Source: Salinimicrobium sediminis
GTDB taxonomy: Bacteria; Bacteroidota; Bacteroidia; Flavobacteriales; Flavobacteriaceae
Direction of reading: 5' to 3'
DNA: 64,000 nucleotides
Assembly: GCF_900215295.1 (NCBI RefSeq)
Contig: NZ_OCMF01000001.1
Location: forward strand, 806,001 to 870,000
The notes beneath the pieces are model-generated. The model had not been told where the DNA came from, made no database searches, and was given only the letters and a program-made list of their open reading frames with translations. Numbering within the stretch: position 1 is the first letter of the stretch; each line of letters begins with the position of its first letter. A program made the translations under genes and the position numbers. Shown one piece after another: positions 1-64,000 of the stretch.

Positions 1-36
1 TAACCCAGTTCCAGATCAAACTTACTTAATATCTAC

Positions 37-61
37 GCCCTGTAATTTCAGGGCTTTTTTT
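37..61 (+). terminator. Rho-independent terminator of an upstream gene outside the window
   Basis: A 6-bp GC-rich stem (GCCCTG / CAGGGC) with a six-base loop is followed by seven T residues. It ends transcription of a gene that lies to the left of the window and separates it from the PurF-like gene that starts at 93. Confidence 0.8.
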
Positions 62-92
62 GTGACTAACGCAAAGTCTATAATACAAGTCT

Positions 93-1991
93 ATGAGTGA
101 TGCTTTAAAACACGAATGCGGAATTGCCCAGTTACGGCTGTTAAAACCTCTTGAATACTACAAAGAGAAATACGGCACGGCCTTTTACGGGGTGAACAAG
201 ATGTACCTGATGATGGAAAAGCAGCATAACCGCGGGCAGGATGGCGCCGGGTTAGCAAGTATAAAACTTAACACGCAACCGGGAGACAGGTATATAAGCC
301 GTATTAGGTCAAATGCCGCACAACCCATTCAGGATATTTTTGCACAGATCAATGAACGAATCAATGAAGAGATCAAACTACATCCCGAATATGCCGAAGA
401 TGTAGCGCTGCAAAAAAAGCATATCCCATACCTTGGGGAGTTATTTTTGGGTCACGTGCGATATGGCACCTTTGGAAAGAACAGTGTGGAGAGTGTTCAC
501 CCTTTTCTTAGGCAGAACAACTGGATGCACAGAAATCTTATCGTTGCCGGAAACTTTAACATGACCAATGTTCACCAGTTATTCAATAACCTGGTGGAGC
601 TGGGGCAGCATCCAAAAGAAAAGGCAGATACAGTGACTGTGATGGAAAAGATCGGGCATTTTCTGGACGATGAAGTAAGAAAACTATATAAAAAATTAAA
701 AAACGAAGGCTATACTAAGGTGGAAGCCTCCCCACTAATTGCTGAACAACTCAAAATTGCAAAGATCCTTAGAAAATCAGCCAAGAACTGGGATGGAGGA
801 TATGCTATGGCCGGACTTTTAGGTCATGGAGATTCTTTTGTCCTCAGGGATCCTGCAGGAATTCGTCCGGCTTATTATTACAAAGACGACGAGGTGGTGG
901 TCGTGGCTTCAGAAAGACCTGTGATCCAGACCGTGTTCAATGTGGAGTTTGACAAGGTGGAGGAATTACCTCCGGGACATGCTATTATCACCAAGAAGAA
1001 CGGGGAAGTAAGGATCAAGCAAATCCTTGAACCTTTAGAGAGAAAGGCTTGCTCCTTCGAACGTATCTATTTCTCCCGCGGAAGTGACGCCGAGATCTAC
1101 CGCGAACGGAAAATGCTCGGAAAGCTCCTGATGCCCGAAGTTCTAAAGGCTATTAACCACGATACGATCAATACCGTGTTCTCCTTCATTCCCAATACCG
1201 CCGAAACCTCATTCTACGGAATGGTGGAAGCTGCACAGGATGAACTCAATAAGCAAAAGAACGATACTATTCTTGCTGAAAAAGAAACTCTTACCGATGC
1301 CCGTTTGCAGGAGATCCTAGCCCACAGGTTAAGGACCGAAAAGATTGCCATTAAAGATGCCAAGCTGCGGACTTTCATAACCGAAGACAGCAGCAGGGAT
1401 GATCTCGTAGCTCACGTTTATGATGTAACATACGGGGTGGTAAAGCCCGAAGATAACCTGGTGATCATTGATGACAGTATTGTGAGGGGTACTACGCTAA
1501 AGAAAAGTATCCTGAAGATGATGGATCGCACCAATCCAAAAAAGATCATCGTAGTGTCTTCTGCCCCACAAATACGTTATCCCGATTGTTACGGAATTGA
1601 CATGGCAAGGCTGGAAAATCTTGTGGCATTCCAGGCGACACTGGAATTGCTTAAGGAAAACGATCTCTATCACAAGGTGGAAGAGGTGTATCAAAAATGT
1701 AAGCAGCAGGTAGAACTGGAGGATAGTGAAGTACAGAATTTTGTAAAGGAGATCTATGAACCTTTTACAGATGAACAAATTTCTGATAAAATCGCCGAGC
1801 TGCTTAGCCATGAGAGCATTAAAGCTGAGGTAAAGATCATCTTTCAAAAAGTTGAAAATTTGCATAAAGCCTGTCCAAAGAACCTGGGAGACTGGTATTT
1901 TACGGGGGATTACCCCACCTTTGGAGGAAACAGAGTGGTGAACAGAGCTTTTATTAATTTTTATGAAGGCAGCACAGAAAGGGCCTATTAA
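93..1991 (+). CDS. PurF-like amidophosphoribosyltransferase, long form
   Basis: The N-terminal half is a class II glutamine amidotransferase: a Cys at residue 9 follows a short propeptide (ECGI), and RGQDGAG at 47-53 matches the PurF RGQD motif. The C-terminal half has a phosphoribosyltransferase PRPP loop, VIIDDSIVRGTT, at about 457-468. PurF transfers the amide of glutamine to PRPP in the first step of purine synthesis. At 632 residues this protein is much longer than ordinary PurF (about 470-510), with insertions around both domains and a C-terminal extension. Bacteroidetes often carry such a long paralogue beside a normal PurF, so the exact substrate is not certain. The start is the ATG at 93, 32 bases after an upstream terminator. 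Confidence 0.8.
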   Translation: MSDALKHECGIAQLRLLKPLEYYKEKYGTAFYGVNKMYLMMEKQHNRGQDGAGLASIKLNTQPGDRYISRIRSNAAQPIQDIFAQINERINEEIKLHPEYAEDVALQKKHIPYLGELFLGHVRYGTFGKNSVESVHPFLRQNNWMHRNLIVAGNFNMTNVHQLFNNLVELGQHPKEKADTVTVMEKIGHFLDDEVRKLYKKLKNEGYTKVEASPLIAEQLKIAKILRKSAKNWDGGYAMAGLLGHGDSFVLRDPAGIRPAYYYKDDEVVVVASERPVIQTVFNVEFDKVEELPPGHAIITKKNGEVRIKQILEPLERKACSFERIYFSRGSDAEIYRERKMLGKLLMPEVLKAINHDTINTVFSFIPNTAETSFYGMVEAAQDELNKQKNDTILAEKETLTDARLQEILAHRLRTEKIAIKDAKLRTFITEDSSRDDLVAHVYDVTYGVVKPEDNLVIIDDSIVRGTTLKKSILKMMDRTNPKKIIVVSSAPQIRYPDCYGIDMARLENLVAFQATLELLKENDLYHKVEEVYQKCKQQVELEDSEVQNFVKEIYEPFTDEQISDKIAELLSHESIKAEVKIIFQKVENLHKACPKNLGDWYFTGDYPTFGGNRVVNRAFINFYEGSTERAY

Positions 1992-2094
1992 AAATAATAT
2001 TTCCTACAGGTGTTTCAGCTATTGTGTAGTTCATCTAATAAGTGAGTCGTTTATCTAAAAACATATTATTGAGAAATAATAATATCTACTTTTA

Positions 2095-2167
2095 CAGAGC
2101 CATAACATAAGTAGGTTAAGTTCATGGTAGATTTGGGGCAAAAAAGGTGGAGCTTTCCACCTTTTTT
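2095..2167 (+). ncRNA. Candidate small RNA, copy 1 (terminator-ended intergenic element)
   Basis: This stretch begins CAGAGCCATAACATAAG, continues through about 45 unstructured bases and ends in a hairpin (GGTGGAGCTTTCCACC, 2146-2161) followed by six T residues. The same sequence occurs in the opposite orientation at 32357-32431 and differs only in the lengths of the A and T runs. A near-consensus -7 box, TACTTTTA (2087-2094), lies just upstream, and the motif ATCTAAAAA occurs about 44 bases upstream in both copies. An ATG inside the element opens different reading frames in the two copies, so a conserved peptide is unlikely. I infer a short transcript of about 65-70 nucleotides. I do not recognise an Rfam family. 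Confidence 0.6.
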
Positions 2168-2284
2168 ATTTGGTAAAAACTCATCTTTTATTTCCGGACC
2201 GTTCTCCTTCCGCAATACCCCCCGGTTCAATATTTTCTGCTTCAGGTAAAAATTATTTTTTTACGATTCTGTCCCTCCGGGATT

Positions 2285-3538
2285 CTACATTAAGAAGCTT
2301 ATCATAATACCTGCGGCTACAGCCGAACCAATTACTCCGCTTACATTGGGGGCCATAGCATGCATAAGCAAATGATTGGAGGGATCACTTTTTATCCCTT
2401 CCTGCTGCACTACCCTGGCGCTATCCGGTACTGCAGAAACTCCGGCGGCACCAATTAAAGGATTGATCTTGTTCTTTTGACTGAGGAACAAATTCATCAC
2501 TTTGGCAAAAATGAGCCCTCCGGCAGTGGCGATAATAAAAGAAACTGCACCCAATGCAAAGATCTTAATGGAATTCGCAGTAAGAAAGACACTTGCCTGA
2601 GTAGAAGCTCCCACGGTTACCCCCAGTAAAATAGTAACTATGTCGATCATTTTTGTGCGGGCGGTATCGGCCAAACGATCTGTCACGCCACTTTCTTTTA
2701 AAATGTTTCCGAAGAAAAGCATCCCGAGCAGAGGAATTGCAGAAGGAGAAATAAAAGTGGTGAGCAGCAAACCTACAATGGGAAAAAGTATCTTTTCCGT
2801 CCTTGAGACGGCACGTGGCGGTTTCATTCTTATGAGGCGTTCCTTTTTAGATACCAGGAGCTTCATTATTGGAGGTTGTATTACCGGCACCAGAGCCATA
2901 TAGGAATAAGCAGCAATTGCAATACTCCCGATGAGATGAGGCGCAAGTTTTGCCGATGCAAAGATAGCAGTGGGCCCATCTGCCCCTCCAATGATGGAAA
3001 TAGCTCCTGCTTCGTGGATCTCAAAACCTAAAGCTACAGCACCAATAAAGGTCCCAAAAACCCCCACCTGGGCAGCAGCTCCTAATAACATCAACCGCGG
3101 ATTGGAAATAAGGGAAGAAAAATCGGTCATTGCGCCTATTCCCAGAAAGATCAATGGAGGATAGATACCCTGTGTCACCCCAAAATACAGGTAATTAAGC
3201 ACTGAGCCCGATTCGTAGATACCCACGCCGGCACCTGCCGGGAACGGAATATTCCCCAGGAGAATTCCGGTCCCTATTGGGATAAGCAACAAAGGCTCAT
3301 AGTGAAACCTTATGGCAAGGTAAATGAAAAACAAGCCCACGGCGATCATTATAAAGTTACCAAGGCTGGCATTTGCAAATCCGGTATATTCCCAAAATTG
3401 CCTTAGTCCTTCTGTAAGACTTCCCGATTCTTCAGAAATTTTTAGGGTAAGGCTTTGGGCCATTAGTTCCTGCCCCATTAGTAAGGGAATAAGGTAAAGT
3501 ATACCCAGAATTACAATAACAGTAAGTAATTTTTTCAC
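2285..3538 (-). CDS. mmdB: Na+-translocating decarboxylase beta subunit (OadB/MmdB family)
   Basis: This 417-residue polytopic membrane protein belongs to the family that couples decarboxylation of carboxybiotin to Na+ export across the inner membrane. The family signature GGADGPTAIFAS is present, with the essential Asp at residue 187. The glycine-rich stretch near 100-140 (GAGVGIYESGS, FLGIGAMTDF) is also typical. It is the last gene of a minus-strand run (epimerase, carboxyltransferase, small membrane subunit, biotin carrier, beta), with 29 bases between it and the biotin carrier gene. The context points to methylmalonyl-CoA rather than oxaloacetate as substrate. In a marine cell the complex could also run backwards, using the Na+ gradient to carboxylate propionyl-CoA; that is inference. 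Confidence 0.9.
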   Translation of the reverse strand: MKKLLTVIVILGILYLIPLLMGQELMAQSLTLKISEESGSLTEGLRQFWEYTGFANASLGNFIMIAVGLFFIYLAIRFHYEPLLLIPIGTGILLGNIPFPAGAGVGIYESGSVLNYLYFGVTQGIYPPLIFLGIGAMTDFSSLISNPRLMLLGAAAQVGVFGTFIGAVALGFEIHEAGAISIIGGADGPTAIFASAKLAPHLIGSIAIAAYSYMALVPVIQPPIMKLLVSKKERLIRMKPPRAVSRTEKILFPIVGLLLTTFISPSAIPLLGMLFFGNILKESGVTDRLADTARTKMIDIVTILLGVTVGASTQASVFLTANSIKIFALGAVSFIIATAGGLIFAKVMNLFLSQKNKINPLIGAAGVSAVPDSARVVQQEGIKSDPSNHLLMHAMAPNVSGVIGSAVAAGIMISFLM

Positions 3539-3567
3539 GATAAGAGTTTTAAGTATGGAAACCTTTA

Positions 3568-3996
3568 CTAGCCTATTACCAGGAGCAGGTCATTTTGCAG
3601 CACTGCATCTCCCTCTTTTACTTTTATTTCCTTGATCACTCCCGCCTGGTCTGCCAGAACATCATTTTCCATCTTCATGGCTTCAAGGATGAGCAGAGAA
3701 TCTCCTTTTACGACAGTATCTCCTACCTTGACCTTAAGCTTAAAAATACTGCCGGGTAAAGGTGCCTCCACCGGGAAGCCACCCGTAGAGGCTTTCTTTG
3801 TGATATTGCCTTCTCCAGGTTGCCGCACTACGCTCTCCCGAACCAATTTGGGCGTCTTGGCAGGCTTTTTCTTCTCCTGATGGATCTCAACCAGATATTC
3901 TGTACCATTTACCTGAATAGTTGCCTGTTCATCTTCAAACTCTTTAATATCGACGGAATATTTATTGCCATTTATGGTGAATTCAAACTTCTTCAT
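3568..3996 (-). CDS. mmdC: Biotin carboxyl carrier protein of the decarboxylase complex
   Basis: A C-terminal biotinyl domain (residues about 74-142) contains EAMKMEND, and Lys108 is the biotin attachment site. An N-terminal beta-rich segment (1-40) and a Lys/Pro linker (41-75) connect it to the complex. It carries the carboxyl group between the carboxyltransferase and the membrane beta subunit. It lies 12 bases downstream of the small membrane subunit gene. A second, different biotin carrier (accB) at 46.8-47.3 kb belongs to fatty acid synthesis. Confidence 0.92.
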   Translation of the reverse strand: MKKFEFTINGNKYSVDIKEFEDEQATIQVNGTEYLVEIHQEKKKPAKTPKLVRESVVRQPGEGNITKKASTGGFPVEAPLPGSIFKLKVKVGDTVVKGDSLLILEAMKMENDVLADQAGVIKEIKVKEGDAVLQNDLLLVIG

Positions 3997-4008
3997 GTCT
4001 CTACTGTT

Positions 4009-4374
4009 TTACCGCGGGTTATTATTGACTCCGTAGATCTTGGAGCTCCAGGGAGAATATGTGCGGGCAACTCTTTTTATGGTGATCACGCCGCTTTCTT
4101 CATCGTGCTGTTCCTTGAAATAAAGGGTGAGCGCCATCCCAATGGCTGCGCTTATTTCGCCCGATAAGTACTGATCTTCCTCATTTCCATTATCGGCCTT
4201 CATCTTCTTTATCAACACCTTCACCTTTTTCCCTGTGACCACGTCAAGAATTAAAGGCATTTTATTAAACAGGAACATGAGCAGGAGAAGAGCCAGGAAC
4301 ACCACGGTATATCCCACTCCTGTGATGATCCATATTTGCGCCCAGTCAGTGGCCGTTGTTGCAGTTTCTTGCAT
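4009..4374 (-). CDS. mmdD: Decarboxylase small membrane subunit (OadG/MmdD-like)
   Basis: This 121-residue protein has one clear transmembrane helix (about residues 15-35, rich in V, L, F and M) and a polar C-terminal part. That is the plan of the gamma/delta subunit that holds the decarboxylase complex together at the membrane. The sequence alone is weakly diagnostic, because this subunit is poorly conserved. The call rests mainly on its place between the carboxyltransferase and the biotin carrier, with 9 and 12 base gaps. Confidence 0.75.
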   Translation of the reverse strand: MQETATTATDWAQIWIITGVGYTVVFLALLLLMFLFNKMPLILDVVTGKKVKVLIKKMKADNGNEEDQYLSGEISAAIGMALTLYFKEQHDEESGVITIKRVARTYSPWSSKIYGVNNNPR

Positions 4375-4383
4375 AACAATTAA

Positions 4384-5943
4384 TTATAAAGGTATGTTAC
4401 AGTGCTTTTTTGGCGGATTAGTAAGCTTTTTTGTCTGAAGCGTCTGCAAACCTCTTATCACTCTAAACCTTGTATTTCTCGGTTCGATCACGTCATCAAT
4501 ATAACCGTAAGCTGCAGCCTCATATGGATTGGCGAATTTTTCCTTGTATTCTTTCTCTTTTTCGGCCTTGAACTTTTCCCTTTCTTCAGGATCTTCTATT
4601 GCGTTCATAGCTCTTCCTTCAAGTACTTCAATCGCTCCCGAAGCTCCCATCACAGCAATTTCCGCGGAAGGCCAGGCATAATTAAGATCTCCCCGAAGCT
4701 GTTTACAGCTCATCACGTCATGTGCTCCCCCATATGATTTTCTAAGAGTGATTGTGATCTTGGGAACTGTAGCCTCTCCATATGCAAACATTAGTTTTGC
4801 ACCGTGAATGATGATCCCGGCATATTCCTGTCCGCTTCCGGGTAAAAATCCCGGCACATCCACCAGGGTAAGGACGGGAATATTAAAGGCATCGCAGAAA
4901 CGCACAAATCGGGCAGCTTTTCGGGAGGCATCACTATCCAGAACTCCGGCCAAAAAGTTTGGTTGATTAGCCACGATCCCTATAGATTGGCCATCCATTC
5001 TTCCAAAGCCAACAATAATATTCTTGGCGTAATTTCTATGGACTTCCAAAAATTCTCCTTCATCGATAATACTGTAGATCACCTCCTGCATGTCATATGG
5101 CTGGTTGGGATTATCGGGAATAATATTATTTAGAAAGTCATCCCTCCTATCAATAGGATCGTTATTGCTGACAAGAGGAGCCTCTTCCAGGTTGTTCTGC
5201 GGAAGGTAGGACAGCAACTTTCTTATGAGCAACAAACCGTTCTCTTCACTGGAAACCTTAAAGTGGGATACTCCCGATTTGGAAGCATGAACATTTGCCC
5301 CACCCAGGTTGTTGACCGAAATCTCCTCTCCTGTGACGGTTTTGACCACTTTAGGGCCGGTGACGAACATATAGCTGTTCTCTTCGGTCATCATCACGAA
5401 ATCGGTTAGGGCGGGAGAATAGACCGCACCCCCTGCACAGGGTCCAAAAATGGCAGAAATTTGGGGTATTACTCCCGATGCTAAAATATTGCGCTCAAAG
5501 ATCTCTGCATAACCTGCAAGAGACGTCACCCCTTCCTGAATACGGGCACCTCCGCTATCGTTGATCCCAATAACCGGTGCTCCCGCTTTCATAGCCATAT
5601 CCATGATCTTACAGATCTTTTGGGCAAAGGTTTCAGATAGAGAACCCCCAAAGACCGTGAAATCCTGTGAGAAAACATAAACCACACGACCATCTATGGT
5701 ACCATGACCTGTAACCACTCCGTCACCCAGCACCTTATTCTTTTCCATGTCGAAATTAGTACACCTGTGAGTGACAAACATGTCGAATTCCTCGAAGCTG
5801 CCTTCATCCAGAAGAATATCTATCCTTTCACGTGCCGTTAATTTTCCTTTTTCATGCTGGGCGTCTATACGTTTTTGGCCGCCTCCCAAACGGGCTATTT
5901 CCCGTTTCTTGATCAATTCGTTAACCTTATCCTGACCTGACAT
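4384..5943 (-). CDS. mmdA: Methylmalonyl-CoA/propionyl-CoA carboxyltransferase subunit
   Basis: This 519-residue protein has the two crotonase-fold halves of acyl-CoA carboxyltransferases. The acyl-CoA binding region [12 protein letters not shown] is at about 127-138, and the second half carries [10 protein letters not shown] and the conserved [14 protein letters not shown]. It transfers the carboxyl group between (S)-methylmalonyl-CoA and biotin. Its length and motifs match MmdA/PccB rather than the oxaloacetate-type alpha subunit. No biotin carboxylase gene accompanies it here, so the local partner is the Na+ pump. The gap to the epimerase gene is 16 bases, which suggests one transcript. 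Confidence 0.92.
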
Positions 5944-5959
5944 CTATTCGGGGATTTAA

Positions 5960-6370
5960 TTATTGTTTCGGTTGTTCGCAGAGTTCTGTCAACACCCCAA
6001 AGGTGGATTTGGGGTGTAAAAAGGCGATATTAAGCCCTTCTGCTCCTTTTCGTGGGGTGGTGTCTATAAGTTTTACATCTTTTTGATCTAATTCGTTCAG
6101 ACGTTCCTGTAGACCTTCTACGGCAAAAGCAATATGATGTAAGCCCTGACCCTTTTTTTCAAGGAACTTTCCAATAGGTCCTTCGGGATCTGTTGACTCC
6201 AGCAGTTCAATTTTAGTTTGTCCCACTTTAAAAAAGGCGGTTCTCACTTTTTGATCCTTTACCTCTTCTATAGAATAACACTTTAGTCCAAAGGCTGTCT
6301 CATAAAAAGGAATGGCCTGTTCAAGGCTTTCCACTGCAATACCTATATGTTCTATATGCGTTGGTACCAT
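5960..6370 (-). CDS. mce: Methylmalonyl-CoA epimerase
   Basis: This is a short vicinal-oxygen-chelate fold protein. It begins with the family pattern IEHIGIAVESLE and has a second metal-binding half with HHIAFAVE and a C-terminal Glu in LTELCE. It interconverts the (S) and (R) forms of methylmalonyl-CoA, linking the carboxyltransferase next door to the cobalamin mutase across the divergent region. I choose the ATG at 6370 (136 residues). The longer frame would use a TTG inside the terminator hairpin of the gene upstream. Confidence 0.9.
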   Translation of the reverse strand: MVPTHIEHIGIAVESLEQAIPFYETAFGLKCYSIEEVKDQKVRTAFFKVGQTKIELLESTDPEGPIGKFLEKKGQGLHHIAFAVEGLQERLNELDQKDVKLIDTTPRKGAEGLNIAFLHPKSTFGVLTELCEQPKQ

Positions 6371-6401
6371 GTTGTTTCGATTTTTTATTTGAATTAAGAG
6401 C

Positions 6402-6428
6402 AAAAAAAATCGCCAATAAGGCGATTTT
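6402..6428 (-). terminator. Terminator of the 55-residue small gene
   Basis: Read on the minus strand, a 9-bp perfect stem (AAAATCGCC / GGCGATTTT) with a five-base loop leads into a run of eight T residues. It lies four bases past the stop codon of the small gene at 6432-6599 and just upstream of mce. Full read-through into mce is therefore unlikely, and this supports the small gene as an independent transcription unit. Confidence 0.8.
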
Positions 6429-6431
6429 CGT

Positions 6432-6599
6432 TTATTCTAAAGTTGCTAAACAGTTTTCTTCAATTTCTTCTTCAGCATCGGCAGGACCATTGATGAACAA
6501 CCCGAAGGTGATCAACAAAATGTACAGTGAATTTTTTACTTTTTGAAGGATAAAAAACAACTGGAAACGAGTCAAAATTTGCCTCTCCAACAGGTTCAT
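6432..6599 (-). CDS. Small hydrophobic protein of 55 residues, unknown function
   Basis: An ATG at 6599 opens 55 codons ending with TAA at 6432, and a strong terminator follows four bases later. The protein starts MNLLERQ and has a hydrophobic, Phe/Leu/Ile-rich stretch at about residues 12-36, with some Lys in the middle. It ends in an acidic tail (residues 41-50 are mostly Glu, Asp and Ala). A near-consensus -7 box (TATCTTTA) lies about 35 bases upstream. I do not recognise a family. The fit of start, length, hydrophobic core and terminator argues for a real small membrane-associated protein rather than a chance frame. Confidence 0.55.
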   Translation of the reverse strand: MNLLERQILTRFQLFFILQKVKNSLYILLITFGLFINGPADAEEEIEENCLATLE

Positions 6600-7152
6600 T
6601 TTAGTGTTAATTTTTCTATAATAAAGATAGTGAAGATTCGATTAAAAAGACTTTAAAATTTGTTGAATTTTTTAGAGAAATAACGCAATCGTTGTAGTAA
6701 TAGCAAGGCCTACCAAAGGGTCCGAATTAAAACTTATGCGGGTAAATATCAACAAAAATTCCTTCTTAAAGAATGATAAAAATCATCCTTATTTTGAACC
6801 TTTTTAAAACCCATATGGTTAAATTTACAGGAGAGTTTTTTATGGGATTTTTTCTGAAGAAAATCAGGAGAAAAAAACGGATTTCTTGCCCGGGCTTTTC
6901 CTGAATTTTTCCGGAAAATCAATTTAAAGCCTCTCCTAAATTCAGATGGTGAACTTCGTTTTACAACATTCAAAAAAGCTGAAGCCCGCTACCCCCCGTT
7001 GCAGCCAAACATGCTTTTTGTCTCAGATCTTGCAAGCAACCCAAATAACATCTTCAAAACTCCACCTTTTAAAGGATCATGTAAGCTATCCCTGTTTCAG
7101 CATGCAGGGAACTGGTCCATAATTAATCATGCAGTAATGCAACTTTAGAATC
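6600..7152. other. 553-bp divergent region between small gene/mce and mutA
   Basis: The left 240 bases are AT-rich and carry the minus-strand promoter region of the small gene. The right part is less AT-rich. On the plus strand it contains an open frame of 96 codons (6858-7148) that lacks an upstream start; its only ATG is at 7011. It stops four bases before the mutA start. I found no cobalamin riboswitch, although the mutase needs adenosylcobalamin. An imperfect stem (CCCTG / CAGGG) lies about 50 bases before mutA. Confidence 0.5.
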
Positions 7153-8538
7153 ATGAAGGAATTATTATTTCAAAAATTTCCGCAGGTGACAGCAAACCAA
7201 TGGAAACAGCAGATCGAAGCCGACCTTAAAGGTGCCGATTATGATGAGAAATTAATTTTTAACTCCCTGGACGGGATTTCAGTAAAACCCTTCTATACTT
7301 CCGAAGATCTTACCGGAAGAATTCAACTCCCGCCACCAAAGCCCTGGAATATCTGTGAAAAGATCGCAGTTGAAGATGCAGGGCAGGGCAATAAAAAAGC
7401 CAGACAGGTATTGGAAAAAGGTGCAGAAAGCCTGTGGTTCCTTATTCCTTCTGAAACTATTGATCTGGAGTTACTTTTTGATGGACTTGACCTCTCTACG
7501 ATTCCCATATACCTGGAACTGCAGTTTCTGTCTTCGGAATACGTCCAAAAACTTGGTAAATTTTTGGCAGAAAAGAATGCCGAAGTGTATTTGCAGACTG
7601 ATATCCTGGGGCATCTATCCCGCACAGGAAATTGGTTTTTTGACCGGGAAAAAGATTTTCAAATTTTAAAGTCGATAGCTGCCGCTTCTAACTTTAGCTC
7701 TGTTTTTGCTATTGATCTTTCGCACTTTCAGAATGCCGGCGCCAATATTCCGCAGCAACTGGGATTGGCAATGGCGATCCTAAAGGAGTACCTGAATATA
7801 ATCTTTCAAAAAAGGAATTTATCGAAAGGTTTCTCCCCGCAGTTCCTTGTCGCAGTTGGCAGCAATTACTTCTTCGAAATAGCCAAGATTCGAGCCCTTC
7901 GCAGACTTTATAGACTCATGGCTAAGGAAAACGACCTACCGGAAAAATGCGTAATTCTCGCACAACCCTCTTTTCGGGATAAAACCTTATACGATAACAA
8001 TGTCAATCTCCTTCGTACTACAACTCAAAGTATGAGTGCAATCCTGGGAGGAGCAGATGCAGTCTATAATACCCCGTATGACGCCATTTTTAGGAGAAAC
8101 GGGGAATTCGGAGAGCGAATTGCCCGCAACCAATTGCTCATCATGAAGCATGAGGCTTATTTTAAAAGAGTCGCCAATCCCGCAGATGGTGCCTACTATA
8201 TTGAAAGTCTCACCTCTCAGTTTACTGAAGCTGCTTTGAAAGTTTATCATGATATCGAAAGGGAAGGTGGATTTTTAAAGCTTTTACTGAACGAAAAAAT
8301 TCAGACGCAGGTGGCGGAAAGTGCAGCAAAGGAGCAGGAACTTTTTGACAAGGGAGAATTGATCCTCGTAGGTACCAACAAATTTTCAAATCCGCAGGAT
8401 CTCATGCAAAAAGAACTGGAACTGAACCCTTTTAGGCAGGAAGCTTCAGGAGAAACCATTATCAGGCCTATACTTCCGAAGAGACTGAGTGAAAAACAGG
8501 AGCAGGAAAGGCTTCAAAAAGAACAACTTGATAGCTAA
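7153..8538 (+). CDS. mutA: Methylmalonyl-CoA mutase small (beta) subunit
   Basis: This protein is related to the TIM-barrel half of methylmalonyl-CoA mutase but has no cobalamin-binding Rossmann domain. It is the non-catalytic partner of MutB. Recognisable blocks include [20 protein letters not shown] (about 297-316) and [30 protein letters not shown], which align with the LARNTQ...DPWAGSYY region of MutB. At 461 residues it is shorter than classical small subunits (about 620-640), because it ends soon after the barrel and lacks the degenerate C-terminal domain. Its stop is four bases before the mutB start, so translation is probably coupled. Confidence 0.92.
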
Positions 8539-8542
8539 GATC

Positions 8543-10678
8543 ATGAAAAATAAATTTCAGCAAAATATGTCATTTTTGGATCCTGAAAAAGCAGGAGATA
8601 CTGCCGTGGCTCAAGATACCACCGGAGAAAAAGGAGCGGGAGGAGACGCTAAAATATACTCCGGGAAGGATCTGCAAGACCTGGAACATCTTGGGTTTGC
8701 CGCAGGAATTCCTCCCTATTTACGAGGTCCCTACAGCACCATGTATGTCATTAGGCCATGGACCATACGCCAGTACGCAGGATTCTCTACTGCCGAAGAA
8801 AGCAACGCCTTTTACCGCCGCAACCTTGCAGCAGGTCAAAAAGGACTTTCCGTAGCCTTTGATCTGCCCACCCACCGCGGGTACGACAGTGACCATGAAA
8901 GAGTCGTAGGCGACGTGGGAAAAGCCGGGGTGGCCATCGATTCTGTGGAAGATATGAAGATCCTTTTCGACCAGATCCCGCTGGACCAAATGTCGGTTTC
9001 CATGACCATGAACGGTGCAGTATTACCTATTCTCGCATTTTACATTGTGGCAGCCGAAGAGCAGGGAGTAAACCCCGAACTGCTTTCGGGAACCATTCAA
9101 AATGACATTCTAAAGGAGTTTATGGTGAGGAACACCTATATCTATCCTCCCACACCTTCTATGAAGATCATTTCAGACATTTTTGAGTACACCTCCCGCC
9201 ATATGCCCAGATTCAACAGCATAAGTATTTCCGGATACCATATGCAGGAGGCAGGTGCAACCAGTGAGATCGAACTCGCCTACACCCTGGCAGATGGTTT
9301 AGAATATATTCGCAAAGGCCTCGGGGCAGGAATGGATATTGACAGTTTTGCCCCACGTTTATCCTTCTTTTGGGCAATTGGACTCGATCATTTTACTGAG
9401 ATCGCAAAAATGCGTGCCGCAAGGATGCTTTGGGCAAAGCTGGTAAAACAGTTCAATCCAAAAAATGAAAAATCCCTGGTCTTAAGGACCCACAGCCAAA
9501 CCAGCGGCTGGAGTTTGACAGAGCAGGATCCATTCAACAACGTTGCCCGAACCTGTATAGAGGCAGCAGCAGCGGCATTTGGCGGCACTCAAAGTTTGCA
9601 TACCAATGCTTTGGATGAAGCCATTGCTCTACCCACAGATTTCTCTGCCAGGATAGCCAGGAATACGCAGCTGCACCTGCAGTACGAAACGCAGATCACC
9701 CGAACCGTTGACCCCTGGGCAGGTAGTTACTATGTGGAAAGCCTTACCAAAGAGATAGCTGAAAAAGCCTGGGCACTCATCCGGGAAGTTGAGGAACTCG
9801 GCGGAATGACAAAAGCTATCGAAGCAGGAATTCCGAAGATGCGAATAGAGGAAGCTGCTGCAAAAAAGCAGGCGAGAATAGATAGTGCGCAAGACATTAT
9901 CGTGGGCGTGAATAAATTCCGAAGAGAAACTGAAGATCCCATAGTCACTCTCGAAGTTGACAACCAAACGGTAAGAAAACAGCAGATCGAGCGTCTTGAA
10001 AAAATTAAAGCTGAAAGAAATTCTGAAAAAGTAAAAGCTGCCCTGCAAAACCTTACTGAAGCTGCACGTACCAATGATAAGAATCTGCTGGCGCTGGCTA
10101 TAGAAGCCGCCCGCGATAGGGCAACATTAGGTGAAATAAGCGATGCTTTGGAATCCGTTTTTGGAAGATATAAGGCACAAATCCAATCTTTTAGCGGTGT
10201 GTATTCAAAAGAGATGAAACAGGATCCTACTTTTATAAAAGCGCGTGAAATGGCAAATCTTTTTGCTGAACAGGAAGGTCGCAGGCCACGCATCATGATC
10301 GCAAAAATGGGACAGGACGGCCATGACAGAGGCGCCAAGGTTGTTGCCACAGGATACGCTGATGTTGGTTTTGACGTGGATATTGGGCCTCTGTTCCAAA
10401 CTCCTGCCGAAGCTGCCAGGCAAGCGATGGAAAACGACGTTCACATTCTTGGAGTATCTTCTCTTGCCGCCGGGCATAAAACCCTGGTGCCACAGGTGAT
10501 AGAAGAACTTAAGAAACACGGCCGGGAAGTTATCATGGTAATCGTAGGAGGGGTAATTCCCTCTCAGGACTATCAATTTCTTTTTGATGCCGGTGCAGTT
10601 GCTGTTTTTGGCCCGGGCACCAGAATAAGTGAAACTGCAATTCAGCTTCTGGAGATCCTAATCGACGAAGAAAAATAA
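8543..10678 (+). CDS. mutB: Methylmalonyl-CoA mutase large (alpha) subunit
   Basis: This 711-residue catalytic subunit rearranges (R)-methylmalonyl-CoA and succinyl-CoA using adenosylcobalamin. The N-terminal TIM barrel carries [16 protein letters not shown] and [19 protein letters not shown]. The C-terminal B12 domain has the DxHxxG motif, with D592, H594 and G597, where the His ligates cobalt. I choose the ATG at 8543, just after the mutA stop; an in-frame ATG at 8489 lies inside mutA and would add 18 unusual residues. No meaB/argK chaperone gene lies next to it. Confidence 0.95.
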
Positions 10679-10703
10679 AGGTTTAATTATTAAAAACTCA
10701 ACC

Positions 10704-11981
10704 ATGAAAAATGCTTTAAACATAGTAACTCCCCATGAAGCTGTTTCTCACGTAAAATCGGGCGATCGTGTTTTTCTGCACGGGGCGGCGATGACTCCCA
10801 ATATTTTAATCAATGCGCTTACAGAACGTTACCGGGAACTAAGAGAAGTAGAGTTGATCCATATCCATACCGAAGGCCCGGCTCCCTATACGGCTCCTCC
10901 CTATAACGAATCCTTCATGACCAACAGCTGTTTTGTTGCCGGAAATGTAAGACAGGCAGTGAACTCCAGGATTGGAGCTTATATCCCCATCTTCCTGAGT
11001 GAGATCCACCTGCTTTTCCGAAGAAATTTTCTTCCTATTGATGTGGCTTTGATCCAGGTTTCTCCCCCGGACGAACACGGCTATTGCTCCCTGGGAGTTT
11101 CGGTTGACATCACTCTTCCCGCAGTGCAAACTGCTAAAAAAGTAATCGCACAGGTGAATCCGCAGGTCCCCAGGACTCATGGGGACGGGATCATACATGT
11201 AAGTCGAATTCATGCAGCTATAGAAGTTGACGTACCAATACACTCTCCTAAAATTTCTATCCCTTCAGAAACAGAACAGAAAATAGGAGAATATGTCGCC
11301 GGCCTTGTGGAAGACGGAGCCACTCTACAAATGGGCATTGGAGGAATTCCTAACGTGGTCCTTTCAAAACTTATGAACCACAAAAGGCTTGGGATCCATA
11401 CCGAACTATTCTCAGATGGGGTCCTGCCTCTCATTGAAAATGGGGTCATAACAGGAGAAGAAAAGAAGATCAAGACCGGCAAGATCGTCACCTGTTTTGC
11501 AGCGGGCACTCCGCAGCTTTACGATTTCATCAATGACAATCCTGTAGTGCATTTTAAGGAGGCCGCTTACACTAATGACTCGGCCATAATCCGGCAGAAT
11601 CCAAAGGTGACCGCTATAAATTCGGCCATTGAGATCGATCTTACGGGGCAGGTTTGTGCAGACACCATCGGGAAATACCACTACTCCGGCGTGGGCGGAC
11701 AAATGGATTTCATTCGTGGCGCCTCTCTTTCTGAAGGCGGAAAAGCCATTTTCGCAATGCCTTCTGTTACTGCTAAAGGAGTTTCGAAGATAGTACCTTT
11801 CCTCAAAGAAGGTGCGGGTGTTACAACCACCAGGGCACATGTGCATTATGTAGCTACGGAATTCGGAGTGGTAAATCTCTTCGGAAAAAACCTGAAACAA
11901 AGAGCCAAAGCGATGATCTCCATTGCACACCCCGAACACCGGGAAGCTTTGGAAGAAGCTTACTTTGAAATGGCCTACTAA
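10704..11981 (+). CDS. Acetyl-CoA hydrolase/CoA-transferase family protein
   Basis: This 425-residue protein has the two-domain fold of the 4-hydroxybutyrate/succinyl-CoA:acetate CoA-transferase family. The glycine loop GIGGIPNVVL is at 211-220, and the block HTELFSDGVLPL contains Glu234, which by family analogy forms the CoA thioester. It follows mutB by 25 bases. The context suggests it swaps CoA between propionyl-CoA (or acetyl-CoA) and succinate, closing the succinate-propionate cycle. The acyl acceptor cannot be fixed from sequence, and acetyl-CoA:acetate exchange is an alternative. Confidence 0.88.
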   Translation: MKNALNIVTPHEAVSHVKSGDRVFLHGAAMTPNILINALTERYRELREVELIHIHTEGPAPYTAPPYNESFMTNSCFVAGNVRQAVNSRIGAYIPIFLSEIHLLFRRNFLPIDVALIQVSPPDEHGYCSLGVSVDITLPAVQTAKKVIAQVNPQVPRTHGDGIIHVSRIHAAIEVDVPIHSPKISIPSETEQKIGEYVAGLVEDGATLQMGIGGIPNVVLSKLMNHKRLGIHTELFSDGVLPLIENGVITGEEKKIKTGKIVTCFAAGTPQLYDFINDNPVVHFKEAAYTNDSAIIRQNPKVTAINSAIEIDLTGQVCADTIGKYHYSGVGGQMDFIRGASLSEGGKAIFAMPSVTAKGVSKIVPFLKEGAGVTTTRAHVHYVATEFGVVNLFGKNLKQRAKAMISIAHPEHREALEEAYFEMAY

Positions 11982-12026
11982 AATTCATTGGTTTTACCGG
12001 TCGAGGAATCCGAAAGCTTTTAAATC

Positions 12027-12060
12027 AAAACCGCCCCGGGCAATCCCGGGGCGGTTTTTT
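12027..12060. terminator. Bidirectional terminator between CoA-transferase and pckA
   Basis: A 10-bp stem (CCGCCCCGGG / CCCGGGGCGG) with a CAAT loop is flanked by four A residues on the left and six T residues on the right. It sits between two convergent genes and can serve both. Confidence 0.9.
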
Positions 12061-12076
12061 GGTTAGCTGATCAGGG

Positions 12077-13711
12077 TTAGAATTCTGCTTCCATGTGATG
12101 ATGTTCATCGATGAGCGGTCCTCCTGCAATGATCTGCCTGGACGCTTCTGCAGAGAATTTCTCGAAATTGAGGTGGAAGGAATGCGCCAGCTGAATTGAC
12201 TTCTGGATATATGCTCCTTTTTGCAACCAGGTATTCATCGGGTTTAGGATCTCAGTCGGGATTCCCGGACAATATTTGGGCATGAACAATCCGAAGATAG
12301 GATGCATTTCTAATTCCACATTTTCAAGCTCTCCTTTGAGTATGGAAGTGATCATGGACCGTGTATATTTCAATTTGATCCTGGAACCTACGCCGTAAGG
12401 GCCTCCACTCCATCCGGTATTTAATAACCACACATTTACATTGTTCTCTTTCATTTTTGCGCTCAGCATTTCAGCATACACAGTTGGGTGAAGCGGCATA
12501 AAAGGGGCTCCAAAACATGCTGAAAAAGATGGAACCGGTTCATTAATTCCTGCCTCGGTACCGGCTACTTTTGCAGTATATCCGGAAATAAAATGGTAAG
12601 CAGCCTGTCCCGGAGTGAGTTTGGATACCGGAGGCAGCACTCCAAAGGCATCACAGGTGAGGAAGAAAATGTTTTTAGGATTTCCTGCGTAAGAAGGCAC
12701 CTGAATATTATCAATATGCTCAATAGGATAACTTACCCTGGTGTTTTGAGTAATGGAAGCATCTTCAAAATCCACCTCTTTTGTTCCCGGCTTAATCACC
12801 ACGTTTTCCAGAAGAGCTCCCGGTTTTATAGCTCTGAATATATCCGGTTCGGTTTCTTCTGTTAATCCAATCACTTTGGCGTAACAACCCCCTTCAAAAT
12901 TGAAAACTATATTCTCCCGGGTCCAGCCATGTTCATCGTCGCCGATCAATTTTCTTTGAGGATCTGCAGAAAGAGTGGTTTTTCCGGTGCCTGAAAGTCC
13001 GAAGAAAATAGCAGTATCCCCCTCTTCCCCCACATTAGCAGAACAGTGCATTGGCAGCACATCTTTTTCGACCGGAAGGATGAGGTTTAGTGCAGAGAAA
13101 ATGCCTTTTTTCATCTCTCCTGTGTAAGCAGAGCCTCCCACTAAAGCTACTTTCCTGGTGAAATCGAGAATGCTGAAGTTCCCCTGACGCAAACCTACTT
13201 TTTCGGGTTCCTTTTCTTCATATCCGGGTGCGCAGAGTACCAGCCACTCTTCTTCGAATCCCTGAAGCTCTTCCTCGTTCAACCGAAGAAACATGTTCTT
13301 CACGAAGAAATTTGACCAGGGATATTCGGTTATAGTACGCACGTTCATGCGGTATTCGGGCTGAGCACAGACATATCCATCATGTACGTAAACTTCTTTT
13401 TCAGAAAGGTATTGGACCATTCGATCGTACAGGATCCCGAAGTTTTCAGAAGAAACCGGTTTATTGATGTTCCCCCACCAAACTTTATCTTTTGTGTAGT
13501 CATCTTTAACCAGGAATCGGTCCTGGGGAGATCTTCCGGTAAATTTTCCGGTATTTACTGCCAGGGTTCCATTTTTGGTCTCTGTACCCATTCCTTTACG
13601 CACAGTGATCTCCTGGAGTTCTTCCCCCGACAGATTCCAGTAGGTCTTACAATTTTTCAAACCGTATTTTGACAGGTCGCCGGTTGCGGGTTTTTCTAAA
13701 ACATTTTTCAT
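12077..13711 (-). CDS. pckA: Phosphoenolpyruvate carboxykinase (ATP)
   Basis: This 544-residue enzyme converts oxaloacetate and ATP to phosphoenolpyruvate and CO2, the entry step of gluconeogenesis. The P-loop GLSGTGKTT is at 238-246, followed by the metal-binding DDEHGW block. FVKDMFLRL-like and RMNVRTITEYPW regions near residue 115 are also typical, and the length matches the ATP-type family. It is placed beside the propionate locus, whose product succinyl-CoA feeds oxaloacetate. A stable hairpin lies in the leader just upstream. Confidence 0.95.
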   Translation of the reverse strand: MKNVLEKPATGDLSKYGLKNCKTYWNLSGEELQEITVRKGMGTETKNGTLAVNTGKFTGRSPQDRFLVKDDYTKDKVWWGNINKPVSSENFGILYDRMVQYLSEKEVYVHDGYVCAQPEYRMNVRTITEYPWSNFFVKNMFLRLNEEELQGFEEEWLVLCAPGYEEKEPEKVGLRQGNFSILDFTRKVALVGGSAYTGEMKKGIFSALNLILPVEKDVLPMHCSANVGEEGDTAIFFGLSGTGKTTLSADPQRKLIGDDEHGWTRENIVFNFEGGCYAKVIGLTEETEPDIFRAIKPGALLENVVIKPGTKEVDFEDASITQNTRVSYPIEHIDNIQVPSYAGNPKNIFFLTCDAFGVLPPVSKLTPGQAAYHFISGYTAKVAGTEAGINEPVPSFSACFGAPFMPLHPTVYAEMLSAKMKENNVNVWLLNTGWSGGPYGVGSRIKLKYTRSMITSILKGELENVELEMHPIFGLFMPKYCPGIPTEILNPMNTWLQKGAYIQKSIQLAHSFHLNFEKFSAEASRQIIAGGPLIDEHHHMEAEF

Positions 13712-13734
13712 AATCTTAGTTGTTGGTGATATTT

Positions 13735-13761
13735 CCCCCGGCCTTTTAAAGGTTCCGGGGG
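13735..13761 (-). promoter_or_regulatory. Stable hairpin between the universal stress gene and pckA
   Basis: A 7-bp GC stem (CCCCCGG / CCGGGGG) encloses a second AT-rich inverted stretch. It lies 22 bases past the stress-protein stop and 24 bases before the pckA ATG. There is no T-run on the minus strand, so it is not a standard terminator. It may protect or process the mRNA, or lower read-through into pckA. Confidence 0.4.
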
Positions 13762-13783
13762 GATTTGGTTAAGGGTTTCAGGA

Positions 13784-14563
13784 TTAATCAAGTACCAGTA
13801 AAGGCACGTTGGAGTGCAGGGTAAGTAATCGGGTAAGACGACCTTCAGATGCCTCACTACCGGGAAGATGTGTACGCGGCATAATGGCCAGCATGTCCAT
13901 ATCGTGTTTTTCAATGTAATTGAGAATTCCTTTTTCTATGTCCTCATTTTCTTCAAAGCTGTGATGAGAATAGAACATTTCAAGGAAGTAATTAAGTGTA
14001 GCTTCATTGCTTTCATCATCTTCGGTATAACCCATCGCCATTTCATGGTGCTGAATGGTCAACACGTGCACCTGGGCTTTATGTTTTCGGGATACATCCA
14101 GGAGGGTGTAAAGTGGAGTTCTGTCTGTGATCTTTTCATTGCCAAGAGAGAGAATAATAGTGCTTAACCTGAATTTCCTGTAGGTACCGGGAATGACGAG
14201 AACGGGAAGATCTGCCTCCTGTACCAGGCGGGAGGTTGTGGTGGCAATATTTTCTTCTCCTGTTTGTGCGCCACGGGTTCCCATAATGATCAGGTCAATT
14301 TTAAGCTCTTTTTGAAGCTGAATAATCGATGGTGCAAATTCTCCTTCGCGCACCAGAGTATGAATCTCAGGAAATTGTGGCTTTTGGTATTTTTTAATGA
14401 TTTTCTTGAAATCTTCTTCAATTTTTCCGGTTTTACAATTTCCGTCGGTAATGTTCAGCAGAAAAAGAGTGATCGCCGGATCATGATCTGCAAATCTTAC
14501 GGCATATTCCAAAGCATTTTTTGATACTTCAGAAAAATCGAAAGGGATTAGGATATTTTTCAT
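13784..14563 (-). CDS. Universal stress protein with two USP domains
   Basis: This 259-residue protein is a tandem UspA fusion. Domain 1 (about 1-140) starts MKNILIPFDFSEVSKNAL and ends with MGTRGA...LVQEADLPVLVIPG, the usual nucleotide-binding tail. Domain 2 (about 150-259) repeats the fold more loosely and ends SNVPLLVLD. Proteins of this type respond to starvation and redox stress; the ligand is unknown. It lies upstream of pckA on the same strand with a 72-base gap. Confidence 0.88.
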   Translation of the reverse strand: MKNILIPFDFSEVSKNALEYAVRFADHDPAITLFLLNITDGNCKTGKIEEDFKKIIKKYQKPQFPEIHTLVREGEFAPSIIQLQKELKIDLIIMGTRGAQTGEENIATTTSRLVQEADLPVLVIPGTYRKFRLSTIILSLGNEKITDRTPLYTLLDVSRKHKAQVHVLTIQHHEMAMGYTEDDESNEATLNYFLEMFYSHHSFEENEDIEKGILNYIEKHDMDMLAIMPRTHLPGSEASEGRLTRLLTLHSNVPLLVLD

Positions 14564-14850
14564 TGCTTAAAGGATTACGGAAATTGCTGCACATATTTCC
14601 TGATTATTATCACCTTAAAGATACCTCCGTAAAAGGCCGGGATTCATGACAAATATCATTTGCAGATCGAAAGAAATCAACAATTTAGCCCCGAAAACGT
14701 TTGCATTTTTTAAGCAGGTGGAGCAGCAGAATAATATCTATTAAAAAAGACATTTTTTAAAAAGTTCCCTGCCTTTTAAGAAGGAGGAATCAGGAAAGAA
14801 AATTTTGATTAAGTCCCGCCGGCTGTCTCTTAAATCTTGTATTTAAAAAA

Positions 14851-15603
14851 TCACCATTCTTTAAGCTGAAGCTCTTTCCCGTCAAAGACCCCGTAAGTGT
14901 AGAAGTTGATCCAGTCTCCCAGGTTCAGGTATTTTGAATTCTCCTGCAGTTGAATATCCAGCGGCAGGTGCCGGTGGCCAAAGATAAAGTAGTCGTAATG
15001 CTGGGTTTTAAGCTTATGGCGGCAGTATTGAATTAGCCATTCTTTATCCTCCCCCATGAATTTCACATCCTCCTCTCCCGAAATAGCTTTGTTTTTAACC
15101 GAAAAATATTGAGCCAATGGCATCCCAATATCGGGGTGCAGCCAACGATAAAGCCATTTAGCCAAGGGATTGGTAAAGACCTTTTTCATCCTCTTAAAGC
15201 CTTTGTCGCCGGGCCCTAGTCCATCGCCGTGGCCAATGAGGAATTTTTTGTCGTTGAAGTTGAATTCCTTTGGCTTATGAAAAACAGGAATATCCAGTTC
15301 TTTTTCAAAATAATCATTCATCCAAAGGTCATGGTTGCCTACAAAGAAGTAGATAGGGATTCCGCGGTCTCTTAGCTGAGCCAGTTTTCCCAGAACCCGC
15401 ACAAAACCCTTGGGCACAACATGTTTATATTCAAACCAAAAGTCAAAAAGATCCCCTAACAGGAAGATAGCTGCGGCATCCCCGCTTACTTCATCGAGCC
15501 ATGCAACAAACTTCTCCTCTCGCGGGCGGCTTTCTTCAGCCGTAGGAGCTCCCAGGTGATTATCGCTGGAGAAGTAGATCTTTTTACCCTCGGGTATCTG
15601 CAT
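14851..15603 (-). CDS. lpxH: UDP-2,3-diacylglucosamine pyrophosphohydrolase
   Basis: This calcineurin-like metallophosphoesterase of 250 residues has the full motif set: D14-N-H16, GDLFD (50-54), GNHD (89-92), GHGD (124-127) and GHRH near the C-terminus. The pattern and the Phe/Trp-rich segment after GDLFD match LpxH, which cleaves UDP-diacylglucosamine to lipid X at the inner membrane in lipid A synthesis. The 287 bases between it and the stress-protein gene contain no feature I can name. Confidence 0.88.
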   Translation of the reverse strand: MQIPEGKKIYFSSDNHLGAPTAEESRPREEKFVAWLDEVSGDAAAIFLLGDLFDFWFEYKHVVPKGFVRVLGKLAQLRDRGIPIYFFVGNHDLWMNDYFEKELDIPVFHKPKEFNFNDKKFLIGHGDGLGPGDKGFKRMKKVFTNPLAKWLYRWLHPDIGMPLAQYFSVKNKAISGEEDVKFMGEDKEWLIQYCRHKLKTQHYDYFIFGHRHLPLDIQLQENSKYLNLGDWINFYTYGVFDGKELQLKEW

Positions 15604-15730
15604 GCTTAGGATTTGTGGGTAAATATAGTTTTTAAATTTCCGAAGTTAAAATCTTCAGAAAAAATCACTCCTCCCGCTTCCTGCCTTGGGCAATTCTTGA
15701 AATAAGGTTATCTTTAAAAGCACCCCAAAA

Positions 15731-16426
15731 ATGGCAGTTTTGGAACCTGAGAAAGCGTCAGAATTAATCTGCAAAAATTTAGAGATGTTACATCAAAAAG
15801 ATTTTAAATACAACGGAACTCCAATAGAAAAAGCCAAAAAAGCTTTGATCATGGTACACGGACGCGGTGGTTTTGCTGAAGACATTTTATCTGTAGCCGA
15901 TCATCTTAAAGTGGAGGATTTCGCCCTGGTGGCTCCACAGGCATACAACAACAGCTGGTATCCACTTTCTTTTATGGCTCCCGTAGAACAGAACCAACCC
16001 TGGCTGGATTCGGCTATCGAGGTGCTGCAGCTACTGGAAAAAGAGCTTAATGAAAAGGGGATAGCTTCAAAGGATATCTATTTCTTTGGATTTTCGCAAG
16101 GTGCCTGCCTTACACTCGAATATGTAACCCGGAATGCCAAAAAATATGGAGGGGTGGTCGCCATCATTGGCGGACTTATTGGAAAGCAGATCAACACCGG
16201 AAATTATATTACAGATTTTGAAGGAACAAAGATCTATATAGGCACGAGTGATCCCGATGCCCATGTGCCGGTTGAGCGTGTGGAACAAACTGCTGCGATA
16301 CTTAAAAATAAAAATGCACAGGTGGAATTACAGATCCACAAGGATGGCGGCCATGCGATCCTTCCCGCAGAACTTGGAAAGGCTAATCATTTTATTTTCG
16401 GTTATTCGGGAGAGATCGATGAGTAG
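15731..16426 (+). CDS. Alpha/beta hydrolase, phospholipase/carboxylesterase type
   Basis: This 231-residue cytoplasmic hydrolase has the early block MVHGRGGFAED (41-51). The nucleophile elbow GFSQGA has Ser122, a later Asp lies in GTSDPDAHVP, and the His is in GGHAILP. That triad and order match the serine esterase/phospholipase family (YpfH-like). No signal peptide is seen and the substrate is unknown. It is convergent with queD, with two bases between the stops. Confidence 0.85.
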   Translation: MAVLEPEKASELICKNLEMLHQKDFKYNGTPIEKAKKALIMVHGRGGFAEDILSVADHLKVEDFALVAPQAYNNSWYPLSFMAPVEQNQPWLDSAIEVLQLLEKELNEKGIASKDIYFFGFSQGACLTLEYVTRNAKKYGGVVAIIGGLIGKQINTGNYITDFEGTKIYIGTSDPDAHVPVERVEQTAAILKNKNAQVELQIHKDGGHAILPAELGKANHFIFGYSGEIDE

Positions 16427-16428
16427 CC

Positions 16429-16881
16429 TTAGGAGTTGTCTGAGGCGTACCATTCGGCGTAAGAAGTTTCAGTTTCCTGAAGCCTCAGAGAATATAATTC
16501 TATATGCTGCGGAAGGCGGCTTTTGATCCTTTCAGCAAAATCCTGGATCATATTTTCACTGGTAGGCTGATAATCTACAAGAATTACGTTATGTCCTCTG
16601 GTCTGAAGTTCTTCGGCCAGTTCAACGTGCGGAGTATTTTTATTGAAGACCGTGGCATGATCAAACTTATCAACGATCTCCTGTTTCACTATTTTTTTAA
16701 GATCCCCAAAATCTATGACCATTCCCAATTTTACATGGTCTTCATCGCTGATAGGTTCCCCAATTACTGTCACCGCCAGCTTATAGCTATGACCATGTAC
16801 ATTCTTGCATTTGCCGTCATACCCGAATAAAGCGTGGCCGGTCTCAAAAGAAAATTGTTTGGTGATTCGAATTAATGCCAT
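16429..16881 (-). CDS. queD: 6-carboxytetrahydropterin synthase-like protein (PTPS family)
   Basis: This 150-residue protein has the zinc and catalytic residues of the family: H16, then C25-x-x-x-H29-G-H31. It also carries a conserved GMVIDFGDLKK block and a C-terminal Glu-containing strand. QueD makes 6-carboxytetrahydropterin from dihydroneopterin triphosphate for queuosine. I choose the ATG at 16881 because the family starts within a few residues of the first strand; a longer frame begins at 16926. Other queuosine genes are not in the window. Confidence 0.85.
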   Translation of the reverse strand: MALIRITKQFSFETGHALFGYDGKCKNVHGHSYKLAVTVIGEPISDEDHVKLGMVIDFGDLKKIVKQEIVDKFDHATVFNKNTPHVELAEELQTRGHNVILVDYQPTSENMIQDFAERIKSRLPQHIELYSLRLQETETSYAEWYASDNS

Positions 16882-17022
16882 GGGAACAAATTTTGTGCAA
16901 AGATAAAGGTTTTTAACTCCCTGCATTTTAACTTCGTTACAGGAAATTTTATAATTCCCGGCTTTTTATTCTTTTAGAAAATTGCCATTTTCAAGATACA
17001 TTTACAACCTAAAACGAAGCTT

Positions 17023-17643
17023 TTGGAGATTATTGAAAATCAGGTTTATGAGAAGATCATTTCAGATCTTTTAGAGCAACAGTATTCTGTTGTTGAAGAT
17101 TTCTTCAGCCTTGAACAGGTAGAAGAGCTACGGAATTCCCTGCTGACCAAATATGAAGAAGATAATTTTAAAAAAGCAGCCATAGGGAACCGCACAAATG
17201 AAGTGATTGCCAAATCCATTCGGGGAGATTTTATCCTTTGGCTCAATGAAGCTGAAGCTGCTCCTGCAGAAAAAGCATTCTTCAGCAAGATCAATGATTT
17301 TGTAAATTACCTCAACCGCACCTGTTTTATGGGAATTCTTCACAAGGAGTTCCATTATGCATTATATCCTGAAGGGACTTTTTACAGGAGACACCTGGAT
17401 ACCTTTCAAAATGACGACCGCAGGAAACTATCTATGGTGTGTTATCTCAACGAGCAGGACTGGCAACCGGAATATGGAGGAGAACTGGTGATTTACAGGA
17501 ATGAAAATGGAAAAGAGGTACCTAAAAGTATATATCCCTTTCCGGGACGTATGGTCATTTTTGAAAGCCAGATCCTGGAACATGAGGTAAAACCCGTAAA
17601 GACCGAAAGGCTGAGTATTACCGGATGGTTAAAAACCCGTTGA
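17023..17643 (+). CDS. Fe(II)/2-oxoglutarate-dependent oxygenase, prolyl hydroxylase-like
   Basis: The C-terminal double-stranded beta helix carries the iron triad H124-x-D126 and H187, and Arg196 should bind 2-oxoglutarate. The surrounding blocks (YRRHLD, LSMVCYLN, GGEL, ERLSITGW) match the SM-20/prolyl 4-hydroxylase-like family. The target is unknown; bacterial relatives modify translation factors or other proteins. No ATG precedes the conserved region in frame, so translation probably starts at the TTG at 17023. Confidence 0.82.
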   Translation: MEIIENQVYEKIISDLLEQQYSVVEDFFSLEQVEELRNSLLTKYEEDNFKKAAIGNRTNEVIAKSIRGDFILWLNEAEAAPAEKAFFSKINDFVNYLNRTCFMGILHKEFHYALYPEGTFYRRHLDTFQNDDRRKLSMVCYLNEQDWQPEYGGELVIYRNENGKEVPKSIYPFPGRMVIFESQILEHEVKPVKTERLSITGWLKTR

Positions 17644-17644
17644 T

Positions 17645-17776
17645 CTATTTCCTGAATTTTTTAAATGCTACTACCACGATCAACAGGATCGCGATAAGCA
17701 ACCAAAATCCATAACCGCTTAAGAAACGCATGATGTCAAAGGCATCTTCGCTTACCGGAACTTCGTCTTGCATCAT
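17645..17776 (-). CDS. Small single-span membrane protein, 43 residues
   Basis: The gene starts ATG-ATG at 17776 and overlaps the stop of the gene before it (ATGA overlap), which implies coupled translation. An acidic N-terminus (about 18 residues) is followed by one hydrophobic helix (GFWLLIAILLIVVVAF) and a short basic tail (KKFRK). That predicts an outside N-terminus and inside C-terminus. It is the last of three tiny membrane genes in a row. I do not recognise a family. Confidence 0.6.
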   Translation of the reverse strand: MMQDEVPVSEDAFDIMRFLSGYGFWLLIAILLIVVVAFKKFRK

Positions 17777-17949
17777 CTTTTATTTCTTTTATCCCAGGCG
17801 TGGCGTGCATAAAAGAACAATGCTACCAAAACAATGATAGCCAGGATATAGATCCACTGGTCTTCCAGGAAATCCATCAGGGAAAATCCATATTCCTGCC
17901 GCTCTGTGGCCGGCCTGTCTTTTGGTAAATGTTCCTGCTGAAAACTCAT
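17773..17949 (-). CDS. Small single-span membrane protein, 58 residues
   Basis: This frame runs from the ATG at 17949 to a TGA at 17773 that overlaps the next start. It has a polar N-terminal half of about 32 residues, one transmembrane helix (WIYILAIIVLVALFFYA) and a basic end (RHAWDKRNKR). The layout (polar, helix, basic tail) is the same as in both neighbouring small proteins, although the sequences are not obviously homologous. Function is unknown. Confidence 0.6.
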   Translation of the reverse strand: MSFQQEHLPKDRPATERQEYGFSLMDFLEDQWIYILAIIVLVALFFYARHAWDKRNKR

Positions 17950-17984
17950 AATGGCTGATTACAGGGCTGTCAAAAATGACATTT

Positions 17985-18170
17985 TTAGCCCCAGTTATTT
18001 TTCCTCTTTCTTCTAAAGAAAGCAAAATAAAGTATTGCGGCGAGAAGTACTACCGCAACGGTAATAATAGTCCAAAGATTTGATCCTACAAAATAGCCAA
18101 GGTGGTACGCCATTTTTCCGATCTTATTCTCTTCGGCTTCCTGGGCGGCAAGGATAAAAAGTGAATGCAT
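17985..18170 (-). CDS. Small single-span membrane protein, 61 residues
   Basis: I choose the ATG at 18170, one base after the enoyl-CoA hydratase-like gene ends at 18172; the longer frame would overlap that gene. The protein has a polar N-terminal part, a helix (WTIITVAVVLLAAILYFAFF) and a strongly basic tail (RRKRKNN). It heads the trio of small membrane genes that appears to share a transcript with the hydratase-like gene. I do not recognise a family. Confidence 0.6.
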   Translation of the reverse strand: MHSLFILAAQEAEENKIGKMAYHLGYFVGSNLWTIITVAVVLLAAILYFAFFRRKRKNNWG

Positions 18171-18171
18171 A

Positions 18172-18942
18172 TTAACTATTTTTAATTTTGGATAAAGCAT
18201 TTCTGGTAAAATCTGAAAGCACCAATTCTCCCGAGATTGCCGCACGTTCCTGCAAAAGGCTTCCCCACTTCTCGGTTCCTTCCCAAAGCACCTTCTTCAT
18301 TTCATAAAGAGCCGCAGGATTATAGGAAGCCAGTTTTTCTGAAAAGAACTGAAGTTCCTTGTCCATTTCGCCTATAGATTCAAAAACCCGGGCGTAAAGC
18401 CCCTTTTCTTTGGCCCAGTAGGCGTTCTTCCAGTCTTGTGCTGCCAAAGTAAGTTCTGCAAGTGCCGCAACTCCCATTTTACGCTCTATAGCAGGAGCAA
18501 TAACAAAAGGCCCTATACCTATGCTGAGTTCAGAAAGTTTGATGGCAGCTTGTTCAGTTGCAAAGCAGTAGTCACAAGCTGCTGCCAGGCCTACTCCGCC
18601 GCCAACGGTTTTCCCCTGAATGCGGCCAATGATCAGTTTTTTGCAGCTGCGCATTGCGTTGATCACATTGGCAAATCCTGAAAAAAAGACCTTTCCCTGC
18701 TGCATATTTTCCACCGCCAGCAGCTCATCAAAAGAGGCCCCGGCACAAAAGGCACGATCTCCTTCAGATCTTAAAATAATAACCTTTACTTCTTCGTCTT
18801 CAGAAAGTTTTTCCAACTCCTTTTCCAGACGCTCCAGCAATACTGCGGGAAAGGAATTGCTGGCAGGGTGGCCAAACTCCAGGGTGGCAATTCCGTTGAT
18901 AACTTTGGTATAGAGACTTCCGTTTTCTCTGGTGGTGGTCAT
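18172..18942 (-). CDS. Enoyl-CoA hydratase/isomerase family protein
   Basis: This 256-residue crotonase-fold protein has the oxyanion-hole region RAFCAGAS (63-70) and GGGVGLAAACD (114-124). One of the two classical catalytic glutamates is replaced: the position of rat Glu144 is Gly118. Glu138 in SELSIGIGP keeps the other. This resembles methylglutaconyl-CoA hydratase or isomerase-type members, but the acyl-CoA substrate cannot be named. The gene is 53 bases downstream of the MATE gene and directly precedes three tiny membrane genes. Confidence 0.82.
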   Translation of the reverse strand: MTTTRENGSLYTKVINGIATLEFGHPASNSFPAVLLERLEKELEKLSEDEEVKVIILRSEGDRAFCAGASFDELLAVENMQQGKVFFSGFANVINAMRSCKKLIIGRIQGKTVGGGVGLAAACDYCFATEQAAIKLSELSIGIGPFVIAPAIERKMGVAALAELTLAAQDWKNAYWAKEKGLYARVFESIGEMDKELQFFSEKLASYNPAALYEMKKVLWEGTEKWGSLLQERAAISGELVLSDFTRNALSKIKNS

Positions 18943-18995
18943 ATCTAGATTGGCTTTCCTGTAAAGTTACATTTTATTTTCACTTTTTCTGAAGG

Positions 18996-20321
18996 TCAGG
19001 CTTCGCGGTGTAAATATTTCCTCCGGAATTTTATCACCAGGGCACTACTCCTTATCAGCATCCAAACAAAGAAGGCAATCCAGATGGCGTAAAGATCCCA
19101 TCCTAAATAGTCCCCTATTAAAAGTACGGGAGTAAAGCCCAGAAAGGTCGCTGCCAGCAGCACATTCCGAAGGAATTTCGCTTCCCCCAGGCCTTTAAAG
19201 ATCCCGTCAAACATAAAAGCAATGGCATTGACCGGCTGCATGAACAGCACCATCCAGAAAACCGAAGAAAACAGCAGCAGGACCGGAGCTTCCTTGCTAA
19301 ATATCATCCCAATTTCATTATAGAAGAGGCTGCAGAGGCCAATCAGAATTATTGCAATCATCACTGAATATTTGCTGATCTTCTTGCTGAGCAACCAAAG
19401 ACCTTTATAATCTTTAGCGCCTAAAAGTCGGCCGCCCATTGCATTCCCCGCGTTTGCATACCCGTCAATAAAGAAACTGAAGAACAGCCAGATGTTCATA
19501 AGGATACTTTGGGCAGCGATATAATTTTTCCCATAGTCCGTAGCATAAGCGTTGGCGAGATAGATAGCAAAATTCAAAGCCGCGGTACGCACGAAGAGAT
19601 TTCCGCTCATCAACAGCAGGTAACGCATCTGCGGATTTATCCTGCGGCTTAATCCCAGGTGGAATGGTGTTTTTTTAAAGAAAAAATATAGGGCCATTAT
19701 CAGCATTACTGTTTGCGCGATCACACTCGCCCAGGCGGCTCCTTCCAGATGCATTGCAGGGATCCAGCCTTCGATGCCGTAGACCAGAAGAAAATCCAGC
19801 CCCACATTAAGAAAAGCTCCCGTAAGGCTGCATTTCATGGCCCATAAAGTGTTCTGCAGCCCTCTGAAGACTCCAAAAAGGGCAAAAGTCACCAGGGTGA
19901 GCGGGTATCCAATAGCACGGATCTGGTAATAATTAGCTGCATAACTGAGCACTTTGCCTTCGGCATTATAGGCACTAAAAATTGCCGAAGCAAAATAGGC
20001 GGTAATGGCATAAATGACCAGACTGAGTAGAAAATTGAAAAATATCGCCTGGGGAACCAATGTTTTAACGGCATGAATCCGGTTGGCACCCAAATGTTGG
20101 GAGACCAGTGCCGAAATTGCTGTTTTGGTCTGGGCTACAATCCAGATGATCGCAGAAAGAAAGGATCCTACAATTCCTGCTGCCGCAAGAGCTTCGACAG
20201 GATCCTGTTCCACATTTCCTATAATGGCAATATCTGTAAGGGAGATGAGTGGTTCGGCAATACCGGCAAAAATAGCCGGAATCGCAAGTTTGTTGATATT
20301 TTTAAAATTGACTACTGCCAT
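18996..20321 (-). CDS. MATE family multidrug/cation antiporter
   Basis: This 441-residue protein has about twelve transmembrane helices in two related halves. The early motif PLISLTDIAIIGN and the SAIIWIVAQTKTAISALVSQHLGA stretch are typical of the DinF-like branch. Such proteins export drugs or metabolites using Na+ or H+. Its ATG overlaps the TAA of the acetyltransferase gene upstream, so the two are translated together. Confidence 0.9.
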   Translation of the reverse strand: MAVVNFKNINKLAIPAIFAGIAEPLISLTDIAIIGNVEQDPVEALAAAGIVGSFLSAIIWIVAQTKTAISALVSQHLGANRIHAVKTLVPQAIFFNFLLSLVIYAITAYFASAIFSAYNAEGKVLSYAANYYQIRAIGYPLTLVTFALFGVFRGLQNTLWAMKCSLTGAFLNVGLDFLLVYGIEGWIPAMHLEGAAWASVIAQTVMLIMALYFFFKKTPFHLGLSRRINPQMRYLLLMSGNLFVRTAALNFAIYLANAYATDYGKNYIAAQSILMNIWLFFSFFIDGYANAGNAMGGRLLGAKDYKGLWLLSKKISKYSVMIAIILIGLCSLFYNEIGMIFSKEAPVLLLFSSVFWMVLFMQPVNAIAFMFDGIFKGLGEAKFLRNVLLAATFLGFTPVLLIGDYLGWDLYAIWIAFFVWMLIRSSALVIKFRRKYLHREA

Positions 20322-20824
20322 TACTGCAGCACTTTTTCATAGCAGTAGAATGGATGCTCGCTTTGCTTCGGAAAATAGATATTCCCAAGTCTTTTATAGC
20401 CCCGGGTCTCATAAAACCTTTGATTTCGCTCGTTCTTGCTGAAGGTATCCAGCCTCACTGAAACATAGCCCTGTTCTTTAGCAAAGGCTTCGGCGAAATC
20501 CATGAGTTTCCTGCCATTGCCGCTGCCCCACTCCTGCGGATTAGTGGCGAGGCGATGTACATATAAATTACTGCTACTTTGGGTGAGCCATTCGACGGGA
20601 ATATACTCTTTATCCATGCAAGGAGTAAGTACCACGATGCCTTCGATGACATTGTTTTCCTCAAGTACGAAAAGCTCCTCCTTTGTAATATCCTCCTGCA
20701 GTCTTTCCAAAGAAGGATAAAGTTCATTCCACTGAAAAATGCCTTTTTCCTGCATGCCTTTTGCACATGCTTCGGTGAGTTCTTTGATGGCTGTTAAGTC
20801 TGACGCGGTGGCTTTCCTGATCAT
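20321..20824 (-). CDS. GNAT family N-acetyltransferase
   Basis: This 167-residue protein has the GNAT fold. It has an N-terminal MIRKATASDLTAIKEL strand-helix, a middle strand VEWLTQSSSNLYVHRLATNP, and an acetyl-CoA loop in QEWGSGNGRKLM. The C-terminal region is SVRLDTFSKNERNQRFYETRGY. The acceptor substrate is unknown. It is the first gene of the minus-strand run that continues with the MATE pump. Confidence 0.88.
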   Translation of the reverse strand: MIRKATASDLTAIKELTEACAKGMQEKGIFQWNELYPSLERLQEDITKEELFVLEENNVIEGIVVLTPCMDKEYIPVEWLTQSSSNLYVHRLATNPQEWGSGNGRKLMDFAEAFAKEQGYVSVRLDTFSKNERNQRFYETRGYKRLGNIYFPKQSEHPFYCYEKVLQ

Positions 20825-20874
20825 AAAGAGGATGTTCGATCACAAAAATAAATTTAATAGAAAGAAATAAAGGC

Positions 20875-20905
20875 TTTACACATTGAATTATATTTTATAA
20901 ATTTG
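20875..20905 (+). promoter_or_regulatory. Promoter of tRNA-Ala
   Basis: A perfect Bacteroidetes -7 box, TAAATTTG (20898-20905), is preceded by TTT at 20875-20877 with a 20-base spacer. The predicted start is about 20 bases before the tRNA. Confidence 0.6.
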
Positions 20906-20931
20906 CCACGTTGAAATTGTTTCAGCCTATT

Positions 20932-21008
20932 GGGGGATTAGCTCAGCTGGCTAGAGCGTTTGGCTGGCAGCCAAAAGGTCATCGGTTCGACTCCGATATT
21001 CTCCACCA
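20932..21008 (+). tRNA. tRNA-Ala (anticodon GGC)
   Basis: The 77-base cloverleaf has an acceptor stem GGGGGAT/ATTCTCC, a D arm GCTC/GAGC, and an anticodon stem TTTGG/CCAAA with loop CTGGCAG (anticodon GGC). The T arm is ATCGG/CCGAT with loop TTCGACT, and CCA is encoded. The 3' part from the variable loop onward has been copied into the tandem array that follows. Confidence 0.97.
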
Positions 21009-21605
21009 AAAACCACTGCGAAAGCGGTGGTTTTTTTGTTTCCTTTAGATTTTTCAGAAGGTCATTGGTTCCCCCGAAGCATCGGGGCGATATTCTCCAC
21101 CAAAAACCACTGCGAAAGCGGTGGTTTTTTTGTTTCCTTTAGATTTATCAGAAGGTCATTGGTTCCCCCGAAGCATCGGGGCGATATTCTCCACCAAAAA
21201 CCACTGCGAAAGCGGTGGTTTTTTTGTTTCCTTTAAATTTTTGAGAAGGTCATCGGTTCCCCCGAAGCATCGGGGCGATATTCTCCACCAAAAACCACTG
21301 CGAAAGCGGTGGTTTTTTTGTTTCCTTTAAATTTTTGAGAAGGTCATCGGTTCCCCCGAAGCATCGGGGCGATATTCTCCACCAAAAACCACTGCGGAAG
21401 CGGTGGTTTTTTTGTTTCCTTTAAATTTTTGAGAAGGTCATTGGTTCCCCCGAAGCATCGGGGCGATATTCTCCACCAAAAACCACTGCGGAAGCGGTGG
21501 TTTTTTTGTTTCATTTAAATTTTTCAGACGGTCATCGGTTCCCCCGAAGCATCGGGGCGATATTCTCCACCAAAAACCACTGCGGAAGCGGTGGTTTTTT
21601 TGTTT
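20975..21605 (+). repeat. 94-bp tandem array of tRNA 3' end plus terminator
   Basis: CTCCACCA plus the terminator begins at 21001, 21095, 21189, 21283, 21377, 21471 and 21565, an exact 94-base period. Each unit holds the tRNA 3' portion (AAGGTCAT to CCA), the terminator, and a short AT-rich spacer. In all six downstream copies the T-loop region is replaced by a GC hairpin, CCCCGAAGCATCGGGG, which makes each copy 11 bases longer than the real tRNA. No downstream copy can be a tRNA because the 5' half is missing. Units 1-4 read TGCGAAAGCGG in the terminator and units 5-7 read TGCGGAAGCGG, so the array grew by internal duplication. Confidence 0.95.
21011..21037 (+). terminator. tRNA-Ala terminator, first of seven copies
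   Basis: The hairpin ACCACTGC / GCGGTGGT with a GAAA loop is followed by seven T residues, three bases after the tRNA CCA end. The same terminator recurs every 94 bases to about 21603. Confidence 0.85.
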
Positions 21606-21673
21606 ATAGCCCAAGGCTTTACCGATACTGTTTTTGAACCCCTGACAGGGTTGTACAACATTGAATGATTGAT

Positions 21674-22525
21674 TTATTTCCTTATAAATTCTGTAGTTTT
21701 TTCAATGATGTTTTTCATCGCCGGGGTAAGATCTTTACTTTCCCAGGGATGAGAAACTTCAAATACGTGATCACTGTTCTTAAGCAGGAAGAGTTCAGAA
21801 TTCTTAATCCATTCATGCAGGTCATGTGCATTATCGACCGAAACCGTTTCATCACCGGTCCCATGAATGATGAGGGCAGGAATTTTTAATTTTTCTGCCG
21901 ATCTGGAAATGGTGAGCCTTTCCTCATTGTTTTTAAAGTCCTCATAGAAATCAAAAAGATGAGGCATTTGTTGTTTTGTGCGGGTGTTTTCTATATAAGC
22001 GATACCTTTTTGTCGCCATGCTTCCAATTCTTCTCCTTTGGGAAACCGGTCTCCAAAGTCACTAACAGCGGCAAGGGTGATTAATTTTTGCACCCGTTCA
22101 TCTTCAGCAGCTTTTACGACTACAATTCCGCCGCCACGGGAGTGCCCCATTAAGCTAAAGCGGGAAAGATCCACCATATCGGTATACGGAAAATCTTCAC
22201 TAAAAATCCAGTTGATTAGCACGTGCAGGTCATCGAGTTCCTTGGTATAGGTGTTCTCCCCAAAAGCATCAAGATCGGGAAAATCGATGGGTTCTTCCAG
22301 GGTGCCCCCATTAAAGGCGAAATTGAACTTTATGAACAAAAAGCCATTTTTTGCATACTCCCGGGCCATCAAATTCCAGGCACCCCAATCCTTAAATCCC
22401 TTATAGCCGTGGCAAAACAACACAACCGGTTTTTTTTCTTCAACTTCAGAATAAAAAACATCGGTAGGTATGGGCCGGCCATGCAGCCCGGATAGACTTA
22501 AATTCTTCTTTTGATTAATTACCAT
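21674..22525 (-). CDS. Alpha/beta hydrolase (dienelactone hydrolase/acyl esterase type)
   Basis: This 283-residue protein has the oxyanion block VVLFCHGYKGFKDW (34-47), a nucleophile elbow GHSRGGG with Ser129, an Asp in HGTGDETVS and a His in SDHVFEVSHP. It has no signal peptide and the substrate is unknown. Its start overlaps the last seven bases of the AddB-like gene, so it is probably co-translated with it. Confidence 0.85.
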   Translation of the reverse strand: MVINQKKNLSLSGLHGRPIPTDVFYSEVEEKKPVVLFCHGYKGFKDWGAWNLMAREYAKNGFLFIKFNFAFNGGTLEEPIDFPDLDAFGENTYTKELDDLHVLINWIFSEDFPYTDMVDLSRFSLMGHSRGGGIVVVKAAEDERVQKLITLAAVSDFGDRFPKGEELEAWRQKGIAYIENTRTKQQMPHLFDFYEDFKNNEERLTISRSAEKLKIPALIIHGTGDETVSVDNAHDLHEWIKNSELFLLKNSDHVFEVSHPWESKDLTPAMKNIIEKTTEFIRK

Positions 22526-25278
22526 GCGTTTTGTTTTATTTCCTTTTCCACAAAAGGAGTTTCAGGATCACAGATCTCTAAAATAAGATTTTTCAATTGT
22601 TCTTTAAAGGCCTCCAGAGTTTCTGAAGTAATATCATTTTCTTTTTTAGCACCGTAGCCCTTTTTATCCTTTTTACAGAACTTCAGAAAACCTCCCTGCA
22701 GATTTTTAAAAGAAATGATCCCGGCCTCAAATTCAGGAGGCAGGGGATCTGCAACATCCATCATTAGGGCATAGGTGAGGATCTGAAAAGGTTTGCTGTA
22801 CTTATCATAATCAGAATTGATCTCCTCCCATTCCACCACTTCAACTTTAGATTGCTCTACCTTCCCGGTTTTGTAATCTATAATCCTTATTTTGCCGTTA
22901 AATTCATCAACCCTGTCTACGGTTCCTTTCAGAAAAACAGGAAAATCAAGTTCCTCCACCGGAAACTGCGCGTGCAGCTTTTCTTCCACCTTCAGGATCT
23001 TTAGGTCATTTCCCTCCTCCAGATTTTTTATCTCCCATTTCAGGAAATTTACCACATACCGTCGTGCAACTTCATAGATGAGTAGATTTTTCCCGCTGTC
23101 TAAAGGCGCCTGGGTATAATGATTCCTGAATTGTTTTTGTATTTCATCATTTGTCCTTTCCATGGCCCGCTCCAGCATTTGGATCGTCACATCACTTTGC
23201 AGCCATGGCTCATAAAAAGTCTCCAGGGTGTCGTGCACCACATTTCCCAGCGTATTATAGGCCACGGTTTCCTCTACCTCTTCCCTTTCCTTGAGGTCCA
23301 GCACGTATTGCTTGTAAAAATCCAGCGGATTCCTGATATAAGTGGTCAAGGCCGAAGGTGAAAATCCTGCTGCCGCCCTCGCTTTGATCTTCTCAAGGAT
23401 TTCCGGAGTCTTCTCGATGGTCTTTAAATGTACAGGCACCGGAGGTACTACAGGAGTTACTTTAAAGTTTTTTATTTGATGCTGTGACTGTGCTTCCATC
23501 TCAAGCTGCAGCAAAAAACGGCTTTTTTCACCTGCATTAAGTCCATCACTCTCTGTATTGTAAAGCAAATGTACCTGCTCTGCACGTTGCAGGAGGTGAT
23601 AAAAGTGATAGGTATAAACCGCATCCTTTTCTTTATAAGTGGGTAAATTATATTTACACTTTAAGTCAAAAGGAATAAAAGAATTGCTGCTCTTTCCAGC
23701 CGGAAGCACCCCTTCGTTTACCGAAGTAAGAATTACATTTTTAAAATCCAACACCCGCGACTCCAGCATTCCCATCAATTGCAAGCCCGAAAAAGGTTTT
23801 CCGCGGAAATCGACAGTTCTTGATGCAAGTAAGTCCTTAAAAAGAGAGAACAGGATCTTTAAGGAATTGATATAGGGATACTTTTGATACAGGTTGGTTA
23901 GCTGGTTAACCACCAAATGCAACTGATATAAAAATTCCAGGGTTAGCCTGTCCTGATCTGTATCCAGTCTATTCTTAAAAATCATGAGCAGTTCCTGAAG
24001 CGCCTGTAAAGCATAACCGGGATCATTCTTCCAATCCAAAAAGCAAATTTCAAAAAGCTTTTGAACGTTCCCGGGCACACCTTCCATGATCTCGTCGCGG
24101 GTAACATATACCAGGTTCTCCTTTCTTAATTTCTCCATTAATTTTTGAGAATGGCCGCCGGTAACCTTCTGAAAAAGCGGATGACTTAAGATCAACATGA
24201 GATCTTTGTAGTACCGGGTATCGTTACCGGGAGTGGAATGCATTTTCAACAAATGTTCAAAAAGAGAACTCACGGGTGCGTTCTTAAGAGCAAATCCCAT
24301 GGTTATATTCACCTCCCCCACGTTTGGCGGCAGGGAATTCAGCACCGGCAATAAAAGGCTTTCATCTCCCAACACTACTGCAGTTTGCTGTAAATCTTCC
24401 GGAGAAAGTTTGGAGAGCAGTTCCCCCACATACTTTGCCTGCCCAATATTCTTGGGTACCCCAATCATGTTGATATTTTTTGAACTGCTGTAAGAGTTTG
24501 AAACGATATTTAACCGGTTCTCCTGGTAGTACGGCCATGATTTAAGGTACTGTCTTAAGAATAAGGAAACATCATGTTGATCATCCTTCAGGAAAATCTC
24601 ATCTATATCCCAAAAGACTTCAGCTTTACCTGCAGCTAAAAGAGTTTGGAGGATATTCTGTTCAGCATTGTTAAGTGCGTTAAATCCAATAAAGACAAAT
24701 GAAACTGAAGCAGCTTCAGCAAATTGCCTAATATTTTCTGAAGCGCGGCGGTAAACCATCCCCTGGTATGCCTGGTTACGTTTTTCCAGCTGTTTCTGAA
24801 GCTCTTCGTAATATTCCGGCAGCTTATTCCAAAACAACAGATAATTCTCCATTAGCGGCGTCTTCTCCTCCTGAAGATACCAATGGTTCATTTCCTGAAT
24901 ATTTCCCAGATAACCAAAAAAGGACTTATAATCAATGAGGTAACGGTCAATTTCGTTAAAATCGTGAAGCAGGGTTTGAGCCCAGGTGGCAAAAGTGTCA
25001 AAATCTTCAGCTTTTTCTTTAGGCGTACAGGTGAGGTATGCAGCATAAAATTCAAAAAGAGCGGTAATGTTATCCACAGAACTCAATCCGGCCACTTCTT
25101 CGGCAAAATCTTCTATACTTAGCACCCGGGGTGCAAAAATGGGATTTTTGGTATGCTTTGATAGTTTGTTGATGAGAAAAGATCCTGCACGTTTGCTGGG
25201 TAAGATGAAAGTAGTAGCAGAAATATTAACTTTCCTGGAGAGCAATTCCAGAAGCACTTGTTCTATAAATGATGTCAT
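22519..25278 (-). CDS. addB: AddB/RecB-like nuclease subunit with PD-(D/E)XK domain
   Basis: This 919-residue protein has an inactive helicase-like N-terminal region (residues 1 to about 600, starting with PSKRAG where a Walker A would be). It ends in a Cas4/RecB-like nuclease domain: SALTTYIRNPLDFYKQYVL near 640, then GTVDRVDEFNGKIRIIDYKTGK near 790-811, which carries the catalytic Asp and Lys. It is the partner expected for the AddA-like helicase-nuclease at 28298-31438, together resecting DNA ends for recombination. The four iron-sulfur cysteines of Bacillus AddB are not apparent. The two subunit genes are separated by ompA-like and kbl genes. Confidence 0.82.
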   Translation of the reverse strand: MTSFIEQVLLELLSRKVNISATTFILPSKRAGSFLINKLSKHTKNPIFAPRVLSIEDFAEEVAGLSSVDNITALFEFYAAYLTCTPKEKAEDFDTFATWAQTLLHDFNEIDRYLIDYKSFFGYLGNIQEMNHWYLQEEKTPLMENYLLFWNKLPEYYEELQKQLEKRNQAYQGMVYRRASENIRQFAEAASVSFVFIGFNALNNAEQNILQTLLAAGKAEVFWDIDEIFLKDDQHDVSLFLRQYLKSWPYYQENRLNIVSNSYSSSKNINMIGVPKNIGQAKYVGELLSKLSPEDLQQTAVVLGDESLLLPVLNSLPPNVGEVNITMGFALKNAPVSSLFEHLLKMHSTPGNDTRYYKDLMLILSHPLFQKVTGGHSQKLMEKLRKENLVYVTRDEIMEGVPGNVQKLFEICFLDWKNDPGYALQALQELLMIFKNRLDTDQDRLTLEFLYQLHLVVNQLTNLYQKYPYINSLKILFSLFKDLLASRTVDFRGKPFSGLQLMGMLESRVLDFKNVILTSVNEGVLPAGKSSNSFIPFDLKCKYNLPTYKEKDAVYTYHFYHLLQRAEQVHLLYNTESDGLNAGEKSRFLLQLEMEAQSQHQIKNFKVTPVVPPVPVHLKTIEKTPEILEKIKARAAAGFSPSALTTYIRNPLDFYKQYVLDLKEREEVEETVAYNTLGNVVHDTLETFYEPWLQSDVTIQMLERAMERTNDEIQKQFRNHYTQAPLDSGKNLLIYEVARRYVVNFLKWEIKNLEEGNDLKILKVEEKLHAQFPVEELDFPVFLKGTVDRVDEFNGKIRIIDYKTGKVEQSKVEVVEWEEINSDYDKYSKPFQILTYALMMDVADPLPPEFEAGIISFKNLQGGFLKFCKKDKKGYGAKKENDITSETLEAFKEQLKNLILEICDPETPFVEKEIKQNAW

Positions 25279-25290
25279 GCCTTAAAAATA

Positions 25291-25322
25291 AAAAACGCCC
25301 CGGTTATACCGGGGCGTTTTTA
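25291..25322. terminator. Terminator downstream of the OmpA-family gene
   Basis: A 10-bp GC stem (ACGCCCCGGT / ACCGGGGCGT) with a three-base loop is flanked by A and T runs. It lies between the ompA-like stop and the addB start, both on the minus strand, so addB must have its own promoter or depend on read-through. Confidence 0.88.
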
Positions 25323-25342
25323 AATTTATATTCTAAAGAGGA

Positions 25343-26761
25343 TTACATTCCACCCTGATTGGTAGTATCCTGCTCCTGAGTAGCATTTTCTTTCATTTCT
25401 CTTTCTTTATCAAGAGAGATTTCTACCCTTCTGTTTTCCTGTCTTCCTTTCGCTGTATTATTAGAAGCGATTGGTTGAGATTCTCCGTAACCTTCAGAAG
25501 TCAATCTGTTTTCAGGAATTCCTGCATTTACAAGGAATTCTCTTACAGAAGCTGCTCTTTCTCTGGATAGCTTCTCATTATAAGATTCGCTACCTGTGCT
25601 GTCTGTATGACCTTCAATGTGGAAGATCGTGTTAGAGTATTCCTTCATGATATCTGCAATAGCCTGAAGAGTTTCTTCAGATTCAGAACGGATTGTTGCT
25701 TTATCAAGGTCGAAAAGGATAGTTCTTGAATATTCATTCAATTCTTCGATAACCTCAACGGTAGGCTCAGGACATCCGTTGTTTGCGGCAGTACCGGCTA
25801 CTTCGGGACATTCGTCGTCTTTGTCAAGAACACCGTCATTGTCCTGGTCTTCCCATGGACATCCGTTGTTTTCTTTCGGACCTGCCTCGTTAGGACATTC
25901 ATCATCGCTATCTTTAATTCCGTCGCCATCTGCATCAGGACATCCGTTCATCTCAGCAAGACCGGCTACAGTTGGACATTCGTCCTTATTGTCTGGAACT
26001 CCGTCACCGTCGGTATCAGGACATCCGTTATACTGCGCTAAACCTGCTTCGTTAGGACATTCATCCTGTCTGTCTTCAATTCCGTCACCATCAGAGTCAG
26101 GACAACCATTGAATTGTTCAAGACCGGCTACTTCAGGACACTCGTCATCTTTATCATAGATTCCATCCCCGTCTGTATCTTTTCCACCCATAGCGAATTT
26201 AATTCCTGCTACGTGCTGGAAATGAGAGTCAAAATCATCGTCAAATGCGTGCTTATAAATAGTTTGCACAGTAAGTGCAAAATGATCTGTGAACCAGAAG
26301 TTGATTCCCACGGTACCGTCTACAGTACCAAAGCCATTTTCGTCGATCCAGGTATAACCCCCACCGGCACCAATTACAGGATCAAACCATCCTGCATTCG
26401 CATCATTGCGGAAGCTATAGTTAAAGGTACCATCCAGACCATAGTAAGAAAGATTATCCCATCCTTCATCTCCATACTTATCAATTTGATTAACAGAACC
26501 TGCTGCTTCAAAATAGAAACCGGCTCCAATATTACGGGCTAATGAAATTCTGGAAACTCCGGGAAGAATATTCCAGTGATCTCCCGTATTAAAAAATTCG
26601 TCAAAATAACCACCCAAAGGTGCGTCTTCTCCGGTAGGAAAAAAGTCTACCGCATTAATTCCTAAACCTAATGCCCAGGGATTATCATCATCCTGCGCCT
26701 GCATAGTGCTAAAGCTCAGAATGCATAGGGAAGCCAATAAAAATTTGTTTAGATGTTTCAT
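25343..26761 (-). CDS. OmpA family outer-membrane protein with thrombospondin-3 repeats
   Basis: The ATG at 26761 begins a Sec signal peptide ([18 protein letters not shown], cleavage after MQAQ). It is followed by a beta-barrel-like region to about residue 190. Five calcium-binding thrombospondin type 3 repeats (DxDGDGxxDxxDECP...NGCP) cover about 190-332. The C-terminal OmpA peptidoglycan-binding domain ([39 protein letters not shown]) covers about 340-460. A very similar architecture is a major outer-membrane protein of flavobacteria. A textbook promoter lies upstream and a strong terminator downstream, which fits high single-gene expression. Confidence 0.93.
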
Positions 26762-26794
26762 ATTGAAGAGTTTAATTTTATTAGTTAGCAGAAA

Positions 26795-26825
26795 CAAAAG
26801 TAGACTGATATTCCCTACAAACAAA
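26795..26825 (-). promoter_or_regulatory. Promoter of the OmpA-family gene
   Basis: On the minus strand a perfect -7 box TACTTTTG (26802-26795) is preceded by TTTG boxes at 26821-26818 and 26825-26822, with spacers of 15 and 19 bases. The leader to the ATG at 26761 is about 25-30 bases. The rest of 26826-27020 is AT-rich and shows nothing else. Confidence 0.75.
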
Positions 26826-27023
26826 GCTTAATATAATAAAGTTTTCTTAATAAACGCCTGTTCATAGGGGGTTTCAGGGGGTTTTCAAGGGTATTTTTTT
26901 GAGGAAAACATAATATTTTAATAAAACAAAGGCTTCGAAAATACATCCGTTTGAGCTGTAAAATAAGGATTTACAGGATTGAAAAGTCCTCTTTAGAATA
27001 AGATGTTAAAAAAGGTAAAATAG

Positions 27024-27053
27024 AAAGCCTTTCCCACAAAAGGGAAAGGCTTT
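27024..27053 (-). terminator. Terminator downstream of kbl
   Basis: A perfect 12-bp stem (AAAGCCTTTCCC / GGGAAAGGCTTT) with a six-base loop lies 18 bases past the kbl stop. On the minus strand it is followed by CTATTTT, a moderate T tract. Confidence 0.8.
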
Positions 27054-27070
27054 GATATAGGAAGATGTAA

Positions 27071-28267
27071 TTATTTAATGACGTTCAATTCTTTTCCTAC
27101 CTTAATAAAGGCAGCAATCGCCCGGTCCAGATGTTCCCTGGTGTGAGCGGCAGAAAGTTGCACTCTAATCCTGGCTTTTCCTTTTGGAACAACAGGATAA
27201 AAGAACCCAATGACATAGATGCCTTCTTCCAGTAACCTGTCTGCCATTTCCTGGGAAAGTTTGGCATCATAAAGCATTACCGGAACAATGGCTGCCTCGC
27301 CATCTATAATTTCAAAGCCCGCTTCTTTAATACCTTTTTTAAAGTATTTGGTGTTCTCCTTTACTTTATTTCTAAGAGTATCATCTTTAGCAAGCATGTC
27401 AAAAACCTTAATGGAAGCACCAACTATGGCAGGAGCAAGAGAATTCGAGAAGAGATATGGTCTTGATCTCTGGCGAAGGAGTTCTATAATTTCTTTTTTG
27501 GCAACAGTGTAACCACCCATTGCCCCTCCCAGTGCTTTTCCAAGAGTTCCTGTAATAATATCAATTCGGCCGAGAACACCTTTTTCTTCAAGGGTTCCAA
27601 TCCCGTTTTGCCCAATAAATCCTGTGGCATGACATTCGTCGACCATTACCATAGCGTCATACTTATCGGCCAGATCACAGATTTCATCTAAGGGTGCGAC
27701 CAAACCGTCCATAGAAAATACACCATCGGTAACTATGATCTTAAAACGAGCCCCTTTCTCATTTGCAGCTTGAAGTTGCTCCTCCAGGTCTTCCATATTT
27801 CCGTTCTCATAGCGGTACCGGGCAGACTTACAAAGTCTCACCCCGTCTATGATCGATGCATGGTTGAGCGAATCTGAAATGATCGCATCTTCCGCAGAAA
27901 GCAAGGGTTCAAAAACTCCACCATTTGCATCAAAAGCAGCTGCATAAAGAATGGTATCTTCCATTCCGTAGAAGTCGGCGATCTTACGTTCCAACTCTTT
28001 ATGAATATCCTGTGTTCCGCATATAAAACGCACGCTTGACATTCCGAAGCCGTGTGAATCAAGAGTATCTTTTGCCGCCTGTATTACTTCGGGATGTGAA
28101 GAAAGCCCCAGGTAATTGTTTGCGCAAAAGTTCAACACTTTTTTACCGCCTTCCAGGGTGATCTCTGCTCCCTGGGGCGAGGTGATGATACGTTCTTTCT
28201 TATATAAACCTTCTTCTTTTATTTGTTCTATTTCGTTCTTTAAATATTCTTTAATTGATCCGTACAT
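27071..28267 (-). CDS. kbl: Glycine C-acetyltransferase (2-amino-3-ketobutyrate CoA ligase)
   Basis: This 398-residue PLP enzyme of the alpha-oxoamine synthase family carries [16 protein letters not shown] and [12 protein letters not shown]-binding Lys244 lies in [10 protein letters not shown], the same position as in E. coli KBL. It cleaves 2-amino-3-oxobutyrate to glycine and acetyl-CoA in threonine breakdown. The start residues [12 protein letters not shown] match KBL rather than the related BioF. The usual partner threonine dehydrogenase is not in the window. Confidence 0.92.
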
Positions 28268-28297
28268 AATGATGGTTTTTTACAAAATTACATTTCT

Positions 28298-31200
28298 TTA
28301 CACAATTCTTACCGTGATGTTTTCATTTATATAGACCAGCAATTTCCTTTCAATGCTAAAGTTCATTCCCCCGAGCACATCTGCATAAGCCTGGATCTGC
28401 TCCCGGTGTTTAGGGTTTTCGGCTCCGGTTTTGTAATCTATTATGCTTACGGTGTTTCCTGAAAAGTTTAGCCGGTCGGGGCGAAGGAGGAGTCCCTCTT
28501 CGGAAATCATATCGCGTTCATTTAGATTTTTGGCCCCTTCAGAATAATAGATTTTTAATTCCGGATGATCGATGACCTCAAAAATGCTTTTTTGAAGGTT
28601 ATCTTTTTCTTCGGAAGCAAATAGCCCCTCGTTTATGGCATTTTCCAATACCGGGTTCACATCATCTCTTGTATTGATCTGTGCAAAAAGATCGTGAATG
28701 AGCTGCCCTTTTTCAATAGCCTCTTTTTGCCTGGAGTTCCACATCAATCCCGAGCGGGTAATGATAGATACATTTTTTTGAGTTGCCGAAGAATAGAATT
28801 TTTCCTGCTGAAGGGAATTTGTGGAAGATGATTCCTCTTCAGGTATTTCATCAGGATTCCCGAAATGATATTCATAGCCGCCATTCCACCTTCCTATGCT
28901 TCTTAGGTATGAAATCAATAAACCGGAAAACCTGTTGGTGTTTTCGTTCCCCTTTTTGTCCAGGTCCATTTTTGAGATCACAAAAAGCTGTTGTTCGGGC
29001 CGGGTCATGGCCACATATAAGACATTGAGCGCATCAAGCTGGCTGTTACAGGTAAGTTCATGATAGAGTTGGGGGGCTTCTCCTTCCCAGTCTTTCATTT
29101 TTTCGGCAGCTCTCAAATATGCCACCTCAACATTCGCACTAAGTGCTTCGGGTAAATTGATCCAAAAGTTTTCTCTTGAGGTATCACTTACCTGTCCATT
29201 TACAAAAGGATAAATGACAACGGGAAATTCCAGGCCTTTTGCTTTATGGATAGTCATGATCTGTACCGCGTTTTCCCCTTGCGGCACTACGATACTGAGT
29301 TCCTCTTTTTTTCGATCCCACTGCTCCAGAAACCCATAGATCCCTGCACCTTCAGAATTGGAATTCTCATAAACAAAATCCAGATAAAACTGAAGATAAG
29401 CATCTGATGTTGCCTCCATTCTAAAACTTCTGATGATGTATTCCACTGCCTCGTAAATGGAGACTGACGTTGCTGTTTCCAGCGAGAATTCAAATCCAAA
29501 AGCCCTTAGTTCCTCAAAAAATTGCTGCCCCTCCGGTTGTAGGTGATCATGAAGGAACCGGAATTCATTTTCAACATCCAGTTCATGGTTGAGGAGGTAA
29601 TCAAGAATCTCAAACTTTAGCCCTTTATCTGCCGCATCAATACAATATTGTAAAACAGCATTAATAAACGTCACTTTTGGCGACCGACTCACCAGCAGGC
29701 TTTCCGCAGAGATCACCGGAATTCCGTTTTCGCTAAGGAAATTGGCTACGGCCATACTTTCTTTCCTGGTTCGGGTAAGGATACAAATATTGAATAGGGA
29801 ACAGCCTTTTGCCTTTTGTGCTTCAATGATCTCCAGCACCCTAACCGGGTAGGCTTCCATTTCTTCGGAAGCATTTTCGGCTTCGATAAAAGAAATATTC
29901 ACATAGCCCTCCTTTTTACTCACAGCACCTTGCCCGCTGTTAAGGAACAAGTTGCGATGTGTTTCATTCAAAAAACAATCGGCCGCAAACCTGAAAAAAT
30001 CATTATTAAAATCCACAATGGTTTTGGCACTTCGAAAGTTATTTGGGAGCACCACCAGTTGAGGTTCTTCAATGCTAAAAGGATGCTTTTTTTGGCATAG
30101 CTGCATGAATTGCTCTGCTTTTCCCCCACGCCACCTGTAGATGGATTGTTTTGCATCTCCTACCAGGGTGAGGCTTCCATGTTCCCCCTGCGGATGTTCG
30201 ATAGAGAGCGTATTGTCCACCAACGGAATCAGGTTTTCCCATTGCAGCTGTGAGGTATCCTGGAATTCGTCAATGAAATAATGCCTGTACCGATCCCCAA
30301 GTCTTTCATAAATGAAAGGAGCCGGCTGATCCTTTACTGCTTTGCCAATCGTAGCATTAAATTCGGATATGAGGACCATCGAATTCTCCTTTTTGATCTC
30401 CTCGATCTGATCCTGAATGGCGCTCAACAGCGATAAAGGCACCAGGTTCTTCTCTATAGCCTCTAAGAACTGTAAGGTGGTGATCCTGCGTTTAGCCTCA
30501 GAATAATAATCGACAATTTGCTGCTGTAACCTGTCTAAAACAGCTTTTTTATCGGCTGCTATTTTTGAGGGGTATAAAGCTTTTTCGGCAAGGTTGAGCT
30601 GCCAGCCTGCAGAAAACCCTACGTTAAAATCCCCTTTTTGAAGCTTCAGGAAAAACTTGGGGCAATAACCACCGCTAAAGCAATCGGTGTCAACTCCGTT
30701 TTCTTTCAGCAGCTCAAAAAAATTATCGGCATGTTCTTTAATGCTCTCTTCCAAGTCCTTTTGTTGTTTCTGCACTTCTTTCCGAAGCACCTGGAAATCC
30801 TTAAGACTTTTGTTTTTTAGCAGATCTAAAAAGGCCCGGTTGGTTTCCTGGGTTAGCAACCTGGCGATAGCAAAAAGATCGCGGGCGATATCCCAGCTTT
30901 TATCCTCATCGGTCTTTGAAAGTACAAAATTGACCAGGACGCCGGTAATCGCTTTGTCTTTTCCTGCTTTGCTAATAAGGCGATCCACTGCTTCATTAAG
31001 CACATCATCTGTACGTAATTCCACTTCAAAATTGAGAGGCAATCCAAGATCTTTAGCAAAGGTGCGCAGTACCCGGTGTGTAAAGCCATCGATAGTAGAG
31101 ACTTCAAAAGCAGCATAATTATGGATTATATGCTTGAGGATATCACGGCTTCTCTTCTGAATTTCTCCTGTTGAAATTCCTGAAGATTCTGAGATGTCCG

Positions 31201-31438
31201 TTAGAAAATTTTGATCCCCGGCAGAAGGTTTTGTTTCGGCCAGCGCATGAAGCCCCTGAATGATGCGGGATTTCATTTCGGCTACAGCCTTATTGGTGAA
31301 AGTAATTGCGAGGATATTTTTATAGCTGTCAGTTCTCGGGGAGGAAAGTAACAGAATTAGATAATCTTTAACAAGAGTATAGGTTTTTCCGGAGCCTGCA
31401 GACGCATCGTAGATTTTAAAGGTATTGGGGTGCCTCAA
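28298..31438 (-). CDS. addA: UvrD/AddA-like helicase-nuclease
   Basis: This 1046-residue protein has a superfamily 1 helicase core: Walker A ASAGSGKT (12-19), YFIDEFQDTSQLQW as the Walker B region, LVGDAKQSIYRWRGG and QIMTIHKAKGLEFPVV. A C-terminal PD-(D/E)XK nuclease contains LRPDRLNF and SIIDYKTG. With the AddB-like protein at 22.5-25.3 kb it would form the double-strand-break resection enzyme. The start appears to be a TTG at 31438, because an in-frame stop lies ten codons upstream and the P-loop begins at residue 12. Confidence 0.88.
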   Translation of the reverse strand: MRHPNTFKIYDASAGSGKTYTLVKDYLILLLSSPRTDSYKNILAITFTNKAVAEMKSRIIQGLHALAETKPSAGDQNFLTDISESSGISTGEIQKRSRDILKHIIHNYAAFEVSTIDGFTHRVLRTFAKDLGLPLNFEVELRTDDVLNEAVDRLISKAGKDKAITGVLVNFVLSKTDEDKSWDIARDLFAIARLLTQETNRAFLDLLKNKSLKDFQVLRKEVQKQQKDLEESIKEHADNFFELLKENGVDTDCFSGGYCPKFFLKLQKGDFNVGFSAGWQLNLAEKALYPSKIAADKKAVLDRLQQQIVDYYSEAKRRITTLQFLEAIEKNLVPLSLLSAIQDQIEEIKKENSMVLISEFNATIGKAVKDQPAPFIYERLGDRYRHYFIDEFQDTSQLQWENLIPLVDNTLSIEHPQGEHGSLTLVGDAKQSIYRWRGGKAEQFMQLCQKKHPFSIEEPQLVVLPNNFRSAKTIVDFNNDFFRFAADCFLNETHRNLFLNSGQGAVSKKEGYVNISFIEAENASEEMEAYPVRVLEIIEAQKAKGCSLFNICILTRTRKESMAVANFLSENGIPVISAESLLVSRSPKVTFINAVLQYCIDAADKGLKFEILDYLLNHELDVENEFRFLHDHLQPEGQQFFEELRAFGFEFSLETATSVSIYEAVEYIIRSFRMEATSDAYLQFYLDFVYENSNSEGAGIYGFLEQWDRKKEELSIVVPQGENAVQIMTIHKAKGLEFPVVIYPFVNGQVSDTSRENFWINLPEALSANVEVAYLRAAEKMKDWEGEAPQLYHELTCNSQLDALNVLYVAMTRPEQQLFVISKMDLDKKGNENTNRFSGLLISYLRSIGRWNGGYEYHFGNPDEIPEEESSSTNSLQQEKFYSSATQKNVSIITRSGLMWNSRQKEAIEKGQLIHDLFAQINTRDDVNPVLENAINEGLFASEEKDNLQKSIFEVIDHPELKIYYSEGAKNLNERDMISEEGLLLRPDRLNFSGNTVSIIDYKTGAENPKHREQIQAYADVLGGMNFSIERKLLVYINENITVRIV

Positions 31439-31603
31439 AGTATTTTTTTACTAATGTAGCAAATGCATTTTAAAGTCCCGGCTCATCTGAATTTTTGATC
31501 AAAATTTTGAGCAATTATCATCGAGTTTAATAATACCTGTATTATATTTCAAAATTTCTTCCAAATCTACTGTAGGTTTAAGAATTTTATAACATTTTAT
31601 AAT

Positions 31604-31633
31604 TTTGATTAGAAGGCTTTATCCTTAAATTTG
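31604..31633 (+). promoter_or_regulatory. Promoter of superoxide dismutase gene
   Basis: A -33 box TTTG (31604-31607), an 18-base spacer and a perfect -7 box TAAATTTG (31626-31633) stand about 35 bases before the sod ATG. Confidence 0.75.
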
Positions 31634-31668
31634 AGGTTGACACATTTATTAACGTAAACTATAAAAAT

Positions 31669-32277
31669 ATGGCTTTCGAGTTACCACCATTAAAATATGC
31701 ATCAGATGCACTTGAACCTCACATTGACGCAAGAACAATGGAGATTCACCACGATAAACACCACGCAGGTTATACCAGCAAATTAAACGATGCCATTGAA
31801 GGCACCGATATGGAAGGGAAGAATATTGAAAACATCCTGACCAACCTTGATATGGAGAATAAGGCCGTTCGTAATAACGGCGGCGGATATTTCAATCACA
31901 ACCTTTACTGGGAGATCATGGGTCCTAACGGTGGCGGAAAACCTGAAGGAGAACTGGCTACTGCAATAGACAAACATTTTGGTTCTTTTGAAGCATTTAA
32001 AGATGAGTTTTCTAAAGCGGGAGCTACTCAATTTGGATCAGGATGGGCATGGCTTTGTGTGCAGGAAGGCGGAAAACTGGAAGTATGTTCTTCTCCTAAC
32101 CAGGATAATCCATTAATGCCCGGCGTAGGATGTGGCGGATATCCAATTCTGGGGATGGATGTATGGGAGCATGCATATTATTTAAAATACCAAAATCAAC
32201 GTCCTGCCTATATCGAAGCTTTCTTCAATGTGATCAACTGGGAAGAAGTTGCAAAAAGATACGCTCAACACAAATAA
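31669..32277 (+). CDS. Superoxide dismutase (Fe/Mn family)
   Basis: This 202-residue protein has the four metal ligands H27, H77, D164 and H168 (the last two in MDVWEHAYY). It also has the family blocks FNHNLYW and GSGWAWL. It converts superoxide to hydrogen peroxide and oxygen in the cytoplasm; no signal peptide is present. Iron or manganese preference cannot be decided by eye. It has its own promoter and terminator and so forms a single-gene unit. Confidence 0.95.
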
Positions 32278-32308
32278 TAACCAACGCATAGGTTTTTGAT
32301 TTGTTTAG

Positions 32309-32338
32309 CTGCCGGGAATTTTTCCGGCAGTTTTTTTT
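32309..32338 (+). terminator. Terminator of superoxide dismutase gene
   Basis: The stem CTGCCGG / CCGGCAG is followed by eight T residues, about 30 bases after the stop codon. Confidence 0.88.
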
Positions 32339-32356
32339 GCTGAAAATGTAGCGCAT

Positions 32357-32431
32357 AAAAAAAGGTGGAAAGCTCCACCTTTTTTTGCCCCAAATCTACC
32401 ATGAACTTAACCTACTTATGTTATGGCTCTG
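32357..32431 (-). ncRNA. Candidate small RNA, copy 2 (inverted relative to copy 1)
   Basis: On the minus strand this reads CAGAGCCATAACATAAG at its 5' end (32431), runs through the same sequence as 2095-2167 and ends in the hairpin GGTGGAGCTTTCCACC followed by seven T residues. The only differences are one extra A before the hairpin and one extra T after it. A box close to the -7 consensus, TACATTAG, lies immediately upstream, where copy 1 has TACTTTTA, and ATCTAAAAAAC lies about 43 bases upstream. It sits tail-to-tail with sod. Outside the element the two loci share little sequence. Confidence 0.6.
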
Positions 32432-32537
32432 CTAATGTATGTAAACATCTGACTATCAGAAAGTTTTTTAGATGAAGTGCCGGGAAAATTGTTGAATGGT
32501 TTCCTTAAGAATCTTTGTGTAAGAAATGGCCAACAGA

Positions 32538-34241
32538 TCAAAAAGAATCAACCTCTACATCCTTTAGTTTAAGCTGCAAACTAACATTTCCCTGAAACTC
32601 ATTCTCTTCTATACAGTAAACCGCTTTTACTTTTTTGCCATCTGCCAGTAGATCGCATTTTTTTCCGAGATCGAAACCTATAGCATCTATACTCCTGCCA
32701 TTAAGTTTTTGAAACAGGCGAGCTTTGAGGTGCTTATCTTCACCCCCCACACAACGGGCGTAGCCGGTATCCTTTAAATGACGACTCATAAAAACAGGAG
32801 ACATATTACCTGGACCAAAGGGTGCAAATTGTTTGATGATGCGATGAAACTTTTCTGTGATCTCCCCGAGGTCGATTTCGGCATCGATCTGGATTTCGGG
32901 AATCAACAGTTTGCGGTCTATGCTTGCAGAAACCACTTCTTCGAATTTTCTTTTAAAATTCTCATACTGTTCAGTCTGCAAAGTTAGTCCCGCGGCATAC
33001 TTATGACCCCCGAATTGTTCAATGTATTCGCTGCAGCCCTCCAGGGCATCATAGACATCAAATCCATGCACAGACCGGGCAGAAGCCGCAAGTTTTTCTC
33101 CACTGCGGGTAAAGACGAGGGTAGGACGATAATAGGTCTCGGTTAAGCGGGAAGCTACAATCCCAATTACCCCTTTATGCCAGCTATCTCTATACACTAC
33201 CGTGGTCAATCTTTCCTGCTCCTTGAGCTCCACGATCTGCGCGAGAGCTTCCTCGGTTATGGTTTTATCCTTGTCCCGGCGATCTTTATTGTACTCTTCA
33301 ATTTCGGCAGCAAATATCATTGCTTGCTGAGGGTCTTCTTCAATTAAAAGATTAACCGCGTGTAACCCGTGTTTCATTCTTCCGGCAGCATTAATACGCG
33401 GTGCAATGATAAAAACAACATCGGTAAGAGTAAGATGATCTTTCTTCACCTGCTTTAGAATAGCACTAAAGCCCGCACGTGGCGCAGCATTGATCATTTG
33501 CAGGCCGTGATAAGCCAGGATTCTATTCTCCCCGGTCACGGGAACAATATCTGCCCCAATGGCAGTAGCCACCAGGTCAAGGTAGGGAATAAGCAACTCG
33601 AATGATTCCCCTCGTTTTTCATTAAGGGCCTGAAGAAGTTTAAAACCCACCCCGCAACCGCACAACTCTTTATAAGGATAGTCACAATCCAATCTTTTAG
33701 GATCCAGTACGGCAACGGCGTCCGGAATTCCTGCCCCGGGACGATGATGGTCACAAATAATAAATTCCACTCCTTTTTGGGTGGCATAAGCCACCTTTTC
33801 AATGGCTTTTATACCACAATCCAATGCAATGATTAAACTGATCTCATTATCGGCAGCGAAATCTATTCCTTTATAAGAAACACCGTAACCTTCATCATAC
33901 CTGTCGGGAATGTAGGTGGCAACGTTTGGATAAATTTTCTTAAGATAAGAAGACACCAGGGCTACACTGGTAGTGCCGTCAACATCATAGTCTCCATAGA
34001 CCATGATGTTTTCCCCATTTTGAAAAGCCAGTTCGATTCGTGCCACGGCCTTATCCATGTCTTTCATCAGGAAAGGATCGTGAAGATCGGACAGGCTGGG
34101 CCTGAAGAATTTTTTAGCCTCCTCAAAGCTGCTTATTCCTCTTTGAGCAAGGAGAGATGCAATGGACCTATCCACTCCGAGTACTTCACAGAGATGTTCA
34201 ACGGTTTGAGGATCGGGCTTAGGTTTCAGGGTCCAGCGCAT
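32538..34241 (-). CDS. recJ: Single-stranded-DNA-specific exonuclease RecJ
   Basis: This 567-residue DHH-family nuclease has DYDVDGT at 84-90 and DHH at 164-166, followed by the DHHA1 domain (GGHKYAAGL near 400) and a C-terminal OB-fold. RecJ degrades single-stranded DNA 5' to 3' in recombination and mismatch repair. The start at 34241 gives the usual MRWTLKP N-terminus of Bacteroidetes RecJ. Confidence 0.94.
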   Translation of the reverse strand: MRWTLKPKPDPQTVEHLCEVLGVDRSIASLLAQRGISSFEEAKKFFRPSLSDLHDPFLMKDMDKAVARIELAFQNGENIMVYGDYDVDGTTSVALVSSYLKKIYPNVATYIPDRYDEGYGVSYKGIDFAADNEISLIIALDCGIKAIEKVAYATQKGVEFIICDHHRPGAGIPDAVAVLDPKRLDCDYPYKELCGCGVGFKLLQALNEKRGESFELLIPYLDLVATAIGADIVPVTGENRILAYHGLQMINAAPRAGFSAILKQVKKDHLTLTDVVFIIAPRINAAGRMKHGLHAVNLLIEEDPQQAMIFAAEIEEYNKDRRDKDKTITEEALAQIVELKEQERLTTVVYRDSWHKGVIGIVASRLTETYYRPTLVFTRSGEKLAASARSVHGFDVYDALEGCSEYIEQFGGHKYAAGLTLQTEQYENFKRKFEEVVSASIDRKLLIPEIQIDAEIDLGEITEKFHRIIKQFAPFGPGNMSPVFMSRHLKDTGYARCVGGEDKHLKARLFQKLNGRSIDAIGFDLGKKCDLLADGKKVKAVYCIEENEFQGNVSLQLKLKDVEVDSF

Positions 34242-34348
34242 GAATAATTTTTTTCAAAAATAGGAAATAATTGCGGCTATCCCTTACCACTTACATGAGC
34301 TGAAATGGTAAGAACTGAAGAAATTTCTTATTTCTGAATGTAGAGGTC

Positions 34349-35023
34349 TTAGTCTTTTTTACCGGCAACAATAAGCACGATCTCCCCTTTAGGAGGTTTT
34401 GCTTCGTAATGAGCCAATACTTCAGCCGCAGTTCCCCTCACGGTTTCTTCATGAAGTTTGGAAATTTCCCGGGAAACCGATACCTGCCGGTCTTCCCCCA
34501 TGAATTCTTTGATCTGGGCGAGTGTCTTTAGCAGTTTATGAGGAGATTCATAAAGGATCATGGTACGCGATTCGAGGGCAAGAAATTCAAGCCGGGTCTG
34601 TCGACCTTTTTTCACCGGAAGAAAGCCTTCGAAGACAAATTTATCATTGGGTAATCCGCTGTTTACCAGTGCGGGAACAAATGCAGTTGCACCGGGCAGA
34701 CAATCCACCTCAACTCCCGCTTCCACACAGGCACGCGTTAGTAAAAACCCCGGATCACTGATAGCAGGAGTGCCGGCATCGCTTATTAAAGCCACTGTTT
34801 TACCATTCTGGATTTGTCTCACCACGTTCTCCACCGTTTTATGCTCGTTGTGCATATGATGGCTCTGCATGGGAGTATTAATCTCAAAATGCTTCAGGAG
34901 TTTTCCACTGTTGCGGGTATCCTCGGCCAGGATAAGATCAGCTTCCTTCAGGACTTTAATCGCCCTCAAAGTAATGTCTTCCAGATTGCCAATAGGAGTA
35001 GGAACTAAAAAGAGTTTTGACAT
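34349..35023 (-). CDS. rsmI: 16S rRNA 2'-O-ribose C1402 methyltransferase
   Basis: This 224-residue tetrapyrrole-methylase-fold protein begins LFLVPTPIGNLEDITLRA and carries ILAEDTRNSGKLL, ISDAGTPAISDPG and ILYESPHKL. Together these are diagnostic of RsmI, which methylates the ribosomal decoding centre using S-adenosylmethionine. It follows the hypothetical gene upstream by eight bases. Confidence 0.94.
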   Translation of the reverse strand: MSKLFLVPTPIGNLEDITLRAIKVLKEADLILAEDTRNSGKLLKHFEINTPMQSHHMHNEHKTVENVVRQIQNGKTVALISDAGTPAISDPGFLLTRACVEAGVEVDCLPGATAFVPALVNSGLPNDKFVFEGFLPVKKGRQTRLEFLALESRTMILYESPHKLLKTLAQIKEFMGEDRQVSVSREISKLHEETVRGTAAEVLAHYEAKPPKGEIVLIVAGKKD

Positions 35024-35031
35024 GGATCCTC

Positions 35032-35841
35032 CTACTCGAATTTCTTTTCAATAATAGACAGAAACCTGCTTTCATAGTCTTCTTTGCCTTCCCAGTTGTT
35101 ATAGTCGGGTTTAACCATATTGGCCACGAAGTTGAAGGCTTCCTCCTTATTCTTGATGGTATTTAGTTGGGAGAGGACCCTGTTGTAATCTGAAGTGCTT
35201 CCGTCAAAAAGATGCTTCACAAAAGCCAGCCTGTCATTAAGACCAATGTTTATTCCCTTTTTTAGCCGGTCATTGAGGGACCTGGGCCTGTCTGTAGCAC
35301 CTTCACCCCGTATTACAGGTTCGAATTGAGGCAGGTGGTCATAATGTACTCCCCCAATATCCTCCATATCATTCTTTTGGTATTTTGAGGACTCTACATG
35401 TGCAAAGAGGTCATCCACCTGCTGAGTTTCGGGTGGAAAATTGGCAACAATATCCTTGATTTTTTCTGTATTGGGTTCGGTGATATCTTCAGAATTATAT
35501 TCCAGTCCGCTCGGACTATGCTCATCATAATCGGTCGCAATGCTTTCCTGATTTACCGGTGCAGGCTCTTTGGCGGCAACTTTTGATTCCTCTTTCTTTA
35601 CTTCAGCTTTAGCCGCAGGAGCTTCTACTTTTTGTGCTGTTTTCACCACTTCCTGTTTTCTTATTTCAGCAGCAGTGTATAGGTGAGATTCGGTGAAATT
35701 ATAGACTGTAAGTTTTTCGTACAACCTTTTGGCCAGCTCTTTTAACTCCCCTGTCGACACCTGTTCCTGGTCCTTTAAAAGGGTAATCTTTTCGGCTAAA
35801 GCTACTAATTCCTCTTTCAATTGCTTTTTCATAACTTTCAT
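35032..35841 (-). CDS. Conserved flavobacterial protein of unknown function, 269 residues
   Basis: The protein has an N-terminal helical part (1 to about 65, probably coiled), an Ala/Lys/Glu-rich low-complexity linker (about 66-110) and an acidic middle. A conserved C-terminal helical domain (about 185-269) begins [20 protein letters not shown]. No catalytic motif, signal peptide or membrane segment is visible. It lies eight bases upstream of rsmI on the same strand. I recognise it only as a type of protein common in this family of bacteria. The start may be the ATG at 35841 or the one three codons later. Confidence 0.75.
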
Positions 35842-35931
35842 GCTTGCAAATTAAATGCGGTTGTATTTTTAATAAATTTGTGTCACCTTTATCAAAAGCG
35901 ACATTCGCTTTTTGGTCTTGAAAAATACAAA

Positions 35932-36600
35932 ATGTTTCTCGAAAATACAGTTAATCATAAGGAGCAATTTGGGTGGATTGAAGTTATATGCGGTTCGATG
36001 TTCTCGGGAAAGACCGAAGAGCTTATACGCCGGCTTAAACGCGCTCAGTTTGCAAAGCAAAAGGTCGAGATCTTCAAACCTGCTATAGATACCCGTTACA
36101 ACGAAGAAATGGTGGTATCCCATGACTCCAATGAAATAAGATCTACCCCTGTACCGGCTGCAGCCAACATTAGATTGCTGGCAGACGATTGTGATGTGGT
36201 GGGCATAGATGAGGCCCAGTTTTTTGATCAGGAGATCGTATCGGTCTGCAATGACCTTGCAAACAGAGGCGTAAGAGTGATAGTGGCAGGATTGGATATG
36301 GATTTCAAAGGCAATCCTTTTGGTCCCATGCCTAATCTTATGGCTACTGCCGAATATGTTACCAAGGTGCATGCTGTTTGTACCCGCACAGGAAATCTCG
36401 CCCAATACAGCTACAGAAAAACTTCCAATGAAGACCTGGTGATGCTTGGCGAGACAGAGGAATACGAACCTCTTAGCCGGGGAGCCTACTACAAAGCCCG
36501 CCTGCGCGAAAAACTAAAAAATTTCGAGGTAAAAGATCCTGAAGAATTAAAAGACACCAAAAGAAGCGAACATGCCGAAAGCCAGGGAGACCGTACTTGA
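35932..36600 (+). CDS. tdk: Thymidine kinase
   Basis: The P-loop GSMFSGKT (21-28) and the DEAQFF block (93-98) identify type II thymidine kinase, which phosphorylates thymidine in salvage. Most members bind structural zinc with four cysteines. Here only Cys150 remains at that site ([14 protein letters not shown]), a variation also known from other Bacteroidetes. I choose the ATG at 35932 (222 residues), because the longer frame from 35821 adds 37 residues without family similarity and overlaps the divergent gene. The 3' end overlaps alr by 29 bases. Confidence 0.92.
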
Positions 36601-37681
36601 AATTGATCTTGATGCGTTAGCACACAATTATAATTATTTAAGATCGAAGCTGCATGAGGATGTGATGTTTATGGCCGTGGTCAAAGCTAATGGCTACGGA
36701 AGTGAAGTAGTAGATATCGCCAGGAAGCTTGTGGATCTCGGAGCCGATTATTTCGCGGTAGCCTATGCTTCTGAAGGCATTGCTCTCCGAAAAGCCGGAA
36801 TTGAAACTCCAATTCTTGTACTGCACCCACAGTCGGTGAATTTTGAAGCCATTATAGAGAATTGCCTGGAACCCAGTCTTTACAGCAAATTCGTAGTGGA
36901 GGAATTTATTAAAATTGCTGAAGGGCTGAAGCAGAAAAATTACCCGGTCCACCTGAAGTTCAATACCGGACTCAACAGGTTGGGATTTTCAGAAAAAGAG
37001 ACTGCTTTGGTACGGGACCTCCTTCAAGGCACAGAGGCAGTTAAAGCAAAGTCTTTCTTTTCACACCTGGCGGCAAGTGAAGATTGGAGAGAGCGGGAAT
37101 TTACGTTGATGCAGATCCACACTTTAAGGAAGCTCGCGATTAAACTATATGATGAGCTGGGCTACCGGCCACTGCTGCATATTTGCAATACCTCCGGAAT
37201 TAATAACTATCCTAAAGCCCATTTTGATATGGTGAGATCGGGTATTGGGCTTTATGGCTTCGGAAATGATAAAACTGAAGATCAAAAGCTGAAGCCTATT
37301 GGCACCTTAAAAACAATAATTTCCCAGATCCATCATTTGGAAAAAGGTCAGTCCCTCGGATATAATCGTGCCTTTATTGCTGAGAAGCCTACAAAGACAG
37401 CCACTTTGCCCATTGGCCATGCAGATGGGATCAACAGGCAGTATGGAAATGGTCATGCCGGAGTTATTGTGAACGGAAAGTATGCTCCTATAATTGGAAA
37501 TGTATGCATGGATATGATCATGATAAACATTACAGGCATTGAGTGCGAAGAAGGGGATGAAGTGATCATCTTTGGAGGACCACAACATGCGACAGAGTTT
37601 GCATCAAAAGGAAAGACCATCTCCTATGAATTGATCACCGGCATTGCACCCCGGGTAAAAAGGGAGATCATCAACAATTAA
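36572..37681 (+). CDS. alr: Alanine racemase
   Basis: This 369-residue fold-type III PLP enzyme has Lys38 in VVKANGYG for the cofactor, [10 protein letters not shown] in the barrel, and a C-terminal beta domain with [10 protein letters not shown]. It makes D-alanine for peptidoglycan. The gene starts inside the end of tdk in another frame, so the two are translationally linked. Confidence 0.94.
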
Positions 37682-37721
37682 TTATTTATTTTTACTTTCT
37701 AACCAATAAACCTCCACAATT

Positions 37722-38159
37722 ATGGCTTTTTTTAAGGATTTCAAGACCTTTTTAATGAAAGGCGATATTATTGCTCTTGCCACTGCAGTAGTAGTAGGTG
37801 CAGCATTTAATAAGATAGTATCTTCTGTAGTGGAGGATATTATCATGCCTCTTATAGGGGTCATTACGGGCGGCGTAGATTTCTCCAACCAGTTTATTTC
37901 GCTTGATGGCACAGAATATGAAACCCTGGATGCCGCCAGAGAAGCTGAGGCGGCTGTAATCACTTATGGAAATGTTATTCAGGCTATTATCTATTTTATT
38001 ATTGTTGCCTTTTTCATTTTTCTTGTTTTGAGAGCATATGAACGCACCAAAACCAAAAAAGAAGCCCCTGCTGTAACAGCCCCTAAAGGCCCAAGCCAGG
38101 AAGAATTACTTACCGAGATCAGAGATGAATTGAAAAGACAAAACACTGGAAGAGCTTAA
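37722..38159 (+). CDS. mscL: Large-conductance mechanosensitive channel
   Basis: This 145-residue protein has the MscL N-terminal helix [27 protein letters not shown] as its first transmembrane segment, a periplasmic loop, a second helix near 86-106 and a C-terminal amphipathic helix. It opens under membrane tension to release solutes during osmotic downshock. It precedes the small membrane gene with no gap. Confidence 0.94.
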
Positions 38160-38405
38160 ATGAAAAACATTTTTGCCTATTACTTAAGCTTACTTGTTCC
38201 TTTGTTTCTCCTTATCTACTTTTGGGAGCATTTGCAGCCGGGACTGGCGCTGATATTGCTGGGAGTTTATATTTTTCTCTATCGTACCTGGCTGGATGGA
38301 AACAGGCTCTGCCAAAAAGGTCTTATTGAAAAAAAGGAGATCTGGAAGGTGTCATTTAACGGCTCCCGCATAAATTATTTTAAAGCTTTATATTTGCAGA
38401 AATAA
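38160..38405 (+). CDS. Small membrane protein downstream of mscL, 81 residues
   Basis: The ATG follows the mscL stop codon directly. Two hydrophobic helices (about 5-22 and 27-44) are followed by a polar C-terminus with several Lys and Arg. No family is recognised. The immediate junction with mscL and the shared terminator at 38451 suggest co-expression. Confidence 0.65.
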   Translation: MKNIFAYYLSLLVPLFLLIYFWEHLQPGLALILLGVYIFLYRTWLDGNRLCQKGLIEKKEIWKVSFNGSRINYFKALYLQK

Positions 38406-38450
38406 CTTTGAACGCACGTAGTAACCGCTACGCTACATATCCTAACTCAA

Positions 38451-38478
38451 ACCCCCGTAAACGACGGGGGTCTTTTTT
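38451..38478 (+). terminator. Terminator after the mscL unit
   Basis: The stem ACCCCCGT / ACGGGGGT with a short loop leads into CTTTTTTT. Confidence 0.88.
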
Positions 38479-38577
38479 TACTACTCTCGAAATATAACAA
38501 TTTGTTTAAAGTGGTTATAAAATTTGATATCCAGAGGAATTTCGTTCTTTGGGTTCTTTTAATTACTTCCCGTACAA

Positions 38578-38585
38578 TACCTTTG
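38578..38585 (+). promoter_or_regulatory. -7 promoter element of asd
   Basis: TACCTTTG matches the TAnnTTTG consensus exactly and lies 74 bases before the asd ATG. No convincing -33 box is seen at the usual spacing. Confidence 0.5.
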
Positions 38586-38659
38586 CAGCGTTAGAAAAGT
38601 AAAATGGAAGACCTCAAAAGTCTCGAAATCTTTAAGGTCTAAATAAATATAAATCATTT

Positions 38660-39649
38660 ATGAAAATAGCAGTAGTTGGCGCCACCGGAATGGTGGGACA
38701 GGTGATGTTGAAAGTACTTGCAGAAAGAAAATTCCCGGTGACAGAATTATTACCGGTAGCTTCAGAAAGATCTGTGGGAAGCAAGATCAGCTTCAACGAT
38801 AGAGAATATGAAGTTATAGGTTTGGAAGAGGCTGTAAAGCAAAAGCCGGACATTGCTCTTTTTTCAGCAGGCGGGGAAACTTCTTTAGAATGGGCCCCTA
38901 AATTTGCCGCAGTCGGAACAACAGTTATTGACAATTCCTCTGCCTGGAGAATGCAGCCCGACAAGAAACTTGTCGTGCCCGAGATCAATGCATCAGATCT
39001 TTCTGCTGAAGACAAAATTATTGCCAATCCCAATTGTTCTACTATCCAGATGGTAATGGCTTTAGCACCCCTTCATAAAAAATACGGAATTTCGAGGGTT
39101 GTGGTATCCACCTATCAGTCAATAACCGGAACCGGAGTAAAAGCTGTGCAACAGCTGGAGAATGAATATAAAGGTGAAAAAGGAGAAATGGCTTATCCAT
39201 ATCCTATTCACCGCAACGCAATTCCGCAGTGCGATGTCTTCGAGGAAAACGGTTACACAAAGGAAGAGATGAAACTTACCAATGAAACTAAAAAGATCCT
39301 GAAAGATGACAGCGTACATGTAACTGCGACCGCCATTAGAATTCCCGTAGTGGGAGGCCACAGTGAATCGGTCAATATTACCTTTAAGAATGATTTTGAG
39401 CTCGGCGAAATTCGCAGGATCTTAAAGGAGTTTCCGGGGATTACCCTGCAGGACAATACCGATGTTAACACCTATCCCATGCCCATTTATGCTGAAGGCA
39501 AGGATGATGTCTTTATTGGACGTATTAGAAGGGATCTGTCTCAGCCAAATTCTTTAAATATGTGGATCGTGGCCGATAACCTAAGAAAAGGTGCTGCTAC
39601 CAATGCGGTACAAATCGCCGAATATCTGGTGGACAATAAACTCGTTTAA
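38660..39649 (+). CDS. asd: Aspartate-semialdehyde dehydrogenase
   Basis: This 329-residue protein has the NADP-binding start VVGATGMVGQVML (5-17). The catalytic Cys126 is in NPNCSTIQM, followed by a substrate-binding region and VGGHSESVN. It reduces aspartyl phosphate to the semialdehyde, the branch point to lysine, diaminopimelate, methionine and threonine. Confidence 0.95.
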   Translation: MKIAVVGATGMVGQVMLKVLAERKFPVTELLPVASERSVGSKISFNDREYEVIGLEEAVKQKPDIALFSAGGETSLEWAPKFAAVGTTVIDNSSAWRMQPDKKLVVPEINASDLSAEDKIIANPNCSTIQMVMALAPLHKKYGISRVVVSTYQSITGTGVKAVQQLENEYKGEKGEMAYPYPIHRNAIPQCDVFEENGYTKEEMKLTNETKKILKDDSVHVTATAIRIPVVGGHSESVNITFKNDFELGEIRRILKEFPGITLQDNTDVNTYPMPIYAEGKDDVFIGRIRRDLSQPNSLNMWIVADNLRKGAATNAVQIAEYLVDNKLV

Positions 39650-39683
39650 CATCTTTCCCAAAGAGTATTCTTGAAATATGATT

Positions 39684-39709
39684 AAAGGCTGTCCATAGTG
39701 GCAGCCTTT
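39684..39709 (+). terminator. Possible terminator hairpin after asd
   Basis: An 8-bp stem (AAAGGCTG / CAGCCTTT) with a ten-base loop lies 35 bases past the asd stop. The T tract is short, so termination may be partial. Confidence 0.45.
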
Positions 39710-39766
39710 GTGCATAAATTAGAGGGAATTTCTTTACTTTTAGAAACTTTCTTTAAAATTCAGAAA

Positions 39767-41953
39767 ATGAAAAAACCTATAATTACTGTACTGGCTGCCG
39801 CAGCCCTGGTTTCCTGCGGAAGCTCCCAACAGCAACCTCAATCACAGGAACAACCGGTACAAACAACTCAAACCCCTTCTATTATTTTGGAATACCCTCA
39901 AACCAGAAAAGGAAACACTGTTGATACTTATTTTGGAAATAACGTAGAAGACCCGTACAGATGGCTGGAAGATGACCGGAGTGCCGAGACCGAAGCCTGG
40001 GTAAAAGTCCAGAATGAAGTCACTTTTGACTACCTGGAGCAGATCCCTTTTAGAGAAGAACTCAAAAAGCGACTTACAGAACTCTGGAATTATGAAAAGA
40101 TCTCGGCGCCTTCCAAGGAAGGGGATTGGATTTATTTCAGCAAAAATGACGGGCTGCAGAACCAGAGTGTGATCTACCGCAAAAAGTCCGAAGATGCACC
40201 GGCAGAAGTTTTCCTGGATCCTAACAAATTTAGTGAAGACGGCACTACCTCACTTGGCGGATTGAGTTTTTCTGAAGACGGAAAGACCCTTGCCTATAGC
40301 ATTTCTGAAGGTGGAAGCGATTGGAGAAAGATCATTATCATGGATGCTGAAACGCGCGAGATCAAAGAAGATACTTTGATCGATGTAAAATTCGGTGGAA
40401 TCTCCTGGAGGGGAAATGAAGGACTTTATTATTCAAGCTATGATAAGCCCGAAGGAAGTGAACTTTCTGCAAAGACAGATCAGCATAAGTTATATTACCA
40501 TAAGCTGGGAACTCCACAAAGCCAGGACCAACTGATTTTTGGTGGAACTCCCGAACAAAAGCACAGGTATGTGGGCGGCAGTGTTTCTGATGACAATCGT
40601 TACCTGTTCATTTCGGCCAACACCTCAACTTCAGGAGGCAAACTGTTCATGATGGATCTCTCTAAAGCAAATCCAACTATTGATACCATAGTGGGACATG
40701 AAAAAAATGAAAGCTATGTTCTCGATAACCGCGGAAGCAAACTTTTCATTGTAACAGATCTTAATGCGCCAAACAGAAGAATAGTTACTGTAGACGCTGC
40801 CAATCCCTCTCCCGAAAACTGGAAAGACCTTATTCCTGAAACCGAAAATGTGCTTAGCCCTGCAACAGGAGGAGAGTACATTTTTGCAGAGTACATGGAA
40901 GACGCTGTTTCCAAAGTAAAACAGTATGATTATGAAGGAAAGCTGATAAGAGAAGTAGAACTTCCCGGCATTGGAACCGTTGGAGGATTAGGTGGTGAAA
41001 AAGAAGAAAAAGAACTTTACTATGTCTTCACAAATTATGTCACTCCCGGCAGCATCTATAAGTATAATGTTGAATCAGGAGTTTCAGAATTATACAATAC
41101 CCCTCAGGTGGATTTCAATCCCGGTGATTTTACCAGCGAGCAGGTGTTCTACACTTCAAAAGACGGGACTAAAGTACCTATGATCATCACCTATAAAAAA
41201 GGGATCGAGAGGAACGGAAAGAACCCAACCATCCTTTATGGTTACGGCGGATTCAACATTAGCCTTACTCCTTCCTTCAGTATTGCAAATGCGGTTTGGA
41301 TGGAACAGGGTGGTATCTACGCAGTGCCCAACCTTCGTGGTGGAGGAGAATATGGCAAAGACTGGCATGATGCTGGTACAAAATTGCAAAAACAGAATGT
41401 TTTTGATGATTTTATCGCAGCTGCAGAATACCTGATCGAAAATGACTACACCTCATCGGATTATCTTGCTATAAGAGGGGGTTCCAACGGCGGACTTTTA
41501 GTCGGTGCAACCATGACCCAGCGGCCGGACCTTATGCAGGTTGCCTTACCGGCTGTTGGTGTTCTTGATATGTTGCGTTACCACACTTTTACCGCCGGTG
41601 CAGGATGGGCTTATGATTATGGCACTGCTGAGGAAAGTGAAGCCATGTTCAATTATTTAAAAGGCTATTCTCCTGTTCATAACGTAAAAGCAGGAGTTGA
41701 ATATCCGGCCACTTTGATCACCACAGGAGATCATGATGACAGGGTGGTACCGGCACATTCCTTTAAGTTTGCTGCAGAGCTGCAGGACAAACAGGCAGGA
41801 GATGCTCCCGTATTGATCCGAATCGAGACCAATGCAGGTCACGGTGCCGGTACCCCGGTGAGCAAGACGATTGAGCAGTATGCCGATATCTTTGGATTTA
41901 CGCTATACAATATGGGATTTGAAAGCCTGCCGAACAAAAACGGGCAGCAGTAA
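39767..41953 (+). CDS. Prolyl oligopeptidase (S9A), lipoprotein
   Basis: I choose the ATG at 39767, which begins a lipoprotein signal peptide ([12 protein letters not shown]). A seven-bladed propeller region follows to about residue 440, then the alpha/beta hydrolase domain. The nucleophile is Ser573 in GGSNGG, with Asp in GDHDDRVVP and His in AGHGAG. It cleaves short peptides after proline, probably from the periplasmic side of a membrane. The 728-residue length is normal for the family. Confidence 0.92.
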
Positions 41954-41981
41954 ATATTTTCTTTCAATACCTCTTCAAAAG

Positions 41982-42002
41982 GCCTTCTTCGGAAGGCTTT
42001 TT
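41982..42002 (+). terminator. Terminator after prolyl oligopeptidase gene
   Basis: The stem GCCTTC / GAAGGC with a TTCG loop is followed by five T residues. Confidence 0.8.
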
Positions 42003-42014
42003 GCTTTTAAAGCC

Positions 42015-42036
42015 GTAATTTTACTATAAAAATTAC
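42015..42036 (+). promoter_or_regulatory. Inverted repeat just before the ABC ATPase gene
   Basis: Arms GTAATTTT and AAAATTAC are separated by six bases and end four bases before the ATG. It could be an operator or a weak hairpin over the ribosome binding region. Confidence 0.3.
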
Positions 42037-42040
42037 TGCC

Positions 42041-43009
42041 ATGCTCAGGGTTAAAAATCTCACTTTTGGATATGGAGACAGGCCGGTTTTAAAGAACCTT
42101 AGCTTTACCATTGAAAAAGGGGAAAATGTTTCTATTATTGGTGCCAGTGGCTGCGGAAAAAGTACGCTGCTACAATCCATCTATGGACTACATCATGTAG
42201 ACGGAAAGATCTTTTGGGGGCAGGAGCAGCTATTAGGTCCAAATTTCAACATCGTTCCGGGGGAATCCTTCATGAAATATCTTACCCAGGACTTTGACCT
42301 CATGCCGCCCCTTAGTGTGGCCGAAAATGTAGGGAAATATCTTTCTAATGCCTATCCGCGGAAAAAGCAGCAGCGGGTAAATGAGCTGTTGGAACTGGTG
42401 GAGATGCGGGAGCTGGCAAGGGTAAAAGCCAAATTTCTAAGCGGAGGCCAGCAGCAGCGGGTGGCATTGGCAAGAGTGCTGGCAAAACCGCCTGAAGTTT
42501 TACTGCTGGATGAGCCCTTTAGCCATATTGACCACTTTCGAAAGAACAAGCTTCGCAGAAATCTTTTTTCCCACCTCAAAAAAGCAGGAGTCACTGTTTT
42601 GGTTGCCACTCATGACAGTACCGATGCCCTTTCCTATGCCGATAAGACAATTGCAATGAAAGCCGGGAGGATTATTGAAACTGGAGCTCCGCGGGAGCTG
42701 TATAACAATCCAAAAAATGCTTATATAGCTTCTCTTTTTGGAGAGGTAAACGAATTGCCCGCTTCGCTGTTTTTTAAAAAACAGCCCCCCCGAAAAAAGG
42801 TGATCCTTTATCCACATGAGATCCATCTCACTGATGGAGGAAGCTATAAAGCGGTAGTTAAAAATTCCTTTTTCAAGGGCAGTAATTTTTTAACGCAGGC
42901 AGAAATTGAGGGGGAAGAAATATTTTTTGAAGTCCCTGCCGAACTCCAAAAAGGAAAAATCATTCATCTTTCCATTAAGGGAGAACTTCTTGAAAAACGC
43001 ATAAGATGA
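42041..43009 (+). CDS. ABC transporter ATP-binding protein
   Basis: This 322-residue protein has Walker A GASGCGKS (34-41), the signature LSGGQQQR near 129 and Walker B VLLLDEP. A C-terminal extension of about 90 residues resembles the regulatory domain of PotA/FbpC-type importers. No permease or binding-protein gene is adjacent, so its transport partner is unknown. Confidence 0.88.
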   Translation: MLRVKNLTFGYGDRPVLKNLSFTIEKGENVSIIGASGCGKSTLLQSIYGLHHVDGKIFWGQEQLLGPNFNIVPGESFMKYLTQDFDLMPPLSVAENVGKYLSNAYPRKKQQRVNELLELVEMRELARVKAKFLSGGQQQRVALARVLAKPPEVLLLDEPFSHIDHFRKNKLRRNLFSHLKKAGVTVLVATHDSTDALSYADKTIAMKAGRIIETGAPRELYNNPKNAYIASLFGEVNELPASLFFKKQPPRKKVILYPHEIHLTDGGSYKAVVKNSFFKGSNFLTQAEIEGEEIFFEVPAELQKGKIIHLSIKGELLEKRIR

Positions 43010-43465
43010 TCAGATCACTTCTTTTATAAGAATTTCCCTGCCGTTGAATTCCAGTTTTTCCCCGGCAGCCTTACCGGACAATGCTTGTGCGATAGGAGAA
43101 GAAGCACCTACAGCGTAGAATTTCTCATCCCCTGCTTTTACTTCTCCCGCCGGGATCGCAATAAAATAATTAGCTACTGAAGTTTTTACTGCACTTCCAA
43201 AAGTTATTTGTTCGTCTTTTCTTCCCACGGGAATGATCCTGATCGTTTTTCGCAGCTTCCGGAATTCTTCATGCTGTCCTGCCAGCTTCTCGAACTCGAG
43301 GTGCAGCATGGCACGTCCGGTTTCATATTTGTCACCCATAGAGCATTTGGTCTCCAGTTTCAATGCTGCCTCCAGGTCGTCAATTGCCCGCTGCACCGTG
43401 TTTAGTTTTCTTTCCACATAGGCAGCACAGGCTTCTACTAATTGTTCTTTGGTTATGGAATTCAT
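43010..43465 (-). CDS. GreA/GreB-family C-terminal domain protein
   Basis: This 151-residue protein has an N-terminal helical region (1 to about 75) and a C-terminal FKBP-like domain containing ITFGSAVKTSVANYF and SPIAQALSGKAAGEKLEFNG, as in transcript cleavage factors. The N-terminal coiled coil is shorter and differs from true GreA, so an RNA polymerase-binding role without cleavage activity is possible. Its start overlaps the mtgA stop by four bases. Confidence 0.78.
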   Translation of the reverse strand: MNSITKEQLVEACAAYVERKLNTVQRAIDDLEAALKLETKCSMGDKYETGRAMLHLEFEKLAGQHEEFRKLRKTIRIIPVGRKDEQITFGSAVKTSVANYFIAIPAGEVKAGDEKFYAVGASSPIAQALSGKAAGEKLEFNGREILIKEVI

Positions 43466-44133
43466 TTTTCAAGCTGAATTGCCCCCAGATTCCTCATTTG
43501 CCTTACGATCCACGCCTGCCTCCCTGCAATATAATTGCTGGCAGGTTGAGCTCTGTATTCCCTGGGATTTGGTAAAATTGCAGCTATTGCCGCCGCCTCA
43601 TAGGCGGTAAGGTTAGCGGCCGATTTTCCAAACCAGGCCTGGGCTGCAGCCTCGGCGCCATAGATCCCTTTTCCCATTTCTATGCTGTTAAGATAAACTT
43701 CCAGGATCCTCTCCTTGCTCCAAAACAGTTCTATCAAAAAGGTAAAATAGACTTCCAGGCCTTTTCTAAACCAGCTGCGTTGTGGCCACAAAAAGACATT
43801 TTTGGCAGTTTGTTGCGAGATCGTACTGGCGCCTCTTACCCGCTTGCCTTTCTTGTTATCTTCCATGGCTTTTTGAATAGCCTCGTAATCAAAGCCGTTA
43901 TGGTTTGGGAAATTTTGATCTTCGCTGGCGATTACTGCCAACTTTAGATTGTTTGAAATCTCTTCGGAAGGAACCCAATTATGGCGGATATCTTCTTCCG
44001 GATTTTCAAAATACCTAATGAGCATCAGATTTGTAAATGGCACCGGGACCCACTTGTAAACTACTACAAGGAGGATACTGAAAAGGAACAACCCTAACAG
44101 CAACTTAAAAATAAACCTGAAAAATCTTTTCAT
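43462..44133 (-). CDS. mtgA: Monofunctional peptidoglycan transglycosylase
   Basis: One N-terminal transmembrane anchor (about 7-26) is followed by a GT51 domain with the catalytic SEDQNFPNHNG block, GASTISQQTAKN, ILEVYLNSIEMG and GAEAAAQAWFGK. It polymerises lipid II glycan strands in the periplasm. The 223-residue length matches MtgA. Its ATG follows the stop of the oxidoreductase gene directly. Confidence 0.93.
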   Translation of the reverse strand: MKRFFRFIFKLLLGLFLFSILLVVVYKWVPVPFTNLMLIRYFENPEEDIRHNWVPSEEISNNLKLAVIASEDQNFPNHNGFDYEAIQKAMEDNKKGKRVRGASTISQQTAKNVFLWPQRSWFRKGLEVYFTFLIELFWSKERILEVYLNSIEMGKGIYGAEAAAQAWFGKSAANLTAYEAAAIAAILPNPREYRAQPASNYIAGRQAWIVRQMRNLGAIQLEK

Positions 44134-45252
44134 CTATTCTTCGATTAAGTCCGCCAGTTCTTTTCCTATCAGGCTGCCAATTGCGATTCCCATTCCTCCA
44201 AGCCTCACGCCGCAAAACACATTTTTTGATACCTGTTTGACCACCGGTTTCTTTTGTTCCCCCATTCCCATAATTCCGCTCCAGCGTCTTTCGATCCTGA
44301 AGGGAGTCTCTGGTAAAATAACATTTTTAAGCAAGACTTCCAGCTTTTGCTGAATAAGAGCGGTAAGGGCAAGTTCTGTGGTCTCTTCTCCTTTGAGATT
44401 AAGATTTCTTCCCCCGCCAAACAGGATCCTGTTATTGATGTTTCTGAAGTAGTAGAACCCCTCCTCAATATGAAAAGTGCCTTTGATGTGCAGGTTTGGA
44501 ATTGGGGCGGTGATCAACACCTGCGCCCGGGCAGGTTTTACCTCCGGAATACCTAATTGCGAAGCAAAACCGTTGGTAGCAATCAATACTTTCCTGGTGT
44601 AAAAACTAAAATGTTCTGTCTCCACCTCTACGGAATCATTTGCTTCCGCAAAACCATTGACGGTTACAGAATTGAGGATCTTTACCCCCGCTGCCTGTAC
44701 CTTTTGCAGCAAAGCACTCATCATTTTCCCTGTATCGAGTTGTCCCTCGAATTTGTTGAAGATCACTTCTTCCCGGATCCTTCCGAAGTTGAATTTATTG
44801 GTCGTGATACTAAAAACATCCTCTCCAAAAATGGGTTTTAAGAGGCTGTTTATTTTTCCCATTTTTGATACACAGGTTTCATACAGCTTCCGGTCATTGG
44901 CAGTGAAGATTTCATACCCACCATTTACCTGCAGGTCAATATTCTTATCTCCTAGATTCTTCCGAAGCAATTGCAGGCCTTTCACGCGCTTTTCTACAAG
45001 CTGCAACACTTCGTCTTCAGAATGCTTGTTTAAATCATCAATAATCTCGCTAAGACTTCCAAAACAAGCAAATCCGGCATTCTTGGTGCTGGCTCCATTG
45101 GGAAGGAGTCCGCGCTCGAGCACCAGGACTTTAGCTTCCGGAAAACGGGTTTTTAACTGCAGGGCACAATTTAAGCCTGTGATCCCGCTGCCTATAACAG
45201 TATAATCAATATTTGAAAACCAGGAATCATGTTCCCAGAAGGATAAACTCAT
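44134..45252 (-). CDS. FAD-dependent oxidoreductase (DAO family)
   Basis: The FAD-binding dinucleotide fold YTVIGSGITGLNCALQL is near the N-terminus. It is followed by LVLERGLLPNGASTKNAGF, a substrate domain, and a C-terminal GVRLGGMGIAIG for the flavin. These are features of glycine oxidase/D-amino-acid dehydrogenase relatives; the substrate is unknown. I choose the ATG at 45252 (372 residues), because the upstream extension to 45297 precedes the conserved fold without similarity. Confidence 0.85.
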   Translation of the reverse strand: MSLSFWEHDSWFSNIDYTVIGSGITGLNCALQLKTRFPEAKVLVLERGLLPNGASTKNAGFACFGSLSEIIDDLNKHSEDEVLQLVEKRVKGLQLLRKNLGDKNIDLQVNGGYEIFTANDRKLYETCVSKMGKINSLLKPIFGEDVFSITTNKFNFGRIREEVIFNKFEGQLDTGKMMSALLQKVQAAGVKILNSVTVNGFAEANDSVEVETEHFSFYTRKVLIATNGFASQLGIPEVKPARAQVLITAPIPNLHIKGTFHIEEGFYYFRNINNRILFGGGRNLNLKGEETTELALTALIQQKLEVLLKNVILPETPFRIERRWSGIMGMGEQKKPVVKQVSKNVFCGVRLGGMGIAIGSLIGKELADLIEE

Positions 45253-45353
45253 AAATATCTTTTTTGAGATCCACGGAAGCTGTGGCTTCCGAAGCATCTA
45301 AAGGTATAAAAAAAGACCGCTGCGCTCCAAGAACCAGAAATCAAGACGCGCTG

Positions 45354-45392
45354 AAAAAAAGGACCCCACCGATTTTGAAATCCAGTGGGGTC
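45354..45392 (-). terminator. Terminator of the fabH-accB-accC unit
   Basis: On the minus strand a long stem (ACCCCAC / GTGGGGT, extended inside by GATTT / AAATC) is followed by seven T residues, about 40 bases past the accC stop. Confidence 0.88.
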
Positions 45393-45429
45393 TGAAAATA
45401 TTATAATAAAAGTTCTCCAGATAGGAGTC

Positions 45430-46776
45430 TTACTCTATAGGTTTCATTTTGAAGGTCTCCATGAACTTTGTGGTATAATTCCCGGCTACATAATCGGGTT
45501 CATCCATCAATTGTCTATGGAAAGGAATGGTTGTTTTGACCCCTTCGATCACAAATTCGTCTAAGGCACGTCTCATTTTGCTGATCGCTTCTTCCCTGGT
45601 TTGTGCAGTTGTGATCAACTTGGCGATCATAGAATCGTAGTTTGGCGGAATCACATAACCACTGTATACGTGAGTATCTATCCTCACCCCATGACCTCCC
45701 GGGGCGTGCAGATTGGTGATCTTACCTGGTGACGGCCTAAAGTCGTTATAAGGATCTTCGGCATTGATTCGGCACTCAATAGAGTGTAGCTGTGGCGTGT
45801 AATTCTTTCCGGAAATAGGCACTCCCGCAGCAACAAGAATTTGCTCCCTTATGAGGTCGTAATCGATCACCTGTTCGGTAATAGGGTGTTCAACCTGGAT
45901 ACGGGTATTCATTTCCATGAAGTAGAAATTTCTGTGTTTGTCAACAAGGAATTCTACGGTACCTGCACCTTCGTATTTAATATATTCAGCTGCTTTTACA
46001 GCAGCATCTCCCATTTGCTTCCTAAGTTTATCGGTCATAAAGGGAGAAGGGGTTTCTTCAGTTAATTTCTGGTGACGACGTTGTACAGAACAATCTCTTT
46101 CAGAAAGATGACAGGCTTTACCGGAGCTGTCTCCCACCACCTGGATCTCAATGTGACGGGGCTCTTCGATAAGCTTTTCCATATACATCCCGTCGTTACC
46201 AAAGGCTGCACCGGCTTCTTGTCGGGCAGAATCCCAGGCTTTGCGCAGGTCTTCTTTCTTCCATACCGCACGCATTCCTTTTCCACCACCGCCGGCAGTA
46301 GCTTTAAGCATTACGGGGAACCCCATGCCCTCGGCTATTTTTTCGGCCTCTTCATAAGATTCCAGAATTCCTTCAGAACCGGGAACACAAGGCACTCCGG
46401 CTGCTCTCATGGTAGCTTTGGCCGTAGCCTTGTCTCCCATTTTGTCGATCATTTCGGGGCTGGCACCAATGAACTTAATATCATGTTCTGCACAGATCTT
46501 GGAAAATTTGGCATTTTCTGCAAGAAATCCGTAACCGGGATGAATAGCATCTGCATTTGTGATCTCGGCAGCTGCTATAATATTAGAAATTTTTAAGTAG
46601 GAAAGCTGGCTGGGAGGAGGGCCAATACACACGGCTTCATCGGCAAACCTAACATGCAGACTCTCGGCATCGGCCGTAGAATAGACTGCAACGGTCTTAA
46701 TGCCCATCTCCTTACAGGTGCGAATAACGCGTAATGCGATCTCTCCCCTGTTGGCAATCAATATTTTTTTAAACAT
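45430..46776 (-). CDS. accC: Acetyl-CoA carboxylase biotin carboxylase subunit
   Basis: This 448-residue ATP-grasp enzyme has the N-terminal [22 protein letters not shown], a glycine-rich ATP loop [12 protein letters not shown], and [14 protein letters not shown] near the active site. It carboxylates the biotin on AccB with ATP and bicarbonate, the first half-reaction of malonyl-CoA synthesis. It follows accB by 43 bases. Confidence 0.96.
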
Positions 46777-46819
46777 ACCTGTTTAGTTTTGGCTGTAGGG
46801 TAAAATTTTCGAACACCTG

Positions 46820-47326
46820 TTATGATGGATCGACAAGGAAAAGTGGCTGATCAAATTCTACGGGAGATGAATCATCTACCAATACTTTTACGATTTTTCC
46901 TGACACTTCACTTTCTATCTCGTTGAATAACTTCATGGCTTCAATCACACAAAGCACGTCTCCCTCCTTAATGGAATCGCCAACTTCTACAAAAGCATCT
47001 TTATCTGGCGATGGTTTCCTGTAGAATGTACCAATAATAGGGGATTTGATGGTGATATAACCTTTATCCTGTGAGGCCGCGGCTTCGCCTCCTCCTTTGG
47101 ATTGGCTCTCCTGTTGCTGAGGTGCCTGTGATGTTTGCTGCTGTTGCACCGGTTGGTGCATTTGTGGGGCTGCCTGCATGGGAACCTGTTGCAGGATGGT
47201 AGTCTCCCTGTTCTCATCAGATCCCGTTTTGATGGTGATCTTCACATCATCCATTTCCAGCTTCACTTCACTGGCTCCGGATTTAGCCACAAATTTGATC
47301 AGATTCTGAATTTCTTTTAAATCCAT
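46820..47326 (-). CDS. accB: Acetyl-CoA carboxylase biotin carboxyl carrier protein
   Basis: The N-terminal helical region is followed by a Gln/Pro-rich linker (about 48-85) and the biotinyl domain with EAMKLFNEIE, where the Lys is biotinylated. The thumb sequence typical of AccB (SPIIGTFYRKPSPDKDAFV) is present, unlike the other biotin carrier at 3.6 kb. It sits 20 bases after fabH. Confidence 0.96.
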   Translation of the reverse strand: MDLKEIQNLIKFVAKSGASEVKLEMDDVKITIKTGSDENRETTILQQVPMQAAPQMHQPVQQQQTSQAPQQQESQSKGGGEAAASQDKGYITIKSPIIGTFYRKPSPDKDAFVEVGDSIKEGDVLCVIEAMKLFNEIESEVSGKIVKVLVDDSSPVEFDQPLFLVDPS

Positions 47327-47346
47327 AATATTTAGTGTTGGGTGTT

Positions 47347-48342
47347 TTAAGAATTATAAGCCCATTTTAGATAGACAGAGCCCCAGGTGAACCCTCCTCC
47401 AAATGAAGCAAATATAAGATTATCTCCTTTTTTAAATTGTTTTTCAAAGTCATTCAATAGCAGCGGCAAGGTAGCGGAAGTAGTGTTCCCGTAACGCTGA
47501 ATGTTCATAAGTACTTTGGAATCTTCCAGACCCATTCGGCTGGAAGTAGCATCAATGATGCGGCGGTTAGCCTGGTGAGGCACCAGCCAATCGACATCTT
47601 CATTGGTTAAATTGTTGCGTTCCATGATCTTAGCACTCACATCGGCCATATTGGTAACGGCAAACTTAAAGACGGTCTTCCCGTCCTGGAAAACATAATG
47701 CTGTTTGTTAGCTACTGTTTCGGCTGTAGGCGGAAATAAAGAACCACCGGCCGTAATCTTTAAAAATTCTCTTCCCGTACCATCGCTTCTAAGAATTTCA
47801 TCCTGCAATCCCAAACCTTCTTCATTAGGCTCAAATAAAGCCGCACCGGCACCATCTCCAAAAATGATACAGGTAGTCCTGTCTGTATAATCAATGATTG
47901 ATGACATTTTATCGGCTCCAATGACCAGGACTTTCTTGTATCTACCAGACTCTATATAGGCTGCTGCAGTAGACATTCCGTAAAGAAAACTGGAGCAGGC
48001 TGCCTGCAGGTCATAGGCGAAAGCATTAACTGCACCTATTTGTGTAGCTACATAAACTCCTGTAGCCGCAACGGGAAGATCCGGTGTGGCCGTAGCCATG
48101 ATCAAAAGGTCAATTTCTGCGGGATCTATTCCGGATTTTTTGATAAGATCTTCGGCAGCCTTAATGGCCAGGTAGGAAGTTCCTTTATCAGCATCTTTGA
48201 GGATACGGCGCTCTTTGATCCCTGTTCTGGAAGTGATCCATTCATCATTAGTATCCACCATGGTTTCGAGGATCTTGTTGGACAATACAAATTCGGGTAC
48301 ATATGCGCCTACAGCTGTAATCGCTGCTGTTGTTTTATTCAT
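47347..48342 (-). CDS. fabH: 3-oxoacyl-ACP synthase III
   Basis: This 331-residue thiolase-fold protein has the triad Cys116 (in QAACSSFLYG), a His in WLVPHQANRRI and an Asn in YGNTTSAT. It condenses acetyl-CoA or a branched starter with malonyl-ACP to start fatty acid synthesis. The context with accB and accC supports this. Confidence 0.95.
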   Translation of the reverse strand: MNKTTAAITAVGAYVPEFVLSNKILETMVDTNDEWITSRTGIKERRILKDADKGTSYLAIKAAEDLIKKSGIDPAEIDLLIMATATPDLPVAATGVYVATQIGAVNAFAYDLQAACSSFLYGMSTAAAYIESGRYKKVLVIGADKMSSIIDYTDRTTCIIFGDGAGAALFEPNEEGLGLQDEILRSDGTGREFLKITAGGSLFPPTAETVANKQHYVFQDGKTVFKFAVTNMADVSAKIMERNNLTNEDVDWLVPHQANRRIIDATSSRMGLEDSKVLMNIQRYGNTTSATLPLLLNDFEKQFKKGDNLIFASFGGGFTWGSVYLKWAYNS

Positions 48343-48460
48343 AAATATGCAATTTATGCCTCTGTATAAAGGATAGCGTGCTGAAAAACAGTAAATTACT
48401 AAATCTTCAAAATACAGCGGTGCAAATTAAGGTGTTTTTAGCACTTTATCAACTTAAAAC

Positions 48461-48489
48461 AAAAAACTCTCACAATGTGAGAGTTTTGT
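48461..48489 (-). terminator. Terminator between rpmF and fabH
   Basis: A long perfect inverted repeat (AAAACTCTCACA / TGTGAGAGTTTT) is followed on the minus strand by TTGTTTT. It separates the DUF177-rpmF transcript from fabH. Confidence 0.8.
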
Positions 48490-48512
48490 ATGGTAGTCAA
48501 AGCTCTTTATGA

Positions 48513-48710
48513 TTAAGCTTCTACTTCTTCGGTGTTATCGATCAATACCTGGCCACGGTAGTAAAGTTTACCTTCATGCCAGTGAGCCCTGTGGTACAAA
48601 TGTGCTTCTCCTGTTGTAGGATCTGTAGCTATTTGCGGAACAGAAGCTTTGTAATGCGTTCTTCTTTTATCTCTCCTCGTTTTTGAGGTCTTTCTCTTTG
48701 GATGTGCCAT
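48513..48710 (-). CDS. rpmF: Ribosomal protein bL32
   Basis: The 65-residue basic protein begins [19 protein letters not shown], the signature of bL32. It has no cysteine at all, so it is the zinc-free form of the protein. It lies nine bases after the DUF177 gene, the usual arrangement. Confidence 0.97.
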
Positions 48711-48719
48711 GGCTGCGTA

Positions 48720-49256
48720 TTAATTATCGTTTAATAAATTTTTTAACTTCTCCCAGCGGGGATCTATATCCTCCTCTGCTTTGATCTCTTTTTCCCGCGG
48801 ACTTAACTCGTCCAGCTTTTCAAGTACTTCAGACTTTAGGGTGCCGTCAAGCACTCCCGGATGAACTCTTTTTGACGGAACTGCCAATACTATAAGCTCG
48901 TAAATGTACTGTTGAATGTTAACTTCATATTCCCCGTGCGGAAGAATAAGGAGATCTTCATTCTCATCATTGTACTCCTGTCCAAATTTAACCACCAAAA
49001 ACAACTCGCTGTCAATGGGTTGATCATATGGTTCATTGGTTAGGTCGCAATAAACATTTACCGTTCCCGATGCTCTAAAAGCAAGTTCCAACATAGTAGG
49101 TTTTTTCTCCAATTCGAGATCCACCTTTACATTGGCGCTATTAAAATCATCATATTCAAAATGCTCAAAGAACTTATTGTCTATCTCGTACTCGAACTGG
49201 TGTTTTCCTTGTTTCAGACCCACAAAAGGGATCGTGAACTCCTTTAGTTTCCTCAT
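48720..49256 (-). CDS. DUF177 family protein (YceD-like)
   Basis: This 178-residue protein has the family pattern: a beta-rich N-terminal half, CDLTNEPYDQPID in the middle (with a single Cys rather than the CxxC seen in many members), and an acidic C-terminus ending PRWEKLKNLLND. It is always found next to rpmF and is linked to large-subunit rRNA maturation in other bacteria. It has a perfect -7 box upstream. Confidence 0.9.
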   Translation of the reverse strand: MRKLKEFTIPFVGLKQGKHQFEYEIDNKFFEHFEYDDFNSANVKVDLELEKKPTMLELAFRASGTVNVYCDLTNEPYDQPIDSELFLVVKFGQEYNDENEDLLILPHGEYEVNIQQYIYELIVLAVPSKRVHPGVLDGTLKSEVLEKLDELSPREKEIKAEEDIDPRWEKLKNLLNDN

Positions 49257-49301
49257 TTCATCATCAGTTTCAAGTGCCTATCCCTTAGGATAAGGCGGGT
49301 G

Positions 49302-49309
49302 CAAAGATA
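49302..49309 (-). promoter_or_regulatory. -7 promoter element of the DUF177-rpmF unit
   Basis: The minus strand reads TATCTTTG, an exact TAnnTTTG match, about 45 bases before the DUF177 ATG. Confidence 0.55.
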
Positions 49310-49352
49310 TAAAAATTAATGAATTGCCTATTCTTTATAAACAAATTTTTGT

Positions 49353-50399
49353 TTATATCTTTTTGCTCTGCTTTTTCAGAACATTTGAAGTCAATTCGGT
49401 GTACTCCTGCCGGTTTCTAAAAATATCAATGGCTTTAAAAACCGCTTCTTTGAAGGAGTGGTGATCGGCTTTATTTTTTCCGGCAATCTCGTATGCAGTA
49501 CCGTGATCTGGAGATGTTCTAACTTTACTCAACCCGGCTGTGAAATTGACTCCGCTTCCGAAGGAAAGCGTCTTAAAAGGAATTAATCCCTGGTCATGAT
49601 AGGCAGCTACAACTGCATCAAAATTTTTGTAGTTGCCACTTCCGAAGAAACTGTCAGCAGAATAGGGGCCAAAAACAAGCTTTCCGGAACTTCTTATTTT
49701 TTCCAGTGTTGGTTTGGTTACTTCATCATCTTCATTCCCTATCACCCCATTATCCCCGCTATGCGGATTTATCCCCAGCACCGCCACCTTCGGCTTCTGA
49801 ATTTTAAAATCCTGCTGCAGGGACTTGTAAATAATCCTGATCTTTTTCTCAATAAGTTCGGGAGTAATGGCCGAAGCCACATCTTTAACAGCAACATGAT
49901 CTGTTAACAATCCTACTCTTAACGTATCAGTGATCATGAACATCAAACTCTCCCCTTCCAATTCTTTGGCAAGATAATCTGTGTGTCCCGGAAATTTAAA
50001 GTCTTCGCTTTGGATGTTGTGTTTATTAATTGGAGCCGTGACCAGCACATCTATCTCCTCTTTTTTTAAGGCCTCGGTAGCTGCTCTTAGCGATTCAAAA
50101 GCATACTTACCACCTTCGGCAGTTTCTTCCCCAAAGTTGATATTGACATTTTCCTTCCATACGTTCACTACGTTGAATTTATTATCAATAGCCTGGGAAG
50201 CATCTTCTATTCCCTGAAAAGTGATGTCGTAATCCAGCTTTTTCTTTATAAAAGTTATTGTTTTGGCAGAAGCAAAAACTACAGGAGTACACAGTTCCAG
50301 CATGCGGGCATCTTCAAAAGTCTTCAGCACGATCTCACTCCCTATCCCGTTGAGATCCCCAATACTTATTCCCACTTTTATTTTGTCGGCTGATTTCAT
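49353..50399 (-). CDS. pdxA: 4-hydroxythreonine-4-phosphate dehydrogenase
   Basis: This 348-residue protein begins with the PdxA block VGISIGDLNGIGSEIVLKTF. The metal-binding His residues are in FPGHTDYLAKEL, in LGINPHSGDNG and in YHDQGLIPFK. It oxidises 4-phosphohydroxythreonine in the DXP-dependent route to pyridoxal phosphate. It is divergent from ribE, with 59 bases between starts. Confidence 0.95.
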   Translation of the reverse strand: MKSADKIKVGISIGDLNGIGSEIVLKTFEDARMLELCTPVVFASAKTITFIKKKLDYDITFQGIEDASQAIDNKFNVVNVWKENVNINFGEETAEGGKYAFESLRAATEALKKEEIDVLVTAPINKHNIQSEDFKFPGHTDYLAKELEGESLMFMITDTLRVGLLTDHVAVKDVASAITPELIEKKIRIIYKSLQQDFKIQKPKVAVLGINPHSGDNGVIGNEDDEVTKPTLEKIRSSGKLVFGPYSADSFFGSGNYKNFDAVVAAYHDQGLIPFKTLSFGSGVNFTAGLSKVRTSPDHGTAYEIAGKNKADHHSFKEAVFKAIDIFRNRQEYTELTSNVLKKQSKKI

Positions 50400-50434
50400 A
50401 AAGGTTCCCTGTATTTATTCTAATTTTATAGGCG

Positions 50435-50442
50435 CAAAGGTA
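50435..50442 (-). promoter_or_regulatory. -7 promoter element of pdxA
   Basis: The minus strand reads TACCTTTG, an exact consensus match, 35 bases before the pdxA ATG. Confidence 0.5.
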
Positions 50443-50458
50443 AATAATAAATAAGGAA

Positions 50459-51049
50459 ATGTTTACAGGGATAATTGAAGAACTGGGAGTGGTTACTGCC
50501 CTGGAGAAAAATGGCGGAAATCTAAATATTACGGTAAAAGCAGGGATGACGAAGGAGCTGAAAATTGATCAAAGCGTGGCCCACAATGGAATATGTCTTA
50601 CTGTTGTAGATATTAAAGATGATGAATATACCGTCACAGCTATTGATGAAACCCTCAATAAGACCAATCTGGGAAATTTAAAAGTGGGAGACAGTGTTAA
50701 CCTGGAAAGAGGAATGAAGGTGGGAGCAAGATTAGACGGCCATATCGTCCAGGGACATGTAGATCAAACCGCTACCTGCACCAGGATTGACAACAAGGAA
50801 GGCAGTAGGGAATTTACCTTTGAATACGATCCTGAATTTCAAAATGTGACTATTGAAAAAGGCTCAATAACAATTAATGGGGTGAGCCTTACCGTGGTCA
50901 ACTCCCAAAAAAGCCATTTTAGCGTGGCTATTATTCCCTATACTCTCGCACACACCACTTTTGGTTCTTTACAAAAAGGTGACAGGGTTAATCTTGAGTT
51001 TGACGTGATTGGAAAATATGTGCAGCGCCTTATGAATTCCAACTCTTAG
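50459..51049 (+). CDS. ribE: Riboflavin synthase alpha chain
   Basis: This 196-residue protein is built of two lumazine-binding halves. The first starts MFTGIIEELG and has NGICLTVV. The second has HIVQGHVDQTA and INGVSLTVVN. It dismutates two molecules of 6,7-dimethyl-8-ribityllumazine to riboflavin. Its end overlaps the convergent small secreted gene by 20 bases. Confidence 0.95.
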   Translation: MFTGIIEELGVVTALEKNGGNLNITVKAGMTKELKIDQSVAHNGICLTVVDIKDDEYTVTAIDETLNKTNLGNLKVGDSVNLERGMKVGARLDGHIVQGHVDQTATCTRIDNKEGSREFTFEYDPEFQNVTIEKGSITINGVSLTVVNSQKSHFSVAIIPYTLAHTTFGSLQKGDRVNLEFDVIGKYVQRLMNSNS

Positions 51050-51323
51050 TCCTCTCCTTAAAATAATAGAGGCTAAAGACTCCTAATCCTATTCCTGAAA
51101 TAAACAGAGGAAAAATATAATCATTTATAGGCAGGCAAAGACCCACAGGAGGAGAAATACCTCCGGGATTGCCTCCATCGCCCTGTCCACATGGACCGCT
51201 TGTAGTATCCTGCGCAGCCATTATTGGCTCGGGTGGATATTGAGCGGAGATTTGCCCGTAGGTTAAAGCTGAAATTGCAAAAAATATTGCTAGCAGAACT
51301 GTAATTCGCCACTTTTTCTTCAC
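51030..51323 (-). CDS. Small exported protein with sorting-like C-terminus, paralogue A
   Basis: This 97-residue protein starts at a GTG (51323) and has a Sec signal peptide (about 1-24). A Pro/Gly-rich middle with a GPCGQG motif follows. The C-terminal module is PPVGLCLPINDY followed by a hydrophobic helix and a basic tail (KERTK). The same C-terminal module occurs in the next gene. The pattern of a PIN/PID motif, helix and basic end resembles proposed protein-sorting tails in Bacteroidetes (PID-CTERM type), but I cannot confirm the assignment. Function is unknown. Confidence 0.6.
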   Translation of the reverse strand: MKKKWRITVLLAIFFAISALTYGQISAQYPPEPIMAAQDTTSGPCGQGDGGNPGGISPPVGLCLPINDYIFPLFISGIGLGVFSLYYFKERTKSWNS

Positions 51324-51428
51324 TGCGGAAAAGTAAAGCGATATATTTTAATTTCAATGTTAAAAATGCACTTTGTCGATTTTTTAACACCTTTTATCGA
51401 TTATCAGGATTTTGAGAAAGGAACTTGA

Positions 51429-51719
51429 CTAAGATTTCTCCATTCTCCAGATCATAATACTGCCTAATAAAATTCCGCTAAGCAACAGTGGCAAAAGGTA
51501 ATCATTTATAGGAAGACAAAGTCCTACCGGGGGCGGAATGCCGGGACCATTGCCACGATCGGGAAGATCCGGAAGTTTACCACACGGGCCTCTTCCATTT
51601 CCCTGGCTGGCCGCAGTAGTCGGTTGTGGAGGACCCTGTGCGGGGCTCTGGCTATAGGCCGCAAGAGTAAAGCCTGCAATTGCAAACGCTAAAATCCACA
51701 ATTTGAAACTTTTACCCAT
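51429..51719 (-). CDS. Small exported protein with sorting-like C-terminus, paralogue B
   Basis: I choose the ATG at 51719 (96 residues). A signal peptide (about 1-23, ending AAYSQ) precedes a Pro/Gln/Gly-rich stretch with RGPCGKLP. The C-terminal module PPPVGLCLPINDYLLPLLLSG with a hydrophobic helix and a basic end follows. The layout and both Cys-containing motifs match paralogue A 105 bases downstream, so the pair arose by tandem duplication. Function is unknown. The 286 bases upstream, to the protease gene, show no other convincing gene. Confidence 0.6.
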   Translation of the reverse strand: MGKSFKLWILAFAIAGFTLAAYSQSPAQGPPQPTTAASQGNGRGPCGKLPDLPDRGNGPGIPPPVGLCLPINDYLLPLLLSGILLGSIMIWRMEKS

Positions 51720-52005
51720 GACTAACAACAGCCTATTTATTTAAAGTATTCATATTTTAAAAAAGGTGTAGCTGACATTGGAACCCTACTTCCCTAACAC
51801 TCAAAAATATGAAATTAAATGAGGTTTTCTAAAAAAGGAGCTATAATTTAAGAAATTACCTACAAAATAAATGGCGGTTTTTAGATGGATGAACTGCAGA
51901 ACCGGAAGAAGAGGGCCAAATATTCTGCAAAAGCTAAAAACAACACTAACAGTCTATTGCAAATTATTTCTATATTGAGCAGTATTTTAACTCAAACTTT
52001 GATAT

Positions 52006-54900
52006 ATGAAAAGCATAAGATTAATTCTTCTTCTGGTATTTATTTCGCTCTCCTCCACTTCTTTTGTGGCCGCTGAGCAGCTAAGGGGAAATGAAACTGT
52101 ACCGAAAAAGGATCAGGACCAGGAACAGGGACTGTCCATAGAATTTGAAAAATATGAGCTGGAGAATGGACTTAATGTGGTCCTGCATCAGGATGAATCC
52201 GATCCAATTGTTTCCGTAGCTATTCAATATGGAGTAGGCTCAAACAGGGAGAAGAAAGGCCGCACAGGTTTTGCCCACCTGTTTGAGCACATGTTGTTCC
52301 AGGAATCTGAAAATGTGGAACAAGACCAGTTTTTCAAGAAAATTCAGGACGTCGGCGGAACCCTTAACGGAGGTACCTGGGTTGACGGCACTATCTACTA
52401 CGAGGTGGTCCCTAAAAATGCTCTTGAAATGGTCATGTGGCTGGAGTCCGACCGAATGGGATATTTTATCAATACTGTAACCGAATCTGCCTTTGCGAAT
52501 CAGCAGGAAGTGGTACAGAACGAAAAACGCCAGCGGGTGGACAACAATCCTTATGGCCACACCAACTGGGTGATCGACAAAAATCTTTTTCCAGACGGAC
52601 ATCCTTACAGCTGGCAGGTGATTGGTGAACTGGAGGACCTTAAAAGCGCAACTGTTGAAGATGTAAAGGAATTCTATGATAGATTTTACGGGCCAAACAA
52701 TGCCACCCTTGTGATCGCAGGAGATTTTAACAAAGAAGAAACCAAAAAGCTGGTTGAAAAATACTTTGGAGAGATCAAAAGACGTAAAGAAGTTGCCCCG
52801 CTTGAAGTACAGAACGTAAAACTGAAGGAGACAAAAAGACTTTATCATGAGGATAATTTTGCCACAGCTCCCCAGTTAAATATGGTATGGCCGGCAGTGG
52901 AACAGTATACAGAAGATGCGTATGCACTTGATTTCCTTGCCCAAATCCTTTCCGACGGAAAAGAAGCACCTCTCTACGAAGTGCTGGTAAAAGAGAAAGA
53001 ACTTACCTCTCAACCGAGAGCGTTCAATGGCGCTGATCAAATTGCGGGTAAATTCCGGATTATGGTTACAGCTAATGCAGGAGTAGACCTTGATAAAGTG
53101 GAAGCAGGAATCAATGAAGCCTTTGATCGGTTTGAAAAAGAAGGGGTAACTCAAAAGGATATCGAACGCATCAAAGCCGGCCTGGAAACAGATTTTTATA
53201 ACGGCATAAGCAGCGTGCTTGGAAAATCCTTTCAGCTCGCACAGTATGATGTATTCACCGGAGATCCCGGATATATCGAGCAGGATATTGAGAATATCAA
53301 GGCGGTGACCAAAGAAGATGTGATGAGGGTTTACGAGAAATATATCAAGGAAAAGCCTTACGTTTTGACCAGCTTTGTTCCGAAAGGTCAGCTTGAGCTA
53401 ATTGCAGAAAATTCTGAAAAAGCTAAAGTTGTAGAGGAAGAAATTACTGAAAATGTTGAAACCACAGTAGCTGAAGCCTCCGAAGAAAAGGAGATCGAAA
53501 AAACTCCTTCTAAGATCAACCGTTCCACTCCTCCTGCAGTTGGACAAACACCCTCTCTAAATGTTCCTGAATCCTGGAATGTAGAACTGGAAAACCAGCT
53601 TGAAGTGTATGGTATTGAGCAAACTGAACTGCCTTTGGTGAACTTTAGCCTTGTGATCGAAGGTGGCCATATGCTTGACGATCTCACCAAAAAGAATGGG
53701 GTAGCCAATCTGATGACCGATATCCTGATGGAAGGTACTGCCAATAAAACCCCGGCAGAACTTGAAGAAGCCATTGATATGTTGGGTGCAAACATCAATA
53801 TGTATACAACCAACGAATCTATTGTAATTCGGGGAAATACCCTAAAACGAAATTTTGAAGAAACTATGGAGCTGGTAGAGGAAATTCTACTGGAACCAAG
53901 ATGGGATGAGGAAGAGTTTGGCCGGATAAAGACCAGCACGATCAACAGCATCAAGAGGAATCAGGCTAATCCAAACTATATCGCCAATCAGGTTTATAAC
54001 GAACTGCTGTATGGAGCAAACCATCCTTTTGCCCATCCTACTTCAGGGACTGTAGCGTCTGTAGAGGCCATTACTATGCAGGACCTCAAGGATTTCTATA
54101 ACAATTATTTTTCTCCTTCAGTAAGTCGGTTCCACGTGGTCGGGGACATTTCCCGGACCGAGGCACTTGACGCCATTGAAGACCTTGAGGAAGAATGGGA
54201 AGCCAAAGAAGTAAATATTCCGGAATATGAGGTAGTGACCAACAGGGATAAGGCATCCCTATATTTCGTTGATGTCCCCGGCGCAAAACAATCTGTGATC
54301 AATATTGGATACATCGCGCTGCCACGCACCAGTAAGGATTTCTTTCCTGCAGAAGTGATGAATTATAAACTCGGAGGTTCTTTCTCCGGAAACGTGAACC
54401 TGATCTTAAGAGAAGAAAAAGGCTACACCTACGGTGCCCGCTCAGGTTTTAGCGGATCCAAGATCCCCGGGACCTTTACTGCCTCTTCCAGCGTCCGTAC
54501 CAATGCCACAGGGGAATCTGTTGGAATTTTCAGGGATGAGATAGCGAAATACAGAGAAGGCATTAAGCCCGAAGATCTTGAGTTCACCAAAAATGCCCTC
54601 ATTAAATCTAATGCGCTGCGGTTTGAAACCCAGGGTTCTTTGTTAGGTATGCTTCAGGAAATGAGTGCATACGATTTGCCTGCAAACTATATTGAGCAGG
54701 AGGAGAACATCATCAGAAATATGACTTTGGAGCAGCATAAGGAACTGGCTCAAAAATATCTTGATGAATCTAAAATGGCATATTTAGTTGTAGGTGATGC
54801 CGAAACTCAATTTGAACAGTTCAAAGATATGGGGTTTGATGAAGTAAAACTGCTGAACAAAGAAGGGGAAGAAGTAAAACTTGAGGAATTAAAACAATAA
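52006..54900 (+). CDS. M16 family zinc metallopeptidase, two tandem modules, exported
   Basis: A signal peptide (about 1-23, MKSIRLILLLVFISLSS...VAA) is followed by an active M16 module with the inverted zinc motif H91-L-F-E94-H95 and the distal Glu in QQEVVQNEK. An acidic linker (about 470-510) follows, then a second module lacking HxxEH that should complete the chamber. Such periplasmic insulinase-like proteases degrade short peptides. The 964-residue length is normal for the fused form. Confidence 0.92.
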   Translation: MKSIRLILLLVFISLSSTSFVAAEQLRGNETVPKKDQDQEQGLSIEFEKYELENGLNVVLHQDESDPIVSVAIQYGVGSNREKKGRTGFAHLFEHMLFQESENVEQDQFFKKIQDVGGTLNGGTWVDGTIYYEVVPKNALEMVMWLESDRMGYFINTVTESAFANQQEVVQNEKRQRVDNNPYGHTNWVIDKNLFPDGHPYSWQVIGELEDLKSATVEDVKEFYDRFYGPNNATLVIAGDFNKEETKKLVEKYFGEIKRRKEVAPLEVQNVKLKETKRLYHEDNFATAPQLNMVWPAVEQYTEDAYALDFLAQILSDGKEAPLYEVLVKEKELTSQPRAFNGADQIAGKFRIMVTANAGVDLDKVEAGINEAFDRFEKEGVTQKDIERIKAGLETDFYNGISSVLGKSFQLAQYDVFTGDPGYIEQDIENIKAVTKEDVMRVYEKYIKEKPYVLTSFVPKGQLELIAENSEKAKVVEEEITENVETTVAEASEEKEIEKTPSKINRSTPPAVGQTPSLNVPESWNVELENQLEVYGIEQTELPLVNFSLVIEGGHMLDDLTKKNGVANLMTDILMEGTANKTPAELEEAIDMLGANINMYTTNESIVIRGNTLKRNFEETMELVEEILLEPRWDEEEFGRIKTSTINSIKRNQANPNYIANQVYNELLYGANHPFAHPTSGTVASVEAITMQDLKDFYNNYFSPSVSRFHVVGDISRTEALDAIEDLEEEWEAKEVNIPEYEVVTNRDKASLYFVDVPGAKQSVINIGYIALPRTSKDFFPAEVMNYKLGGSFSGNVNLILREEKGYTYGARSGFSGSKIPGTFTASSSVRTNATGESVGIFRDEIAKYREGIKPEDLEFTKNALIKSNALRFETQGSLLGMLQEMSAYDLPANYIEQEENIIRNMTLEQHKELAQKYLDESKMAYLVVGDAETQFEQFKDMGFDEVKLLNKEGEEVKLEELKQ

Positions 54901-54919
54901 ACCTCTTTAATTTGTAATT

Positions 54920-54954
54920 AAAACCCTCGCTGAAAAGTGAGGGTTTTGTTTTTC
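54920..54954 (+). terminator. Terminator after the M16 protease gene
   Basis: The stem AAACCCTC / GAGGGTTT is followed by TTGTTTTT. Confidence 0.82.
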
Positions 54955-54996
54955 TATAACCGGGATTCCAATCTTTTTTCAGGAGTTTTAATTGTT

Positions 54997-55398
54997 TTAG
55001 GTCCCTGAACCCTCTCCTGTTCTTAAATTTCTCATTCTACCCAGCTCCATCACGTACACCAGTAAAGCTCCTAAAGCGTAAAACAGAATGTCAAGCCATT
55101 CAAAATAGCTGCCCAAAATTATTGTCGCAATATTATTTCCCTCCAGTCCCAGCAGGTTCACAATTCTCAGATACTGTAGCGCCTCAATAGCAATGGCAAA
55201 AAGGAACACTCCAAAAATGGCATTTTTGACAGGTATTCTAAAAAAGCTCTTCAGCAGGCAATAGAGAAAGACCACCACCAGCAGATCACCGCCATAAGGC
55301 CTGATAACCGAGTCTCTCACAAAAACTGCGATAAAGACCAGCAGCAGGAAAAGAAAAATAGCAGCGAAAAAATATTTTTTATGGAAGTGGATCATCAT
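54997..55398 (-). CDS. DUF2809 family membrane protein
   Basis: This 133-residue protein has four predicted helices. RPYGGDLLVVVFLYCLL and EALQYLRIV...FEWLDILFYALGALLVY match the DUF2809 pattern. Function is unknown. It is divergent from the symporter gene at 55511. Confidence 0.8.
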   Translation of the reverse strand: MMIHFHKKYFFAAIFLFLLLVFIAVFVRDSVIRPYGGDLLVVVFLYCLLKSFFRIPVKNAIFGVFLFAIAIEALQYLRIVNLLGLEGNNIATIILGSYFEWLDILFYALGALLVYVMELGRMRNLRTGEGSGT

Positions 55399-55510
55399 TT
55401 AAAAGTAATGAAATACAACAAAAATATGTTTCAGAATTTTTCCGGGCATTTACTTTTCCAAAACAGCTTTTTCCTGATCCTAATTCTGCGGAAAGATATA
55501 TTTTTGCCGG

Positions 55511-56896
55511 ATGGCAGCAAGAGGCGGTTTTTCGAGCAGAATTGGTTTTATAGCAGCCGCGGCAGGATCGGCGGTTGGATTGGGAAACATATGGCAATTC
55601 CCATATGTGGCGGGACAAAATGGTGGTGCCGCCTTTTTATTGATCTACGTCTTCTGGATCTTTCTCATTGGTTTTCCCATCATGTTGGGAGAGATCACCC
55701 TTGGAAGAAGCGCACAGGCAAACCCTTATGGTGCCTATAAAAAATACGGCGGAAAAGTTTGGGGACTGGTGGGACTCTTCGGAATATTATCGGGAGTAAT
55801 GATCCTTTCTTTTTATAACGTAGTCTCTGGATGGGCCTTTGGATATTTTCTTGAGACTGCCTTTGGAAATTTACTGGAGGAGGAGAATTTTTCTACATTT
55901 TTTGGAGACTACGTAGCCGACTTTTCAGATAATCTGTGGTTTAGCTTTGGCTTTATGGCGATCACCGCAGTAATTGTACTGCAGGGGGTAAAAAAAGGGA
56001 TTGAAGGCTCTGCTAAAATCCTTATGCCCGCACTTTTTGTCATTTTAATAGGGATTATCATTTACGGCCTCATGCTTCCCGGGGCAATGGAAGGTGTAAA
56101 ATTCTATCTCCTGCCCGACTTCAGCCTTATCAATGGCGCTACCATCTATTCGGCTTTGGGTCAGGCGTTCTTTTCCTTAAGTCTTGGGATGGGTGGCTTG
56201 ATCACCTATGGTTCGTACCTCAGCAAAAAAGAAAATATTGTTAGCTCTGCCACTCTGGTGGCAATTGCAGATACTCTAGTGGCATTTTTGGCAGGACTGA
56301 TGATCTTTCCGCTGGTATTTTCGCAGGGACAATCCCCTTCTGAAGGTCCGGGGTTAGTTTTTGTCGCTTTACCGGGAATCTTCCAGGCCATGGGCCCAAT
56401 TCTTGGAAAAGTAATAGGCAGCAGTTTTTTCCTGTTATTATGTTTCGCCGCACTTACCTCAACAATTTCACTGCTTGAGGTTGCGGTAGCCTACTTTATT
56501 GATGAACGTAAATGGCCCCGAAGAAAGGCTGTTTTGGTAATGGCTTTTCTCATTTTCCTGATTGGAATTCCAAGTATGTTGGGTTATGGCGCGGTGCAAA
56601 GTTTGACAAGTTTCACTTTTTACGAAGGCACTCCAAAAAGTTTTATGGACCTTATCCAGGATTTATTCTCGGTGGTTGCGTTACCTCTTGGTGGCTTCCT
56701 GCTGAGCCTTTTTATTGCCACGCGCTGGACCACCGCAAAATTTTCTGAAGAAATTAGCCATGGAACCACAAATTACAAAGGTTCATTTTTGGAAGGTTTC
56801 CTTAACATTATGATCAAATTTGTTTGCCCGGTGGTATTGGGGTTCATGTTTGTGCTTACGGTGCTTCAGAAGTTCTTAAATGTGGAACTGTTTTAA
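55511..56896 (+). CDS. Neurotransmitter:sodium symporter family transporter
   Basis: This 461-residue protein has about twelve helices. The first carries the family signature FIAAAAGSAVGLGNIWQFPYVAGQNGGAAFL, whose unwound region binds Na+ and substrate, followed by GFPIMLGEITLGR. Bacterial relatives (LeuT, TnaT) import amino acids with Na+. The substrate is unknown. Confidence 0.93.
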   Translation: MAARGGFSSRIGFIAAAAGSAVGLGNIWQFPYVAGQNGGAAFLLIYVFWIFLIGFPIMLGEITLGRSAQANPYGAYKKYGGKVWGLVGLFGILSGVMILSFYNVVSGWAFGYFLETAFGNLLEEENFSTFFGDYVADFSDNLWFSFGFMAITAVIVLQGVKKGIEGSAKILMPALFVILIGIIIYGLMLPGAMEGVKFYLLPDFSLINGATIYSALGQAFFSLSLGMGGLITYGSYLSKKENIVSSATLVAIADTLVAFLAGLMIFPLVFSQGQSPSEGPGLVFVALPGIFQAMGPILGKVIGSSFFLLLCFAALTSTISLLEVAVAYFIDERKWPRRKAVLVMAFLIFLIGIPSMLGYGAVQSLTSFTFYEGTPKSFMDLIQDLFSVVALPLGGFLLSLFIATRWTTAKFSEEISHGTTNYKGSFLEGFLNIMIKFVCPVVLGFMFVLTVLQKFLNVELF

Positions 56897-56900
56897 TATT

Positions 56901-56939
56901 GCTTCGGAAGCAAAACAAAATTCAATTTACTTCCGAAGC
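56901..56939. terminator. Inverted repeat after the symporter gene
   Basis: Perfect 10-base arms GCTTCGGAAG and CTTCCGAAGC are separated by 19 bases, starting five bases past the stop. There is no T tract, so it is only a possible terminator or mRNA-end hairpin. Confidence 0.4.
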
Positions 56940-57175
56940 CTATAAAATCTGAGGTTCTCAAAATGTCATTTTTGAGAGGATTATTTTCCTGAAGCTTTTT
57001 TAGCCTCCTCCAATTATCCGCTTGCTCAGCCATAGACATTAAATCTATCTTAGGATGTTCTATGTCAGGAAAATCTATTCCTGAGGCAGTTATATTTTTT
57101 CTAAATTTATTTAAACGAAAATCACACCTCTCCCTAAGGCAATTAAATAGTGAGCAGGATAGAAAAAAGGAAGAG

Positions 57176-57745
57176 ATGTCAGCAAAAAGATCTAAAGGAC
57201 TAAAGTCAAAAGAGCAGGAAGAAATTTTGAGGATTCTCAAAAAAAGGTTTGAAAAACATACCTTCAGGCATGAAGACCTGGACTGGGAAAATATTAAAAT
57301 CAAACTGGAAGCTAATCCTGAAAAGCTTTGGTCCCTGCGGCAAATGGAAGAAACCGGCGGCGAACCGGATGTGGTAGGAAAGGATAAAAACTCAGGAGAG
57401 TTAATTTTCTTTGACTGTGCTGCGGAAAGCCCTAAAGAAAGAAGAAGTTTATGCTACGATCGTGAAGCTCTGGAAGCAAGAAAACAGAACAAACCGAAAA
57501 ACAACGCTCTTGATATGGCGGCCGAAATGGGAGTTGAGCTTCTAAACGAAGAACAATACAGGGAGTTGCAAAAGCTGGGGGAATTCGATCTAAAAACTTC
57601 CAGCTGGATCAAAACTCCGGAGAGCATAAGAAAAGCCGGAGGAGCTCTTTTTTGTGACCGCCGCTACGGTCATGTCTTTGTCTATCATAATGGTGCACAA
57701 TCCTATTATGCCGCCAGAGGTTTTAGAGGAATGTTAAGGGTATAG
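57176..57745 (+). CDS. DUF4256 family protein
   Basis: I choose the ATG at 57176 (189 residues), because it follows a purine-rich AAAAAAGGAAGAG ribosome-binding stretch and because the extension from 57062 is unlike the family. Conserved blocks include MEETGGEPDVVG, FFDCAAESPKERRSLCYDREALEARK and GALFCDRRYGHVFVYHNGAQSYYAARGFRG. No function is known for this cytoplasmic family. Confidence 0.82.
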   Translation: MSAKRSKGLKSKEQEEILRILKKRFEKHTFRHEDLDWENIKIKLEANPEKLWSLRQMEETGGEPDVVGKDKNSGELIFFDCAAESPKERRSLCYDREALEARKQNKPKNNALDMAAEMGVELLNEEQYRELQKLGEFDLKTSSWIKTPESIRKAGGALFCDRRYGHVFVYHNGAQSYYAARGFRGMLRV

Positions 57746-57772
57746 AGAAAAGTCCATTCCGGATTATAAAAT

Positions 57773-57807
57773 AAAAAGGTGGAGCTGTATCAGCACCACC
57801 TTTTTTT
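57773..57807 (+). terminator. Terminator of the DUF4256 gene
   Basis: The stem GGTGG-A-GCTG / CAGC-A-CCACC has one internal A-A mismatch and is followed by seven T residues. Confidence 0.85.
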
Positions 57808-57825
57808 ATAGACTACCTGAAAACA

Positions 57826-57861
57826 AAAACCGCCCCGGTTTCCCGGAGCGGTTTTTTTTAA
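57826..57861. terminator. Terminator of the Asp/Gly-rich lipoprotein gene
   Basis: The stem ACCGCCCCGG / CCGGAGCGGT (one mismatch) is flanked by A and T runs, so it works toward the minus strand and perhaps both ways. Confidence 0.8.
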
Positions 57862-57876
57862 ATGTATTCAGATTAT

Positions 57877-59370
57877 TTAATCTTCATCTGTTCCACAAAC
57901 TTCTGCATGTACTACGATGTAAAGAGGTCCATCACCAACAGTAAAGGTATCTGTTCCAAGATCAAACTGTCCCGGTGCACGATCCTCCGGCCAGTCTGTA
58001 CCTACATAGATATGAGATTCGTTTATGGTTACTCCCTCATAAAGATCAAACTCTACTTCAAGGGTGTTTCCGGTTTTAGTGATCACTATGAAACCAGCTT
58101 CCCAACCTTTAGAGGTATCATTTTGTCCGGCTCCAGCATGGAATGGTACTCTCCATACTCCTTCACCTACTTTATACTGGTCATCAAATGAATCTTCGTC
58201 AAGAACAAGACCCCAGCCCCAGCTATTACCATTATAGATACCCAACTCATTTAGCTCGTTGTCTCCAACCATATAAGCTGTATCACAACCTGCAGCTACA
58301 CCGTTGTCATCTCCGTCACCGTTGTCATCACCATCAGTATCACCGTTATCGTCACCATCACCGGTTCCGTTATCGTCTCCGTCACCGTTGTCAGCACCAT
58401 TATCGTCACCATCTGTATTCCCATTGTCATCGCCACCAGTGTTGTCTCCTTCACATCCAAATCTTAGGTGCTCATAATTTACATTATTGTCACCATCAAA
58501 GTTGGCCATAATCTCATTTCTGCTAAGGCTTCCTGTGATCACCATATTTTCAGGAGCGTCATAAACGCCATCCCAGTCAAGTAGGGTAACAGTATAATCA
58601 ATGTACTCTTCACCATCTGCATAAGCTGCAAGATCTGGAAGTGCAAAACAAATAGGATCTGCATAATTGTCTCCGGCGTTGTTCACACCTACATTGTTAA
58701 TGTTTTCTCCTGCTTCGTAGATCACTGTACCATCGATAGAAAATTCTACTGAATATCTTGCAGGGAAATGTCTTCCTTCTGGAGTACAGTAGTTTGAGAA
58801 GAAACAAAATTCAAAAGCTTTTGTAGTATTAAATTCGAAGAATTGGTATCCATATTCATTTACGTCTCTGTCGTCATAACATAACACAGACACGTCAACA
58901 TATTTTTTTACCCCGGCACCTAAATCAATAGATAAAGGAAGGGATACATCTACAAATTCTTCAAGAACTCCGCCTTTAGGTGCGATCCAGGTAAGATTCC
59001 CGGCGGCATCATACACAGCGAAATGCTCAAGAGTATATTGTCCAGGTTCAAGTTCCAGAGAAGCATCTTCTTCAGTGAAAACCTGACCTGCCGCAAGATC
59101 GACTCTATAAGGAGCGTCTGCACCGATAACGTACCCATCTCCCTGCATTAAAACGATTTCAACATAGGAAGGAGCGGCATCTGAACATTGTGGCAAATCG
59201 CTAACAGAGGACTGTTTGTTAGTTGAATTGGCCAGGTCTGCAACAATAGCTCCAAAAGATAGGGTAGCTTTTTCTGTGGTGGCATCCACCCCGGATTCAT
59301 CCTTACTGCAGGATGTAAAGATCATTGCGAAAACCGCAAGGAATGTAAAGTAATTTTTGATGTTTTTCAT
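57877..59370 (-). CDS. Large exported lipoprotein with Asp/Gly/Asn-rich linker
   Basis: The 497-residue protein has a lipoprotein signal ending IFTSC (Cys21). An N-terminal domain of about 300 residues is rich in beta strands and contains paired cysteines (for example in FCFFSNYC). A linker of about 45 residues (about 305-350) is almost only D, G and N with T, repeating DGDDNG. A C-terminal domain of about 145 residues follows. The linker is likely flexible or calcium-binding. I do not recognise the domains. Location should be the cell surface or periplasm. Confidence 0.8.
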   Translation of the reverse strand: MKNIKNYFTFLAVFAMIFTSCSKDESGVDATTEKATLSFGAIVADLANSTNKQSSVSDLPQCSDAAPSYVEIVLMQGDGYVIGADAPYRVDLAAGQVFTEEDASLELEPGQYTLEHFAVYDAAGNLTWIAPKGGVLEEFVDVSLPLSIDLGAGVKKYVDVSVLCYDDRDVNEYGYQFFEFNTTKAFEFCFFSNYCTPEGRHFPARYSVEFSIDGTVIYEAGENINNVGVNNAGDNYADPICFALPDLAAYADGEEYIDYTVTLLDWDGVYDAPENMVITGSLSRNEIMANFDGDNNVNYEHLRFGCEGDNTGGDDNGNTDGDDNGADNGDGDDNGTGDGDDNGDTDGDDNGDGDDNGVAAGCDTAYMVGDNELNELGIYNGNSWGWGLVLDEDSFDDQYKVGEGVWRVPFHAGAGQNDTSKGWEAGFIVITKTGNTLEVEFDLYEGVTINESHIYVGTDWPEDRAPGQFDLGTDTFTVGDGPLYIVVHAEVCGTDED

Positions 59371-59919
59371 AAGGTAAGAATTTGATTAAATATTTAGAAT
59401 GGTTAAGTAAATGTTGTGCCCTGCGTTTGGCAGATACACCCGATTTACAATGGTAAAGATAAGGGCGCTTGTCTATAAGGAATCCTAATTTTCTGTCATA
59501 TTTATCTGACTTTTAAAAAGTTAACTACCAATAATTCCTACATTTTTGGCTCATATTAACATAAAAAAGGGTGCATTCACCTCATTTGAGGAAATTTTTG
59601 ACAGAAAAAGTTTATGATTTGAAGTAGTGTTTATGCTTAAAATACGTGGTAGTGGCAAATGCGGTAAATTGAAGGGTAAAAACGTTAGAAAGGATAATAA
59701 AATGAACATTAGCCCAAACAACTCTTACTAATGTTTCAAGCTCTCCCTAATACTAACCACTGGTTTTATTGAAGTATACCACAGACTCATCTTTTCTATA
59801 TACCAGCCACTCTTCCCAGCAAATCAAATTAAAAAAGAACAAGACATTTTTCCTCCTCCACCCTAAGCTGAGCAGATCAAAAATCGGGCTTCAGTTACAA
59901 AATAAATCTGTTAATGAAA

Positions 59920-59935
59920 TGTAACAATTGTTACA
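59920..59935. promoter_or_regulatory. Perfect 16-bp palindrome, possible operator
   Basis: TGTAACAATTGTTACA is fully self-complementary. It is centred about 87 bases before the predicted transcription start of the rhodanese set. Its form is that of a dimeric helix-turn-helix regulator site. Confidence 0.5.
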
Positions 59936-59963
59936 CAATTAACTGATTATGTATTAGATAAAC

Positions 59964-59977
59964 ATGACGAAAGTCAT
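59964..59977. promoter_or_regulatory. Crp/Fnr-type operator candidate
   Basis: ATGAC-GAAA-GTCAT has the 5-4-5 geometry of FNR/DNR sites (TTGAT or TTGAC half-sites). Its centre is about 30 bases before the -7 box, close to the -41.5 position of activator-dependent Crp/Fnr promoters. A Crp/Fnr gene ends the set at 63215-63880, so control by that protein is a natural inference. Confidence 0.5.
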
Positions 59978-60000
59978 CAAAAGTGAAATTTTTCCGGGTG

Positions 60001-60008
60001 TAACTTTG
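60001..60008 (+). promoter_or_regulatory. -7 promoter element of the rhodanese set
   Basis: TAACTTTG matches TAnnTTTG exactly, 44 bases before the ATG. No good -33 box is present, which fits a promoter that needs an activator. Confidence 0.6.
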
Positions 60009-60051
60009 TATTGTAATAACAATATTAATCGAACAATTAAAATTATTTATC

Positions 60052-61032
60052 ATGAAACAGTTGAAATATTTTTTGATGCTTGTTTTTGTGTCAATCGGAA
60101 CCCTTGGTAGTATTTATAGTAATAATACCAAACCCAATTTAGATCCGCCCGATGAGTTTAAAACTCTTGTAGAGTTTCTTGAAGGAAGAGTGGATTTTGT
60201 CAAAGGAAACTTCCCCATTATCCCTGCAGAAGAGGTTAAAAAAAATTTGAAAAATGAGTCATACCATATTATTGATATCAGGACAGATAGCTGGTTTGAA
60301 TATGGCCATATAAAAGATGCCGTGAATGTTCCTGCTGAAGAGCTACTCAGTTATTTCAAGGCTACCATTAATCCCGCAGATTATGAAAAAATTATCCTCG
60401 TGTGCTATTCAGGCCAATCTGCTTCATACTATTCTGCTTTATTGAGAATGGCTGGATACGACAACGTGTACAGTATGAAATGGGGTATGGGTTCGTGGAG
60501 AGAAGATTTCGCTGACACCTGGTTAAAAAATGCAAAGAGTTCTTTTGAAGATAAATTGGAGACTACCTTAAATTCAAAACCTTCTTCCGGTACTTCTCCG
60601 GTATTAACAACAGGAAAATTAGAGGGTAAAGAAATTCTTGACCAAAGATTAGAAAGCCTTTTTGCAATTCCTTATAGCGACTTCATCATTAAATCTGAAG
60701 ATGTTTTTGAGAAACCGGAAGAGTTTTTCATCGTTAACTATGCAAAAACAAGTGATTACAGCCTTGGCCACATTCCGGGAGCCGTTCTTTATGAAGACAC
60801 TTCTCTTTTGTCCAACACCGATCTTTTGACCCTTCCAAAAGATAAAAAAGTGGCTGTTTATACTACTACCGGCCAGGAAGCCGCCTATTTAGTGGCATAT
60901 CTTAATGTACTTGGATATGATGCAGGCAATATTGCCTATGGGGAGAATGCTTTTATGAATAATCTTCTTAAAAAGAATGGCCGGGACGCTTTCAGCTCAA
61001 AGGAAATTAACATGTTTCCTGTAATTGAATAA
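60052..61032 (+). CDS. Periplasmic double-rhodanese protein
   Basis: A Sec signal peptide (about 1-23) is followed by two rhodanese-like domains. Domain 1 has IIDIRTDSWFEYGHIKDAVNVP and the active loop CYSGQSA with Cys118. Domain 2 has SDYSLGHIPGAVLYE, but its loop reads TTTGQEA, with Thr271 where the Cys should be. Only the first domain can carry a persulfide; the second is probably structural or binding. Rhodaneses move sulfane sulfur between thiosulfate, polysulfide, thiols or cyanide. The 326-residue protein is first in a set with a second double-rhodanese lipoprotein and a porin. Confidence 0.85.
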   Translation: MKQLKYFLMLVFVSIGTLGSIYSNNTKPNLDPPDEFKTLVEFLEGRVDFVKGNFPIIPAEEVKKNLKNESYHIIDIRTDSWFEYGHIKDAVNVPAEELLSYFKATINPADYEKIILVCYSGQSASYYSALLRMAGYDNVYSMKWGMGSWREDFADTWLKNAKSSFEDKLETTLNSKPSSGTSPVLTTGKLEGKEILDQRLESLFAIPYSDFIIKSEDVFEKPEEFFIVNYAKTSDYSLGHIPGAVLYEDTSLLSNTDLLTLPKDKKVAVYTTTGQEAAYLVAYLNVLGYDAGNIAYGENAFMNNLLKKNGRDAFSSKEINMFPVIE

Positions 61033-61051
61033 ATCAACCAATATTTCCATC

Positions 61052-62056
61052 ATGAAAAAAATATCAGTATTTCTTATCGGCTTCCTTTTACTTCCAACTC
61101 TTTTTCTCACCTCGTGTGACAGAGGTGACGAGTTGGAGGACAGTCAGGTGGTCACCACCCCTGCATTTGAACTTATGAAAAATTACATGGTTCAAAACAA
61201 TCGTGACATCAATCAAATTATAACCAACCCCGATGGCCAATCATTTGTGGTAGGAGCACCTGCTGAAGGTGACCTGGCTGCCTTCCTGAACACCTACTAT
61301 ATCATGGATATAAGGAGCAGTGCCGACTTCTTAACATCTCACATTAGTGGAGCAAACAACGTGGCTTTTAAAGACATACTAACGGTAGCTGCCACGACTA
61401 CCAAACCTATCCTTGTGGTTTGTTATACGGGACAAACCGCCTGCTATGCAACAGCCTTATTACGGCTCTACGGATACCCTAAGACAAGAGCCTTAAAGTG
61501 GGGAATGTCTGGCTGGAATTCCGCGAATGCAGGACCCTGGAATAGTAGCATTAGTGATATAGCAAAGAACAGTACCAATTGGTCCTACGGCAGTGCTCCC
61601 GCAAATATTAGTTTCGATGACCCTGTTATTACATCCACTCTTACCGATGGTGAAGCTATTCTAAAGCAGCGTGTGGAAGCTGTAGTGGCAGAAGGTTTCA
61701 AAGGGGTTAATGGAGGCGATGTTCTAAACAATCCGGGAGGATATTTTATCAATAACTATTTCAGCGAGGCCGACTATACAGGATTCGGACATATCACTTC
61801 CGCATACAGGATCTTGCCATTTACTTTGGCAGATGGCACCTATAAAGCTCTGGACCCCGAAGCTAATACGCTGGTAACCTACTGTTACACAGGCCAAACC
61901 TCAGCTGTAATTAGCGCGACTCTCAGAGTCCTTGGATACAATGCGGCCAGCCTCAAGTTCGGAATAAATGGACTTTACAATTCGAATCCTGCATTTAAAT
62001 CGAATCAATGGCTAGGAGACTCACATCCAAAAAATCTCCCGGTAGTTAGTAACTAA
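61052..62056 (+). CDS. Double-rhodanese lipoprotein
   Basis: I choose the ATG at 61052, 19 bases after the previous gene. A lipoprotein signal ends LTSC (Cys22). Domain 1 has IMDIRSSADFLTSHISGANNV and the loop CYTGQTA (Cys124). Domain 2 has GFGHITSAYRI and the loop CYTGQTS (Cys278). Both cysteines are present, unlike the gene upstream. Both proteins share LKWGM/LKFG strands after the loop, so they are paralogues. It should be anchored in a membrane facing the periplasm or surface. Confidence 0.85.
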   Translation: MKKISVFLIGFLLLPTLFLTSCDRGDELEDSQVVTTPAFELMKNYMVQNNRDINQIITNPDGQSFVVGAPAEGDLAAFLNTYYIMDIRSSADFLTSHISGANNVAFKDILTVAATTTKPILVVCYTGQTACYATALLRLYGYPKTRALKWGMSGWNSANAGPWNSSISDIAKNSTNWSYGSAPANISFDDPVITSTLTDGEAILKQRVEAVVAEGFKGVNGGDVLNNPGGYFINNYFSEADYTGFGHITSAYRILPFTLADGTYKALDPEANTLVTYCYTGQTSAVISATLRVLGYNAASLKFGINGLYNSNPAFKSNQWLGDSHPKNLPVVSN

Positions 62057-62076
62057 TGAATTAATAAATCATCAAA

Positions 62077-63132
62077 ATGAAAAGCAAGATAAATATATTG
62101 CTGGTTTTAACTATTGTCTTATGTTGGGGTTCAATGTTCTCCCAGGGATGTGAAGTCGACGACCCGGGGTCGTCAAAAGATTCCCTAAGCGGACCTACAA
62201 TCAACGTTTTTGGATATCTTCAACCACAATACGACTACTTTTTTACAGGAGGAGATCAGGAAAACACCTTTCGATTTAAAAGAGCACGCATTGGCGTGAG
62301 GGGTAAAGTATTCGAAGATTTTTCCTATTATTTTATGCTGGAAACCAGTCCCTTTATTGGAAGCACCGGAGATGCCTATCTTATGGATGCCTTTGTTACT
62401 TATGAAGCCAACAACTGGGCGAGAATTTCTTTGGGTTCCTTTAAACAACCTTTTAGTTTAGACGTTTCAACTCCCTGTAACAGCTTACCAACTATTGAGA
62501 GATCCATTGTTGCCGACCAGTTGGTAGCACCTCAACGTGATTTTGGTTTAGCAATTTTTGGAGGAAATAAGTTTAACAGGCTTAATTATGCTGTTGCACT
62601 TATGAATGGACGCGGGCTGGGGGTAAAAGACGATAACGTGAAAAAGGATGTGATGGGTAGGGCCTCTTATAAGATTTTCAGGAGTTTTACTGTTGGTGCC
62701 AGTTTTAGATATGGGTATCCCATTCCAAACAATAATGAAGACGACAGAACCTCTTACGGGGGCGATTTTATGTTTGAACTTGGTAATTTTTATCTTCAGG
62801 GAGAATATATCTATGACGAAGGAGCCTATTTTGCAGGTGCAGGAGGTGGTTGTGGTGCAACTCCAGTAGCCCTTGGCGAGGAAAGAGATGGTGCTTACCT
62901 TCTCGCAGCCTATAGTGTCACCCAAAAGTTCCAGCCCGTATTTAAATATGAATTTTTCGATCCGGATATAAACATCAAGGATAACCTCGGATATACAGAG
63001 AGAATGACGGTTGGCTTTAACTATTTTGTCAATGATAATGTCCGTTTCCAGGTCAACTATCTGGCTAATATTGAGACTGTTGTTAACGTAGATAATGATG
63101 CATTACTCACCCAGGTTCAGATTCGTTTTTAA
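62077..63132 (+). CDS. Outer-membrane porin-like protein (phosphate-selective porin O/P family)
   Basis: A signal peptide (about 1-23) is followed by a beta-barrel pattern: INVFGYLQPQYDYFF, FRFKRARIGVRGKVF, SLGSFKQPFS, and a final strand ending in Phe (LTQVQIRF), as expected for Bam-inserted proteins. The family includes OprO/OprP-like anion porins. It has cysteines in three exposed-looking places (SQGCEVDD, STPCNSLP, GGGCGATP), which is unusual for porins. It follows the rhodanese lipoprotein by 20 bases, so it probably brings the sulfur substrate through the outer membrane. Confidence 0.85.
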   Translation: MKSKINILLVLTIVLCWGSMFSQGCEVDDPGSSKDSLSGPTINVFGYLQPQYDYFFTGGDQENTFRFKRARIGVRGKVFEDFSYYFMLETSPFIGSTGDAYLMDAFVTYEANNWARISLGSFKQPFSLDVSTPCNSLPTIERSIVADQLVAPQRDFGLAIFGGNKFNRLNYAVALMNGRGLGVKDDNVKKDVMGRASYKIFRSFTVGASFRYGYPIPNNNEDDRTSYGGDFMFELGNFYLQGEYIYDEGAYFAGAGGGCGATPVALGEERDGAYLLAAYSVTQKFQPVFKYEFFDPDINIKDNLGYTERMTVGFNYFVNDNVRFQVNYLANIETVVNVDNDALLTQVQIRF

Positions 63133-63153
63133 TTAGATTTTTTTAAAGCAATG

Positions 63154-63180
63154 AACCCTTCTGTATTCTACGGAAGGGTT
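63154..63180 (+). terminator. Hairpin after the porin gene
   Basis: The stem AACCCTTC / GAAGGGTT with an 11-base loop lies 21 bases past the porin stop. The following T tract is weak, so some read-through into the regulator gene is likely. Confidence 0.5.
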
Positions 63181-63187
63181 TATTCAT

Positions 63188-63195
63188 TAAATTTG
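63188..63195 (+). promoter_or_regulatory. -7 promoter element of the Crp/Fnr gene
   Basis: TAAATTTG is an exact match 19 bases before the ATG, giving a very short leader. Its -33 region would overlap the porin terminator hairpin. Confidence 0.55.
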
Positions 63196-63214
63196 TATAA
63201 CAACGCCCGCTAAA

Positions 63215-63880
63215 ATGGATAAAAGCCTCATTTTAAAAAGAAAACTTTATCATCAATATTCCGAAATTTTTGAAGATGCCTTACTTCAGGAAATTCTTGA
63301 AGTCGGGTTCATGAAAAAGATAAAAAGCGGAGACCTCCTGATAGATATAGGTGACGAATTGACTCACATACCATTGATACTGAATGGAGTAGTAAAGATT
63401 ATTAGACAGGACAAAGAGGGTTATGAACTGACCTTATTCTACTTAGAACCCGGTCACACCTGCGCTATTTCTTTTGCGAACTGTATCAATAAGAAAAAAA
63501 GCATTTTTAGAGGAACTACAGAATCTGATGTTGAAGCCGTTTTTATTCCGGTTAATTCTGTTGATGAATGGTTGGTCAAATATAAATCCTGGCGCCATTT
63601 TATTATTGATAGTTACCATTTTAGGCTCCTTGAAATGGTCGATTCCATAGATTCACTCGCCTTCCTTACTTTGAGCAACCGCATTTGGAAATATCTGACA
63701 GACAAAGTCAAGATAGCAAAGGATATCGATTTAGGCATCACACATCAAAACATCGCTTCAGACCTCAATTCTTCCCGGGTTGTGGTCACCAGGATTCTTC
63801 AGAAACTACATGACGAGGGAAAAATATATTCCACCAGGAACAAAGTTAAGGTATTGGAACTATTTGATAAGGCTCTGTAA
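63215..63880 (+). CDS. Crp/Fnr family transcriptional regulator
   Basis: This 221-residue protein has a cyclic-nucleotide-binding-like beta roll (about 20-130), a long dimer helix and a C-terminal winged helix. HQNIASDLNSSRVVVTRIL (about 177-195) is the helix-turn-helix, with Arg188 at the base-contact position. No FNR-type iron-sulfur cysteine set is seen, and the cAMP-binding residues are not evident, so the signal is unknown. It lies just downstream of the porin gene with its own -7 box, and is the likely regulator of the rhodanese set. Confidence 0.88.
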   Translation: MDKSLILKRKLYHQYSEIFEDALLQEILEVGFMKKIKSGDLLIDIGDELTHIPLILNGVVKIIRQDKEGYELTLFYLEPGHTCAISFANCINKKKSIFRGTTESDVEAVFIPVNSVDEWLVKYKSWRHFIIDSYHFRLLEMVDSIDSLAFLTLSNRIWKYLTDKVKIAKDIDLGITHQNIASDLNSSRVVVTRILQKLHDEGKIYSTRNKVKVLELFDKAL

Positions 63881-63882
63881 CT

Positions 63883-64000
63883 TCAAAGGAAAAAGATTGC
63901 AAAATACAGATCAGGCTCCCCGAATTTTCCTTCCATTCTAAATCCTTTTACAAGGCCGCCGTTCTCCCCGATTCCGATTTTATTCATATCCGGCCTTACA
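63883..64000 (-). CDS. Partial CDS, C-terminal end of an unidentified protein
   Basis: The minus strand is open from the window edge for 38 sense codons to a TGA at 63883-63885, two bases past the Crp/Fnr stop. The fragment includes NKIGIGENGGLVKGFRMEG and ends DLYFAIFFL. Its composition looks coding, but too little is visible to name a family. Confidence 0.4.
   Translation of the reverse strand, partial: VRPDMNKIGIGENGGLVKGFRMEGKFGEPDLYFAIFFL

Follow-up and report, generated by a model that had tools for sequence, protein, structure and literature searches.

Tandem hairpin-bearing tRNA-Ala tails in Salinimicrobium sediminis, a probable relative of tRNA-linked GIY-YIG elements in the Flavobacteriaceae

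We analyzed a 64,000-nucleotide stretch of the Salinimicrobium sediminis genome (the window) and characterized the repeats directly behind its tRNA-Ala(GGC) gene (Table 1). Tandem Repeats Finder reported positions 20994-21605 as a repeat with a period of 94, 6.5 copies, 97% matches, 0% indels and a score of 1126. Seven CCA ends were found at 21008, 21102, 21196, 21290, 21384, 21478 and 21572, with a spacing of 94 bp throughout. A first-pass annotation had described an exact 94-bp array of seven tRNA-Ala tail copies and terminators. The array is real and lies at the positions given there, and its period is exactly 94 bp, but the six units differ from one another at 7 of the 94 columns; seven terminators and seven CCA ends are present, and they belong to one intact tRNA and six scarred tails. 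Units 3 and 4 were identical and unit 6 was the most divergent of the six, and the last 36 nt of the unit, comprising hairpin and tail, were invariant (chance probability 0.029).

The same annotation held that a hairpin replaces the T-loop in six copies. This was the case in all six; more precisely, five T-loop bases (GACTC) are swapped for the hairpin, GGTTC-GACTC-CGAT becoming GGTTC-CCCCGAAGCATCGGGG-CGAT in each unit. The hairpin sequence occurs exactly six times in the 3.48-Mb genome, always inside the tRNA-Ala array. Other palindromes within the window included some GC-rich hairpins, none with the sequence of the array hairpin. Further tandem repeats in the window were an ordinary 81-bp repeat (25890-26140, 3.1 copies) within the gene at 25343-26824 (- strand), whose product is an OmpA-family protein carrying thrombospondin type 3 repeats, and an imperfect 18-bp repeat, ATCACCGTTACCGTCACC, at 58339-58413 (4.2 copies).

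Table 1. Features of the tRNA-Ala(GGC) locus, in window coordinates.
Feature	Position	Strand	Basis
Promoter-like site 5' of the tRNA, TTTACA ... TAAATTTG, with Bacteroidetes-type -7 box TANNTTTG	20875-20905	+	consensus match only
Intact tRNA-Ala(GGC), CCA encoded	20932-21008	+	Rfam tRNA, 64.4 bits
Unit 1, made up of a terminator, a spacer and a tRNA 3' tail copy that has the T-loop hairpin and ends in CCA	21009-21102	+	
Unit 2	21103-21196	+	repeat comparison
Unit 3	21197-21290	+	repeat comparison
Unit 4, identical to unit 3	21291-21384	+	repeat comparison
Unit 5	21385-21478	+	repeat comparison
Unit 6	21479-21572	+	repeat comparison
Seventh (last) terminator, end of array; stem 21572-21599	21572-21605	+	
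T-loop hairpin CCCCGAAGCATCGGGG, copy 1	21072-21087	+	exact match
T-loop hairpin, copy 2	21166-21181	+	exact match
T-loop hairpin, copy 3	21260-21275	+	exact match
T-loop hairpin, copy 4	21354-21369	+	exact match
T-loop hairpin, copy 5	21448-21463	+	exact match
T-loop hairpin, copy 6	21542-21557	+	exact match

The orthologous tRNA-Ala locus was compared in 11 other genomes of the genus, 10 of them readable; in G011 the contig stops at the tRNA. No unit was present in eight of the 10 readable relatives. G003 carried one unit with the same hairpin as the window, and G001 carried two units, 122 bp apart, with a different spacer and the hairpins CCCCGAAGTGTCGGGG and CCCCGAAGCGTCGGGG; the G001 tail copies extend back into the anticodon arm. 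Copy number, which the first-pass annotation had suggested comparing among strains, was six, two, one or no units within the genus. The absence in eight relatives, together with the differing copy number, indicates that the array is dispensable and variable. Among the tRNA-Ala(GGC) genes of the genus (L015-L024, L043), the CCA was encoded in those of the three unit-bearing genomes and of G008; the seven remaining readable relatives lacked an encoded CCA, as did G011. The encoded CCA may have been brought in by the element proposed below.

Variable copy number is also expected if the array is a passive repeat, in which a tail was duplicated with a stray palindrome and then expanded through slippage or by unequal crossing-over without any nuclease being involved. 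The identity of units 3 and 4 and the distance of unit 6 are what unequal recombination would leave. Passive expansion can account for the length of the array, but not for the unit, and the surveys below led us to regard this explanation as unlikely.

A census of tail copies was made in three genomes by seeking the last 14 nt of each tRNA (at most two mismatches) in the 1.2 kb downstream; Rfam tRNA totals were one above the census for two of them (45 for G010 and 38 for G404). In the source genome (G000), tail copies were found at 13 of 42 tRNA genes, whereas the reversed core gave 0/42 and the reverse-complement core 1/42; the two Asn genes count one shared set of copies, and the Arg-ACG copy lacks a hairpin. 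The idea, raised in the first annotation, of looking for the hairpin at other tRNA genes of this genome was borne out at 12 of the 42, Ala included, with hairpin sequences that were mostly different. The genome from a different genus, G404, had tail copies at 14 of 37 tRNA genes, 7 with a hairpin according to the detector (controls 0 and 1), and G010, a one-contig genome of the same genus, had them at 2 of 44 with one hairpin (controls 0 and 1).

Three tails of G000 (L165, L172 and L194, behind Gly-TCC, Thr-TGT and His) carry a composite nested palindrome, e.g. CCCGAGTCCCGATAGCCATCGGGATCGAGGG, and no nuclease was seen downstream of these tails. At L367, Aragorn misread a scarred tail as a tRNA with an undefined anticodon. 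Such tails are callable as tRNA genes and are therefore an annotation hazard, as is the contig break at tRNA-Ala in G011.

We searched more widely with two hairpin patterns, both of which detect the T-loop type only, so that their counts are lower bounds. The pattern GGTTCCCCCGAAGNNTCGGGGCGA (at most two mismatches) matched 16 of 397 genomes of the family, and the reversed-pattern control had no match among those listed. Thirty loci, several from a single array, were examined out of 52 places listed, and in 28 of them a tRNA of the same strand precedes the hairpin by 16-854 bp. The upstream tRNAs were Ala, Phe, Cys, Leu, Val, Gly and Tyr. The exceptions were L058, where an orphan Ala-like scarred tail (at about 1501) stands in a 3-kb locus with no tRNA gene, and L046, where tRNA-Phe lies 3' of the hairpin and none lies upstream. 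The strict pattern GGTTCNCCCGANNNNTCGGGNC was present in 9 of 395 genomes of the phylum, six in Flavobacteriaceae and three in other families. Among its loci (L260-L278), the tail at 15 of 19 resembled that of a tRNA lying upstream (Val, Phe, Pro, Ala or Ser), and four of 19, including the single match of G758, had no upstream tRNA.

Several of the scarred tails stand behind a small GIY-YIG nuclease gene. Of the 14 GIY-YIG matches in G000, eight follow a tRNA of the same strand at a distance of no more than 1.2 kb (binomial p = 2e-14), and four of 10 do so when matches are collapsed to places (p = 6e-7). The eight comprise three at Phe, two at Arg-TCT, two at Leu-CAA (one with an internal stop) and one at Asn. 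At the Phe, Arg-TCT, Asn and Leu-CAA loci the nuclease genes lie between the terminator of the tRNA and the scarred tail, and all five G000 tRNA genes with a downstream nuclease have tail copies, the two Asn genes sharing one nuclease. The full order of the element is intact tRNA, terminator, GIY-YIG gene (about 79-96 codons), hairpin-bearing 3' copy and terminator, with the hairpin replacing or interrupting tRNA sequence in the tail copy. In G010, none of the 44 tRNA genes examined is followed by a nuclease; its tRNA-Phe locus aligns with that of G000 through the tRNA into the terminator region, the downstream stretch inspected holds no scarred tail, and the locus is an empty site.

A Phe-type query of the named genomes gave 72 loci, of which 58 had an upstream tRNA (57 Phe and one Leu-TAA); in nine of the other 14 the match lay no more than 700 nt from where the stretch ends, and in five it lay farther away. 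Where the gene directly follows tRNA-Phe, its start is mostly 40-68 nt past the tRNA. Flavobacterium johnsoniae is among the species with such a tRNA-Phe-linked gene (L141). At least one non-intact Phe tail was present at 55 of the 72 loci, counted with a search core kept short of the T-loop (a longer core missed copies). Other arrangements were also seen. Five tandem GIY-YIG matches with a 391 bp period lie in a one-contig genome (G133:C1:1215160-1216951). Three small GIY-YIG genes of G000 (L075, L076 and L078), 21-22% identical to the Phe type, have no tRNA in their 3-kb loci, and three Phe-type genes (L101, L107 and L121) have no upstream tRNA in the examined stretch and a tRNA-Cys about 105-110 nt downstream.

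All four proteins examined from sibling loci matched PF01541, with 43.6-64.5 bits against a cut-off of 22.6, and no NCBIfam family was over its cut-off for the four nucleases. Among Phe-type proteins, R26 was conserved in 64/64 and H30 in 63/64. The AF2 model of the nuclease had a pLDDT of 94.4, and the top folds in a Foldseek search of the PDB were of the GIY-YIG kind and included UPF0213, Slx1 and I-TevI, at weak E-values (best 0.011). The median dN/dS of the Phe-type nuclease was 0.163 over 112 pairs from 64 sequences, restricted to pairs with dS of 0.15-1.2, showing that it is under purifying selection. The phage and plasmid collections contained no nuclease matches.

At the window locus, no open reading frame of at least 80 aa overlaps the array on either strand and no GIY-YIG frame was found in the 1.4 kb downstream of the tRNA-Ala (L385), so the array is at most a non-autonomous relative of a GIY-YIG element. 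A search for tRNA-Ala matched 171 of 199 genomes, and the 50 stretches inspected held 46 GGC genes. Tail copies were present at 8 of these 46 tRNA-Ala(GGC) loci, the window included, and some of the Ala copies had no hairpin. A nuclease was present at none of the 46 (0/29 and 0/17), and the Ala arrays are therefore best viewed as non-autonomous.

Within the genus, 5 of the 7 genomes that have a Phe-type nuclease or its remnant carry T-loop scars, versus 0 of 5 without (Fisher p = 0.028), two of the five nuclease-free genomes being drafts about 75% complete. Excluding scars at tRNA-Phe itself, the figures were 4/7 versus 0/5 (p = 0.08). The remnant in G001 is a 50-aa match only, and G007 and G009 have a Phe-type nuclease yet no strict T-loop scar.

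We measured where the hairpin interrupts the tail copy in relation to the type of nuclease. The scanned loci held 156 distinct small GIY-YIG proteins, 116 with an upstream tRNA and 93 also with a tail copy. For Phe, 70 of 84 had a tail copy and all 70 kept 11-14 nt of the tRNA end, which corresponds to a T-loop hairpin; the measure has a floor of about 11 nt, since a 13-nt core must match, and the abutment of the Phe hairpin on GGTTC and CTGG was seen directly in the tail sequences. For Asn, four of six had a copy, keeping 24 nt in three and 16 nt in one (L215, off-rule). All six copies among eight Arg-TCT proteins kept 30-34 nt, and Val-TAC copies kept 28-35 nt in four of five and 17 nt in one (L364, off-rule). 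The tRNA end kept was 32 and 34 nt for Met, 30 nt for Pro, 25 nt in two for Leu-CAA and 12 nt in one of two for Leu-TAA. Aragorn calls of tRNA-Stop-TTA (L360) and tRNA-SeC-TCA (L358) were treated as miscalled Val copies and entered in the tree as Val-TAC; these two gave 58 and 27 nt. No tail copy was found after the nuclease for Asp, His, Arg-TCG and one undefined call. The hairpin thus sits in the T-loop in the Phe type, in the variable loop in most of the Asn type and in the anticodon arm in most of the Arg/Val type.

A nuclease tree was built from 86 of the 156 proteins (tail copy found, 70-135 aa), retrieved with Phe-type and Arg-type queries. The position labels changed 6 times on the tree versus 19.1 times when shuffled, and none of 200 shuffles was as low, the T-loop label being reserved for Phe and Leu-TAA tails of at most 17 nt and so partly dependent on tRNA type. 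Taken alone, the 'mid' label showed no clear clustering, 23 of 500 shuffles reaching as low a count. A 100/100 branch separates two groups: Arg/Val/Pro, which also holds Leu-CAA and one Met, and Phe/Asn, in which the second Met nuclease falls beside Asn. The alignment has few columns and many of the sequences are near-copies, and the bootstrap is unsettled; together with a label that leans on tRNA type, this means that the clustering partly reflects kinship and definition. The position of the hairpin largely tracks the nuclease clade. The tree also largely follows taxonomy, and it therefore offers no basis for interspecies spread.

The passive-repeat explanation is opposed by this relation between hairpin position and clade, by like insertions at the same tRNA position behind several isotypes, and by the 13 tailed tRNA genes of G000, four of whose loci hold a nuclease between tRNA and tail. 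The clade relation also counts against a further explanation, in which REP-like palindromes spread by another enzyme land in tRNA tails and the nuclease is a passenger. REP and REPIN sequences are short palindromes served by RAYT, an HUH enzyme, and they resemble the elements here in combining a short palindrome with a small enzyme gene and in having copies with and without the gene. Several tail hairpins presumably resemble dispersed Bacteroidetes palindromes, and the composite hairpins at the Thr-TGT, His and Gly-TCC tails would fit such an origin. However, the enzyme here is GIY-YIG and not HUH, the units are bound to tRNA tails in local arrays and are not dispersed, and the window hairpin is confined genome-wide to one array. 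We consider a REP-like origin very unlikely.

We examined covariation in 35 distinct Phe tails, selected for an insert of exactly 16 nt between the fixed flanks, other insert lengths being excluded. All 210 of 210 stem cells were paired versus 94.3% in shuffles, and 18 cells were double-changed versus 5.8 in shuffles. Double changes from CG to UA occurred at two of the six pairs, and 178 of 500 shuffles reached two such pairs. The sequences differ by clade and covary, so we rejected the view of the hairpin as a single fixed mobile palindrome.

A conserved stem could also point to a functional RNA, in which units yield or process tRNA-tail small RNAs like rtT, selection maintains hairpin and tail, and the hairpin stops the tail RNAs from passing for tRNA. 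In E. coli tyrT, 178-bp repeats contain the 3' end of tRNA-Tyr and give rtT RNA. The likeness to rtT drawn in the first-pass annotation holds in that both are tandem repeats behind a tRNA, each with a tRNA 3' end, and is one of resemblance only; we know of no T-loop hairpin and no nuclease association in the tyrT/rtT repeats. In favor of this reading, compensatory changes preserve the stem at Phe loci, the last 36 of 94 nt are invariant in the window array while the remainder varies, and a 102-nt segment around unit 1, terminator included, folds better than 200 of 200 shuffles (z = -3.97). Each of the seven CCA ends is followed by a 12-pair terminator-like hairpin, and 15 terminator-like sites were counted on both strands versus 1.6 ± 1.5 in shuffles. 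The units may serve as a terminator stack or a source of small RNA. Against both roles, the sole + strand occurrence of TANNTTTG in 20800-21620 is upstream of tRNA-Ala, no Bacteroidetes-type -7 box was found within the units on the + strand, and every unit is preceded by a terminator-like hairpin. The RNA reading is further opposed by the absence of the array at the orthologous tRNA in most readable relatives, by an Rfam search of 20600-21900 in which only tRNA exceeded its gathering score, and by the sibling loci, where a like tail closes a nuclease gene. A functional RNA is, in our view, improbable as the explanation of the array.

The array could alternatively consist of attachment-site scars, left by tyrosine-recombinase integrative elements that use tRNA 3' ends. 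Such elements have att sites at tRNA 3' ends, and like the elements here they leave a restored tRNA and a duplicate of its 3' end. The copies do start within the tRNA and continue beyond its 3' end as att duplications do, and those of G001 stretch into the anticodon arm. In contrast to integrative elements, the units are very small, no integrase was present among the nine flanking proteins scanned (15731-26824), all six copies hold a hairpin in the duplicate, and the gene at sibling loci is a GIY-YIG nuclease. We know of no att site that carries such a hairpin, and we regard this origin as extremely unlikely. Of the four options offered by the first-pass annotation, our reading is closest to the scar of repeated recombination at a tRNA site, and it adds the sibling GIY-YIG genes and the largely clade-linked hairpin position.

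The closest precedent appears to be SegB of phages. SegB of T6 is a free-standing enzyme of the GIY-YIG type; its cuts fall inside tRNA genes and lead, via recombination, to tandem amplification, and the motif RAWTSGAAC was present at 23 of 83 sites (PMC13096335). The table of an older review gives a tRNA intergenic region as the SegB target (PMC2988022). The reverse complement of the motif, GTTCSAWTY, may be read as a T-loop and matches GTTCGATTC of tRNA-Phe; this is our reading of the sequence, and neither of the terms T-loop and T-arm was found in the available text of PMC13096335. As in T4 and T6, a GIY-YIG gene adjoins tRNA genes, and the tandem amplification at SegB has its parallel in the arrays here. 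Unlike SegB, the elements here are chromosomal, are the size of a catalytic domain (about 79-96 aa), and in the Phe type are fixed to one tRNA. Their units also end in a hairpin-bearing tRNA tail, and the available parts of PMC13096335 and PMC2988022 describe none at segB. In the open-licence literature (titles and abstracts, with subscription papers mostly outside), we found no description of hairpin-scarred tRNA tails and none of tRNA-linked GIY-YIG elements on bacterial chromosomes.

Our reading, held with moderate confidence, is that the Flavobacteriaceae harbor a family of homing-like GIY-YIG elements that target tRNA genes, and that the window array is a member which lacks an ORF and has been amplified in tandem. 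On the precedent of T6 SegB, we infer that the nuclease would cut the tRNA gene at the site where the hairpin lies in the copy. An element-bearing copy used for repair would then insert the element at the cut, the left end of the element restoring a working tRNA and its right end bringing the hairpin and deleting the target from the copy. Repeated cutting, with recombination between identical tails and terminators, would lengthen the arrays. At tRNA-Ala, a Phe-type (T-loop) nuclease encoded elsewhere in the genome, or one since lost, may have acted in trans, which would make the window array non-autonomous. Several observations stand against this scheme, among them the lack of a nuclease at the tRNA-Ala loci and the exceptions given above. 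The upstream intact tRNA keeps its T-loop and the tail copy alone loses those bases, while insertion of a classical homing gene removes its target; and GTTCGACTC of tRNA-Ala misses the SegB motif at W.

The family probably belongs with free-standing GIY-YIG elements, and there is a real chance, somewhat short of even, that it forms a class of its own among bacterial mobile DNA, specialized on tRNA genes. The enzyme of such a class would cut at a clade-specific position, the element would insert and the tRNA would be rebuilt on the left. The right-hand hairpin tail would be a lasting mark of immunity or the structured DNA substrate of the enzyme, and action in trans on several tRNA genes would give a genome in which about a third of the tRNA genes can have nuclease-made tails.

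Transfer RNA genes are essential and conserved, and an element feeding on them must therefore repair them. If the proposed reading is true, it would explain tRNA-tail repeats and also small nuclease genes of the GIY-YIG type, eight of which follow tRNA genes in the source genome, and free-standing homing nucleases would gain a bacterial chromosomal home. The place of the hairpin would reveal the cut site of each nuclease ahead of biochemistry, and the family would be a natural collection of compact nucleases tied to tRNA sequences.
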